Shown here piece after piece: positions 1-64,000 of a DNA stretch of 64,000 nt (positions are counted from its first letter, which is position 1; the number at the start of each line of letters is the position of its first letter). The stretch lies in assembly GCA_942159475.1 (NCBI GenBank), contig OW804094.1:131364755-131428754 (forward strand). The letters are read 5' to 3'. The notes beneath the pieces were generated by a model, which saw only the letters and a list, made by a program, of their open reading frames with translations, was not told the DNA's origin and made no database searches. Made by a program: the position numbers and the translations under genes. The DNA comes from Sthenelais limicola (lineage: Eukaryota; Annelida; Polychaeta; Phyllodocida; Sigalionidae).

Positions 1-3000
1 ACTCCCCTATTACCTATGACCTGTGTCATCTGCTGCTATGACACATCGCAGTTGGTCCTTTTAAAATATGACAGTGATGATTCTACCTTTTTTGCTCCTT
101 TCCTAAGCGTCATGGATAGACTTGGGCATCTTGATTATTTTTATAATCTAAATAATAACAATATATACAAATAAATGCAATTTATCCACACACAACCACT
201 ATTTCTTGGGCATTACCTACAAAACAATTATTAAACTAATTATTCTTTAACAGAAATGAAATGTATCATATGGGTCAAATTTTTTTAGAATGTACAATTG
301 CGAAATTTGCATCCTTTGCACATTATACTGAATGGGTATTGCAGATAAATGAATCAATCTTAATGGTTCTGGTATCATTGGAAAGCAGACATCCTAAGCT
401 TTACGAAAATGTATACATTAGTATACATATTCGTAAGTTTTGTATGTAATAAATCGCTCTGAATGCTAATATTCTGATAAAAATGCATCAGAATTCACTA
501 CTTTTCCATATTATACCTCTCTTCTGAGAAAAAGTAATTGCTCTAGGTATTAAATTACACCTGGTTTCATTTCTCATGCCTATATATGACAACTTAGTCA
601 AGTTTTAGCCTTCTCTTAGTGATCATCACATTATGTCAGTCCTATACTCAAATGTCCAATCTTCAGGAGACACTTGGGCATACCCGGTATCAAACATAGA
701 TTGTACTATACTGGCTGAAAATATAGCTGCCATATATGATTTAAAGTATCTAAAATACACTTTAACATAATAATAATTCAATTTTGGTACAGTTTGGCCA
801 GTAATATAGCCATATAGCAGGGCCATACTTCAATGTTTTCCAGACCAGTGATTTTATACTATTTCATACCGGGTATGCCCTGTACCCTATTATAATGTAG
901 AACCAGTTTCACTGCAACTGGGGTACTAAAACCCTGTACATGTAATCCTAGTATCCATCCTGAAATTCACACCAAATGGCAATCTTCTGAATTATTTTAT
1001 TGTGGAGATATGAATGCAAATGATATGGTGGGTATGCCCGGTATATTGAGGGATGCCCGGTATGGCAGGAAAGGAACAACTATGAAACACATTCAAACTG
1101 GTTTCACATGACCAAGCCTATGTTTTTAACTCTGGAAGCCAAGTCAACGACCACATGTAGTGATTGGATAGGTATTCCTGAGATGTCTTGTACATTGTCA
1201 ACCAGAATGAGAGCGACAGAGGATTATACATTCACTTGCATGGTGTGGAAATATTGTTAAGATGATCAGGAATCAGCAAACTGTGCAATATTCTGCTGTC
1301 TAATCATTATTAATATGTTTAAAAATATGTTTTCAATGATGCTCAATAAAAAATGTTCCTACCATAGGTTAAAGGAAGGAGCAAAGCAGCCTTATAGTAA
1401 ACAGGAATCCAAGGGGGTATACCCGGTACCAACACCCTTGAACTCAATTTCTAGGGACATTTTACAATTGTTTCTCAACAGGGGTCATGTTAAGTTAATT
1501 TTAATTGATTAGAAATGTCTTATGCTTAATTCAACAAACATTTAGGGCTGAGGGGGCAGGGGTGTTGAGACAAATATATTTTGAATTGATACCGGGCATC
1601 CCCCACAAATCTTTTTTTGTTGATAAATAATAGAAATATAGCATTACTACTGTAGATAGGGTCCTCCTATTATGTGTCAATGTTCCTTGCAATGTTTTAT
1701 TCAAAGTACAAGTTAAAATTGGTACATAAACACAATAAATACTTTGTTTAATCATATTAGAAGGGTGGATGATACTGGGTATCCCCTGATACCGGGTATC
1801 CCTACTTCAATCCTTATACCCTTAGTGTGACTTAGTCACTAGTGAACCTAAAAATCCCCATAAAACTTACTTTGCCAACATATTATACCTTACTGTATAT
1901 ATGGATGTGGCTTAATGCCTAATTTCTATGCAATTTATTTGAACTTGATTCAGAATCATGATACCGGGCATCCCTGGGCATCCCCTGAAAGGTAGAATTT
2001 TTAGCACAACTGCTACCCATGCACATTTATCTTCTGTATTTTTGGCTGTAATGTGGCCTGTTCACTCCCCTAACATGTGAGAACATTAGAAATGAGATAT
2101 GAAAAGTTTTATTTTTTTATGTTCTCAACCACCATATAATTTTGTTAAAAAATGTTATGATCCATCACATTGAGGTTTTATCATTGATTTTAGAGCCTGT
2201 ATCCATTGCCATACATCTTTCCTATGTAGTTACTAAGATTCATGTGATTTGTGCCCTTTAAGTAGCCACAGTAAGATGTTAGTTAATATGTACTCTACTG
2301 GGGGATGCCCGGTATATAGAGGGATGCCCGGTATATTTGAAGAGGTGTTTGTTTCAGGCCAAGTGAGGTGATATTTAGTCAAGGAGTGACTTGAACTTAG
2401 ATCAATTGTGTACCAAATATATGCAGTTAATGTACTTGCTAGGTTTAAAGTGGTTTTGTCCACTTTTGTAGCCACATCAAGAGGTCAGATATAATGTACT
2501 TTACTGGGGGATGCCCGGTATTGTATGTAAAGGGATGCCCGGTATCAAAGATTGCTCTCTATTACCAACATTGTCTGGGATACTAAACATAATAAATTGG
2601 TAATAAGTTGCTATATTGAAGGAAAACATGTATATGTTACCAGAAAACAGGCGATCACCCCGTTCAGGGCAACAACTGAAACACTATTGAATTTATATTT
2701 GAACCATATGTTACTGATCAAAACAATCCTGTTTTGGGGAAATGTGATACATTTGCTTTCATGTCTCACATAATAACCTTGGAGAATACATAGATAAGGA
2801 TGGGTATATATGTAAAGGAACATTCAATCCTTATAAGAAATCATTTTTTATTTGGAAATTGAACCATTCTGTGCTGAGTTATTGAGGATTTAAGGAGCTA
2901 CCACTTAATTTGATACCGGGTATACCCTAAAAAACGATCACCTTGTTTTAGCTACAATAAAAACTGACATATTGAAATCTGGTGAGTATAATTGGTGTTT

Positions 3001-3400
3001 TTAGGTGGTGGAGACATCATTGATACCAGTCAGAAGGAATATTAGTTTATATTTATTATTTTTTTTTCCAATCTTCCTAAACCTCACAAAATCGCAATTG
3101 TATGTTCTAAAAAATTTGACCCATATAATAACCAACTTTACTTTGGTCGGATTTCTGGTCTATGAGAATAGCCTAAGGGACTCAGTGATAGTCTACTGGC
3201 CACTATTCAGACACCACATAGTAGTATATGAAAATGAGCAACTGACTCTGGCATAAGAAAGATGGCTATGTAGAAAGAAATTTTGTTTGTTTGTTAGACT
3301 TTTATTCATCAGTGGATGCATCAGCCGGTCTACTCCTTACAATATTGGAGATTTACATGCCATGCTGAATTTATGGTAATAAGTACAGGAAAATAGAAGA
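1..3400. other. Non-coding region with dispersed CCGG-word cluster
   Basis: No convincing gene is seen. Short open frames here are not coding-like: they are low in complexity, and no domain or splice context supports them. The notable content is the repeated 14-16 bp word around a CCGG core, annotated separately, which occurs from 676 to 2927. Confidence 0.6.
676..2927. repeat. Cluster of at least 14 copies of GGG(N)ATGCCCGGTAT(C)
   Basis: Copies reading GGGNATGCCCGGTAT on the plus strand lie near 676, 1030, 1050, 1413, 2300, 2321, 2506 and 2532. Copies in the opposite orientation (GATACCGGGNATCCC) lie near 866, 1588, 1771, 1788, 1960 and 2912, with a partial one at 1975. Four close pairs have starts 17-26 bp apart. 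The copies at 2300/2321 and 2506/2532 share longer context (a TACTNTACTGG lead-in), so some pairs arose by duplication. The sequence between copies is mostly unrelated. It could be subterminal repeats of a large DNA transposon or an array of binding sites. I noticed no similar cluster elsewhere in the window. Confidence 0.85.
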
Positions 3401-3626
3401 ACAATCACCAATAAGTCAACGACTTAGAAGTGTCTCCTATTGATGTTGGATTTTAAATAGTTAATCGAGAGTTGTTTTTTCGCTAGATGGTAAATATATT
3501 TACATAGAAAAAAGTATGTTAAATGACACACTTGTACTTCAATGTACTGAATATACAAAGATTGGTTTTTTATCCAATGGTAATGATCTTTGGTAAATTC
3601 AGTGAAATGTATTGGTTCATTTACAT

Positions 3627-3652
3627 TGTTGTTGCTGCTGCTGCTGCTGCTG
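3627..3652 (+). repeat. (GTT)(CTG)n microsatellite
   Basis: A run of GTTGTTGCTGCTGCTGCTGC type, seven or so trinucleotides, lying in the probable 3'UTR of the LINE fragment. Confidence 0.9.
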
Positions 3653-3772
3653 TCGGGGTGGGGGATTGTCATATAATATTTGTTATATAATATAGTATAA
3701 TATTTATCACCAGCCAAATATTCAACGGACAGGCTTGAAGTGATTACTATGGTTGTGGTGTTATATTCATAT

Positions 3773-5135
3773 CTAATAAAGAAAATTTTGGTCATTCCAG
3801 ATATGGTGGGTTTTTATTTGTTTTGCAAATCGTTTTGGGGTATCTATATTCTGGTGTCTGGTGTCTAGTTTGTTCCAATATAGAGGAATTTTGTATTTTG
3901 GGAAGGGGCACCTGAAGGTTATTCTATTTGGCTGATGTTGTCTAGTGGGCAATGTCCTCCTATCGATAATATTTTCTAGATTTTTCATTCTATATCCTTG
4001 TTGGAGCAGATGTAACCTCCTCCTCTGCTTAAGAGGGAGCAGGCTGAAGGTTTGATGAAAGTGCCTCACACATTGGTATTTATTTGTTCTTGTAATAATT
4101 ATGAGGGCTTTATTTTGTAATACTTGGAGGGCTGCTAATTTAGATTTGGTTGCCGAGTCAAAAAATATATCAGATTGGTCTACTAAAGGTAATATTGAAG
4201 TTTTGTAGATTTGGGCACTTAGATTTTGGTTCAGCCTGCCCCTCAGATGTTTAAGCAACCAGAGTTTGTGGGAGACCTTTTTCTTAATCGAGGTAAGATG
4301 TTTACTATAATTTAGGGGACTGTCAACGATAGTCCCCAAATATTTATATTCATCAACCTCTTGCATGACAACGTCTCCAAGGCAAAGCTGGTAAGCAGTG
4401 GATTTGGTTTTCCACTTGGACCTCCAGGTGGGCCTGTCAAGGAAGGTGGTGACCTTTGACTTATCTTCGTTAAGAGAGATTTTGTTTTTCCTGCACCATA
4501 ATATAACGTTTTTTAGGTCGTTTTGTATATGGTCAGTTAGGTCTTTCATGTTTTTGCTTGACTGAGATATAATCGTATCGTCCGCAAAAAGTTGGACTTT
4601 TGCATTTTTGATATGGTTGGGGAGATCATTGATGTACACTAAAAAGAGAATGGGTCCTAAAGTAGTTCCTTGAGGGACTTCACAAGTTACTGTGTTTGGG
4701 GATGATAATTTGTTGTTAACAAATACGTTTTGGGTCCTATTTGATAGGTAGTTTTTGAACCAGTCGAGTTCATTTTCTTTGAGACCTATACTCTGTAGCT
4801 TAGTAAGAAGAATTTGGTGGTCAACCGTGTCAAAGGCTTTCCGGAAGTCCAAGTAGACTGCTCGGCAACTAGATTTTTCATTGATTGCTTTGTAAATGTC
4901 ATTCAAGTATGAGACTACGGCATCATTTGTTGAGAGGCCAGCACGAAACCCATATTGATGGGGAGAGAGAATGTTATTTTCTTCTATATGGGCCATTAAT
5001 TGCCGTTGGACGACTTTTTCCAGAATCTTGGCTGGAAGTGAAATCGTGGTAATTGGCCTATAGTTACCTGGTGTTGTTTGGTCACCTGCTTTGAAAAGTG
5101 GCGTGATTCTGCCGGCTTTCCATTGTTTGGGATGA
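3773..5135 (-). CDS. LINE reverse transcriptase, main open segment
   Basis: About 450 codons of retrotransposon reverse transcriptase. Visible motifs in order: WKAGRITPLFKAGD and NYRPI near the N-terminal end, HQYGFRAGLST, the catalytic-Asp block AVYLDFRKAFDTVDH, VPQGTTLGPILFLVYINDL, the catalytic FADD box, and the thumb motif EYKYLGTIVD. The C-terminal part has the LPLKQRR and LYWNKLD patterns common in Jockey/CR1-type elements. The listed methionine lies inside the domain, so the frame extends further upstream to about 5135. There a single-base frameshift separates it from the next upstream piece. Without an endonuclease and with this frameshift it cannot be autonomous. Confidence 0.9.
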
Positions 5136-5289
5136 TGCCAGTAGTTAAAGAGAGTTCAATGAGGTATTTGAATTGATGAAGCAGAGAGAGGAGAACCCTT
5201 TTCAATAGACTGTTTTTGAAGTGTCTAAGACCAGAGGACTTGTATCTCTTTGAAAAGTATCTCTTTGGATTAGGATATCCATAAGTCAT
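5134..5289 (-). CDS. LINE reverse transcriptase, N-terminal remnant (other frame)
   Basis: This short piece continues the LINE protein upstream of a frameshift near 5133. In this frame KSSGL is followed by a leucine-rich helix and ELSLTTGIIP, the conserved lead-in to the fingers of Jockey/CR1 reverse transcriptases. The next expected residues (WKAGRITP) are found in the neighbouring frame. Nothing retrotransposon-like is seen further upstream, so the copy appears truncated here. Confidence 0.75.
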
Positions 5290-5299
5290 GTTGATTATG

Positions 5300-8200
5300 T
5301 GTTGGAATATCTTAGAAAAGGAAAATGATATTTGAAAAAAAAAGTATTCGAAATGTTGGATATTTACTATGACACATTTTGATCCTGACAGTTTGGGGAC
5401 AAAACAACACCTGCCAACATTTAGATGTTAGCAGAAGAATGTATATTTTGTTAGCTTTTGAATGTGATAATCCCAGACTTCTACCTCCAATGTGACAGCC
5501 ACAGTTTGTAGTGATTTTTGGCTTCACTCCTGCGAATAACAAGTCTGTGTGTACACACAAGTTGCTGATCACCAGAACGAGGCTCTATGGAACTCTGTAT
5601 GAAGCATTCCACTGCATTTTGGTTGATTGGCCAATTTAGATTCCCCATACACGCTAGTGTTGACGAAAGTTTAATGATAGTTGTCATTTACTGCTATTCG
5701 TTTCAGTGAATTTGACTGGACTAAGGTATTGCTTTATCATTTTGCTTGCTATTCATGGTACTGGAGGCATACTTTTGTAGAAGAAAAACTGCAAGGATGA
5801 ACAATCCGTATAGGGACCCATAGCCTAGTTTTCATGTCTTCAGTTATGGAGCGGCGTTCACAATGTTTTGGCCTAGCATTCGCTTGTGTTCACACAAAGT
5901 GGTTTTGCCGCGATTCGTCAAGCTATCGACCTTAGATCTATGCATGGCATGAATACCCACAGAATAGCGTAGTTGGAAGAAATATCACTTGTATAGTGGG
6001 GATCACGATAGTTATAGTTGAGGTGATTTTAGTAGTGAGGAAAAATCCCAAAAGTATTGGTTTTTTAGGTAATCTTTATTATCACTAGCTTTTGAGCGTT
6101 ATTTGCTCTTCATCAGGTCAAGAATCCCACAGAATAAAAGCCACTTGGAGTTTGACAGCCAAAACATGATTATTCTAAAATGGTTAGATTATTATATGTT
6201 TCTTCCTACCCTGGCGCAACATTTCATAACTAATGCAGTGCACGTTAGAGGATCTAACGACAGTTGTAACTAAATAAAGAACGGCACATTTTAACTCAGC
6301 ACGCGCTAAGCTATACTTTTTCGCCAGCCTTATGAAACAGGAATAATGAACGCGCATTATATTTATCATTATTTTAATAGTTGCGCTACCATAACGAACA
6401 CGCGCTGTGTTAGATATGAAAAGCCCTACAGGGGCATTGTCTTTTGTCTTTTGTTGAGCCTTGGTCATAGAAAAAACCAATGCCTTCAGAAACCTTGCAT
6501 TCTAACTCTTCCCTATAAGGCATGTACTACAATGCTGTATTTAAATCCAAAGTTATTTAAGCGTGAAGCTGCTAAATCACCACAAGATAATATGTCATTG
6601 TGTCCAAAATATATATAATTATAATCCAGCCTAGCAATATCATGACAATGCGCAATATTTCATTCGTACATTTTTAATATCTTGGTTGATGACTGGCTTT
6701 AATCAGCGACTTAAGTGATTAGTTACTGACACTAGGCGGCTATACATAGGTGTGGGGAGGGTCCAACAAAATCGTTGTTGTTTTTTGTTCTGCAGATGGT
6801 TTAATTATTGACATTGACCTCGCTGTGATCACATATCCGAAGAGAGCAACTTTGGAAAGGTACAGTGAATTATCTTAGATAAATCTTAGACGTTCAAGTG
6901 GTTGATTGATTGATACTTGATCGTATCTTTAATTTGATACAAAAGGTTATAGACATCTGCAATAAATTTGTACTAATATCACCCTGTGTGTGCCCGGACT
7001 ATGTGTTATTGCACAATGGGTCTGTTATTCATGAATTTATTTAATTTTTATATAGATTTATACGGTAATCGCTATTTGGAAACTGTGATCAACTTGCCAA
7101 CCCAGGGTTAAATAATCTGGAATACAAAGCGTCCTAAATTACCATCGGACTAGGTCATGACCCCGGAAGTACTTGTCTTGAGCGTGATTCAGGCCAGATA
7201 ATCCTCGAGGGTGCCGCTAGGCGGCGCTGGGCGGGATGAGAACTTAATACTGGCGGGAATTCCCTTGCTGCCTTCCTATTCCATCCAATCACTGGTCCTG
7301 GGATGGGCCATGCATTGAGAAAGAGCTAAACCCTTGTCTTATTTACCATCATGTACACTTAGGGGAGAATCAGATCGGATTTTGCCTTGTTTATCCGGGT
7401 GGTTAAATGTAGCTAAATTGTATCATGTCACGTGTCTTGGTTTAAAAATGTCAGTGATAAAGCCGCATAAATAATGGGCTTGTGTTATATACCACGTTTA
7501 CTATTTGATACCTTTATTTAGAGGAATACAAAATAATTCACATCGAATATACCAATAATTTCATACATGGTGTTATTTTTCTCTATGTTCATTTTATCCT
7601 TGGAACACATTGAACTCTTTATTATTATACCTAAATCTATGTTGTATGAGGTAGGTAATGTATACATGCAACGAAATGCTAATAAACAATGAATGGAACT
7701 CGAAGCTAGTAATTGAATGGATATTGGACGAGATTCCAGACACCTCGTTTCATTCTCTCTATATATGTTGCGTAAATCCTATGACATGTAAGTGATATAG
7801 CGTAAACATACTTACACGAATAAATTTACTTTGCTTTGAAATAAAGGTGAAGATAGTATCGACTCGCCACTTAACTACTGCCTTATCCCATCTAGCTCTC
7901 GAAGGATGTGCAAAAACATTCCGCTTTAAGAGATACCACTTCTTTAAGCTCCATGAAGTATTTGATGGGCTGCTACTTAACTTATCACTCAAGACATAAA
8001 CTTAGATGCACGATGAGATGCAAAGAACGCGATCTAATTCAGGGGAGACGTATCTCCAAGTTAGTGCATATGAGCAGAGGAGGAAACGTCCCTGGGATAA
8101 AAGCTTTTTTCAATATCGCCTTTCTGAACATTGTCTCTTACGCTTTGAGGCACCGGTCAAGAAGCATACAGTCCAATCAAGCTAATTCCATCTATCTGTG

Positions 8201-8900
8201 GTTGTATGCTTTCCACTTCAATCTGTGTGCTATGTAATAACATCAAAACATACAAATGAAGCACTTCTGAACAACCCCCATATAGCCCACTTCCATTGGC
8301 TTAAATCTTTATCTGCCTGTACAATAGCTCTCAGGATTTTAGCATCCATTCAAAGCGGCCTGACTGACTACCATTATTCATATGGTTCGCTAAATGCTTT
8401 CCATGTGTAGATGCTGGCATCAACACATTTTGCCTTGAGGGTGCATTGACTTTCCCGTAATGTAATTCTTATATTGACCCTAGGCCGGCAAGGATATTGT
8501 AGTCGCCATACCCTTTATAGTTCCCACTCCCACCCTAGCTTCGGTTATAGAGCAACATACAACTTCGCCAAATCCCAATACCAGTGCCATGGTTACTTGA
8601 AGCGGGTCAGCCCATCCCATGCCCTGGAGGAACCATGGAAATAATGGAAATCCTTGGTAGCTAGCTCTTTGCCCTCTAGCATCACTAGCTCAGAGAGAGT
8701 TCTGGACGGAAGATCCGATACTGGTCCTATAGTGCCACTTGAGGCCCTCCCAAAGGGGCCGGATCCAAATTGGATCATACCCCATGAAGCAAGGTATCCC
8801 TGGCCTTCGCTTCTCTCCTTTCCTCCTCTTCTGAAGGCAATAGGTAGCAATTTATAGCCGGGAAGGAATCCCGTCAAATAGCAATGAGCCGATTTTAAAA
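5300..8900. other. Intergenic or intronic sequence, nothing recognised
   Basis: Open frames are short and composition is ordinary AT-rich sequence. A GC-richer patch at about 8590-8870 is open on both strands for 67-94 codons, but no family, signal or splice pattern supports it as a gene. Confidence 0.5.
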
Positions 8901-8905
8901 TCTTC

Positions 8906-9110
8906 TGGGGCGTGTTGCATAAGAAATCCTTACTTATAAATACGACTTCCTTTCCTTAGCTACTTTTAATTGCTAGGCAACTAGGGAAGGAAATTGATAT
9001 ACAGACAAGACTATAGGTTTTATTCCTACTGTATGAATTTCCTACTTAAAAAGGAAAGATAGTTTAGCCAGGAATATTTTAAGCAAGGAGTTCTTATGCA
9101 ACAGGTCCCA
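8906..9110. mobile_element. MITE family A, copy 1
   Basis: About 205 bp with inverted termini. The left end reads TGGGGCGTGTTGCATAAGAA and the reverse complement of the right end reads TGGGACCTGTTGCATAAGAA. Both continue into TCCTT(A/G)CTTA. No open frame is present, so it is non-autonomous. I could not define a target site duplication, so the superfamily is open. Confidence 0.85.
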
Positions 9111-12100
9111 CCTCTAAGAGCTAGCATGAACTGCACACCACATTCACCAAGAAATCGGAAGTAATTGAGCAACACATCATTTGGTAGGTCTATATCTAAG
9201 GTATAGCTGGACCCAGTGTCTTCATGATCCGCACCCTAAGGCCAAGAAAAATAGGTGTCTTTCCGGCTCCTCCCCCATACACACACCTTATCTAGAAGTG
9301 TGCCCTATACCCTAATATAATGACCCCGAAAAGTTAATTAATGCAGCAACAGATCCTTCGCAATTTGAAAACTCTTTTGGACTTGAATTTGTGTCTTGAA
9401 CAAAGTTCTTTCTCGTGTTTAAAATCGTGGCAGAACAAAAGTCCTTTTATTCTGAAGATCTCAGGTACCATCATTACAAGAAATACATGTTGCCAGTTGT
9501 TTGTTGTAGTTAATAATAAGAATATCAATCCCCTCACTATCTACTTTTAAGCTGGGTTGAACAGGAGATAGTCAAGTTCTCAAAGGATATGGGGAACGGT
9601 AGGGAGATAGATAGGGGACGAGGAGACGCTACATGGAGACGTATTCACGTACGTACGTTTTGAGCATAATTTTCGACTTCATTTTCGATTATTTGAGACC
9701 TATAGGAAACTATTTTCTCTTTGGTCCCTGATCCTCTGTCAAATGAAAACTTGAGGAAAAACACTATCTCGTCACTCCATAGAAAGTCCACTGGTTATTC
9801 CATGAATGAAAAATGTGTCTTCTGTGGTTCCTGCTGTCGGGACAGCATATTAAAACATCATCAGCTTTCATAGTCCGTGCTCCGGAATTTGAACTTGTCG
9901 CGGGTCTTTTTAAAAGAGACTTTGTCCTCTAGCCCCTCATCATTCATCCTATACTTTTTATGTCGCAATGTATATGACTGTTGGGGACGAGATAGCATTT
10001 TGAAAAGTTGTGGTCGTCTGGCCTTTATTGAGACTTTTGGCTGGTATATCATCGAGGCTGTACTAGATACAACTATGATACATTATATTGGTCGGAGTCC
10101 ACAGGTCCTTAAGTCCACAAATCAACGCATTTTATCAATCATAAGATCCCTTTTTTTCGAGACATGTATAGATGGAAGTAGGCTATCCTATGTAATATCG
10201 ACGATAGCACATTATAAAGATCCAATATATTTACCAAGTTTAACATAATATTAATGCAATCTTTATACAGAAATAGAACCAATTATAAACGATTTCAAAT
10301 AGTTGTCACGGTCTTTATGTAGGCCCAGACTATCAAAGGAATATGTTTTTCTAGTTAAATGGAGGGAGATGCCAATGCATTCGGAGGGAATCTCTGCACC
10401 AGCTGTTTAAACTATCTCAGCCCTTCTAGCCTTCAGCAGTTCGCCCGCCTGCGCAACCATTAGCAGTGGAACATTGATTGTTCGCACCTTTTAAAATGTA
10501 AATATCATGCAGGTGCAGGTAAGAGGCAGCTTAATTCCTCCTCTTGAAGCCATATCAACCTATAGCTCAGGTTTTTCATCAGCTCTTGCATTATTCCCGA
10601 TCACAATGCCCAGTCTTTAATCTATCTTTTAAATCCCACTACGCTGATGCAGAGCAGTCCTCTAACATCTCCTTCATTAAGTCAATATGAGAAGAAAATG
10701 TGTAGAGAGTCGGAGTCGCTGCGAAGGAATCAATCATTGTATGTGCTTAACTTTACAAGCAGGGGCCTGGCATTTACCAGCTTAAGACTGCAAGGCATTA
10801 CACGTACAACAACCTTATTATCGCCCACTTAATATTGAAGAACTGCTGATGGAGTTTCACAACAGAGGGCGCCATTTCCACCAAGACCTTTATATTCAAG
10901 GTCACGCCTCAGAGGAAGGATAATTTGCCTAAGGGCGGAAAAGCGGGAGACAGGCGGGACCTAATGGCCATAGCTCATAGGGAATTTCGAAGAAAGACAA
11001 CAGACGTTTTCTCTTTACTGTTCTATGAATGAAAACATATTATCTACCATTTACTCTTTATATCCACCCTTCGGGCATAAGGCATGGGGGTAATGTTTGG
11101 ATATTTAATGAGAAAGGGAACATTACCGGAATTCCTAGCTTAATGGGATTAGGAATAATGGTAAATCCCAGTATAAATTGCCACTCAAAATGAAGATTTA
11201 CTATGTACATGATTAACTTAATTACGCCTACTCAGTGATGTAGTACAGGAGAATGAAATAGGAGGTTACTGATTAAGGTGTAGATTACTGTCATGTTTTT
11301 TTGTATTTTGGGTTGTTACTTTTATTTTTGTTTTTAGAATTTTTATACAGGCAATCTTCCGTAAAATGACAGTTGAACAGGCATGCACAGTGTGCAAATA
11401 GTGCTGTGATCGATGGATGGCATGCACATATGAGGATGATGGGCTCACGGGTAATAATTCAAATCAGGATAACGTTGGTCTTCCACCCACTGCTGTGTCT
11501 AGCTACACTACGCTTTATGCATCAGAACTACTCGAAATCAAGTCAAAGTTAAAAGAATATAAAATCAAGTAAGATGAGAGAAAAGTTACAAATTAAAGAT
11601 AAGAAGTCGTTGTGTGTTTTGGTTGACCGCTGCCGTAAGGCGAAAGTCAATTGATTGCAATTGATTGCAATTAAAGGAGCACACCTCAATGGCTTTTCTG
11701 ATTTGCTGTAGCACAAATTAGCAACAACAATATTGATATACCAATGTCTTCGTTTACAGGCCGTTTTACTTCATGGATTTGAATTTAACTTTTGACAATA
11801 CCAATTATTTGGCATAAATGAAGTGTGGACCTGTCGGAATTTCATTGATAAAATCCTTGGTTTTCCCATTAAAGGACACTGGTCACTACTGCGTCTCTAG
11901 CTCCAACAAATCACAGGCAGGTCGTCGATCACTTATTAGTGACTGGTATATGGGGGCAAAAGAGCCCCACACTGTATTCTAATCACCCTTAGTTTTCTGA
12001 CTAATAACCTATACGGGATTTCTGGCAATGAATCAAATAAGACCAAGACACAAATCACTCTAGAGAAGCAAGCGCGACCCCCATTTCCATTTCAGGCGAA

Positions 12101-12560
12101 AGAAGGAGGTGGGGTAGGGAGGTGGGGGAGGAGGGGAAGAAGCACAACTTAAGGTTACGACATGAATGTCAGTTGGTTGCCATTGTATATGATATAGCTC
12201 TCCACTTCTAATGCTTCATCAGTGAATATATTTTGCTACCCAGATTTCCCTCCAGTAGATGGTCTGATGCGGCATGCATTTCCAGGTAAATCAGTTCCCT
12301 TCTTGGTATAGAGTATGTATAACGCCGAGTCATTAGTTTGTCTGGGACACAACAAGCCTCTCAGACAGTTGAGTGCTACTGCTAAATTAGAATTCTTTCG
12401 GCAGCACTTTTAGGGGTAATTGTCACTATTGCTGAAAGGCCTTCCAGCTACATTTTGTAAAAGCTGTCTACATGTATTCATATTTCAGAGGTAATCGGGC
12501 TTGGTCCTTTTTGAACATTCTCTTTATGTGCATTTATGCCTTTTGCTAGTTAATGACATT
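9111..12560. other. Intergenic or intronic sequence, nothing recognised
   Basis: No supported gene. Short frames of 60-120 codons lack domains. A small tandem motif (GATTGCAATT) occurs at about 11650-11670, and a purine-rich stretch lies at about 12100-12140. Confidence 0.5.
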
Positions 12561-12589
12561 ATGGGGCGACTCCACTTGAGAGAACAAGT

Positions 12590-13132
12590 ATTAAAGTGGC
12601 TAAGATCATTATTTTGACTATATGTCATTTAAAAATATGTTTGTAGTTTTCGATGACCTGCACAAGTAAGAACATTTGTGTGGAATACCAACTCTATATA
12701 TTCCTTAGATTAATTGATATTTGTTAACAAAGAATGTGGCAGAGATTCCATTGGGGAATTCAAATCTTAGAGAGAAGTAACTTGACCATATGGTGCTGCC
12801 CCAGTGCATGGTGAAGGGGTGTGAAGTAAAAGCGAGGCAATAGGTACATACTGACATATATACCCTGTCCCATCCAGGTGTTATCACTTAACCGATTATG
12901 ATAAGAGGCGTCGGGGACATTCCCTAACCAACCAACTTGGGTCTTACTGTTGTGTCAGGGTGCCGGTGGCACCCTTCGAAATTGAAGTTTTAAACTCTTA
13001 AATACACAAAATATACATGTATTTAATACATTAATGCTCCCAGGTATCCATTGCCAATATACTAATCTAGAACATAGTTGAAACTCAGGCAAACTTTCCC
13101 CAAATCGGGAGCTCAGTGATATGTGTCACTGT
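12590..13132 (+). repeat. Repeat family E, copy 1 (inverted relative to 60.6 kb)
   Basis: About 540 bp that recurs in reverse orientation at 60640-61145. Shared blocks, in order, include TTAAAGTGGCTA, the GTGGAATACCAACTCTATATA block, GCAGAGATTCCATTG, CCATGCACTG/CAGTGCATGG, TGGGACAGGGTA/TACCCTGTCCCA, the ACTAATCTAGAACATAGTTG block and CGGGAGCTCAGTG. No long open frame exists in either copy. A separate terminus-like sequence, GGGGCGACTCCACTTGAG, lies just upstream at 12563. Confidence 0.85.
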
Positions 13133-13338
13133 AACTAATGATCTATTTAACTATTTATCTATTTAACTTTACAAATAGTGTCAAAATGTCAATTTAATGT
13201 AGCTACCTGATGTTTCCAAAGGAAACGTTTTCTCAGAATCAAATACTTGTGTCCAATGTTAAGTTACTGCGATTCAATGGACAGTACATTTTGGCTCATT
13301 TGAGAGAGAATTTAATTATCAGAAATGAACTGATGTTA

Positions 13339-13560
13339 TAGCGGAACTCCACTAGAGGAAAAACGGCAGCAACAATTTTTTTTGTTGCCCACTAACATCA
13401 GTTCATTTCATGTTTGCAATGAAAACGCAAATGGAGGAGTGTCAGATGTGTTGCCACATTCTCTGGAAACTGTTGTTTCTGTATGGATATTTGTTGCAAC
13501 AAATTAGTGGGCAACAAAAAAAATTGTCGCCGCCGTTTTTCCTCTAGTGCAGTCGCCCTA
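13339..13560. mobile_element. PIF/Harbinger-like MITE, family C, copy 1
   Basis: 222 bp, flanked on both sides by TTA (13336-13338 and 13561-13563), the target duplication typical of PIF/Harbinger. The left terminus is TAGCGGAACTCCACTAGAGG. The right one, reversed, is TAGGGCGACTGCACTAGAGG. Both continue for over 30 bp as AAAAACGGC, then GCRACAATTTTTTTT, then GTTGCCCACTAA. No coding capacity. An inverted 16 bp copy of the left host flank lies inside it (see findings). Confidence 0.85.
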
Positions 13561-14256
13561 TTAGGAAGCCTACACCCGAACAGGGAAATCCCTTAGCGCA
13601 ATAGACATCCAATCACTGAAATGCCATTCTTATCTAATCTGAGTGGCTCTGAGCCTAGACTGATACGTCGATAAGAGATGCAACATAATGAGGAAGCTGT
13701 ATTCTGAAAAGTACTAAGTTCAAAAAGAGTTTTAGGAATAGCAATTTGAAATTGATCCCGACATATTTTCTTTTCCAACGGTACCACGGACGCTTTTCTG
13801 TTTCCCCATGCATTATTGGATTGGTATTTTCGTAAAATCTTCTTCATATCCTTTTAATTCTCATATGGACCGTCTTCTTTTGCCAGGTATCTTGACATTC
13901 ATTTGATTGTGAGTACCTTCTTTTCTAATGTTTAGAAAACTCTAACTCTGGGAGAAATGTATGGTTTATTTTGCATTGACAGATGCATTTCTATGTGCCA
14001 CCATATGATCGATCTGTAATTCTGTATTGCAAAGAGATTAAATAAACTGAGAGAAAGTGTAGAGTTCCTCCCCCAACAGAAACCATGTCTTTGGATGATG
14101 TTCAATCCTCTGGCTCATCCAAGCTGCATTTCTTAGAATAGTGTTCATTTTTGTATTCATTCCTGCGATCAGAAATCTGAGGAACTGAGCGACAATTGAT
14201 GCCGGATGAAACTAATGAGACGATTGATGTCCATATTGCTCTGCCCAAGCCGACCG

Positions 14257-14465
14257 GGGCCTGTTGCATAAGAAATCCTTACTTAAAATGTTCCTTGCTT
14301 GGCTATTTTTCCTTGCTTAGGTATAGGGAATTTCTATTGTAGAAATGAAATTTAGCATTGTCTATATACCAATGTCCTTCCCTAAAGGTTCCTTACCAGC
14401 TGTTCAGCAAGGAAATGTAGCTAGGGAAGGTAAACATTAAGTAAGGTTTTGTTGTGAAACGGGCC
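14257..14465. mobile_element. MITE family A, copy 2
   Basis: About 209 bp with left end GGGGCCTGTTGCATAAGAAA and right end (reversed) GGCCCGTTTCACAACAAAAC, both followed by CCTTACTTAA. This is the same family as the copies at 8.9 and 21.4 kb. The internal halves are also roughly palindromic (TTCCTTGCTTGGCTA against TAGCTAGGGAAGG). Confidence 0.85.
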
Positions 14466-17400
14466 GCTCGTGACATTGCAGTTAATGAAACGTGTAACTA
14501 CTGCGAGTGTCATTGAGTCTGAATGCATTAAACCACCGCTCTATAATTGCAATACTTGCTTAAAATGATAAAGTCTTGATCGTGAAGGAATCCAACTACA
14601 TCAAGCCTCACAAACTATTAGTAGATATATTATAATCATAATGTTATGGCCGTTGAATTTCAAATATATTATCATTTGTTGGGGGGTATATTTGGCCTTG
14701 TCACCGAATTATTTTTAAAGAGACAGACCAAAAATGATACCAACACTCATATGTCAACCCGATATTCTTGCTACATTTCTTCTTCATTTGACCTTTTCTA
14801 AATTTAGGTGGAAAATCCTTTGCTATTATTCATTCCCAAGTAACAGTCACTATTATGCACGATTTGTGATAAAGCAAAAATTTACATAGGCTATGGGCAG
14901 TGGTAATCCTGATGCATATATATATGGAAATATTGCATCAATCGATTGTTCCCCCCTGTCCTGGTCTACTATAGATCTGAGCTATAACCTCAGTAAATAC
15001 TTGCACTGGTAAATACTATACATATGCTGGAAATCGAAGCGTAAAATTTGGAAGGTCCTTTCTTTGGAATCGGCTGTCGAATATATTACACACTCTATTC
15101 GCCCGACCTTCCTGCATTATTAGTTCTACACGTCACCGAATGTCAAGGAGCCTACAGAGGTTGGTAACAGGCCGAGAAGTTCAGTATATTGTGTGTCCTC
15201 CTCCAACCCTCCCACCTATACGATGGGCCTCGATTAATCAATTTTTAACGTTCCATTGTGACATAAATAAAAGTGATATTTTAAGCTATTACGGAATAGT
15301 ATGTTTGATGTGTGTTTAAACAATACCCCCGCGCTTTTCAACATACAAAGCTACTACCTCTTAAAGCATCGTATAATACCCATTGGTTATCACAAAGATG
15401 TGTCCTTTAACAGAGATCTCGTAGGTTAAAGTTGACTGATAGACTATGACAAGGATTGAGGCAAAAATCCCGTTTCCCTTCTTTTTAGTAGAAGCTAGAG
15501 TACTTTTTATGTAAATAACATGTTGTGTTCTTAATTGCAACGTCAATCAAAGTTGCCTCCAGTCAAAGCTGACCAGAGTGATAAGCATCCAAGCCATCAA
15601 GTGGATAGTAGGTTGTATGCATCACTGTGGCAATACAAGCTCTTGTCCAAAAACCTATCGGCGAGACTGTGATGGAGGCATTCGGGAATTATTTCCAACA
15701 TCGTTTTACAAGATAAGTTTATTAACCATTGCAAAAAGATAAGTTTTATTATGCATCCTCATGCATGTTCAGTTGTACTGTCAGCCAACAAGCATACTTT
15801 AATTGTTAGGCCAATGTCATGGAAACATATATGGGCAAGGGCGTCAGAAAATGTACAATAGGCAGCTCTACATAGTCAGTCAATTGTGCTGAAAATGAAG
15901 AGTATATCTTAGTATATCTGAGTGTATTTGGTATTGCGTTGATTAAATAACGATATTCGGTTATGTTGAACTGTATTTTGATGTCATTTCTGTTTTAAAT
16001 TTGGGTTCATTGAGAGTATTGTTGAAGGCGGGTTTTATATCTTCAGGCGATTTCGCTCATATGTATTTCAATCGACCACAAGTAAGAGGTTTAAATGTTG
16101 TGTCAGGCAATATCCTCCATGCGTCTGGTTTGTATCTATATAAGAGGTGGGAACATCAATCCTGATATTGGCAGAGACTTACATGATTGTGGATACCCGG
16201 GAGATATTGAGGTCCCCGGGGTTAAGTGTACGAAGATGGAATTCTGCAGCTGATTTAACAACAAACATATTGATATTCACGCCTCCTCCTCCTTGTGTGT
16301 TCCCCTTAGGGCCTGTTACTCAAGAGTATATGGTTCAAAATATGGCTTCTGGGGGAAACCCTGGTCGACAATGCAGTTGGGTAGTACCATATTAAAGATT
16401 CTTGCTGACATGGGATTGGGGATCGGACCAGGGTATGATTGATATGGGTGATATGGATGACGGTGGATAGAAAATGATAAGATTCCCTGAGAAAATGTTC
16501 AATGTTGACAGACCATACATTTCTTCTGGTGGTCATGTCCCTGAATATTTCGTTGTAATTAATCCAGACACAAAGTTTTTTGTATTGATTAGGAGAGTAA
16601 ATCTGTGGCTGCATGGTTCCGCGATCCTACCGATATAATTTCGTAACACTAACTGTGATGCATCTGTAATTTCAGGGAGTAGCGATTTCAGGTTCATAGC
16701 CACAAATCGCTGTTGAAACCTCTGTGCTCAAGAGCTCAACGATTTGTCACTTGTTACTATCGATGGTTCTGATATTTGTAATGAAGGGCCATTTTCTATC
16801 ATATGACACATTTTCATCTATATTATGTTTGATTAGGTCCTTAATTGTGTATGCATCAGAATGTGTTAGGGCGCCATCATTAACGACAGAGGGACCCACC
16901 TACTAACAAGCTCCTCCTCCTCTCACATATAAAAGCCCTCCTCACCTCTCATTCTACCTCACTCTCCTTCAACACTCCTATACCTAGCTCCCACCCATCC
17001 ACATCCTATATCCACATCTTCAACTCACCAACAAGGCTTTATATCATTCATACCACATTCATATCACCAAACTCATTTGTATCCCCACTTACTGTCTTAT
17101 GTTCCCCCAGTGCGTTGATAAGATGGTGTATACATCAGTTGAAAAAAATCCAGATCAAAGCGTTTTCTTCTCCATTTCTAAACATTAATGTTCACAAAGC
17201 AAGAATAGCCAACATTTTGGTCAATTTCCTTAGGCATTTTCCTCCCTGAAACCCCCCGCCCTCTTGTATAACACGCAACCCTTGCAAGATATAGGATGCT
17301 TCTCACCGTTACCATCGTCATCTGCATTCACCATTGAGCGAGAAATTGCCGATACGTCTGATCAGAATGTAGAAAAATGCTTTTCTCCCTGGATGGGGGG

Positions 17401-18185
17401 AGGCAATTGACTCTAATTGGTTGCAACTAGAGGTTATCGATGGTCTCTCCCAAGGGAAATGTAATGCCCTCACCATATATCAATTGGAGATAGCCCATCA
17501 ATATCAAGATTTTCCTCAATGCTATAAACAAAACTATGGGTTATCATTCACTCAAAGACATGGGTATTATTGACTGTGGTTATTATAGCTCTAAATCGTG
17601 TCCTTTTTACATAAATAGTTTAACATAGATTCGTACAGAAAAAGGATTCCGGGCCCAACGGACGCTTTAAAAACATTGCTTCCATCCTCTGAAGCCGAAG
17701 CAAACAGTTATTTATAATTCGGTTATGGAATAGGAATAGTTTCCACGACTTGTAAAGTAACTGATTGTAATCTTGATCCTATCTCATTGTTAATCTGTAT
17801 CTTTAAGTGATTTCATCTCAAAATGGATAGAGTGATTTTGGATGATTGCATCCCCACAAATGCTAGCCAACTCTCAGTGACGATTATCTGTCTAGGAGGA
17901 CATTTCGGTTTCAAACCAGTTTGTACTCAAATATCTTTGAACCCACTGATGTAATGAAGGTTTTACTGATAGAAATAAGTGGGAATATACTACCATCTGT
18001 CGAAATCTGGTGGAGAAAGTCCACTTGAGGTAGGTAAACAGGGCGAAAAAGCTTTTGTTTTAGTTTATATATATTTAATCAGCCAATAACAACAATCTTT
18101 AGTTTATGTATAATCAGTCAATACCAACAATTTCAGGAAGTTATTTTCAGTTGCTCCTGCTAATCCAATAACGTTTACATCGAGA
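14466..18185. other. Intergenic or intronic sequence with weak signals
   Basis: No supported gene. Two weak signals stand out. A polypyrimidine tract ending in CCCCTTAG at about 16270-16311 precedes a 28-codon open run to a stop at 16395. A TATAAAA box at 16928 sits in a CT-rich stretch. Neither is enough to call a gene. Confidence 0.5.
16928..16934 (+). promoter_or_regulatory. TATA-box-like motif in a CT-rich stretch
   Basis: TATAAAA preceded by a CTCCTCCTCCTC tract and followed by about 100 bp of pyrimidine-rich sequence. The layout is compatible with a core promoter, but no transcript or coding exon can be tied to it. It could be chance. Confidence 0.2.
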
Positions 18186-19521
18186 TTAACCCCTTCGGGC
18201 CCGTGGGCAACAATTGTTGCTGGAGCCATGTGGCCAATTGTTGCCCATTTGGGCAACTATGGCACATTTTGGATATCTATGGAAATTTTGTGTTATACAC
18301 AACATAGTGTATGTGGTATCATCTAAAAGCATACAACATGACAATTAATATTCTAGTATTTATTTCCATGGTAACAGATAAGGAATAGAATGGTAACCAT
18401 GGAAACAAGGTAACAATTTAGGGCTTATTTTTGTCAGTTTTCTTCTTTGTATTTAGGAAATCTGACTAATTCTTCCTTACAAAACCACTAGATTTCAAGT
18501 ACTTGGATACCTTAATATTTTTCAATAAAAAATTCTGTTTTACTCCAATAATTGTTTCCATGGTAACCGATTTTTAATCAATTACATCATTTTTGGACTG
18601 GAATGAATCATAAGATTTTCTGCTGAACCATTCACCCTCATATGATTATACTTTCAATTCTCGCCCAACAGACCGAAATTAGTAGTATGAATCATTTTTG
18701 TCCCTGTATCCTAGAGGGGTAACCATGGCAACAGGTTAGGGTATATAACATTTATTGAGGATCCTAGCAAAAAAATGATTTTTTAAAAATGATCTGATAT
18801 AGTCATGTGTGGTATCCGGTGAAAGCTGAAAATGAGGAGAACTCAGAAATATAAATTGTTTTGAAATTGGGCCAGAATTGTTACCATGGCAACCAAAAAT
18901 CTAAAATAACTTCCATTTCACTAATTTCAGTAGTCATGCTTTTCCATTTGGTTACTATGGTAACAACCTCATGAAATCGTGTAAGACTCATCTAATTTAA
19001 CTGTTGAATCATTTAGACTGATTTCAGCATAAGAAAAAAGTAAGGATCAAATTTAAATATTCAAATTCTAATATTCAATACAGGGGTATCTGTTCCCACA
19101 TTTCTGCATATTGGTATCTAAATAAATCCAATAGAGGTGCTCAGAGCTAGCTAGGAGCATATGGCGTTTCCAAGGTAACATGTATGGAACACCTGTAGTG
19201 TTTGGTATCAAAATGTTCCAAATGACAAGACCAATCTTGATCAATACCTATTTAGATGATTTATCAAATATTAATCTTCATATTTGTTTGAAAACAAAAA
19301 AATAAACTAAATTTTAAAAAACACAGTGTGTTGCCATGGTAACCAACAATTCATGCATCACCGTTTCAAAATTGGAACCTCCAGCCAAAATGCTTTTAGA
19401 TGATATATAGCTTTTATGTCTAAAATCAGTGTCAAATTGTTGTTTTGATTAAGATAAAGGCGTAGGAATATTTAAAAATTAACCTAAAATTTCCTGGGGA
19501 AGCTGGGCTTGAAAGAGTTAA
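18186..19521. mobile_element. piggyBac-like non-autonomous element with TTAA ends
   Basis: About 1.34 kb bounded by TTAA at 18186-18189 and 19518-19521. The left end reads TTAACCCCTTCGGGCCCG and the right end, reversed, reads TTAACTCTTTCAAGCCCA. These match at 13 of 18 positions, and every difference is a transition. TTAA targets and TTAACCCTTT-like tips are typical of piggyBac elements. No transposase frame is present, so this is a non-autonomous or decayed copy. Inside it are seven or more palindromic GTTRCCATGGYAAC-type sites. Confidence 0.7.
18364..19344. promoter_or_regulatory. Cluster of X-box (RFX-type) palindromes
   Basis: Sites resembling the RFX dimer motif GTTGCCATGGCAAC occur around 18366 (TTTCCATGGTAAC), 18390-18402, 18555 (GTTTCCATGGTAACC), 18718 (GGTAACCATGGCAAC), 18880 (GTTACCATGGCAACC), 18951 (GTTACTATGGTAAC) and 19330 (GTTGCCATGGTAACC). 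All lie within the TTAA-bounded element. Binding is inference; the repetition itself is seen directly. Confidence 0.6.
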
Positions 19522-19599
19522 AACACTAATAAAAAACATAATTTATTCTCAAGAATCCATGACTTTACTAGTTGTCCTTTTAAACATTTCTAGGACTAG

Positions 19600-19728
19600 C
19601 AGTCTTCCACTAGTGCCTGTGGGGAAGAGGTGTAAATTGCAATCGCACCAGGGTTCGAACCCACAACACTGGCAAACTTCTGGGTCCAGGCTGGCCCAAG
19701 CTTCAGACTGCTCTGCCATCCCAGATCC
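19600..19728 (-). mobile_element. tRNA-derived SINE
   Basis: On the minus strand the sequence has an A-box-like TGGCAGAGCAG followed about 45 bases later by a perfect internal promoter B box, GGTTCGAACCC, at 19650-19662. The spacing and the start near 19727 fit a tRNA head. The intervening sequence does not fold into a clean cloverleaf with an identifiable anticodon, and an unrelated tail follows. That points to a SINE rather than a functional tRNA gene. The 3' limit is approximate. Confidence 0.65.
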
Positions 19729-21353
19729 TAGTTAAAAGGCATAGATATAAGCAATTCTAATCGAACCTGCCAATTTATTTCATGCTACATCATCTGCTTA
19801 AAAACAATTAACAAAATATTCTTTTTTGAAAACAAGGAAAGGTTGGAAGTCAGAATATTCCCCTGCGGTAATCCATTTATGGTTTAAAGAAGGACGAATC
19901 CTTCAGGTCTTTCATTTTCTTGGTGATTATCTCCCCGCAGTGTCCTAACTCATTTGTGATTACTGTTGCAAGTCCCCTCACATTCACTTAGATCAACTGG
20001 TGGCGAATTCTTTCCCTTAAAGATCCCAGCTGTCCTATCGGCTTCATTATTGAAATATTATCCTCAATAATTGATAGGGTGCCCACGTTCTCGATGCTGG
20101 TGATGTCTATCATAGGGGTAAACGTCTGAACTGATTTGAACCAGAAAGGCCATAAAATATCCCTCAAGAGCCATTTAGAAACATACGGAAATGATCTGAG
20201 ATTTAGAGCCCTGAATTCCCTTCTTGAATATTCATTAGACATTATGCCTAACCAAGTAGCATGAATGTACCTTTTTCAGACGATGCACATGCACCATATG
20301 CCTGACCTGAAGTTAAGTATAGGAGACCATATTTTAGTCTTCATGAAAACTAAAAATAAAGCTTAAAAACACACTAATACCAATCAGGAATCATTAGGTA
20401 GTACACCTTATTTGATACCACATTGAAGATTATGAATTGATGTTTTGCAATGATGTCCCTTAGCCGATACAGATTATATATAATATATAAGATATGTCAA
20501 TATCATCCCACATTCCCATCTCTGTGTAATATACTGTCCATATAGGAAATCCTATGGTTGACAAGGACATCTCCTCCAACTTAGCTCATCACGATAATAT
20601 TCCTCTGGAGGAATCCTTTGTGGCTCTCACTTATATCTCACTGTTATCTAGCCCCAATCTCCATCAATATTTACTGCTCCGTCTGGACAATTGTCTGACT
20701 TGAATGGACATCTGAAGTGTATCAAGATTGGGGGAGGTCTCTAACCGGACATCCCTATTCTTCGCTGTCTTACGCTATGCCCCGAGATCATAAATACAAA
20801 AAACTGTGCAAGGGTAATAACAAAGGGACTGTATCTTATCAAGTAATTCTCGGTCAGGGACATAAATAAACTATTTCAAAGGATGCTGTCCACGTATTAA
20901 GTCACCGATAAGCCCGCTGACATATAAATATAGGACTGGCCTCGTCGTATCAATGTGAGCTGGTATCTTTCAACCCACATACTTAATCAAAAATGATAAT
21001 TAGGGTGTTAGACTTAGATTCCGAGCGCTGCAAGGTTGAAAGCTTAATTAGGTAGGAACCAGACGACATTTAAACGAGCAACTTATCAGACTCTAGACAA
21101 GGCAGCTCATTGAGTGGGCATCTAAATCCTTTCGTAATCAGTTACTACAGTGCAAACTTGTACAAAATACTTCAACAACGATCTAAGATAAAATGCGTCA
21201 CTTTCATTTATATCAGATTATTTCTTTTACATATGCCACACATTTCCTTCTAAACAAAAGGTAAAAGGCAGTGAAATAAACAGAACCAATACTGTGGCTC
21301 GGGGGAACGAATAGTTTAACGAGGCCTAAGACTGGACCAGAAAAGCAACAACT
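19729..21353. other. Intergenic or intronic sequence, nothing recognised
   Basis: Short frames only. A TATAAATATA motif near 20923 has no associated open frame. Confidence 0.5.
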
Positions 21354-22183
21354 GGGGCCTGTTTTATGAGAAATCCTTACTTAAAGCTGTACTCTTTTCT
21401 TAGTTAACATCGGTAAAAAAGATTTTCTACTTTTTGTTTCTGTATTTTCCAACCTATCTAAAAGTAAAACATTTACTGTAGTATTAGTTACAAGTAGAAG
21501 ATAGAAAACAGAAAAGACATTTGAAGAGCAGACAGTGGAATAATTGTATCGGAATTAATTAATTAAGACAGTGAACTGAATCACAGAGAACTTTTAGAAA
21601 CGAACAATGACAAGGCGTCAATCATACGAACCATAATCCTATTTTTTTTAAAAAAAACATCATGTAAGATCAAAATATTTGTAGGAAATGGATCTCTCAG
21701 GAAGACCTGCTTAGGCAGAGAGTAGTATCCAATTTCGGAATGTTATTGTCTGTTCTGAATGAAAATGCAATATATATATTTATAAGTCATTTGACCAAAA
21801 TGTTTGAATATTTTGCCGGTTTGGTTTTGCGATAGGTCTTCATGAAAGTTAACATGGATATTTCGTGGACCAGCCTGCAATGACCTCACTAAGTCTTATT
21901 ACAGCTCGACGGCGGCCATTTTTTTCTCTGACTTCAAATTCTTGTATTATCATATAACAACAGCAGAATATTGATTTATTCAGTCCTATAAGTAATAATA
22001 TGATTAAATTTGGTAAGACTTCGTAGTGACTGAGAATCCAGCTTTAAAATTTTCCTGGCTAAGCTATTTTTTGTATTCTTACTGTAGGAATTGAAATTAG
22101 CATTATCTGAGCAAATGCCTATAAAGTACTGTAGCAAGGGACAAAGATATTAACTAAGGATTCACTTTATCGGAACCAGGCCA
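21354..22183. mobile_element. MITE family A, copy 3, split by a family B insertion
   Basis: The left end is GGGGCCTGTTTTATGAGAAA followed by TCCTTACTTAA. The right end, reversed, is GGCCTGGTTCCGATAAAGTG followed by AATCCTTAGTTAA. The halves are separated by a family B element at 21381-22047; removing it leaves about 165 bp, near the size of copies 1 and 2. The insertion gives a relative age: A is older than B here. Confidence 0.8.
21381..22047. mobile_element. TTAA-targeting MITE family B, copy 1 (nested)
   Basis: Bounded by TTAA at 21381-21384 and 22044-22047. The left tip AGCTGTACTC and the right tip (reversed) AGCTGGATTCTCAG match the other B copies. Shared internal blocks include GATTTTCTACTTTTTG, TTTTCCAACC(T/C)ATCTAAAAG and ATTTGGTAAGA. 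No transposase is encoded. TTAA specificity suggests piggyBac-type mobilisation. Confidence 0.8.
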
Positions 22184-22530
22184 GTAGTATATGGAAAGTA
22201 AGCACTTTATCAGTAGTATATAGAAAGTAACGACCTTGTCAGTAGTATATGGAAAGTAAGCACCAGGTCAGTAGTATGGAAAGTAAACACTTTGTCAGTA
22301 GTATACAGAAAGTAAGCACCAGGTCAGTAGTATATGGAAAGTAAGCACCAGGTCAGTAGTCAGTAGTATATGGAAAGTAAACACCTGGTCAGTGGCTTGT
22401 CAGTAGTATATGGAAAGTAAACACCTGGTCAGTGGTAAATGGAATATAACCACCAGGTTAGTAGTATACTGAAAGTAAGCACCCAGTCAGTAGTATATAA
22501 AAAGTAAGCACCATGTCAGTACTACAATGG
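22182..22530 (+). repeat. Minisatellite, about 12 units of 28-29 bp
   Basis: The consensus unit is about AGTAGTATATGGAAAGTAAG followed by CACCAGGTC. Units start near 22183, 22211, 22240, 22269, 22295, 22324, 22352, 22400, 22428, 22458, 22487 and 22516, with small internal duplications and two unit variants (CACCAGG and CACTTTATC or CACTTTGTC). It begins exactly at the right terminus of MITE A copy 3. Confidence 0.95.
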
Positions 22531-23108
22531 AAATCAGTGTGTTTCTCAGGTCCACAACCCTCATATTATATTAAGTAAGTCATATATATTTGCCTTATCT
22601 TTTTTCAGTTTGGTCTCCTTGGAACTAAGCATTTCCCCGCTTCCTGTTTCTGTTCACTAACTACCAAGAATTTATTTTTAAAATAACATATCCAGGGTCT
22701 AGTTATTGGAGGAAAGCCCTCACCCATTTTGGAACTCTCCATGAAGGAGGCACAAACATAATAACCAGGGTGTGTGAGTATATTGCTGTGTTTATAGTCT
22801 CTAAAGTAGTGAAGCAGGTAGTTGATCTCACTGAAAGTCCAATCATATTCGAATATAGAGAATATATGGCGAAGAGATAACATAAAGGCATGCTACCCTA
22901 ATGAAGCTGTCATAAATCTGCGCCCCTCTGGTCGTAAACAGCAATTAAGAGGGCCGCCTTTTGCATATGCTCAGAGACAAGACGACTCCTTTTCCTTATG
23001 GTTTCCTTTCATCCTCCATAGTTTGACGTTTTCCTCCCGTTATAGTGTCACATGGAGGAAAAACAAAGATAAAAAGGAAGCTGAGAAAGCAGTCGCCTTT
23101 CCCAGAAT

Positions 23109-23184
23109 GTCAACAATAAAGGGGAAAGCGGTGTTATTTGTGTTGCTCTTGTTGCACGAGATAACGATCGGTGAGGCCTATGGT
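23109..23184 (+). CDS. Possible first coding exon with signal peptide
   Basis: From ATG at 23109 the frame encodes 25 residues with a classic signal-peptide layout: short basic start (MSTIKGK), a hydrophobic core (AVLFVLLLLHEITIG), then EAY. It is followed by a plausible splice donor (TATG|GTATAC) at about 23184. The frame is also open far upstream, so the ATG choice rests on the signal-peptide shape. No downstream exon can be joined with confidence, because the exon candidate at 24181 has an incompatible phase. The family is unknown, and chance is a real alternative. Confidence 0.25.
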
Positions 23185-24180
23185 ATACATTTCTTTTCGA
23201 TAACGCGATCTAAATGGGCAAGGCTGTATTAATTAGAAAAAAATCAATTTTACGCCTTTGTATGAGAATATTCAGTAGTTCAGGAAGTTTAAGAAAACCT
23301 ATTAAACATCATTTTAAACGGAGTAAATTTCCTAAGGTGTTCACGAACCTTAAAAAGCAACCATTGAATAAGAGAAGTTCATGACATATGGATATCTTGA
23401 TTGTATAGTTAGAACATGGGCTTCCATAAACAGCCTTTACCCTACTGCTAAAGTAGATATCCACATGACTGTTACGTTCACCGATAGCATTGATAAGTAA
23501 TTCTTCATTTGTATTTCCTGAGACAACATATTAAAGCTGCACATCTGATACTTTCTGTGCATGCCATTGCTGCAAACATCGGTCTCTTTCTTTATTAAGA
23601 TATAAACTATATAATATACATATTATGTAGTTGAATATCAGCAAATATCAGTCTCCAGAAAGGAACTTAAGCATATAGATCTATGGTGCCTACCTGTTTT
23701 TATGTTATTGGGAAATAAATATAATGAGATGCTATATGGTAGGGGGAATGATACTGTACTATTCCCTGATATATTGCAGTACGGAGGACTTTGGTAAGTC
23801 TGTCTTATATCCTCCTGATCGTCCATCAGCCCAAAGGGTCATATCATATCACCCTTGGGCGCTATACTGCTGCAGAAATACAATAAATGACCCCACTTAT
23901 CGACATTAGGACATCATAAAGGGGAAGGGTAGCAGCTGAATTGTGTTGCCTACATAATACCATGGTTAGTGGCACCAGGGGCCTCTCCAGCCTATTCAAC
24001 ACTGATGGGACGCACACCTGAACCCTCAAAGTAAATAGAGAACGCAGATATTACATAATACTTATAGCCATACCGCCAACTTTATCGCAAATATAGCATT
24101 CATTAAAATCCAGCATAATTTTCTGTTATTTTTTGTTTCTGGAATATGATTGTTGGAGTGTTTGTTCAAATTGTTGGCAG

Positions 24181-24415
24181 CGGAACGGGGGGTTGCGCGC
24201 GTTTGTCCCTCTACTCTGTATCCAATGCCGGGCACTTGGATATCATCTCCAAGCACTTAGAGGTCTGCTTGGACGTGGCGAGTGGAGTTGAGTTAAAAGA
24301 CTTGTCTTTCTCGAGGGACTATTTGTTAGGCTGGATAATTCATGACACTGTTTTAAAGGTCCCCCTGCTAGAAGTATTCTATGGTGATTTGCATGCTCGT
24401 CACACCCACCTTAAT
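24181..24415 (+). CDS. Exon-like open segment, unknown protein
   Basis: A 235 bp stretch clearly richer in GC than its surroundings. It is open in one frame and bounded by TTGGCAG| on the left and AATAG|GTATTT on the right. The reading includes SNAGHLDIISKHLEVCLDVA and LKDLSFSRDYLLGWIIHDTV. The entry phase would be 2. I do not recognise the family. The composition shift, the length of the frame and both splice-like borders favour a real or decayed exon. No partner exon is evident nearby. Confidence 0.3.
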
Positions 24416-27400
24416 AGGTATTTATTTTTATTTTACACATACCGCACACCTCATAATTATATTAAGCATGATTCATGCATTCAATAATTGAGTATTACTC
24501 AGCATATCTATTTCATGTTTGAATTGATATAGACAGGTGGAACTATATTTCTAGGGGTTTCTAGTCAAAAGAACTGGAATAATCGGCAAGTACTCGAAGT
24601 ACTTAAAAAAATAAAAACAACAACCAAACCGTTGTTATTAATGAAATATCACCAATTTTGGTGATATTCCCATGAAGACGAATAATTTCAAAATTGTCAG
24701 GTAATGTATGATTTTATTTATTCACATGTATACGCAGAGACGCAGAATGTTTCAACAATGAGCAGAGCAAATATTTTGCCAGAATCTATATAGAAATATG
24801 AACATGACGAAGAATGGCTTCGAAAACGTCGTTGTATGATTTTATTTACCGGCATATGGTTGGTTTCAAAGAATGGCGCAACAGGACACAGATGGCCTTG
24901 GGTAACTTAAGCAATATTGTTTGATCAAATCCACACATCACTTCTCTGACAGAGGATGAGGCATCTGTCTGAGCAACCTTCATGAACAGCTTCATGACTC
25001 ACACAACCGTCCAGTCCTTACCGACAGAGACAAGGAAACAATATTTGGAGGGCGCCCAAGCATGCCTAAACTCCCAAGTCTCGATTGTCAATGTATTTCA
25101 ATCTCAGTGTATATGAAATCAGAATTATATATCCCGTCGGTTCCCATCAACAAGACAGTGTAGACTCATTATAAGTTGCATTCAAGAATATCTACAATAA
25201 GTTCAATGTACAAAAGCAGATTTATGCTCTCTGTAAATGATTGCCATATTTCTATGATATGTTATTTGAATATTGTTTTGGCCTTTAATGACATTTTTAT
25301 AAAAAAAATAATTTAAATGTAACATTACGTAATATTGCCCGATCTAACCATAATTATATTCAATCTTAATTAACACCAATTTAGTAGTATCATCGTATTT
25401 CCAAAAGCGCTAGTTATGCTAATGTCTAGGACAGCCACCCGCCGAACATCTTACCCCCTCCCCCGACTTTTACCCACTAGTCATTACCCCGCTAGGATAT
25501 CTAGCATCCAGGATATGCACCCGCCATATCTGCATTTTTTAAGGGGATTTTATACTTTTCATGCACCTTTTATATATATGTGACCTTTTGTGATATATAT
25601 TGTTGGCACATTTTCATAGGGAGGGAAACAGGGCCAGAAGGATTTCATTGCTTTTGCAATAGCACACAATAACAATAATATATTGATGTCAATGGGTATA
25701 TATGTCATCTATACAAACAATTCCAGTGTGTAACATCGTCAGATATCCTAGTATTACCTTACTGGTATTAAGGGGAACTCATAAAGATATTAGCCTTCCT
25801 GTACATGAGCGATTCATATTTTTAATGCTGTGTAGAATTGTCATCCATAGTGTCCAGTTCACAGTGTACTTAATACAAAATTGTGAAGTTACCACTTCAG
25901 GACATACATCATATTATATAGTGTACATATATATGAGTTAGTTTAAAGTGTCCAAAAGATTTGTATGTGCTAACGGATGTAAGGTAATGTATATGTGACA
26001 ATCCATCATGACGCATTAATGAATGATGCCAGCGATTCTTCATCCCATATCCCAGCCCTAATACTATCTCTCAGCACGGACAGGAGAATCAATCTTTTCA
26101 CTAAACGAGCCTTCAGAGATCTGTCTTGGTGGAGACGTGTGATCAGAGAGTAAGGCTACACCATACTACACAACCTCCTCCATCGAAGAGTCATATCTTT
26201 CTGGCATTACTCAAATTTTTTCCGCGTCCGATCGCAATTTAATACCATGAAACAGTCATCACTCGGGGAACTACAAATACATTGTCAATATTCCTTTTTG
26301 GTTCATGAACAAACATTCTGGATATTTTCTTGTTCTAACACCTCAGGTCGATAATGCGTGTGGGCTTCGTCGCTGAGTTTGAATTCCCAGAATACCTCTT
26401 CTTATAAGTGAGATCACGACCTGCTGAAATCCTGTCACTCCACAGGGACGCTTGCAATGAAGGGATGTCAAGAATATTGGGTCAGGCCCATTTAACTATC
26501 TATTTTACCTGAACCCCGATAAGAAAAGTAGAATAAACTCTTATCCCATGGGCATTTATATGCCAGGGCCAATAGTTTGCATTAGAATTTGACTGGTCGC
26601 TTCAAATGCCTCTCTACATCATGGATGATAGTGGATATGGGGCAGTTTCTTGGGAAACACTAATTCATTAGTATTTAATGGTGCTGGAGTTATCTGCCAT
26701 GAATCATTACATGGATTGTACCCTAATCTCTCCCCAATGGAGCACTGATTCAGCAAGGACTTAGGGTCTCTTAGGGAGGCCTATATTGTTTTGCGGTGCT
26801 TAAAGGGTGTCCTTTGTTGAGTACTTGGGACAACATCACCATATCCCTAATCATGAGGGAATTTAGATAAGGAGAAGAACCTGTTTTATTCATGGTGCCT
26901 TAAAATGTTCCCTTAAAATATGGCATATATGTACAATCAAATTTGCTATTATGTGATCTGTGGTAAGAATGACTTATAAGTCTCAACATTGATCCCTTTG
27001 TAGAAATGTTCTTTTGGGGCATCAGCTTTAAGTCGCATGAACACATGTACCACATTCCAAGACAGTGTATTAAATATATCCTTGCGTTTCAGAAGACGTT
27101 CTAGTGAGTATATTAACTATTTTACTATCACCCAGAAATATTGCAAACCTTTCTTTCAAACATAAAAAAGAAATCAAACAATATACAAAAATACTTTTTA
27201 GGTTTCCTAAATGCTAACATCGTTGGAACCCACATAATCTCATCTTTTCAAAATAATTATGTTTACTCATTTTTTTATGACGCTGAGTGTCCCTTCAGGG
27301 AGAATGTGAACATGGATCACGTTTTCTAATGTGATAGTAAAGTTGCAGAGCAAAGTGTACATAGAAAACCCTAAAAAAATGTTTAACACTTCATACTGCG

Positions 27401-27616
27401 ATGTTGCATTATTACAATGTTCCCTCCCCATTTGTGTAGACGCACCTTTTTGTCCCTTTCCATTAAAAACCAGAAAATGTCATTGTGTGCACTATGGGTC
27501 TATTAGTTCCATTTTCAATGTAAATGAAGTTCCCTTTACTGCCTTCCCATCCTTGCATTCCCCGTCCGTGGCTTGTGCTCGAACATCAAATTCCACAAGA
27601 ACATCATGATTCGCTC

Positions 27617-27676
27617 ATGTGACATAATTGTTAAGGGGAAAGTTGACATAATTGTTATGGGGAAAGTTGACATAAA
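27617..27676 (+). repeat. Short tandem repeat, 24 bp unit
   Basis: GACATAATTGTTAAGGGGAA with AGTT is repeated about 2.4 times with one change (TAAGG to TATGG). Confidence 0.9.
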
Positions 27677-27699
27677 CATCGAGTTATGCGTCTAGTGAA

Positions 27700-30600
27700 C
27701 AGCCAGGTTGCTTTGCTCTGTGCAAAGTACAAGTTTTAAGACCACTTGCATAAATTTGAGCCCTTCAGGAAATTACATTATGTAAATAACTTTCCTTAGT
27801 TACAATTTTTATTGAGGCGTCTCCTAACTTGGGACCATTATGTCTGAGGTAAACTGAGTGGTTTCATTTCAGCACCTAACAAATTACGGTTATAAAATTG
27901 ACCTCAATTTGACTTCAATATCATCTGGGAAAAGGAATTGCTAAAGCAGGGTTCTTTAGATGATAGTTGTTGATTTCTGTCCGTTTGAAATGATGTTGAA
28001 CATAAATAAATGATACATGCAATAATCCCTAACTTGTCCATGAAGGAGAGACACGCTACAGGGGTATACTAGTTCGCAAATGTCATTAAATATAAAGTGG
28101 ATTCCCTTTCCTTTTGTATTCACACGATAGACAATGCACCAAAATCGCTTGGTGCTGACAATCGGATATTCTCCGATGGGAAAAAATCTAAGATCTCTTG
28201 AACGTCTTCCGCCAGACTGCACTCGTGACCCCATCGTTGGAGGCATATGCTATACCGCCGGTCTTCATTCACTTTCTTATATTTATTTCGAGTACAGAAC
28301 TAATATTTACAGTGTAGTCTACCGAATCAATCTATGTTGGTGTGTCGATGTTGAGGTTCTTATTTTTGTTTTGTTTTTTATTTCTTTTTCCTGTCGAAGG
28401 GCACCGTCCGCCCCGACTCGCTGGAAGTAAAGTCATTCCTATATCCACAACATCTAAGATGTACAGTTGTTCTTTAGATCTTGGAGTGATTATTCCTCAT
28501 CTCCGCCATCTTTGTATTTTTTATCTTGCTATATTACCTCTACCTTGAGATGAGAAAAGATTCTTGCAAGATATAAAGATAATGTCATGAGGAAAAATCG
28601 AGTAGATCTCGCGCCCTGCATTTCATGAAGTAAATAGGGTGTAGCTTACGGCATACTATCTATCTATCTATCTATCTATCAACTATCTATCTATCTATAG
28701 ATCTGTGATATCATATTCATGAGGTGAATCTAATAAATGTTTTATGCATAATATTGTATAACTTATTTTAATATTTGTACCAGGATGAGCTGCGAAAAGC
28801 GCCTACTGGATGCAATGCCTGACTGACTGAAGATTACTGAACTTAAACTATACTATACAAATATAACTTTCTAAAAGATGATAACTTTAACTATAAAGAA
28901 AATGACTTTCTAAAAGATGCCTAAGTCATCATTTTCAAGAGGCTCATCAGGTTGCAACAGGTTAAAACCATTCCACGCCTTTCGAATGGAGCCTCGAGAC
29001 AAGACACTTTTATCGCATTAACTGCCAAAAAGAATAGTAAAATGCATCGCATGCATCAATGCCAAATAGAACTTCAAAGAGGAAGTGGAATTGACAGACT
29101 TCCACAAAAACTAAAGACAAATTTTCCTGGAAACAAAACTAAATCAGAAGATTTGTGAATTCCCAGCAGTTAAACCTCCTGAATACCCACCTCTTTAGCT
29201 TTTATATATATAGCATTTTAGTCCATATGAAAAGAAGTTCAATTTGGTGTAATTTATATGAAAACGTCTACTGTAAAAGAACCAAAATGTCCTTTATGAA
29301 AGTCATCAGACATAGCTGCCCCATTTGATAAAGACCATGACTATTTTTTGTATTTCTAGATAAACCTATTATCTTCACCAGTTAGGCGTAACGTTTGATA
29401 AATATTATGTTTTTTTCCTATCTACCCATCGTTCTCAGAGCAGAATATGGCCAACAGCAGCTGGTATAATAAAAAACAAGCTTTATATTCCGCGATGTCT
29501 TACCTAACAAGGACCCCCTGTGTACTGACTGGCCTGTATATCAGCAACTGCTGTGCTTAAAGTGACGCTAAAGCCTAATACTTTGCAGACATCCTGCTGT
29601 CACTGACCGAGCTTGTCGCTCACATATCAACAAGTATGGTGACAGCAGGGGAAGTGGGGCCGTCAGACGGGGATCGTGCTGAATGAACACTGCTAGATCT
29701 ATGTATAAACATGTCCATCCACAACTTTTTGTGTTAAACTTGCTAAGTTTGCGTGAGTTAGGCCTAGTTAGCGTAAAATGTGAGTAAGTAAAGTTTGATC
29801 TAATATGGAGATTCTCGTATCGAACTGCTCCAAATGCTTTTGGAACACACCGCAAGGTAATCACAGTGAATTAAATTACAATATCTAACCTTGAAACATA
29901 TTATTACCCCCTCCCACTAATGATCTTACGAAATTATTTGAGCATAACATTAAAACAACCCCTATGTTGTTTATGGAATAACCTTCCGGACAGTATTCAG
30001 GAAACAAAAACAAGGATACAATTTAGGCAGTATCTGAGGACAACTTATAGTAGTGATTATGACGAATATCTCTCGAGTGATTGAAATTTTTTTTAATTAT
30101 TACTATGATTCTAACTGTGATTTTAATTATAGTAATAGTACTAATTGAATTAATTATAAGACTAGCAAATATGTTGCGAAGGTTCATCAGTTTGGACCAG
30201 CCATCTAAAAAGGCTTGTAAGACCTTATAGAAAAATCGATATAGCGATAACCCCGGACCAATTAATTATTTGCATTATTTTTTATTTTTTTCTCATTGAC
30301 TGTATAATATTGTTAAATGTATAAACTGTTATGTAGTTTTGAATTGTACTCATATGATGTAGACTAGTTACTCACTGGAGCCATGCATTTAATGATTATA
30401 AATGAAAGGGTGATTTAAGTTGAATTCAAACCGACTGGACATTGACTTTGAACATTGAACTCTGAACAATTCAACTAAAATGTCGGATTATCTAAAAATT
30501 ATCATAGAAGTTTTAACAACACCCTTATATATATATTAGATTGGTATGTAATGGGCTGGCTCTGGTTTATTGTATTGTATTGTGTTTAACTATACATCGG

Positions 30601-31600
30601 TTTTGAATAGGCAGAGTAATGTACAACTTAATAACCAGTAACTTTGTAACAGGTATTATCGAATGGGATACCCCAGGAAGACCTTAATTGCGAGAGGCTG
30701 GCGTCCCTTTCTGAAGCATGTAACTGTCTTATCAGAATAAAAATATGATATATATATATATGTATAACAGTATATATATAACTTATAGCTACACTGTTAT
30801 AAATAAGCGTATATCCACGCGAAAGACCCTGCTCTGCCACGCGTCTAGACGAGTGATACACTAGTTCGCGTACACCAAAGCGCCCCAGAAAGCTAGGCAT
30901 GGACGTGACAGAGCGTAGGGAGGGAGGGAAGACTACCCGCCTGGGATTACATAAGCCTATGATGTAGCTTGCTGTTGTACAGTCCACCCTATGGCTCAGT
31001 GCGGAGCGAGGGCCCGGGGCAGTGAGGTGTGACAAGCTTGACTGGGGGACATACATTGGATGTAGTTTTAGGTATACTAGTAGGCCTACATACAAATCCC
31101 AGGTAGGTATGATGCATGCATCTCTTTTATTTCACTCTTATTCATGAACTATGATCTTTAGTATCACTTCTCATGAATAATCCATGTTCAACTTTGTTTC
31201 AGTTTTGTGTCATTCATGAAATCATTAGGCACCTGAGAAATATACAGATTCTAAGGTAAGTGGTAGAAGGGAAGGGTATTATAGATATCAAGTATCTATA
31301 ATACCTCTCTAGCAACGATTGCAAAAACAGGTAGAAATAACAGCTCTTTAATCATACATGTATATGTATAACTCTGGTCAAACTTTAATATCACCCATGC
31401 GTTTCCCCTAATAACCACCCTTATTCCGAGGGGGCGATCTGTCTGCATAGGTGGACATGGCAGGGCGTTTCTGCTGTTTGATAAAAATCAAGATTTATTC
31501 AGATCGGACACTTTTAAGTGTGGATTTACTGGTAGAGATTTACATGGGCAGACAGCACTCTGATGGACACAGTAACATAGGCGCCGACTGTGAAGTGAGG
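27700..31600. other. Intergenic or intronic sequence, nothing recognised
   Basis: No supported gene. It contains a TATC microsatellite at 28656 and an AT dinucleotide-rich patch at about 30745-30780. A 155-codon minus-strand frame at 30628-31095 crosses that AT patch and has no family-like features, so I do not call it. Confidence 0.5.
28656..28699 (+). repeat. (CTAT)n microsatellite
   Basis: CTATCTATCTATCTATCTAT with one interruption (CAACTATC), about 10 units in total. Confidence 0.95.
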
Positions 31601-31624
31601 CCGGGTCGCGGCCGGGTCAGGCCA

Positions 31625-31697
31625 CCCAGGCCCATAGAGCGCGCAGTGGTAAGGTGGGTGCAGAGAGGACGTCACGGTAAGGGATTGGCGCGACTAG
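31625..31697 (+). repeat. 73 bp dispersed repeat, left copy
   Basis: Direct copy of 39202-39273. Shared blocks are CCCAGGCCCATAGAGCGC, TAAGGTGGG, GAGAGGACGTCAC and GTAAGGGATTGGC, then CGACTAG. It contains a GACGTCA (CRE-like) core. The two copies lie outside the target duplications of the LINE between them. Confidence 0.85.
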
Positions 31698-32271
31698 GTA
31701 ATCTGTATTTCTCAAATGTTCAACTGTAAAGACCAGTACAGGGTATTGAATTCAGTCGCCCCTAGCAACAGTGCTTTTTAAAGCGTGTGGGGGACTTCAA
31801 ACATACAGGCACATTTGGAGAAAATGTGGATCTAAATTAAACAAAAATATTTATTCAAATCGGTACATTCTGAGTGGAGCTGTGAGGGGAATTAGAGCCA
31901 TTGCCTCTGGCAGTCAGAGTCAAAACCATTGCAAATGTTGATCAGCCAGAAATTAATGTATCTCTGGAGTCATTACCATAGCCCATATTTGGACATTCAG
32001 TCTCCATGGGAGGAGCTAAGGTTCTAAAGCATTATATTAAGCAGCGCCTTCCACTGTCTAACTCAAGCACCATTTTGAAATGAAAACATGCGGCTCCCTC
32101 AAGTGTTTCTCTCACATGAGAACCATTATTAAAAGTAATCCAAGATACAGTATATAGAAACACATGAAAGTAAGTTTTGAGAATGCTTTTGCAAGTAGTG
32201 AAGAATCTCTATGCTATAATTCTTAATAATATCGGTAAAACTAAGGGTTTTAATTTGGAGAAATGACTTTT

Positions 32272-32285
32272 GTAAATCAACTCTT
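32272..32285. repeat. LINE target site duplication, left copy
   Basis: GTAAATCAACTCTT, identical to 38950-38963. The last two T bases may instead belong to the complement of the A-tail. Confidence 0.9.
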
Positions 32286-32314
32286 TTTTTTCTTTTTTTT
32301 CCCAACGCCGGGTA

Positions 32315-32320
32315 TTTATT
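32315..32320 (-). terminator. LINE polyadenylation signal AATAAA
   Basis: AATAAA on the minus strand, about 15 bases before the A-rich tail (complement of the T-run at 32284-32300). Confidence 0.75.
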
Positions 32321-32757
32321 CAATCTTTCAACAAAACTGTTCTCCAGGGCCGATAACACTTCAGATACATTAGACCCTTTTCCATTTCTGCATCAATATT
32401 TTGATTTCAACTCATTTTAACACTATCATTGACCACATTCGATATGTATTATATATTTTCTACTTTTTAGATGTTGTGATCGACATACATAATAAAACAT
32501 GATATTTGAGACCATTTTCAACCGTGTTGATTACATAACATGTTTTTGACTTAGTTTGTTACATAGATCTTTTACACTTTGTACCAAATGCGCACCACTG
32601 TAATACAGACTAGTTTTGACTAGATGCTCATATTATGCCACTCGCATTCGTGCTAGCACCGGTTTTTTTTCTTGTTTTCACACTACTTTTCTGTAAGTAT
32701 GTTATACAAAGTTATCCCCTCTGTTGTAGTATGTCAGAGGGTTGAACACATCAATAT

Positions 32758-34101
32758 TTACAAATCGTTATACAGTTTCTCCCATCTCTGCCATTCTCTC
32801 TTATGGGTTGCATTAATGTAAGAGCTATCTTTCATAGTTCTCAACTTAGACTTTAGTTCTCTAAGGAATTCGAAGAAGCAAATTCTATTTTTCATGAAGA
32901 TTTTGCTTTTATATATATAGAATCTGGCTAGTATTAAGATATAGTTCCAGGTACAGTATTTCTCTCCTAGGTTGGGTATCCCAAACAACATAAATATGGC
33001 ATTCATACTCTCTGAAATTTCTCTGTCTAGGTGCACGTTATTTTTCGCCCAACGAATTAAGTGATGCCAGAATGTACTGGAGTTTTCACAATCGATGAAA
33101 AAGTGAAATAGATCATCTTTTGTGTCACAAAAACTACATAACTTATTGAGTCTTATATTCATATCTTTCAGGTGTTCGTTACATATGATTAGTCTGTTTA
33201 TGACTTTATATTGAAAAGATTGTAGCCTTACATTTCTTGTACATTTGAAGGACGTGCGATACCATATTGCGAATTCAATGTTGGAGATGTCTATTCCACG
33301 GTTCAGAAACATTTTTTCCCAAATGTCATTTCTATCACCTTTAGCATGTATGTGTACTCGTACAGCATTATATATTATACCCGATGGAGCTATAAGTATG
33401 TTGACATCTTCAGATCCTATCTGACATATTAGTTCTTCCCTGAAGTTGATGACTTCATCGTTTTTCAGTATGTTTAACCAACGGGTTGGGACTTTCCCTT
33501 TTAAACTTAGTTCTTCTAGGAAATTGATATCTATACCGTATTCACACATGATTTCTCTTTTATTCTTAACCCTGTCGTTTGTTATTAAATCTTCGACCTT
33601 GCTAATACATTTTCTCTTCCATGCTTTTACATTGCACAGTGCATCTTCGAGTTTTAGCCATTGGTTATTCCATATGTATTCGCATAACACACTTTTCTTA
33701 GACCTAGGTTCTTGGTTGCTATAGAATCTATTCCACACTTGGAACATTCCATTATAAAACTCAGAGAACTTACACGAGATTGCCTCTCTACATCTTAGCT
33801 TTTGTTTAACATTGTCTCCCATATTCTCTTTAATGAGCGCAGACCATTTACTGTCTGGATCATTTAGGAGTCTCTGTATCCACCTCAGCTTACATGTTAT
33901 TACTTTAGCTCTGAAGTCATGTAGCTTCAATCCGCCATTTTCGATTTTTCTACATAAGTAATGCCAGGCGATTCTATGATTTCCGCCCTTCCATATGAAG
34001 TCTGCGACCAGTTTTTGAACTTTACATATCATATACTCTTCTACGACTATCAGGTTTGCGACGTACATAAATAATGGTATAATCAGAACATTGGTGAACA
34101 T
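32758..34101 (-). CDS. LINE ORF2, C-terminal segment with Cys/His motif
   Basis: The last roughly 447 codons of ORF2, in a different frame from the preceding RT segment because of a one-base shift near 34100. The N-terminal part has FIWKGGNHRIAWHYLC and GGLKLHDF, the usual region following the RT thumb of L1-type elements. Towards the end a Cys/His motif, CSFCDTKDDLFHFFIDC (C-x2-C, then H-x4-C), followed by FW, matches the zinc-binding-like zf-RVT motif of LINE proteins. The listed first Met lies close to the shift and is not a true start. The stop at 32758 is probably the genuine ORF2 end. Confidence 0.9.
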   Translation of the reverse strand: MFTNVLIIPLFMYVANLIVVEEYMICKVQKLVADFIWKGGNHRIAWHYLCRKIENGGLKLHDFRAKVITCKLRWIQRLLNDPDSKWSALIKENMGDNVKQKLRCREAISCKFSEFYNGMFQVWNRFYSNQEPRSKKSVLCEYIWNNQWLKLEDALCNVKAWKRKCISKVEDLITNDRVKNKREIMCEYGIDINFLEELSLKGKVPTRWLNILKNDEVINFREELICQIGSEDVNILIAPSGIIYNAVRVHIHAKGDRNDIWEKMFLNRGIDISNIEFAIWYRTSFKCTRNVRLQSFQYKVINRLIICNEHLKDMNIRLNKLCSFCDTKDDLFHFFIDCENSSTFWHHLIRWAKNNVHLDREISESMNAIFMLFGIPNLGEKYCTWNYILILARFYIYKSKIFMKNRICFFEFLRELKSKLRTMKDSSYINATHKREWQRWEKLYNDL

Positions 34102-34999
34102 TGATGATCTTACCTTTCATTGAAATGTCTCTCTTGCTCCAATGATTAACAATTATCTTTGCTTTTTCAAAAGCTGTTTCAAAATTGATAAGGTTCTGTT
34201 TTTGCTTGTCATATGGATATACAAGGTGTATACCTAAAATTTTCATTGAGTTGACCCAGTTAATACTCTGGCATACAGGTTGATATAGTATCATTTCTCC
34301 AATGTTAAAACCTCTGGTTTTTCCTGCATTGAGAATTAGCCCAGACACATTACCGAATTCATTGATTAAGCTCATCATTCTGGCCAGGGATTTTTCATCA
34401 TTGGCTACTATTGTCATGTCATCAGCGAACTGGATGATTTTGTTTTCAACTCCACCAAATACAACACCTTGACAATCTGGATCTTTTCTTATCTTTTCGG
34501 CTAGTTTCTCAACAACAATGATAAAGAGTAGGGACGAGATAGGATCCCCTTGTTTGACACCTCGCTTTACGCTGAACCATTCCGACATGTGACCGTTGTT
34601 TATTATACATGACCTTGAGCCTATCATGAGTCTTTTAATCCAACTCAAGAAAAACTCTCCAATATTTAGATCATCTAAACATTTAAACAGGAACTCCCAT
34701 GATACAGAATCATAGGCTTTTCGGAAATCTAATGATACGAACAAGCCTTTCTTTTTCTTATTATCTAGATGTTGAGTGATATCTTCCAGCCTTCTAACGG
34801 CACAGCCGATATATCTGTTCTTAATGAAACCGTACTGGTCCTCATTTACAACATTACTTATACAATTTTTTAGTCTATTACATAATGTTTTAGAAATTAT
34901 TTTATAATCAGTGTTGAGGAGTGTTATGGGTCTCCAGCTCTCTATAAGTTTTAAATTGCAATCTTTTTTGGGTATCAGCGATATTATTCCCCTGTACAT
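34022..34999 (-). CDS. LINE ORF2, reverse transcriptase segment
   Basis: This segment holds the core of the reverse transcriptase. ISLIPKKD and SWRPITLLNTDYKI come first, then DQYGFIKNRYIG, the catalytic-Asp block FVSLDFRKAYDSVSW (about residues 87-101), GVKQGDPISSLLFIIVVE (147-164) and the catalytic FADD box (191-194). It is in the same frame as the upstream endonuclease segment. A single TAA at 35000-35002, where family members have a sense codon, splits them. It ends by frameshifting near 34100, after DISMKGKI. The motif spacing is that of L1/Tx1 elements, quite unlike the LINE at 3.8 kb. Confidence 0.93.
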   Translation of the reverse strand: MYRGIISLIPKKDCNLKLIESWRPITLLNTDYKIISKTLCNRLKNCISNVVNEDQYGFIKNRYIGCAVRRLEDITQHLDNKKKKGLFVSLDFRKAYDSVSWEFLFKCLDDLNIGEFFLSWIKRLMIGSRSCIINNGHMSEWFSVKRGVKQGDPISSLLFIIVVEKLAEKIRKDPDCQGVVFGGVENKIIQFADDMTIVANDEKSLARMMSLINEFGNVSGLILNAGKTRGFNIGEMILYQPVCQSINWVNSMKILGIHLVYPYDKQKQNLINFETAFEKAKIIVNHWSKRDISMKGKIINVHQCSDYTIIYVRRKPDSRRRVYDM

Positions 35000-36532
35000 T
35001 TAATGTGACATGCTGTCGGATAATATACATTCTTTGATTACCTCTTCAAAAATAGGGCTTAAAATGCCCCAAAAACATTTGTAAAACTCGGCTGGTAGCC
35101 CGTCTGGACCCGGCGCTTTGTTATTGGCGAAGGATTCCAAGGATTTTTTTACCTCATCTGTACTAATAGCTCTGTTTAGCACTTCGTTTTCTAAAGAATC
35201 AAAAGTGGAGGCATCTGACACTTCCAAAAAGCAATTTCCGTTAGGTTGATGTGTCTCCTTTTCGTCATAAAGTTTTTGATAGAAGTCTTTCTCTGCTTTC
35301 AGAATTTCATCTGAATTTGTGATTGTGACTCCGTTAAATTCTAATTGCGAGATTACTTTTTTTTTGAAATTTCTTTTTTCCAAATTTAGAAAGTAGGCGG
35401 TGGGTTTTTCCCCTTCCACTAGCCATTGTGCCCTACTGCGGGCCATGGCGCCTTGTGCTTTTATATATTGTTCAGAGCGTAATTCTTCTTTTAAGCTATC
35501 CATCTCGTGGCTTTCTGCCTCATTTAGGACGCCTTTTTGAAACAATATGCGCATTCTTTCTCTATACTCCTCTTCAGTTTTTCGTTTTTCTCTATTTTTC
35601 TTTTTCGCATACTTAATAGATTCTTTACGAACAACAAACTTAATATAATCCCACTTGGCTCTAGCACTACCTAGGCCTTCCATATTGTAAGCTTCTGTTA
35701 TTTTATCATTTAGCATGTCTACATATTCTTCACTGTTCAATAAATACTTATTGAATTTCCACACTCCTGGGCCTCTACCTTGTTCACTTGATTTTACTGC
35801 AAAGGATATAAGTGTGTGGTCAGAGAATTCGCTAAACTCATTATTAACACCTCTCACTTCTGGTCTTAACGTGGGGTCTATCATGCAATAGTCTAGTCTT
35901 GAGCATTGTAAACTCTGAGAGTTTCTACTCCATGTATTCATATTAGTATTATCAGGTGACATTTCTTTTATAATATCGCATAATTCAAAGTCATGCATGA
36001 TTTTTATCATACTCTTCAATCCAATGTGTTTTGCGTGTTGACTATCACTCAATTGTAGGAAATCTTCCTCTGACATTATATCAAGATTGAAGTCTCCCAT
36101 AACTATCAACGATCTATCTTCTTTAGAAACTAATATTTCTCTCAGCTTGTTACACATAATCACTTGCTCTTTATATGCATCTTTTGTTGGGAAGTACACA
36201 GAAAATATGGACATTTCTTTTTGTTCAAGAGTTATATCTATATATGCGATTCTTCCTAGATCATCTCCTCCCTTACATTTAAACACAACGCTTAGGTCTT
36301 TCGATACGAGGATAGCAACTCCTCTTGCGTTTCTTTTGCCGTGTACAAAGTGTGAGTCACCTTGCCACTGATTTCTCCATATATTGATATTATTAGATAC
36401 ACTATGTGTTTCCTGTAATGCAAATATCGACCTCTTTTTTTTATTTAGAAATCTAAAGAGGGCTTTCCTCTTTGTGATGGATGCAGCTCCGTTAACATTC
36501 AAGGAGTAAAAATTTATATTGTTGTCCTCCAT
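35000..36532 (-). CDS. LINE ORF2, apurinic-like endonuclease and start of RT
   Basis: The true N-terminus of ORF2 (510 codons to the premature stop). The first 250 residues form an APE-type endonuclease with all expected catalytic signatures: SLNVNGA (residues 10-16), LQETHS with the metal-binding Glu (about 41), MGDFNLD (145-151), SRLDYCMID (211-219) and the FSDH Asp-His pair (236-239). A lysine/arginine-rich linker follows. Near the end NKAPGPDGLPAEFYK opens the reverse transcriptase domain. The start ATG at 36532 is preceded by an in-frame stop. In life the enzyme would nick target DNA to prime reverse transcription. Confidence 0.93.
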   Translation of the reverse strand: MEDNNINFYSLNVNGAASITKRKALFRFLNKKKRSIFALQETHSVSNNINIWRNQWQGDSHFVHGKRNARGVAILVSKDLSVVFKCKGGDDLGRIAYIDITLEQKEMSIFSVYFPTKDAYKEQVIMCNKLREILVSKEDRSLIVMGDFNLDIMSEEDFLQLSDSQHAKHIGLKSMIKIMHDFELCDIIKEMSPDNTNMNTWSRNSQSLQCSRLDYCMIDPTLRPEVRGVNNEFSEFSDHTLISFAVKSSEQGRGPGVWKFNKYLLNSEEYVDMLNDKITEAYNMEGLGSARAKWDYIKFVVRKESIKYAKKKNREKRKTEEEYRERMRILFQKGVLNEAESHEMDSLKEELRSEQYIKAQGAMARSRAQWLVEGEKPTAYFLNLEKRNFKKKVISQLEFNGVTITNSDEILKAEKDFYQKLYDEKETHQPNGNCFLEVSDASTFDSLENEVLNRAISTDEVKKSLESFANNKAPGPDGLPAEFYKCFWGILSPIFEEVIKECILSDSMSH

Positions 36533-36534
36533 TA

Positions 36535-36834
36535 TTATATTTTAAAGGGACTACCTTCTATCCACCTCACTTTACGTACACACTTATCTTTTTTAAAGTT
36601 CAGAATTTTTCTTACTTGAGTAATACACTTTTGCATCATGAGTCTTACATTTGTCTTTACCCAATTATAGGTTATATCGCATAAATAACATTGTGTCGAA
36701 CCCTTAATAAGGTTGGGTTTTTTTATGACATCCCATTGGACATCTACCCATTTTACCAATATTGTATCATACATTTTGTTTGTAAATATGTTCAGATAAC
36801 AAGGCACAATATTACATGCATTTAGAGGCACCTA
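36535..36834 (-). other. LINE inter-ORF spacer, open after the ORF1 stop
   Basis: Between ORF1 and ORF2 lies about 300 bp. The ORF1 frame stays open for 98 codons after its TAG stop and closes three bases before the ORF2 ATG. The translation includes CYLCDITYNWVK and many Lys/Arg. I do not recognise a domain, and CCHC zinc knuckles are absent. It may be a non-coding spacer, an extra small ORF, or a readthrough tail. Confidence 0.4.
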
Positions 36835-37616
36835 GGAGCCTCCCACCGCTATCTCCATCTTTTCTCCTTCCTGGTCGTTTTCCGCTGCTTCTCCTTCAGC
36901 CTTGGCGACCAGTCTTTCTCTCACTCTCATCCACGAACGACCAAGTAGGTTTCCTTTCTTATTCCACTTTTCTTGATCTAGGACGTTGTTGTCGTAGAGA
37001 CTCATCCCAATGCCCCATTTGGATACCACAGGTGAGGCTTCACCTATGACTTTATCGCCAGTAGCTAGGAGAAATTCCGCGATGAACTCGTTGTATTTCA
37101 CCTTTCTCTTTAATCCTCTCATTAGGGTCGCCTCAAGACCTTCATCCCATTGATCCCACACATCATCTGAGACATAGGCATCTAATGCTACCTTGCATCT
37201 CACAGGGTCGTCCAGGGTCAAAATATAATCCGCCTTTTGTAGGTCATCATCTAGAACTGCTTTTGCGTGAGCCAAGTACTGCTCGATGCAGAAGAACCAT
37301 TTTTTACCCACTTTAAACTGTGCTGCATAATGGTTAGAGAGCGGGCATTCTCTGGTAAAAAACACAAATGTCCACTCATCTTCTCTCTTGGCTAGGTATC
37401 CTGGTGTAAACTGTTTAGGTAACATTTCAAGCTGATCATATCTGTACCTTCTTTGCCCTAGTATTATGTCTCCATGGGCGTTGATAACTTGCTGATATCT
37501 TTGTGATTCCCTTGCTGCGGCTACGCACGGTCTTGCCCTTGCTATTCTCTTTCTTATCTTGTCGGGGAGATCCTTTCTGAGCCAGTACAGCCTCTTACCG
37601 TTAGGACCGCCTTCAT
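36832..37616 (-). CDS. LINE ORF1, C-terminal part with NADAR domain
   Basis: This frame opens at about 37616 with PNGKRLYWLRKDLPDKIRKR, the end of the RNA-binding region of ORF1. It runs without a break into a domain I recognise as NADAR (YbiA/DUF1768-like). Counting from the Met at 37425: CPLSN (27-31), IEQYLAHAKA (47-56), a TGD turn (122-124), EAS (129-131), KWGIG (136-140) and GNLLG (158-162), then the closing helix RSWMRVRERL. The domain is about 160 residues, normal for the family. It ends with an acidic tail and TAG at 36832. NADAR proteins bind or process ADP-ribose-type ligands, and some bacterial ones reverse DNA ADP-ribosylation. The role in this LINE is inference. The position expected to hold Asp before WG appears to be Val. 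Confidence 0.85.
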
Positions 37617-38213
37617 ATTTGTCACATCATCGAAGGTAATTAATATGGGTGCAGCTTTGCCCCTGCCCATTCGTTTTACCTCATATTGGACTGCTTTGGA
37701 CATGCCCATGGAGTTTTCCAGGACGTGTGCGACCTTGTTTTTTAAGAGATTGTCATCTTCGTTCTCTTCTTTTCTAGCCCCATCCAGTATCAGATTGAGT
37801 TCCATATCTTTTATTTGCTGTTTCAGCTGTGTTTCCTCACTACCTATCTCGGCCATGTCAATGGCAACTAGTCTTGGGTCCGACTTTTTCACCATGTTTA
37901 TTTTAAGGAGTTCAATCTCCTCTTTTTGCCGTCCTATCTCTGTCTCCATCTTGTCTGCTCTGATGTCCCTGTTGAAGTTATCTCCTTCAATCTTATCAAC
38001 AGCAATGATAGTATCACCGATCTTTTTGTCACGACCTTCATTTCCCTCAGCGAACTTGGTTTTCAGTTCGTCGAACATAGTCCTGATTTCCTCATTTGAA
38101 ATCTTCGCCATTTCACTTACTTTTTTCTTACTTGCTGATTTTTCAAAGTCCTCACCTTCTCTTTTCCTCTTATTGGGATCCTTATCCACCGTGGAAGTCA
38201 TTAAATCCAGCAA
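37554..38213 (-). CDS. LINE ORF1, N-terminal coiled-coil and RRM-like part
   Basis: Begins at ATG 38213 and runs 219 codons to a frameshift-induced stop. A basic patch (KRKREG, SKKK) is followed by a long, charged, heptad-like helix region (about residues 35-130) suited to coiled-coil multimerisation. An RRM-like segment follows, with LNLILDGARKEEN and APILITFDDVTNMKAVL, as in L1-type ORF1 RNA-binding proteins. After about residue 203 the sequence becomes nonsense while the correct continuation appears in the next frame, placing a one-base shift between about 37590 and 37625. The protein would package the element RNA. Confidence 0.85.
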   Translation of the reverse strand: MLDLMTSTVDKDPNKRKREGEDFEKSASKKKVSEMAKISNEEIRTMFDELKTKFAEGNEGRDKKIGDTIIAVDKIEGDNFNRDIRADKMETEIGRQKEEIELLKINMVKKSDPRLVAIDMAEIGSEETQLKQQIKDMELNLILDGARKEENEDDNLLKNKVAHVLENSMGMSKAVQYEVKRMGRGKAAPILITFDDVTNMKAVLTVRGCTGSERISPTR

Positions 38214-38949
38214 TTACTCGCACTTTTGGGTACTCCAGGTTTGTTATTGTTTTGCCCGGAAGCTTACTTTACACTTTGTCTTCCGGTTCTTTTGCCATGC
38301 GCAGACTTCCTTATTAGGAAATCAGGTCGGGCTGACCTAGTTCCAGTGTCTATTTCTCGTGTACGTACTGATCACTATGTGTGTTTTCGGTAATCAACAT
38401 AAAGCTCCAAGCATGTTCAGTTATTCTAGATATTCACATTACCTTTACAACACTTGATGTTCTTGCTTTTGTAATTCGAATCAATTACTCGGCCAGTAGC
38501 GTTGTGTCCAGCGTGGTTTGGTTGTGCTTTGCGCATGCGCGGCGGCAAACTCAAACACCTTCTTTTAATCGTCTATTTTCACTTTATGTCCTATTTTGTC
38601 ACACTTTTACACTTATAGTCCATGTGCTCTACAAGGTCAGGTATCTTATGCTATAAGATGTTCCAGCTCTATAACTTCAATGCACAGTATATGTCCACGT
38701 TAAATTCGCGCCCTGGAGATGCCCTGGGGCAAGATGGCGCCTTGTTAATCCAGCGTGTTTCTTTTAGTCCAGAATCGAAAGATCTGATTTTCACTTAACA
38801 AGTCCGATTTGAGTCCTCAACTTTAGTTTTCCTTGATCTATGTGACTTTATACAGACACTAGACGTTTTTCCTTTATCACACTTATGGCTTAGCTGAAAA
38901 AAAAGGGACGAACAGACCGAGGTCTCTTTGGGTACCTTCTCGCTTTCCC
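38214..38949 (-). promoter_or_regulatory. LINE 5'UTR / internal promoter region
   Basis: The element sequence between the right target duplication and ORF1. It is GC-richer than the flanks and contains GCGCATGCGC at 38531-38540, a perfect NRF1-type palindrome. It also has AAGATGGCGCC at 38731-38741, a YY1-like site that reads on the strand opposite to ORF1. Such sites are typical of TATA-less internal promoters of LINEs; activity is inferred. Confidence 0.55.
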
Positions 38950-38963
38950 GTAAATCAACTCTT
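38950..38963. repeat. LINE target site duplication, right copy
   Basis: GTAAATCAACTCTT, identical to 32272-32285, directly abutting the 5' end of the LINE. Confidence 0.9.
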
Positions 38964-39191
38964 AAATTCCAATGATATCTGATATGTATTTAATACTTTA
39001 TATTATAAGGACAGCGTCTCCTAACAGGGGGCATACATTTAACTGTTGTGGTAACTCTCTAACTAATTAGTACCTAGGATTGTACCTATAGATCTGCATT
39101 GGCATCTTATCCGTCCCCTTCAATATCATTTCGCCACCCCCTCTTCCTCCCCTCTATCTCCCATAATGTCCCGTCCTGCTGCCCCCTCCCT

Positions 39192-39203
39192 CCCCCCCCC
39201 CCC
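39192..39203 (+). repeat. Poly-C run (12 bases)
   Basis: Twelve consecutive C, abutting the right copy of the 73 bp dispersed repeat. Confidence 0.95.
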
Positions 39204-39273
39204 AGGCCCATAGAGCGCATACCGATAAGGTGGGCGCGGAGAGGACGTCACAGTAAGGGATTGGCACGACTAG
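39202..39273 (+). repeat. 73 bp dispersed repeat, right copy
   Basis: Direct copy of 31625-31697 with about a dozen differences, many of them at CpG positions (GCGCG against GCACG, CACGG against CACAG). Confidence 0.85.
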
Positions 39274-40124
39274 CTACCGGTGCTACATATCACTTTATAT
39301 GGTAGCGCATCGGGGCCGTTTTGACGGGTCCATTTTTGCGTGGGGATGTTTTGACAGGCATTCACCACAACAATCAGTGATTACATGTACATTTTATATG
39401 CTACACAGCTATATAAAAGGGGTTTTTGATATATACCTGTACTTTTCTCATTACAGAAGCTGGCACGAGGAAGAAATGCATCAAAAGAAAATGATACACT
39501 AAAATGATGAAATGATGAAGTCTGCCCCCCCCCCCAAATTCAATGAATGAAAAAAACAAATAAATAATTAAGAGGTATTTTCTTGGGCCAGTACAGGCCT
39601 CCCCCACCCAGCTTTTACACGCACCACTGAGCAATCCAAGCCGCCACCGCCTCGGTAAGGCGACTGATTTTACGCGCTTAGCGCGTGGTGACGTCACTAC
39701 CCACTCACGGCCGCCAGTAGAAAGGTACGCGAAAAGCCAATATAGATAAGCGCTATGAGCGTGCAACAAGTTGACCCGCCTTTCGCGTACTTTCACTAGG
39801 GAAATGCGTGAACACTTACCACAGTGTAGTCAAGAATTACCTATCATGAATTTTCGGTCACTAAAGGTATATAAATGCCAGCACTGCAGCAGGCGGAAAT
39901 TCAAGAAACTAATGCATGAAAAAATAGAAATCATGATATTTTTTCCAAACTTCGTCTTGAGAAAGAACATGGTTGGGGGAATACAAAAAGCCAAATACAC
40001 AGGATGTTATCATATCATTTTGTGTTTTAGGGATGACTGAAGTTTACTTCCATTCACTATTGATGTCAATGGGGGAAAACTCACCATGCAAGTTCAGCTG
40101 AATAACTTTTTTTAGTTCAATGAC

Positions 40125-40147
40125 GGGGGGGGGGGGGGGGGGGGGGG
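40125..40147 (+). repeat. Poly-G run (23 bases)
   Basis: An uninterrupted run of 23 G. It is a strong G-quadruplex candidate and a likely site of sequencing or assembly length error. Confidence 0.95.
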
Positions 40148-40743
40148 TAGAATAACATGTCAGCTGGGTTCGCACAACCATGTACTTTCTATATCCAAAG
40201 TTTTAAAAAATCTATTATTCCTTCACTTTTTATTAAACACCGGTTGTAGTTATAGTTGGCATTTGCCTTTGATACCTACTACCGTACACTTCAGCTATCA
40301 TTAGGCACATCCAGTATGGTAGATCCAGTACGGCATTTCGCATTGATATTTCATAAAATGTTGTATCAACTTTTAGCAACGTTAGAACATACAATTTTCA
40401 TGATTATACTTCTATGTGACACTTGTACATGGAAACTGATTACTTACTTACTTATTAATGTTTACTGTGAACGGAGATTAGATAAAGGTAGATATGTGAC
40501 AAAGAAAAAAGATAACAAGATAGGCATGATCGGGAAGACCTCTTTTTGAGATGACCACAACCTGTTTGTCGAAACATTTTTTTTCCACGTTTTGGAAATA
40601 TTTTATTCACACAACATCAGAACGGTCTCACAAATTCAGGTGATTTTCGTAGGCCCTGATGCAGAATATCTTTTTACAATTGCAAAGCAGGGATAACGTA
40701 ATATTTTATATGATATATGATGATCTAAATTTAACTTTTGTTA

Positions 40744-40997
40744 TAGCGGAACTCTACTATAGGTAAAAAACGGCGCCAACAGGCAAAATTCGTCGCCGAC
40801 ATTTCTAAAAATTCGGAAAATTCGACATGACTAAAAATTCTAGTGGATGAGGGAGTAAAATAGGTTGTTGGCAACACATTTATTTGTTGCCAACAATTGC
40901 AAAATATCTAACTTGATTAGATATTTCGTCGCAAAAAAATCGTCTCAGCCGTTTTTGCCTGTTGGCGCCGTTTTTTACCTATAGTGGAGTTCCGCTA
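40744..40997. mobile_element. PIF/Harbinger-like MITE, family C, copy 2
   Basis: 254 bp flanked by TTA at 40741-40743 and 40998-41000. The left tip is TAGCGGAACTCTACTATAGG and the reversed right tip is TAGCGGAACTCCACTATAGG. Both continue as TAAAAAACGGCGCCAACAGG then CAAAA. Inside are TTGTTGCCAACAA palindromes and a TCTAGTGGATGAG word. No coding capacity. Confidence 0.9.
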
Positions 40998-41000
40998 TTA

Positions 41001-41706
41001 TGCCGGAACTCCACTATAGAAAAAAACGGCGCCAACAGGCAAAACGTGTCGCCGACATTCCTAAAAATTGTTTGCAACACTTTTTTCCGGCGTCGGCGCG
41101 CAAAAATCACTAGTGGAAGAGGGGTAAAATAGGTTGTTGGCAACAAATTTATTTGTTGCCAACAATTGCAAAATATCTAACTTGATTAGATATTTGTTGC
41201 CACGCTCCATTTGTCGGCGCTGCACCTGGCCAGTGGAGGAGCTGTAAAAAAGTGTTGCAGCTAAATTTCTCGGCGCGCCAACAAAATTAATGACCTTGAC
41301 CCGCATGACCGCTACCTGCAGCCAATCACAGCCTTGGATAGATGAATGTCCTACTTTCAGAAACACAACACTAGCACGTGGGTGCCTAGGCGGCCAGTTG
41401 AAAGTAGGAATATGCTTAGCTTTATTTAGACATCACAGTAAAACTATTCAAAGGAGATTAATGAGACTTTGGGGACATTATGTACACATCCGTGTCATAT
41501 TATATGAATTAGCATTTGATTCTGTCATGTAGATTTAGTCGTTTATGAGGAGCTTTATATGTGGGCAGTGGAACAAGAGTAAATTCGTTTTAACTTCGAA
41601 AGATTAAAGTAAAATTGGGGAATTCTCTGAACTCAAATAGGCCTGCGTTTGAGAAATATTTAAGTTGTATCTTGGCGCCGTTTTTTACCTATGTGGAGTT
41701 CCGCTA
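41001..41706. mobile_element. PIF/Harbinger-like element, family C, copy 3
   Basis: Begins directly after the right TTA of copy 2 with TGCCGGAACTCCACTATAG and ends with the reversed counterpart at 41672-41706 (GGCGCCGTTTTTTACCTATG then TGGAGTTCCGCTA). At 706 bp it is longer than copies 1 and 2 because of a core at about 41290-41670, which carries CAGCCAATCACA and CACGTG. The right flank is GAA rather than TTA, so its target duplication is incomplete. No transposase frame. Confidence 0.75.
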
Positions 41707-42145
41707 GAAAGTTGATGCAGCTATCTGTAGGTTACATTATGGTTGCATAAAATAGTTTGCGTTCTAGGTATATTTGATACTTACACTTTAATGCATTTAT
41801 GTCATCAACTATAATCGAACTATTTCATAACCTATTTACACACATCTCACACTCTCCCTTTGTACACAAATGGGAATCTCCGAACATTTCAAGGCCATTT
41901 AAAAGATTCAAACAGGATTCAGGGCCATGTGATTATATTTCGGGCCCTTGGACCCATATGTTAATGTTCCAACCCTTGAATGTATTTGCCCAAATTCTAG
42001 GTTTTTCCAGGCCCCATTATTGAAATATACAATTGATATTAAAAGTGTAGGCTACATAAAAGCATATCCTATTTTATACTTAGTGTTATATGAATGTTTT
42101 TCATGTGTCTTTTGCATCACAAATATCCTAGCTTGATTTTTAAAA

Positions 42146-42190
42146 GGAGGGGGCACGCACCCCTGCACCCTCCTCCTAAATCCACCCCTG
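42146..42190 (-). mobile_element. Terminus of a DNA transposon (hAT-like tip)
   Basis: Read on the minus strand the sequence begins CAGGGGTGGATTTAGGAGGA and continues as GGGTGCAGGGGTGCGTGCCC. The CAGGGGYGGATYYAGG tip is a common end of hAT-like elements. I did not find the opposite end, so this is a solo or degraded terminus. Confidence 0.45.
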
Positions 42191-42330
42191 TTCTCCTCTC
42201 CCTTTCGCTCTTCTATCTCTCTCTCTACTCTCTTTCTGTCTAGAGACTCCCCCCTTCACTTTTCTCTTACTGTTCTTCTTCTTCCGTTCTCTTCCACTTC
42301 TTTCTCTCCCTCCTCTTTCTCACTTTGAAC
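42191..42330 (+). repeat. CT-rich low-complexity tract
   Basis: About 140 bases of pyrimidine-rich sequence (TCTCCTCTCCC and TCTATCTCTCTCTC type). Confidence 0.85.
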
Positions 42331-42931
42331 ACAGTTTGTTAGGCGACAATGGTCCCATTAAGCACCATGTATACAATTATGATTTTAATTGGCTGGAAAT
42401 AATTCAAACCAACATTATGTTCAAATGTTTAAATAATGACTAGCATATATTTCTTTATTTTAATCAGATATTCATTTGATATCTTTAAAAGTTCTTATCT
42501 GAATTGCTCTTTAATAAGAGTGTTCCTGTTAGGCGACAAAAGGCTACCCCAAATATATTGCTTTTTATATGAATAATTACTTATAACAAACAAATTAAAA
42601 TAAGTTAAAGGGTTAACTATAATGACAATTTGTAATAAATTGATATCTTACCTTGTCATATTATAACAAATTGATAACATTTTGACTGGTTAATTATTGG
42701 TTAATTATTTTCAAGCAAGGCATTCATGGAAGAGCTGTAAAAATGCAGAAAGTTCTTGACTTATTCCTGTTATTGTAACTGTATGATTAATGGAAATAAA
42801 GATTTATATACATATATAAATTAATAGCAGATCATGCTAACATCAATACCCAAATATGATTCACTAATCTCTGAGAATTATGGAGATATGAATTATAATT
42901 AAGGGATCATAAATTATGAGTGAGGAAAGAT

Positions 42932-43212
42932 GTCGGCAACACTTTCAAGGCACTAGTGGAGTAGCATTCACAACAATTTCATATACGTCGCCAACACAAT
43001 TTTCATGACGGTAACACATTCTAGCTAAGTGGAAGAGTGGCCCTGCAACAAATCTCAAGGCATATACAACAATTACCAGAGAAATCGGCAACAAATTTGA
43101 TCCTCTTCCACTTGCATTTTTGTTGCAGACATAAAATGACTGGTCTTTTGTTGGCAACAAAAAATTCGTCGCAGCCGTTTTTTGCAGTTTTTCCCATAGT
43201 GGAGTTCCTGCA
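42932..43212. mobile_element. PIF/Harbinger-like family C fragment, copy 4
   Basis: The right end matches family C (GCAGCCGTTTTTTGCAG, then CCCATAGTGGAGTTCCTGCA) and is followed by TTA at 43213-43215. Internal words TGTCGGCAACAC, CTAGTGGAGTAG, AGTGGAAGAG and CTCTTCCACTTG are the family modules. I found no matching left terminus, so the copy is truncated or diverged on that side. Confidence 0.65.
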
Positions 43213-44235
43213 TTACGGGTGGTAATTTGGCGAAGTTTGATGTAGTTTAATATTAATGAGGATGATATGGGGGGTGATAATTACTGGCTTGTTTTGTTTA
43301 TATAGTCTATTTTTTGCAGTGGGAGTATGGTGGGGTTGGACCTCAACGAAGAGGACATCGATCAAACTTTGCAAATCTTTACATTTGTCATTTGATATAC
43401 CTAATGTCATAATTTTATTTTATATATACATGGCAAGATGGTAATGAGACATACAGTAGAAAATACAAGTACAAGGTACCTATACATGGTTTAGCGGGTA
43501 CCCAAGTTACAGGTAGAACTACAGCTATATACAATCATGGGTGTGAATGAGTACGTACTTTGTTCTAATCAACAAAAGACCAGTGAACCACCCCTTTACC
43601 TACAGAACCACAGCACAACAACAGCAACACATCTGTCACAAATTTATAATAATTATGTATACAGTGTCTCTTTCAGTGAGTCAGGAAGGAAACCTTCACG
43701 GTCAATTTCCTATTCATAATTAAAGACAGAACATATTTAAGGTCCCTATAAAAGTACCGGATATTAAGGAAATAGTGTGGTAATGCTATCAGTTTCACAT
43801 CTAGTGTTGGTTTAAAATATGACTGCATGAAAAATATGTCACATATCAGCTCGCATTTATAACATATAGATATTGACAACAAATTTAATCAACACATGTA
43901 CCATGTACTAACTTGTTGGTGATATATTATAGTCGGTAACATAAAGGAACAAGAGATGGAAATTTGGGTTTCTTGATGGTAGTACATTGAGGTACATCTT
44001 ATAACTCTTTGGTGTACCTCCATTGGCCTAGTTGATAGCTGAGGGTACCCTTAAGCTGTGATTTCACTGAATCGCTTTTTTAATCCACTCATGGTCTGCT
44101 CTTTTATATTCCCCAAGCCAGCCAGAAGGAAAAGGGTGAGCTGGTTTAGTCCCTGACTGGAACAGTTCAGAAGCTATAACCACCTAAAACAGAGACTAAA
44201 CGGATTAATTCCCTCCATTCTGGGCCTGCTGGTTT

Positions 44236-44272
44236 GTGTATAATCTCTCGGCTTCGCCTCGGGATTATACAC
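44236..44272. repeat. Perfect-ended hairpin
   Basis: GTGTATAATC pairs with GATTATACAC across a CTCGGCTTCGCCTCG-like inner stem, giving a 37 bp near-palindrome. It is possibly the centre of a foldback element. Confidence 0.7.
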
Positions 44273-45373
44273 CGAACAGTGCACCTGAAGCCCCTCAATG
44301 TCAGTCATTATCTTTAATAACCAACTCTTGACGCTTAAAATTTGTACATATGTGGGCCTAGGTGTGGCAAGGCCCACCCATTAATAATTGACTCGCGTTG
44401 AGTAATGGCATTATGGAAGTAACATCTACGCAGTGTAGCACAAGAGATATGTACATATGAAATATTAGGGCTATGCCACAAGCAGGTGTAAACACTGGTA
44501 AGTGTTACTGCAATAATTATACTAATAAACGGAAATAGCTGGAGGAAGAGTCAGAGTGTTTCATTCTCATCGGTGCAGTGGTCTTTGTGCAGGGGAAACT
44601 CTTTTATTGACGTGCTGAGCTCATTAGCAAGCTGTTAACATGAAAAACACCACTTATGTTTTAGGTAAGACCCATAAAGAAACCTTCGCTCTCACCAGAC
44701 CATCATTTCTATACAACTTACTCTCAACTCAGTGGATTATTTATTTCGAAGCTAGGCTTATCGATGCAGGACTCATTTCACTTGCAGACATTAACTTTTT
44801 AGAAACTGTGGTTCCATTATTGATGTTTAATGGTGATAAATCTGTCGTGCCCACCTATTCTGAAGGACAATGCATGAACCACTGGGTGTGGCTATGAAAA
44901 CCGAGTCTCTACTTAGTTGATACAATTTGTTCAGTTTAGTTCCTCGAGATATATTTTAACATGTGTCGTGGGGAAGGAATTATGTAAAAATGTTAAAATG
45001 GGATGTTGAGTATTGAACTGTTTTATGTAATTGTATTGAAGTAATGGTTGATATGTAGAAGGATATCGTGATAATCTTTGATAATTTTCTTTGTTTAAAC
45101 ACTAATTTCGAAGTTGTTTGTAGTGATACAGGTAACGCTTGAGAATATCCATGATGGACACAGCCTATTTACATATGAACCTATTAAATGTATTGGCCTT
45201 AATTGAAATTTTAAAAAGGTTCCGGAAAAGTGGTCTAGATGGTTCCCCCACAAACCCAGCCTAGACTATAGGCTCTATAGCAGAATATGAACGGTGAATT
45301 ATAATGTGTTGCTTGCAGCGATTGGCATGGAAATGGGGGATTAAAGAACATAATAGCGATTGTTAATAGTCAT

Positions 45374-45456
45374 AGCTATCACGATCGTGAGAGGCGGGTG
45401 TTGGCTATTGCTAGGGTGTTGGCTATCACGAGGATGTTGGCTTTCATAAGGGCGAA
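45374..45456 (+). repeat. Reiterated GGCTATCACGA motif, left group
   Basis: About three 18 bp units of the form GGTGTTGGCTATNNCNA, preceded by a single GCTATCACGATCGTGA. Related units occur at 46474-46575. Confidence 0.7.
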
Positions 45457-46070
45457 AACATATGATTGATATTAATCATTAATTGGACTAATTATGAAAT
45501 AATTATGGATTCAGCACTTAATAACTTTGATTATGATTGGAAATTGACATTCCATATTTCTCCTCACTATTTTCGGATATAGTTGCATCCAATACAATCT
45601 CTTAATAATTCATACTGTCCTTCTTGCATAGTTTATAATTAATTTTACCATTACTGCATACCCATATGTAGCTATCTATGGAAAATGGCTATCAGCATAT
45701 TACATATACACTGAGCATTTTATTCGATACTTTACACAACAGCTTATAAGAGTTTGTAGTACCTAATATATAAAGCTCAAGAAGGGTTTTTTTGTCAGAC
45801 ATGTTCTGGAAATGTGTGATCTCTCCAGCTGTCTTTTTGCCCTGTACAGTTCCGTCAGCTCTGTTCGGAGGACATTATGTGGTTTGTGAAGGTATCTGGG
45901 GTGGAAATGTGATTTTGAAGCCCTTTTTAATCAGGATATCCCCACTCTATTTAAAGCCTGGGAAAGCTCCTGTTTGGAAATAGAAGACATTTAGGTCATG
46001 CCTCTATGTCCCCCCATTCAAGGCAACGTGAGATTCCCTAGCAACACATCTCACAAGAGTCCCTATCAAC

Positions 46071-46344
46071 AGGGGGAGGGGAGGAAGGGTGATGAGGAGA
46101 GTGAAGAAGAGGGAGAGGGTGGAGAAATCGGAGAGTGAAAAAGATATGACAGACAGAAGAGGGGGAGGGAAAAGAGTGTGTAGGAGAGGGAAGGGGGAGA
46201 GAGGGGGAGGCAGGGAAAGCGGGGAGAGGGAGAGTGAAGAAGAGTTTTGGAGAATTGGAGAGGGGAGGGGTAAAAGGTATGAGAGACAGAAGAGGGGGAG
46301 GGGAAAGAGGGAGAGGTGGGAAGTGTGGGAGAGAGGGGGACCGG
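46071..46344 (+). repeat. Purine (GA/GGGA) tract
   Basis: About 270 bases almost entirely G and A on the plus strand. Apparent open frames on both strands here (92 and 129 codons) are low-complexity artefacts. Confidence 0.95.
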
Positions 46345-46473
46345 CCAGAGTACGGGCACTTTGCTAGTATGATATATATAGTATGAACAAGTATATATGA
46401 ATAGTAAATACATAAATAGGCACTTTTTTATACAAACAAACTCAAAAGAACACACTCAAATCTATCCCGTTCG

Positions 46474-46575
46474 TGAGAACTATCACGATAATGCCAGCTG
46501 TCACGAGCATGCAATATAGTGCTATCACGAAAATGCTGGCTGTGACAAAAATGCCAGCACTAACACCAGGATATT
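46474..46575 (-). repeat. Reiterated GGCTATCACGA motif, right group
   Basis: Contains CTATCACGATAATGCCAGC, GTGCTATCACGAAAATGC and TGGCTGTGACAAAAATGCCA, which share the TATCACGANNATGYTGGC word with the left group at 45.4 kb. Confidence 0.65.
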
Positions 46576-46579
46576 GGTG

Positions 46580-49120
46580 ATTTATGAACACGAATAATTG
46601 AACATGAGAGTGTTACAACTTAATAAGTCACTGTGATTTGATAGTGAAAGTATAACTCACTATAAAATTATAATTTGAGAGTGAGATACAGATGTCACTG
46701 TAGAATTAAAGTGAATTAAAGAGAGACGTACTCTAATTTTAGAGCCATTTTTCACAGGGCAGAGAAATCAAATGTACAGTCCTTTAACAATATCATTTAT
46801 GTATAATGTACTCTGTAACACTTCATTGGTTCCATGTATTTTACCTGTCACCATGGTACATTTTATTTGATGAGAAGTGTACTGAAAATAACTCTATCAG
46901 TGGTATGCATTATTATTTTGATACCCTTGTTTAAACTTTTTACCACGTTAATTACTTCAACATTTCCAAACATGTGTCTGCTCAACCCATACATACTGAG
47001 AGACGTACGGTAAGAAACGTACTCTATAATTGCTCTTTCCAATGATTCCTACATTGTTATTCTGTCGTAAACCATCATACAGCGTTTCATGTCAAGACAT
47101 CTCGCAAACAATAGATACTGTGAAGCACTGTCTGCAGTCGTTGAAACAATAACAATGACGAATGCTTTGGAGTCCGGCCATTATTATTCTCTTTCGGTGT
47201 GCGATCATTGTTATTGTCTTTGATATACAAAGACAGAGGAATTTAAATGACAGACTGTATCATATATGTATCTCAAGAGAATAAGAACTAATAGTATACT
47301 GATCCATGCTCAAAGTGCTATGCTATTTCTATTTATACATATATGTTGTTGCTACTGCAATCGTCAATTGTGATCTAAACAATAAAATAAAATTAAGAAT
47401 ATTTGCATGCGACGATTCACTATGTCCAGGAGTGAATGTCCGCTCATTGGTGTGTATACTTGTTAGATTATGTCAATGATTTATGATCACATGATATCCC
47501 AGTTTCGGCTTTTAAGCAGATTATCTATGAAATTGTTGGAAAATGGGCAATTGCATGTTGGCACGAAATAAAGAACTGCACTGCCATCACCCTAATTGAC
47601 AGTGTGCACTCTGTATTTATTATCTATCAAAAGGTCTATCGATTAGCTACTGTGCTATTGCAATTAATGTAGTTGGTCCATGGATCTGTATGAAAGATTT
47701 AATACTTCACATACTTTTCATCACATCAATGCACATGCGCTATGGTGGAGGTGTGCTTTATCCGGAGGTTTCTTGTATTTATGTGTGAAAGGTTTGATAA
47801 TTACATCTGACAATAATGAATTAGTAGATGGCTTATATACGAACATTACTAAGGAGCTCTTTTCTTATATCAGAGGGTCTTTGATGTTTATTAGTACCGA
47901 CATTATATTCAGATGTAAAATATTGATTATAATTTATACTTAGATGTTGAATAGTATTATATCGTGGACATGCTTTTTGATATTGGATAATTAGAACAGG
48001 AATGGCTGAGAACAGCATCAAACGATTTAATGTTATCTCATGAATAAAAAAAGAATCTTATTAACATCTCTTATAAAAAATATCAATGTCTCTGCTGTTG
48101 TTAGTTCGGCCGCGTAGCAGACGGAAGAACTCTCCAGGGGGATTATCTGCCAATAGTAATCTCTTGTTTCCCAACTTTCTTAGTTAAGAGTGTGGCAATG
48201 TAAAACGACTCCCGAATAAATATGGTCTTCCTTAAGTAAACCATCTGTCTGTATTAATCCTAATCGAGTGCCAACAAAATCAAATGTCTTTATGTTGCTC
48301 TTTTTTCAATGTTAAATGATGGAACTTCAAATTTATGCATACAACACATCATACGAAATATATCTAGGGCCAGGTTTTAGTTAATCTTTATTAAAGGATT
48401 AATGAACAACATTGAGGGGCTGCTGGTATTTGGTATTCATGAGTAAAGGTTAATTTAAATCTCATAAAGACATATAGGCAAGAGATTTAAATGACGAAAG
48501 CAGTAAAGAAAAGAAGGCATCTAAACTCATTAACCACCAGGATCCGATCAGTTTACTGAAAAGAAAGAGGTAGATGAATAATAGCGAGCGATGGAAGATG
48601 TGCCATCTCTTATGAAAACATAAACCTTGACCGTGTGAAACAAATCGCCTCCAAACTCATCCAATGTATTAAGCCAATTAGGTACACAGGCCTTCAGACA
48701 GGGAACACATCAGCCTATCATTCTGTCATAATATTCGCTCCACAAACTTCGCCAATGTCCCTCAAGGTTGCATCTTAACGATGGCTATCCATAAGACTTT
48801 CCCCAGGAGTCCAGGAGAAAAGAGCAAAAGAACTGGGCATCATCCACAAAGAGAGTACATAACGGTATAAGCATTGTACGTGACAAGGCATAGATCAACA
48901 CAACGTCCCATGATACAATATTTAAGGATGCCAGGGTGGTCATACATAGGGGGCGATGATATGGCCAATTAGTCTCTTTACTGTGTGTGTGTATCATGGC
49001 TTCTGCTGGTTCTATAGCCGACATTAGAGGGAGGTGAGGGCTTGGGGGTTGCTAAGATATCCATATTTTTACATTGACTTCACGCATACTGTTACTCTGA
49101 ACTAGGAAATCGGTCTCTAC
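46580..49120. other. Intergenic or intronic sequence, nothing recognised
   Basis: AT-rich sequence with only short frames. No repeats of note. Confidence 0.5.
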
Positions 49121-49125
49121 TCTAA

Positions 49126-50366
49126 TAGGGCTCCTCCACTAGGGAAAATCTTGTCAGAGACAAGTCTTGTGTCTCTAAGACAAGGTGTCTTAACGTGTCT
49201 TAACGTGTCTCTGACAGGATATCTCCTAGTGGAGGAGCGCACTAACACACTGTCACTGACAATTTTCACTTGTCTCAGACAACGTCAAAAAAATCAAATC
49301 ATTTTGATTTTCTAAAAGACTTGTGTCGTGTCTCAGAGACACAAGACATGCTGTCTTGTAGTGGAGGAGCTTCAAATAGTTGTCAGAGACAACTTTTCAC
49401 GTTTGACCTAGTGCTCTAAATTCCCTCAGCCAATCACATGCCTTGTTACAATGCACGTGCAAGCCTCATGACACATTGAAACGTTACTGCTGTTGGATAT
49501 GTGATATACAAGGACTTTGTGGGTTGAAATTTAATCAAATAAATAGTCTTGCATTTCAGGGTTGAAAATCGAAAAGGAGTTTGGATGTTAAATGAAAGTT
49601 TTGTGGGTTATATTTATCGAAAATATGTTGTTTGATGTTTTAAATGTGTTTATTCAGCCAAGAGACATTATGTTGTTATACACTTTTCTCAGTATTAGCT
49701 GATGGGAAAATGTAAAGCATAGGATTTGTTTCAGCAATTGTAGTTTAACAAATACATGTTATAGTGGTAGAATAAAGGTTTCAAGATATTATAGAACAAC
49801 ATACAAAAGAATATTCCTGAATCATTCAAGTCAAAGTCAATGTAAATACATTAACAAACGAAAGGGCTAAATAAGATTTTCAGGGTCTGGAAAATTCCAG
49901 ATATTTAGTGTTATATTGTATGTATTCTCCTTTTGACATATAGGCTATTCAGGAATCTAGCAAGGAATCTATATTTATATAAAAACAAATCGGGCCTTCA
50001 TCAAATAGTTTGATGCCCTTATAAGGTCAAATGCATTGTTGATCCCGTTTCCATAGAAACGCTAAGACAATTTGTCTCAGACATCTGACCATAGTGGAAG
50101 ACCAAGTCACTGACACAAAATCTGTGTTTGTGACAACGCCTCTCTTGTCGGTGACTTTGCCTCAGACAGATTTTGCTAGTGGAGGAGTGGGTGGTTCTGT
50201 TTCTAAGACAAAGTCGGCGGGGTGGGGTGCACAGCTAAGACAATGTTGTAAGGATCTCCTCCACTTAAATTGTTTGTCTCAAGCTTTAGAGTTGTATCAC
50301 AGACGGACTGGAATTTTTTCTTAGCACAATGTCAGTGACAAAAATTTTCCTAGTGGAGGACCCCTA
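49126..50366. mobile_element. PIF/Harbinger-like element, family D
   Basis: 1241 bp flanked by TAA at 49123-49125 and 50367-50369. The left tip is TAGGGCTCCTCCACTAGGGA and the reversed right tip is TAGGGGTCCTCCACTAGGAA. The CTAGTGGAGGAG word recurs inside near 49227, 49357, 50180, 50262 (reversed) and 50351. The sequence between is rich in TTGTCTCAGACAA-like palindromes. A core near 49400-49470 has CAGCCAATCACA and GCACGTGC. No transposase; a 76-codon frame at 50094 is a by-product of these repeats. Confidence 0.85.
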
Positions 50367-50369
50367 TAA

Positions 50370-53239
50370 GGACAAGCGTACGGGACTGGATTATGGCACT
50401 TCTGATGAATCAAAGACCATTTGTTCTACTGGTGGACATGTGGGATGATGGATAATTTGTTGATGAATCTCTAAGAGTTAGGAAAACATTCCAGTTACGA
50501 AATAAATACCTCTTTGATGTAGAAGGGAACAATTCAAAATAACGAGGAACAGAAGACAAGATACAGAAGAAACCATCCTAGAAAAGGCACGCAGTACACA
50601 GTAAGTTACACGCTCAGCAATGAAAGAACGGGAAAGAACAATTCAAGTCTCTACAGAACTCTATTGGATTACAGCTTGAGAAAAGATATGACTAAAATAA
50701 AACACGTCGTCCACGCCCAATTGAAAACTGCTGCCCCCTTTTCCCAAGTAGACAGAAAGTAACTTAATTAAATATCGATTGACCAATCACCACCCTGTAT
50801 CTTCAAGTGACCTGATTCCAAATGCACCTGGAGATAAATCAGCCCAGATGGTACCTAACATGGAGTTCTGCTGGCTACCATTATTTTTCAGACTACTATG
50901 CACCCAAATATCGTTAAAACTGCTGGTCTAATATAATTTAACCTCTACCGATACTGTGTACCGATAGTCTTAGGAATATACAACAATCTGTGGATTGCAA
51001 AGATTGGGAAGAGGAATTGGGAATAGTGAAATAAGGAGAGGGCCACTATACACTTGCATTATATTGATTATAAAGTATTGGAAAGTTGCATGTGACAATG
51101 GTCAAGTGTAACTAACAAATTGCAGAGTGTAACTAACAAATTGCAAGTGTAACTAACAAACTGCAGATGAATTGAATTTCACTGTTGATCTTACGTTACT
51201 TTGATTTGATCACTTTGCTGTTGGGGTTGGGTGTGTGTGTGGGGAGGGGGGAAGAGGTATAATATATCTTTTCCCCCATAATAATCATTTTTCTAATAAG
51301 TAGGCCCTATCAGATATTATCTCATACTGATGGAAAAATGATTAATGCTATATGATCTGACGTCTGACAATTTGATCACGATTGTATTATGCTATAACAA
51401 TACTGAAATGCAACCATTAGAGCTGCAGATGAGGAGCAGGCTTGAACAATAATAGAGCTGCTTTATGTTGCCTTCTGTTGTTTGCATTTTTCTAAATGCA
51501 TGCATAAACTACAGCTATATGTTATGTAAAAGCCTTGAATGCACTGCTTTCTGTTGTCTTATCTCAGGAGATGTTTGTAGAATTGTAGAACGATGTTATT
51601 GTATAAGGAATTATTTAACTAAATATTTTATGAGGTTGGATTTCAGCAATTTATATTAAATGACATTTTGTTATGAATAGGGTGATCCATTTGATATCTT
51701 TTAAGATTTTCAAAATGGTGGCTGCTTTTCAAGATGGCTACCAGCAACCATTATAATGTATCTAACTTAGAAAGTAAAACTGATAACGAATGGTTGGTTT
51801 ATAGTCTAGAAAAGCTCAGATAGAGTTCGTTTTATGATATATAGACAGTATTTGTAAATTAACTTATTTCCTATATGTGTTAAATTGATCCCCTGGGAAG
51901 ATACAAAGATTTGGAAGTCGTCAATATCTTCTAAATATGTTGCCCCTACACTTCATCTAAAATATGCAAACCTTCCTTGATCAAATCCTTTTCTGATCCC
52001 TGGGACTTCTCGAATGATGGATGACAGTCCCTAAACAGTCCAGACTCAACAGTGTATATATATGACACCTTCTCCGGAGACTCTTTGGGGATTTATACAC
52101 AAATCCAAAGCTATTAGATAGGGTGTAAATCCGGGAAGGTCTTACTGTCGCGATTTATATATCATATTAACCCTACAAGAGTCAATTTCGAGGGAGGGAC
52201 TAATATGTGGGTGCCAATAAATGAACAAAATATTAAGAACATTGTATATTTCAACATAGGTTTCATGAATTTGAACGATTTCTCCGCTTATTGTTCAACA
52301 TTATGTTTGTGGAGTCTTTCATTCCTATTTGATATATTGGAATCTCACTTTCCTTTCAAAATATTTTTTTTTAAAAAGTGATAAGGCAGATGTGTCATAT
52401 TTGAATAGAATGGTTCTTTTAGTGATACACAGAACAATTTTGCCACCAATATTGATGCTTTACAGTTTAATTCCTATGCAGTGAGTGACATGAGTGAAAT
52501 ACATTTTGTATCTTCTCACTTCAGCTTTTCTTCGGCAGGCTGGAGCTGGTGAATTGATTGATATTCTATTTAAAGTGCATGGGCATTGACGGCAGGCAGT
52601 CAACTGTTCTAATTGACCTATTAAAAGTGAAGAAATAGAAAGTCAATTGCCCTTCACACTCCCACGCAACATGAACACAGAGGGCCGAGGGCCAATGTCT
52701 CGGCCTTAGTATTTCCGATTGAACACAGAGGTTGATTGCAATTGAATAGGATGCAAGCCTTCTATATGATGGACCAGCCTGTAGAGCTCTAGTTTAATCT
52801 TTCCTCCTTCATGACAATCCATGTTGATTGCTTAGCCTAGAACAGATTTCAAGTCTGAGGGTCCATCACCATTGGGATGACAGACGTGAAGGAAACGCTA
52901 TAAAGCGGACGGCTCATCTTGACTTTATAAGCTTGGTTATATAACTTAGCAAAGCTATATCTATGGTCTTGATTGCAATTATGGTTTCACAAGTAATTCC
53001 GTTTACTCAATGGCAAGGGGAGCGAGGTCCTCACCCTTTAAGCAAACTTTGTATTTCTCCTTTGTTTCGAAATGAGAATCGGGCAATTGAATCTTACCTT
53101 TACAAGGCATACCTGGCGAATTAAGCATACTCCCGTGTTAAATATTTGTTTACCCATCGGTTCTATGTCCTCAACGGCGATTACTTGTATAGAATACGAT
53201 CCGACTATTTAGGAAACAATGTCCATGAATATATCATAT
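50370..53239. other. Intergenic or intronic sequence
   Basis: No supported gene. It contains a short tandem repeat at 51107 and a GT/G-rich patch at 51226-51255. Confidence 0.5.
51107..51166 (+). repeat. Tandem repeat, about 20 bp unit, 3 copies
   Basis: AGTGTAACTAACAAATTGCA repeated three times with small changes. Confidence 0.9.
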
Positions 53240-53485
53240 TTAAGCTGATTTCTCAGCTATTATGACAAAGACAATCTTACCAAATTTACTCACAATATTA
53301 TAAGGATACAGCACCGAATTCATCAATATTCTGCTGCTGTTTATACAAGGATTTGAAGTAGAATTGGACAAGCAAAAAACAGCCGACGGTGAGCAATAGA
53401 CAAATAAGGAGGTTTTAGAAGCCCTGTCACAAATGACTTTTACATGGGTTGGAAAAGAATGGAAGAAAATGTAGTGCAGCTTTAA
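53240..53485. mobile_element. TTAA-targeting MITE family B, copy 2 (reverse)
   Basis: Bounded by TTAA at 53240-53243 and 53482-53485. The left tip is TTAAGCTGATTTCTCAGCTA and the reversed right tip is TTAAAGCTGCACTACA. Internal CTTACCAAATTTACTCA and GGGTTGGAAAAGAATGGAA blocks match family B in inverse orientation. Confidence 0.8.
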
Positions 53486-54252
53486 AAAATGGTTTGCGCT
53501 TATGAAATGGAATTCAAATATAATAAATTATATTGATCATTATGTTTTAATTTGCATTACGTCTTTCTCTTTAAAGCTAAGTCAGATACACGACAATCAA
53601 TTAAGGCTTAAAATGATTAACCAATGTTTAAAGGGATTAATCAATTTTCAGCGTTGGTGGTAAGTAAGCCATCTGTGATATATTCAGCAATAGCCATAAT
53701 TATTTCCATCCGTATTGCCTCGATCGTTTTCTACTTGGATGTTTGCATGAATGACCAAATGGTCCAGAGAGTCTATACACAATTAAGTATGTTTTTATAC
53801 TTCCAAACAACGTGCAATCAACCGTGCAACCGCTTTGTCTCAGCGCTATCTGCTTAGCAATTTAAGTAGGTATCAGTGACGTGCTTACAGTAATAAAAAT
53901 AAATTCTAAAAACCTGTTTCATCAGCATGTATGTATAGACGAAGGATCGTCAATATTTTAGCTTATTCTGTCCCTAACAAAAAGGGGAAAGAAATGCCGA
54001 ATACAAACTTTCTGGCAGGTATTGATCCTTATCCCTCGCGTTAATGTTGAGGGAGTAGAACAAGTGTGTACACACCCGAGAGATACACGGCAATCATATA
54101 ACGATGCTTCCCCTCTGGGGAAAGCCATCCCATCCCTCATCATCAAGTGTATGCATAATCAGAATGGCAGGTTCCACCCTTCCTCCTAACTCGCTTTCAC
54201 TACATCAAAATATACTTGTTTTTATTACATTAAGACTTTGTTTCATGTCAGT

Positions 54253-54621
54253 TTAAAGCTGCATTCTCAGTTAAAGCTTGACTCCCAGCTACAGTCGGTA
54301 AAACGTAAAGATTTTCTACTTTTGTTCCATTCTTTTCCAACCCATCTAAAAGTCATTTAAGCAAAGTTTCAGAGGATTTTGTCCAGTTATTTTTGCTACG
54401 GGGCTTCTAAAGCGTCCTCATTCGTATTTGGAGAACCTGCCGGAATCCTTTCCGGTGATGATTACACTTTATATCGTCACCGGTGGCTGTTTTTTCTCGA
54501 CCGATTCAAATTCAAATTATTGTATACATACACATAAAGAGCAGCAGAACATTGAGTCATAATACTATGAGTAAATTTGGTAAGATTTTGTTTGTTGTAA
54601 TAGACGAGAATGCAGCTTTAA
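54253..54621. mobile_element. TTAA-targeting MITE family B, copy 3
   Basis: 369 bp bounded by TTAA at 54253-54256 and 54618-54621. The left tip is TTAAAGCTGCATTCTCAG and the reversed right tip is TTAAAGCTGCATTCTCGT. It is the cleanest copy of the family here. The internal sequence includes GATTTTCTACTTTTGTTCCA and GAGTAAATTTGGTAAGATTT. No coding capacity. Confidence 0.88.
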
Positions 54622-54667
54622 CATTTATGATCAAAATCAATGATGTTACTCTGTTGTTCTACCTTGC

Positions 54668-54765
54668 TGTAGGGCTGAATAAAGTACACATTATAGGTAG
54701 GGCTGAATGTAAAGCTGAATAAAAGGGCTGAATGTAGGGCTGAATGAAGGACTGAATAAAAGTAT
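54668..54765 (+). repeat. Degenerate AGGGCTGAAT tandem array
   Basis: The word (A/T)GGGCTGAAT(G/A)(T/A)A recurs about seven times in 100 bp. A further B-like right tip (GCATGCAGCTTTAA) ends at 54817, so the array may lie inside a degraded B copy. Confidence 0.8.
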
Positions 54766-54819
54766 GTATACACATTCCGGTAATACTGTGTTGTAATAGC
54801 TGAGCATGCAGCTTTAAAC

Positions 54820-57800
54820 TTAAATGTAGATAATACCAATTGTTCTAGGCACAGCTTTAATCAGGGGAATAGCAAATAAATACTAGTTTATCATTTATTT
54901 CCAAGACTCGCAATTCTTCCTTAATATTTTGAATATTACAATACCTCGAGGAAATAATATGGCAAATGGAACAAGCGTAAGTGAAACGCCTAACTTATTT
55001 AAAACACTAATGGGCAAAATCTGACCAAAATAAAAGTATATTATATGCCCATGCTACCTATAAGGCATCTGTGTATTAATGGAGTGCAATAGATAATCAT
55101 TAACGGTACATATGCATTAATAATTCTAGATACTTTCGGCATAGAGTAATTATTTGGAGTACCTGCCGGAATCCTGAGGCGAAGGATCGTGCATGTTAGC
55201 AGATATAATATAGCATAACATATATATACTTCTGGTAAGAGAACGGGTTGAAAGTGTCCAGCCTAGATCGCGAAAGGAACTATATGAATGAATGAACTTT
55301 GCATTTAGCAATATTGGAATCGTCACGACAAAGGTTTATAATATGCGCTTCTGAAAAAGGCTCAAATCAGCATAAGCATACGATACGATAATATGATGAT
55401 TAATGCATGCAGCGAATTGGTTTTTACATCTTATAGTGCTTTGAGCATATCATTCGATCCTTGTGGACATGCAAATCATGATCCTTTTTAAAGAGTAAAC
55501 TTTGAATAATTTATATATTTGGTTCCTCAGTCGCCAGCGGCAGAAGGAAAAGCCACTATCTGTACTCTTCAAAACATCCAGTACGCCGGGGAGCAACCAA
55601 TTCCCAGTTGCATATTGATTAAAATTACTTAAAATTGCAATCTGCTGCATTTAAAATAAACGCGTTATTAGATGTGGGCGCACCATTATGATATTGTATA
55701 TCAATAATATATAAAAACACCTGATATTTATAGGCTTGATATGCAAGATGCATCCATTGTTCACTATTTCATTAGCTTCCGCATTATGACATTATGCTTT
55801 ATGAGACGTTTAATGCCTTGTCCAAGGCAACAATTCTATAAAGTTTGAGAATTACAGTGCCTGTCATTAACCTGGATATACCACTATTGACTAGATGGAG
55901 GCTGACATTGCTTCAGTATGCTATACAGCTGGAGTTGCCATTGCCACTCCCTCCATGACTCATACCTAAGCTTCTAAGATGAAAGGGCCTATCAGAGATA
56001 GAGCCCCGCCCACCTCCAGGAGTAGCACGTGAGCTGCTCCTGTGAGGGTCTTTTGAAATAAAGACTATATTTTAGTTGGAATCGGAATCTGCTTGTGTCC
56101 AGTTGTTACTCTCCTTCTCGGAGCTTCTCCATTTCTTTATAGTAGTTAAAAACGATCCTGACTCTATAATAAGTAGACAAATCATAATTATATTGTCTTT
56201 CTGTCTGAAACTGCAGGTCTGTATTGTTTAAAGATTTTTTTATTAGTATAAGTCTACAGTCTACAATGCATTGTTCTCAGATCTAAGCGTCTTACGATTT
56301 CACGTAAGACATCCATGTAAATGAAATTAGACCTAGTCTTATACAATTACATAATTAGTCGGTGAAAAACCTGAGCGTCAGTCTCTAATTTCTGCAATTT
56401 CTACAATTTCTGCGAGCTTATTTTTTAAGAACTGTATACAGGGATATGGTCTTAGTAATCTAACCTAGTGATATAACGTCCCTAGACAATCTCCAAACTC
56501 TGATGAAAGGGGATAACTAACGGAAGTATTGGAATTGCTGAAAAAAATGTCTTCTCTGCTAGGAGCTATTCCAAATGTGCCCACATCCAAAAGAAATACT
56601 TGAAAGGATTTCCTGCCACGTGTATGATTATTGCCAACAGTGATAACTTTGAATTAGTTGCAACTCTTATTTCATCTCAAGATTTTTATCAAGATTTTTA
56701 ACGATTGCACTCAATATTTGTATTTAGGAAAGCAGTGGCAGATCTCTTGGCTACCAAAGAACTAATATCTGTTTAATGAGTCGTGAACCATTCTTCCTAC
56801 AAATGTTGAATTCCAGATTACTTATTTATGAATGCCAGAATCAGGGTGATAATTGATATGAGAATTGTATAGGGATATTACCCTTTTATCATGTATGTTA
56901 GCACATATATAATATAGCATAACAGAGGTCCGCATGAGGAACACACGCCCTTGCAAATTTGAATAGGAAATTGGTGACCGTTCTAATGTAGAGAGCAATA
57001 ATGGAACACCGGTCTCAATCTCAGCTCTGTTCCATCCGATATCAACAGCCAAAATCAATAGACAGGGTCTGGCAGGAATGTGTGCCAAGCACCCACTGGA
57101 AAACCTGATTATTTATTTAGGTTTCGGTGATAATATAGCAGCTGCAGTGTCGGCAAATCAATTTTAAAGGTCGCTAATAAAACCAAAGATTTTGAGACAA
57201 ACTATAGATCTGCTCTTTATGGTGACAATTTCGTGCAAATTTTGTTTCACACTCGCGCACTAAAATCGATAATGTGAAAGTACCATATGTGCTGCGTGAC
57301 ACGAGAAGGTCCTTGTTTTCCTACCAGAATGGTCAGCTGGAATTAGCACACAATTGAAAAACCACCGTTGGGATATATCTGATGTCAAACGTTTACAAGT
57401 ATTTTTCCATACAGCACACTGATTTGATAAGATCATAACATTTCTAGCATGTTTATTCTTGTATACAACTTTGTAGAATGATATTATAACTTACCTGAGC
57501 CAAGAGCCGTGTTTTGAGACAAAAGCATTCACACTCACCTGAAATATATTAGAGAATATTGAGAGATACTTTGGTAGGATTGTGGATCATAGTGGACCTT
57601 GTCGTAATAAAAGATAGCGCCCTCGGAAAGAAATGAACAACCCTCAGCGTTGCTTATTTATAATCAGTAGCATTCAGCATTCAACAGGGGATGAGATCAA
57701 AGACGAAGCCAGGCCAGTGGACAATTAACCAGGCATGACGCCAATCATAGGCCAAAGAAGCAGAGTGCGAGGAGTACATTTAGTGCACGAAATAAAATTG

Positions 57801-58020
57801 ATAATGAGAAGTAATATTTAGGATTGGCTAAGATAAAGGGAAATAAATGTACAAGATACTAAAGTAGCTATAAAGAGATCCGAGCCCTCTGTGAGCCTGC
57901 CAGTTTGGAATAATGGAGGGGATCTGCACCTCGGCCAATACATGGTCCAAATTCACCCATACTCTTCAACTTCAGGGTCATATTGGCCTTGAATCCCTCC
58001 TTTACTATAAAAAAACCAAA
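54820..58020. other. Intergenic or intronic sequence
   Basis: No supported gene. It includes one copy of repeat family F (56672-56795) and a B-derived fragment near 55145 (GAGTACCTGCCGGAATCCT, also present inside B copy 3). Confidence 0.5.
56672..56795 (+). repeat. Repeat family F, copy 1
   Basis: Shares TTATAACGATT-like, TTGTATTTGGGAAAGCAGTG, CTGGCTACCAAACAACTAAT and ATATGTTTAA-like blocks in the same order and orientation with 59034-59138. Confidence 0.75.
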
Positions 58021-58022
58021 CA

Positions 58023-58193
58023 CAGTTTAGTTCCGCATAACGACCATCTCGCTTATGCGACCTATCCATAATTAAGACCAGTTTGGCGCAGTTCCAATAA
58101 AGAAATAAGAGAGGATAACCGGTAAATCGCCCCCAAAATCGCCCAGTCCCAAAGGTGGTCGCCTGAGTGGAATTCAATTAACTTTACAATATG
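58023..58193. mobile_element. Possible pogo/mariner-like MITE
   Basis: About 170 bp. The left end reads CAGTTTAGTTCCGCATAACG followed by ACCATCTCGCTTATGCGACC, the style of pogo/Tigger termini. The reversed right end, TTGAATTCCACTCAGGCGAC then CACC, is a weaker match. TA flanks are plausible but not decisive. A 74-codon frame here is a by-product. Confidence 0.4.
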
Positions 58194-58714
58194 ATTTTAC
58201 TTTCATTACATAAAAAAAGCTAACATAAAATATTCCGATATAACCATATATATGACTATATAGTATTAAAGGAGCAATGTGAAAAATATAGTGGTCGGGG
58301 AATGTGTTATCATCTTATCCTCCTGAACACACTCCAGCGATGAATGATTGAGGCCAAATCCAAGTTATCCTAAACCAGACTCATTTATTCGGTCATACTT
58401 CCTTCATGCTACTATAGGAAATGAGTGTAATGAACTGGGGCGTGAGTCCTTCATATCCATTGGATTAGCGGAATGACAAGTATTGATTAGTTGCCAGATT
58501 CCTTATATCCACCTTAAACCAGGGCGATCCACACCTATACTTGGGATGATCCGTCTCTGTACATAGACTCGCAATTATTGTATGAAATATGAGAAGGTTT
58601 ATTCACAGATCGGTATATCAAAAATAGGCTTAGAATAAATTGTTCTATAAGTAGGTGCCAACGTCAAACAGGAGTTTCAGCTAAGGAATATATGTGGGCT
58701 TTTCCCTATTATAA

Positions 58715-58880
58715 GCTCGAATGATATTGATATCGAACAAGTAGCAGAATCCAAATATTTAAGTGTATGTGTGGACCACAATCTAGAATCCACAGAACAT
58801 GTCAACTCTAGAAATAATTATATAGGTATTGTTAATGTGGTATTGGTAATGGCTCGGTTTATGTTCTTATATTTATTTCT
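58715..58880 (+). pseudogene. Decayed LINE reverse transcriptase fragment
   Basis: A plus-strand frame reads NDIDIEQVAESKYLSVCVDH then NLESTEHVNS. This resembles the conserved thumb stretch of LINE reverse transcriptases (V-x-x-x-KYLGV-x-x-D-x-x-L-x-x-x-x-HV). No RT catalytic boxes lie upstream, so this is a short relic. It is not in the same frame context as either LINE elsewhere in the window. Confidence 0.5.
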
Positions 58881-59033
58881 TGTTGAATGTATATGGCACA
58901 GACAGTAAGGAAGATTGTAATATGTCTTTACCAGTTTGCTATCTTTAGTTGCATCTGTATTTAAAAGTAGAATGCCAACCATTGTTCAATATAATATATA
59001 TGGTTTCTGTTTTCTAACTCTTAATTCGTTTCA

Positions 59034-59138
59034 ACATTTCTATCAATATTTATAACGATTACGCCCCATTTAAATTGTATTTGGGAAAGCAGTGACCGGT
59101 TTCCTGGCTACCAAACAACTAATATATGTTTAAAGTAC
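59034..59138 (+). repeat. Repeat family F, copy 2
   Basis: Direct repeat of 56672-56795 (GGGAAAGCAGTGACCGGTTT against GGAAAGCAGTGGCAGATCTC, then GGCTACCAAA(C/G)AACTAATAT). Confidence 0.75.
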
Positions 59139-60361
59139 GTATCAGAAATTACAAAAGCTTGCAAGCCGAAGGAAGACTCAAGCAATCATAACAAAAACAG
59201 GGTTCTTAAAATGATCTTTTGCTATATAGTGCATCTTAACTCCATTATAAGAACTCAGAATCAACTGTGGATGTTCATATTTCAGTGATCTTTGCCCGAG
59301 GAGGTGAACTAAACAAAGAACAACCCTTGGGTCGTTGGCGTCATGATGCTTACTGTTGGACTACCCCTCTCAACCCCCAGTTCGACCCCTGACTCAACGT
59401 CCACCAGAATTGAATATCACTCCAGCCTCTGACCAAGGTAATTTGGTCTATATATTAGATAAACGTAGATTGGAAAGGGAATTATGGATGTTAAGGATGT
59501 CAATTTCTGGTACATATTGCGTAGAAAGGATATTGATTGATAGATAACTAACTTGGGAGATGATAGATAGGTCAACTCGTAGTACATTAAATTAGATAGG
59601 TATGTTATATAGTTGGGAGTTATAGGTACACACATAGACAAAATGGCAGGCCTACCAGAAAGTACCCAATTCTTTTGATAATTTATCAGGGAAGAGTTCA
59701 TGTTATTACGAATGATGTGCTCCTCCAATCATGTTACATGAACAGGTTATTTTTAATATATTTTTTAATTTAATTTTTATAACAAACTTTTCCATTTACC
59801 CCACAGCCCCTTAAATTGATTTGTCCCTTGATCTCATCATTGCAAACCTAAAGGAAAATGTCACAATGCAGAAATCACTTGTGTGACTACTATTCTTCCA
59901 TTCTTTATATTTTTAGACTTCCAAGCAACCATTTAACATTTAGTAAATTTCCTCGTCGGCACGATGTTTTAAATTGAATTTTTAAACAAACTATCTGTTC
60001 TTAATACTACAGCATGACATTATGGAGCTCCCAGAGGGCTCGAGTTAAATACTATAAAAACAGAAAATTCTCTCAGCTTTGACATCTACTAACAACAGGA
60101 TGGCAAATTGTTTAAGGCCCTGAAATAACATTAAAACGTACTTCAAGGTTTTTCTCGAGAGAATGGCTTAAGAAATCAGACTTGTTTGAGGTTCCCAGTA
60201 AACAGTAACACTTATATGGGTTGAGACAAAAATGCTACATATAAGAGGGTTTAACATCAAGGTTTATAAGGTGTATTCCTGAGTGATGCACATACATTTG
60301 GCCAATTGATTTTAGTATGAAAAATGTTTCCAATTAATTGACTGAGGGATGATGTATAAAG

Positions 60362-60480
60362 TGGGGTCTCCACTGGCTGCGGTAAGCTCTGCGGTAAGCC
60401 TTGCGATAGAAACACAGGAAATTATATTCAAGCGCAGTTCATGTGCAGACCAACCGTAACAGTGGAGATCCGTTCTGCGT
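60362..60480 (+). repeat. Repeat family G terminus, copy 1
   Basis: GGGGTCTCCACTGGCTGCGG followed by TAAGCTCTGCGGTAAGC, with AACAGTGGAGATCC about 90 bases later. The CTCCACT tip resembles families C and D, but no TTA/TAA pair could be assigned. A reverse copy ends at 62113. Confidence 0.55.
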
Positions 60481-60639
60481 TTGTATCTGTGGTTGGATTG
60501 CGGCTAAAAATGTGAGTTTCATGTGCCGCGACTGTCACAGAAATCTTTCAGCATGTTGAATATTTTCTGCGACTGAAACATCTCTGCAATATGATTAGGG
60601 CTCTACCGCAGGGGTTCCAGTTGGAATTCTTAAAGTGAC

Positions 60640-61145
60640 ACATGCCACTGAGCTCCCGATTTGGGAAAGTTTGCCTGAATTTCAACTATGTTCTAGATTA
60701 GTATATTTGTAATGTATACCCGGGAGCATTAATGTAGAAATTACATATATTGTGTGTATTTAAGAATTTAAAACTCCAATTTCGTAGGGTGCTGGAGTCA
60801 CCCTACCCAACTGCCAGACAGTTAGGGAAGGTCCCAGACGCCTCTTATCTTAATGAGAGTTAAGTGATACCAGCTGGATGGGACAGGGTAGATATGTCAC
60901 TATGTAACTCCTGCCTCGCTCCTACTTCACCATGCACTGAGGGCAGCACTTTATGGTCAAGTTACTTCTCTCTCAGATTTGAATTCCTCAATGGAATCTC
61001 TGCCACATTCTTCGTTAACAAATATCAATTAATCTAAGGAATATATAGAGTTGGTATTCCACACAAATGTTCTTACTTGTGCAGGTAATCGAAAACTTCT
61101 AAATGATATATAGTCAAATAGTGTCCATAGCCACTTTAATGGAGA
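60640..61145 (-). repeat. Repeat family E, copy 2
   Basis: Inverted counterpart of 12590-13132. The two copies match along their whole length with scattered substitutions and small indels. Neither encodes a protein, and I see no terminal inverted repeats. Confidence 0.85.
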
Positions 61146-61323
61146 CTAGTCTGCGGTTCAATTCCGACCTCATAAAGGTAAAGGACAAAGGTCATTTTCA
61201 GGTATTTTGCAAATAATAACTAACTTCTTAGTTCAAACAAACACAATTTTAGGGCACATTGTTTCCTATCCATTGATATCAGTCACCTGATTCTAGATTC
61301 AGTAAGTAATACAAATTCCTCAG

Positions 61324-61537
61324 TGGTTACAGAGTGGAAATTGTCAAATTGCGTATCAGGAGATTCTGGAGATCTAGAATCCATAAAAAACATTGGTATG
61401 ACCCAAAATCCAAGGTTCTTCAAATAAATTATGGTATATTTACTATTAAAATTGAAGCGAGGCCAGAATCAATGCCGAATTTCCCAGAAACTGCAAGGAA
61501 TTATCTGGAGAAGTTTTGGGATATTATAATGTATCAG
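61324..61537 (+). CDS. Exon-like open segment, unknown protein
   Basis: 214 bp open through in one frame between TTCCTCAG| and TATCAG|GTAGAA. It enters at phase 2 and leaves at phase 0. The translation, GYRVEIVKLRIRRFWRSRIH then KKHWYDPKSKVLQINYGIFT and IKIEARPESMPNFPETARNY, looks like ordinary protein with few low-complexity residues. I do not recognise the family. It may pair with the exon candidate at 63515, whose entry phase is compatible. The upstream pyrimidine tract is only moderate. Confidence 0.4.
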
Positions 61538-61884
61538 GTAGAATATTCTATAGCTTCTTTCCTTTAAAATAATGCTACCTCACAATTTTTCTGTCTTGTC
61601 TATATATTTTTAGCAATTCCTTAGATTTATATTCTCATAAGGAAGGTTCTCATACTTGTGACGTCGATCATAAATTAAATTCGGACAAGAAATGTTGGCC
61701 CTGTTGTAAAATCTTAGATTGACAGTGAGAAATTGATGCCTGATAAGAACTTAAATACCTTGAATGTAAATACAAAAAAAAAGAGTTAACCAAATATGAA
61801 CACTTTACTTTTTATAGCAGTTAAAAGATTCAAATAAGCTTCCAATGCCTCTGAAAAAGTAATAAACTGATGTGGCGGACACAG

Positions 61885-62113
61885 CGAGGTAGTGATAAAA
61901 TGTTGTCTGCAACTTGCTTTACCTTCACCAAGCATGGGAAGGCTATCCAGTCGCAGTCTCTATCGCATTCATGAGACCTATGAATGACACTGCGGTAACC
62001 TCTGCGTTTGGGCTGTGGCACCAATGTAATATTGATAGAAATGCAGGGTTTGAAACGCAGACCAAACGAAGACCAAATGCAGAGCTTACTGCAGCCAGTG
62101 GAGACACCCCTTA
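61885..62113 (-). repeat. Repeat family G, copy 2 (reverse)
   Basis: On the minus strand it starts GGGGTGTCTCCACTGGCTGC then AGTAAGCTCTGC, matching 60362. It is rich in TGCGTTT and CTGCG words. The far end is approximate. Overlapping short open frames in this stretch are not called. Confidence 0.5.
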
Positions 62114-63447
62114 AGACTAGAGATAAGTCACTTTGTGTGTCATTGCATGAGTTTTCCGCATTTTGTGATGTATGTGGAGTAGCTTTGAAAGTCTTCCTGT
62201 GCATAAATATGTATAGGTAATTAGTATCTGTTTCCCAACATTGTGGAAATCAACTGCAAACGATATGATATCTTCATCAATTTCTAGCAGATTGTGATGC
62301 CCTTTTCCATGCTATTGTTCTGTATACGTATGATGGAAAATAAATACAGTTATATAAATTAAATTTGATTACGTCGATAAAAGGACACTGGCTTGTAAGC
62401 ATCGTTGGAAATGACTGTTATGAATTCGTTTTCACTTGCCCATGTTGACTTAGTTTATAGATTTTCTTTCATATCCACGTACTCTTTCCCCATGTCAAAA
62501 ATATCGTACTCCTTCTTTGAAGATCATCTGGATAAAGTGATAAATGGTACTATATCTTTTGGGTATGGAAGACCTCGCATTTGACCATTTGTGCACTCAA
62601 TTGTATGACATTAGACAAATAGAGAATCTTTTCAATTAATTTTTTTCAGGGCATCATCCTATTATATGCTGTATACTTGACATGATTTCGTCATGCCCTG
62701 TTGGACCTTGGCGTCCCTGACTTCATCACCAGCTCATGCTAATATTTCCTGGCTTTCAAGTCTCCTAATCCTACCAGCCTTGGCCTGTTGTACTGTGGCC
62801 GATTGCTTCTGATAGAAATCATTCAATCTTACACATTTAAGTAAATTGGGAACAACTTCAAGCGGCCTAGTGCACCAGGCTCCTAAGTGCAATGTATTGA
62901 CTTCCGATGGGTCCCTGGGCATGTGGTAAAGACGACACCACCTAGTAGTATAGTTCTGCCTAAGTGTACAATTGTGCCTGCATATCCAGGAATCGGTGAT
63001 GTAACTGAGAAATCTTGAATTCCTTTCCTGTAATCAGGGCCTGAACCAAAAGGGCGATTGGGAGCAAGACCTCATAGCATACCTGGACTTTACAAGGACA
63101 CAATCTCAATGGGTATGATTTTCATAATGTATTTAGGTTCGAGGTCAATTTAAACGCATATCTGTTTTAGGGGTCAAGCTTAGAATAAACTCTCTATGCG
63201 CTACTGGGTGGGTAAATCGATCTAAATCTTTAAGAATTGGACTTTGGGGAAACAGTTAAGGCATTTTCTATTCTACGCACATACTATTCAGACGATTAGG
63301 TCGCAACGTCAGGATTGTAGTATGAAAAATGCTCCCAAGTTCCTTACCAATCCATGTTATATTTTTACTGCATTGGTCTGCTTACAACTTTGAAAGATAA
63401 AAACATGGAAGATATTTTTAATATTTCATAGAATTAGAGAAGCATTG

Positions 63448-63968
63448 GCATATTCATTCTTTTGGTTTCATTTATTTAGGCTCCTGTCATTCCTATTTAT
63501 TATGTACATTTCAGAGAATATGGGGCAGAGTTCTATTTTTACACTACAATGCTGATATTAAAGGAGAAAATGAAGGGAGAATGCCATGTGGTAAGGAATT
63601 CCATCGTGGTGTAGAAGGCAGGGCCTTAAAATTACTGGTTATAATTATAATTATGGGTGAAGTCGAAAGAAAATGTACAATTCACCTTCACCAATCCTCT
63701 CAAATAAACCAAATTTAAAACTAATTTAAGTTTGAAAATACAGTTCAACATAACCCAGCAGATGCCTTGAATCAGCGCAATACAAAATATAGTCAGATAT
63801 ACCTAGTATTTATTATTTTCAGCCTAATTTAGCAGAATGTAATTCATGTGTAAAACTGCCGATTGTACATTTCCTGACGTCCTGACTCTGGATGAGAGGT
63901 GTTTTTATCAACTAATTGTCATATTTATTCTTTTGGCTTCGTTTAGTCGGTTTCTGTTATTCATGTGT
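63448..63968 (+). repeat. Weak direct duplication around the 63.5 kb exon
   Basis: CATATTCATTCTTTTGGTTT plus CATTTA...GG...CTGTCATTC at about 63448-63498 recurs as CATATTTATTCTTTTGGCTT plus CGTTTA...GG...CTGTTATTC at about 63919-63968. This may be a duplicated exon boundary. Confidence 0.5.
63515..63590 (+). CDS. Exon-like segment with strong splice signals
   Basis: 76 bp bounded by a good acceptor (CCTATTTATTATGTACATTTCAG|) and a near-consensus donor (GTG|GTAAGG). Two frames are open. The phase-0 reading, which would continue from the 61324 exon, is RIWGRVLFLHYNADIKGENE then GRMPCG; the other starts EYGAEFYFYTTM. The family is unknown. The splice borders are the best in the window, which makes it the most credible host exon, possibly part of a gene that continues beyond the right edge. 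Confidence 0.4.
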
Positions 63969-64000
63969 TGGGGGGACTCTGCAATAGCTCTAATATTGAT

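Follow-up and report, generated by a model that had tools for sequence, protein, structure and literature searches.

Our study identified, in a stretch of 64,000 nucleotides from the genome of Sthenelais limicola (the whole stretch is called the window here), a LINE whose ORF1 protein, of about 470 aa in open copies, is an ORF1 body fused to a C-terminal NADAR domain of the YbiA type. Judged from sequence comparisons, this domain is a selected part of a mobile LINE, because open copies exist, the two catalytic Glu positions are kept in 47 of 47 sequences and dN/dS lies between 0.04 and 0.12. A LINE with NADAR in its ORF1 is already in print, in an uncharacterised form (PMC12477816). Our results add the annelid host, the abundance of the element, its mobility, the selection on the domain, the conservation of its catalytic positions, and the presence of a related ORF1-NADAR in a second LINE group that is distant from the first.

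The insertion lies on the minus strand of the window between the two copies of its target site duplication, and its parts are the following.

38950..38963, no strand: target site duplication, 5'-flanking copy, GTAAATCAACTCTT on the plus strand, an exact 14-base direct repeat
32272..32285, no strand: target site duplication, 3'-flanking copy, GTAAATCAACTCTT on the plus strand, the same exact 14-base repeat
32286..38949, minus strand: LINE insertion, with its 5' end at 38949 and its A-rich 3' end at about 32286-32300 (duplication positions and ends as read)
37554..38213, minus strand: ORF1 N-terminal half in its own frame, coiled-coil-like and RRM-like, the true ORF1 reading up to a deletion near 37606
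36832..37626, minus strand: ORF1 C-terminal part, made of a CTD-like segment, a linker, NADAR and a short tail, stop codon included, with the same reading in the open copies L029-L039
35000..36541, minus strand: ORF2 endonuclease part (Exo_endo_phos, Pfam E 8.8e-16), ended by a stop in the window copy
34022..34999, minus strand: ORF2 reverse transcriptase part (RVT_1, Pfam E 2.7e-45)
32758..34116, minus strand: ORF2 C-terminal part in another frame, zf-RVT-like (PF13966 E 4e-5, 24.6 bits, below the cut-off of 27.5)

Since human L1 ORF2p is the best PDB match of both the endonuclease (E 8.1e-30) and the reverse transcriptase (E 2.1e-38), the window element is, on its sequence, an L1-type LINE, within the L1/Tx1 group. 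The target site duplication and the A-rich tail are further likenesses to human LINE-1, whereas the added NADAR sets the ORF1 of the window element apart from that of human LINE-1 and from the type II ORF1 architecture (coiled coil, RRM, CTD; PF02994, 2yko). ORF2 is broken in the window copy into three pieces, the C-terminal one being in another frame. An imperfect repeat of about 70 bases, in the same orientation, also flanks the LINE, beyond the two copies of the duplication (window 31620-31700 and 39200-39277).

The minus-strand frame 36832-37626 encodes 264 aa and continues without a stop from the ORF1 body (NGKRLYWLRKDLPDKIRKR) into NADAR, as an earlier sequence-only reading of this DNA had described; the perfect target duplications that it had placed around the LINE are likewise found, as the exact 14-base repeat just outside both ends. 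One correction is that, in the window copy, the N-terminal half of ORF1 is located in another frame after a 37-base loss. The change of frame is damage, because the window copy is without 37 bases near 37606 that are present in the close copy L051, with 9 mismatches in 1384 aligned bases between the two. A programmed frameshift in ORF1 was considered and rejected, given that the same stretch is a single frame in close copies and that the window copy is without these 37 bases.

The body of the protein is probably coiled-coil-like, RRM-like and CTD-like, the coiled coil of the N-terminal half having been read by eye. PF02994 was absent among the families listed, at E up to 1, for 11 L1-type and 15 other ORF1 members. 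The ORF1-body profile of the second LINE group matched L1 ORF1p at a non-significant E of 0.049, and that of the L1-type group gave no L1 ORF1p match at E up to 10.

The NADAR domain and its catalytic residues occupy these positions of the window.

36910..37353, minus strand: NADAR domain, frame residues 92-239 (Pfam, NCBIfam, AlphaFold with Foldseek/VIA)
37282..37284, minus strand: Glu 115, equivalent of E43 (P. nicotianae) and E88 (E. coli C7)
37261..37263, minus strand: Lys 122, equivalent of K50 and K95, respectively
37039..37041, minus strand: Glu 196, equivalent of E125, the YbiA-type catalytic Glu

Different lines of evidence confirm that this is a complete YbiA-type NADAR. Pfam PF08719 matches the window frame over residues 92-239 (E 1.9e-19, 70.9 bits for a cut-off of 35.1), NCBIfam TIGR02464 reaches 86.7 bits (cut-off 73.7), the PDB sequence match is 8bau (E 1.2e-6), and the predicted fold (AlphaFold, Foldseek/VIA) is closest to 8bau and YbiA and has the YbiA fold. 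The complete NADAR-like domain proposed from the letters alone therefore has a significant match by profile and by structure.

The catalytic positions of the P. nicotianae structure are E43, K50 and E125 (PMC11543638), which we mapped by alignment to E115, K122 and E196 of the window. The aligned set consisted of 47 sequences: 16 L1-type (window included), 21 from the other LINEs, 2 from a virus-like element and 8 from the protein collection; 11 near-copies had been excluded beforehand, and two pairs that are identical over the aligned columns stay in it. The first and third positions are Glu in all 47, the second is Lys in 35 and Arg in 12, and the equivalent of W133 is Trp in 47 of 47. The replacement of Lys by Arg occurs in 11 of the 21 rows of the second LINE group versus 1 of the 16 L1-type rows, and an Arg in place of that Lys has been reported to retain in-vitro activity in the E. 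coli C7 NADAR (PMC11543638). The domain is not of the BC4488 type: Glu 196 stands at the E125 equivalent, whereas BC4488-type NADARs have an Asp (D171 in E. coli C7), whose site, two places before Glu 196, is occupied here by Ile.

R79, Y84 and D86, on the adenine side of 8bau, together with D130, are changed in the window's family (alignments read by eye). At the R93 position, 10 of the 16 L1-type rows have Leu, and 1 of the 21 other LINE rows has Arg. Some ADP-ribose contacts are retained. Because residues of the adenine side and part of those of the pyrophosphate side are changed, the substrate may differ from that of the P. nicotianae NADAR. In contrast to the window domain, neither the P. 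nicotianae NADAR (8bau) nor E. coli YbiA (2b3w) belongs to a protein of a mobile element, and the adenine-side contacts of 8bau are not retained in the window's family. The DarT1-NADAR toxin-antitoxin system, whose NADAR acts on ADP-ribosylated nucleic acid, is a model for the possible role of the LINE domain; it differs in that the window NADAR has the YbiA-type Glu, with Ile where BC4488-type NADARs have Asp, and in that the Pfam matches of five window ORFs include no DarT.

We searched the genome of Sthenelais limicola (scale worm; Annelida, Sigalionidae; 1,130,627,326 bases) for the NADAR family and for the window frame. The best 150 of 5561 first-look candidates for the family were scored, and all 150 were above the Pfam cut-off, 2 of them with an in-frame stop; the window frame gave at least 146 matches, window included (3940 first-look candidates, best 145 scored). 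The two lists may overlap, and the LINE context is that of the fetched loci and not of every match. Six matches besides the window have 95-99% identity to it over residues 7-263/264 and open frames of 465-472 aa. In 19 of the 20 ORF1 regions fetched, a single open frame of 463-486 aa ends in NADAR; the remaining one, L040, has 388 aa.

Full insertions elsewhere in the genome were compared with the window copy. In long DNA alignments, L050 is 98%, L051 99% and L052 88-95% identical to it, and their flanks, inspected by eye, are unlike those of the window. Each has a target duplication of its own: 15 bases in L050 and 16 bases in L051, both found by search, and about 12 bases in L052, read by eye where the search gave none. 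No common target was seen among these four copies. In L050, ORF1 (472 aa) and ORF2 (1259 aa) are both open, FADD and SDH motifs are present, and ORF2 is one frame with the same beginning and end as the window ORF2; in L051 and L052, ORF2 is broken. Because copies that are 98-99% identical sit at other sites, the window LINE appears to be a damaged copy of an element that moved recently.

Selection on NADAR was estimated by Nei-Gojobori counts in the four pairs with usable synonymous divergence among the pairs listed. The ratio dN/dS is 0.082 for L029/L034 (6 nonsynonymous and 18 synonymous changes; Fisher p 1.4e-8), 0.116 for L035/L039 (9 and 19; p 7.5e-8), 0.040 for L007/L020 (18 and 64; dS 1.35; p 1.8e-34) and 0.043 for L009/L011 (16 and 56; dS 1.07; p 5.5e-30), for loci that came from high-scoring matches and are thus biased toward open frames. 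With slightly different domain borders, the first two values become 0.10 and 0.14. Synonymous sites of NADAR are saturated in 15 deeper pairs of the window's group, where NADAR dN is 0.05-0.30, lower than that of the coil part in 15 of 15 pairs and of the RRM-like part in 13, and higher than that of the CTD/linker in 12. Across the two LINE groups, dN/dS is saturated and uninformative.

The sequence-only reading had assigned NADAR to the mobile element and not to a neighbour, and this assignment stands: ORF1 and NADAR share one frame in 19 of 20 fetched regions, and copies are present at other sites. The domain is not a one-off, as the six relatives at 95-99% identity make clear, and the purifying selection for which that reading had proposed to look is found in all four pairs, along with the preservation of the catalytic positions. 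A neighbouring gene or a chance insertion was rejected as an explanation on the basis of the many matches, the single open frames and the open copies elsewhere.

A NADAR ORF1 of another kind was found in 18 of the 20 ten-kilobase loci fetched from the NADAR-family list. Its open frames have 574-827 aa and a long tail after NADAR, and an ORF2-like frame follows downstream in 17 of the 18 loci (905-1081 aa where unbroken, according to the ORF listing). Two of these ORF2s were compared with Pfam: that of L009 has RVT_1 and Exo_endo_phos, and that of L010 has RVT_1 but, of the endonuclease families, only Exo_endo_phos_2. The reverse transcriptase of L010 matches that of L1 weakly (E 6.9e-17), and the two L1-type rows are far from the others in an ORF2 tree of 19 rows. 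Its size and make-up suggest that this second group is of the CR1/L2/Jockey kind. An extra ORF is located between ORF1 and ORF2 in 9 of the 18 loci.

L010, 3492-4199: extra ORF
L012, 3606-4214: extra ORF
L014, 5403-6341: extra ORF
L017, 5720-6370: extra ORF
L020, 5764-6408: extra ORF
L021, 3800-4423: extra ORF
L022, 5795-6529: extra ORF
L025, 5577-6521: extra ORF
L026, 3696-4439: extra ORF

In most of these extra ORFs, DSRG stands close to the start and DG-H close to the end, motifs that we take to be like those of SGNH/GDSL hydrolases; among the nine scanned with Pfam, two have an SGNH/GDSL esterase match, both under the cut-off (E 0.0086 and 0.019). A GGICD motif was observed in L005, L006 and L008 of the same group.

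The ORF1 proteins of the two LINE groups are related beyond NADAR itself. The 200 residues that precede the domain align across both groups with an hhalign probability of 97.8-97.9 over 141-144 columns, up to the NADAR border, and the L1-type ORF1 profile places 13 of 18 second-group rows above the HMMER inclusion line, compared with 0 of 18 reversed controls. In the NADAR trees, each LINE group is on one branch (100/99 for the 16 L1-type rows, 98/90 for the 21 rows of the second group). Protein-collection rows, which in this tree are the seven nearest to the window, three named bacteria, join the second LINE group in the best tree (94/77), and this counts against one origin within LINEs; the alternative of both LINE groups as one NADAR clade is not rejected (AU p 0.23). 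Two NADAR sets of the second group, L010/L022/L025/L026 and L012/L017/L019/L020/L021, recur in the ORF2 tree with 100/100, and the set L009/L011/L013/L015 recurs there too. Since the same main sets are present in both trees, NADAR seems to have travelled with its ORF2 within this group. The occurrence of ORF1-NADAR in both groups may be due to a transfer between LINE lineages, to a distant common ancestor, or to repeated addition of NADAR to related bodies. That LINE lineages may exchange entire ORF1s is an earlier proposal (PMC4120745).

Outside these LINEs, the protein collection has 7 matches for the window frame and 1 for the full ORF1, the named ones being bacterial. In IMG/VR, 27 stretches yielded 2 relatives, with identities of 30 and 34%. 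The single match of the full ORF1 in the collection, P0008 (ENA source), is a protein of 560 aa with NADAR and Macro domains. L053 is a stand-alone NADAR of 157 aa. A stand-alone NADAR ORF of 162 aa is also present in a DNA-virus-like element (L023, 4749-5234, minus strand; L028, 4634-5119, plus strand) with a long ORF that looks like a type B DNA polymerase; L023 also has a packaging-ATPase-like ORF. Both likenesses were read by eye, and Pfam gave no match for three ORFs of this element. Its NADAR is not near the LINE NADARs in the NADAR tree.

LINE ORF1 proteins coat their own RNA in cis, as is established for L1. The ORF1 protein of the window element presumably does the same, in which case NADAR would accompany the RNA and reach the cDNA and the integration site. 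The best explanation of its presence, to which we give tentative and slightly less than even confidence and which the sequence-only reading had also suggested, is a predicted activity that removes ADP-ribose from the RNA, the cDNA or the integration site of the element. NADAR would most likely be an N-glycosidic hydrolase that takes ADP-ribose off nucleic acid bases or ends; ADP-ribosyltransferases of the host could mark the element or the nicked target, and removal of the mark would allow the template to be copied and the insertion to be resolved. We infer every functional step of this model, which follows from the RNA coating by ORF1 proteins, the hydrolysis of guanine-linked ADP-ribose by NADARs, the PARP domains of the host, the presence of PARP1/2 at L1 sites and an activity reported in clams. 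The host genome has 23 PARP matches among 38 candidates scored. The regions G000:C6:65853111-65854106 and G000:C7:72258945-72259940 lie in open frames of 2107 and 2098 aa, each of which has two PARP matches, and three further PARP matches are in open frames of 2030, 1205 and 899 aa. The Scabin-like family PF22596, which we take to be that of Scabin-type guanine ADP-ribosyltransferases, had no match in the host genome in a search whose control was equally silent. The NADARs assayed in two works hydrolyse guanine-linked ADP-ribose (PMC11125620, PMC11543638), among them one eukaryotic YbiA-type NADAR that hydrolyses guanine-ADP-ribose (PMC11543638). In six edible clams, an activity that ADP-ribosylates guanine N2 in DNA has been described, in a work whose accessible part does not mention annelids (PMC11209040). 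According to a review, PARP1/2 are present at human LINE-1 integration sites and PARP2 is reported to recognise the site; the same review states that PARP1/2 help L1 insertion, the loss of either reducing L1 retrotransposition by about half (PMC8535693). Because L1 retrotransposition decreases when PARP1 or PARP2 is lost, erasing PARP marks need not help the element.

Other roles for the domain were weighed against the removal of ADP-ribose marks. NADAR could be an active N-glycosidase that helps the element indirectly by acting on something else, for example a nucleotide or flavin intermediate in solution, a signal derived from NAD, or the RNA 5' cap. We consider this rather unlikely: TIGR02464, by name a riboflavin-intermediate N-glycosidase, is above its cut-off in the three proteins scanned and the adenine-side residues diverge, as such a role would have it, but an enzyme of soluble substrates has no evident need for fusion to ORF1, and the fusion occurs in two LINE groups. 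It is unlikely that NADAR is instead a reader, which would bind ADP-ribose or PAR and steer the RNP to nicks with active PARPs. Such binding could be useful if PARP2 recognises the L1 site and PARP1/2 help insertion, as reported (PMC8535693), and some ADP-ribose contacts are indeed retained; however, the conservation of both catalytic Glu in 47 of 47 sequences is more than binding seems to need, and the window's family differs at several of the adenine-side binding positions. The accessory domains of LINE ORF1 proteins vary widely (PMC4120745), which would agree with a catalytically idle extension of structural or nucleic-acid-binding function, but the catalytic positions are conserved while synonymous sites are mostly saturated, and we regard this role as very improbable. 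That a NADAR gene entered a single LINE copy by chance and has no function there, as the broken window copy taken alone might suggest, has a negligible probability in view of the open frames of 463-486 aa in 19 of 20 relatives, the dN/dS of 0.04-0.12 in four pairs and the open copies at other sites.

A broader version of the mark-removal model is that the ORF1-NADAR cassette has moved from one LINE superfamily to another and serves as a portable counter-defence, with RNPs that would erase ADP-ribose placed by the host on RNA, cDNA and the nicked target. We find this doubtful. It is weakened, as is the removal of marks itself, by the described role of PARP1/2 as helpers of L1 insertion and by the ORF2 tree of the second group, which mirrors the main NADAR sets. 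If this version were true, marine invertebrates would have a real defence against transposons that works through the ADP-ribosylation of nucleic acids.

Our search of the literature on NADAR in transposable elements found one work, from 2025, which states in one sentence that Tx1 LINEs of Crassostrea gigas in Repbase have NADAR in their ORF1, suggests RNA processing as the function, and also describes Ectocarpus Gypsy elements that have NADAR in Pol, at the N-terminus (PMC12477816). The word NADAR appears 0 times in the main text of two surveys of mollusc LINEs (PMC10294476, PMC11203168) and 0 times in the accessible part of a survey of ORF1 proteins (PMC4120745). The statement of the sequence-only reading that no characterised LINE ORF1-NADAR system was known still holds, but the association itself was printed in 2025 (PMC12477816). 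The oyster elements, known here by their printed description, share with the window element an ORF1 protein with a YbiA-family NADAR and differ from it in that the window element is from an annelid. The Ectocarpus Gypsy elements are similar as retroelements with a captured and conserved YbiA-family NADAR, as described; they differ in being LTR elements of a brown alga, where NADAR belongs to Pol instead of an ORF1 protein. Crassostrea gigas is a lophotrochozoan, as is the host of the window element.

The role of NADARs in animals has been stated as unclear (PMC11125620). In the LINEs of S. limicola, the domain is abundant, selected, catalytically conserved and tied to one process, retrotransposition, and for these reasons its role in animals becomes testable by standard assays. 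Genome annotation should also allow for the possibility that the 'NADAR genes' of such animals are in fact ORF1s of LINEs. If the LINE NADAR erases ADP-ribosylation of nucleic acids, this would point to a host pressure on transposons of which, to our knowledge, there is no description, and the ORF1 of LINEs would be a place where counter-defence enzymes are kept.
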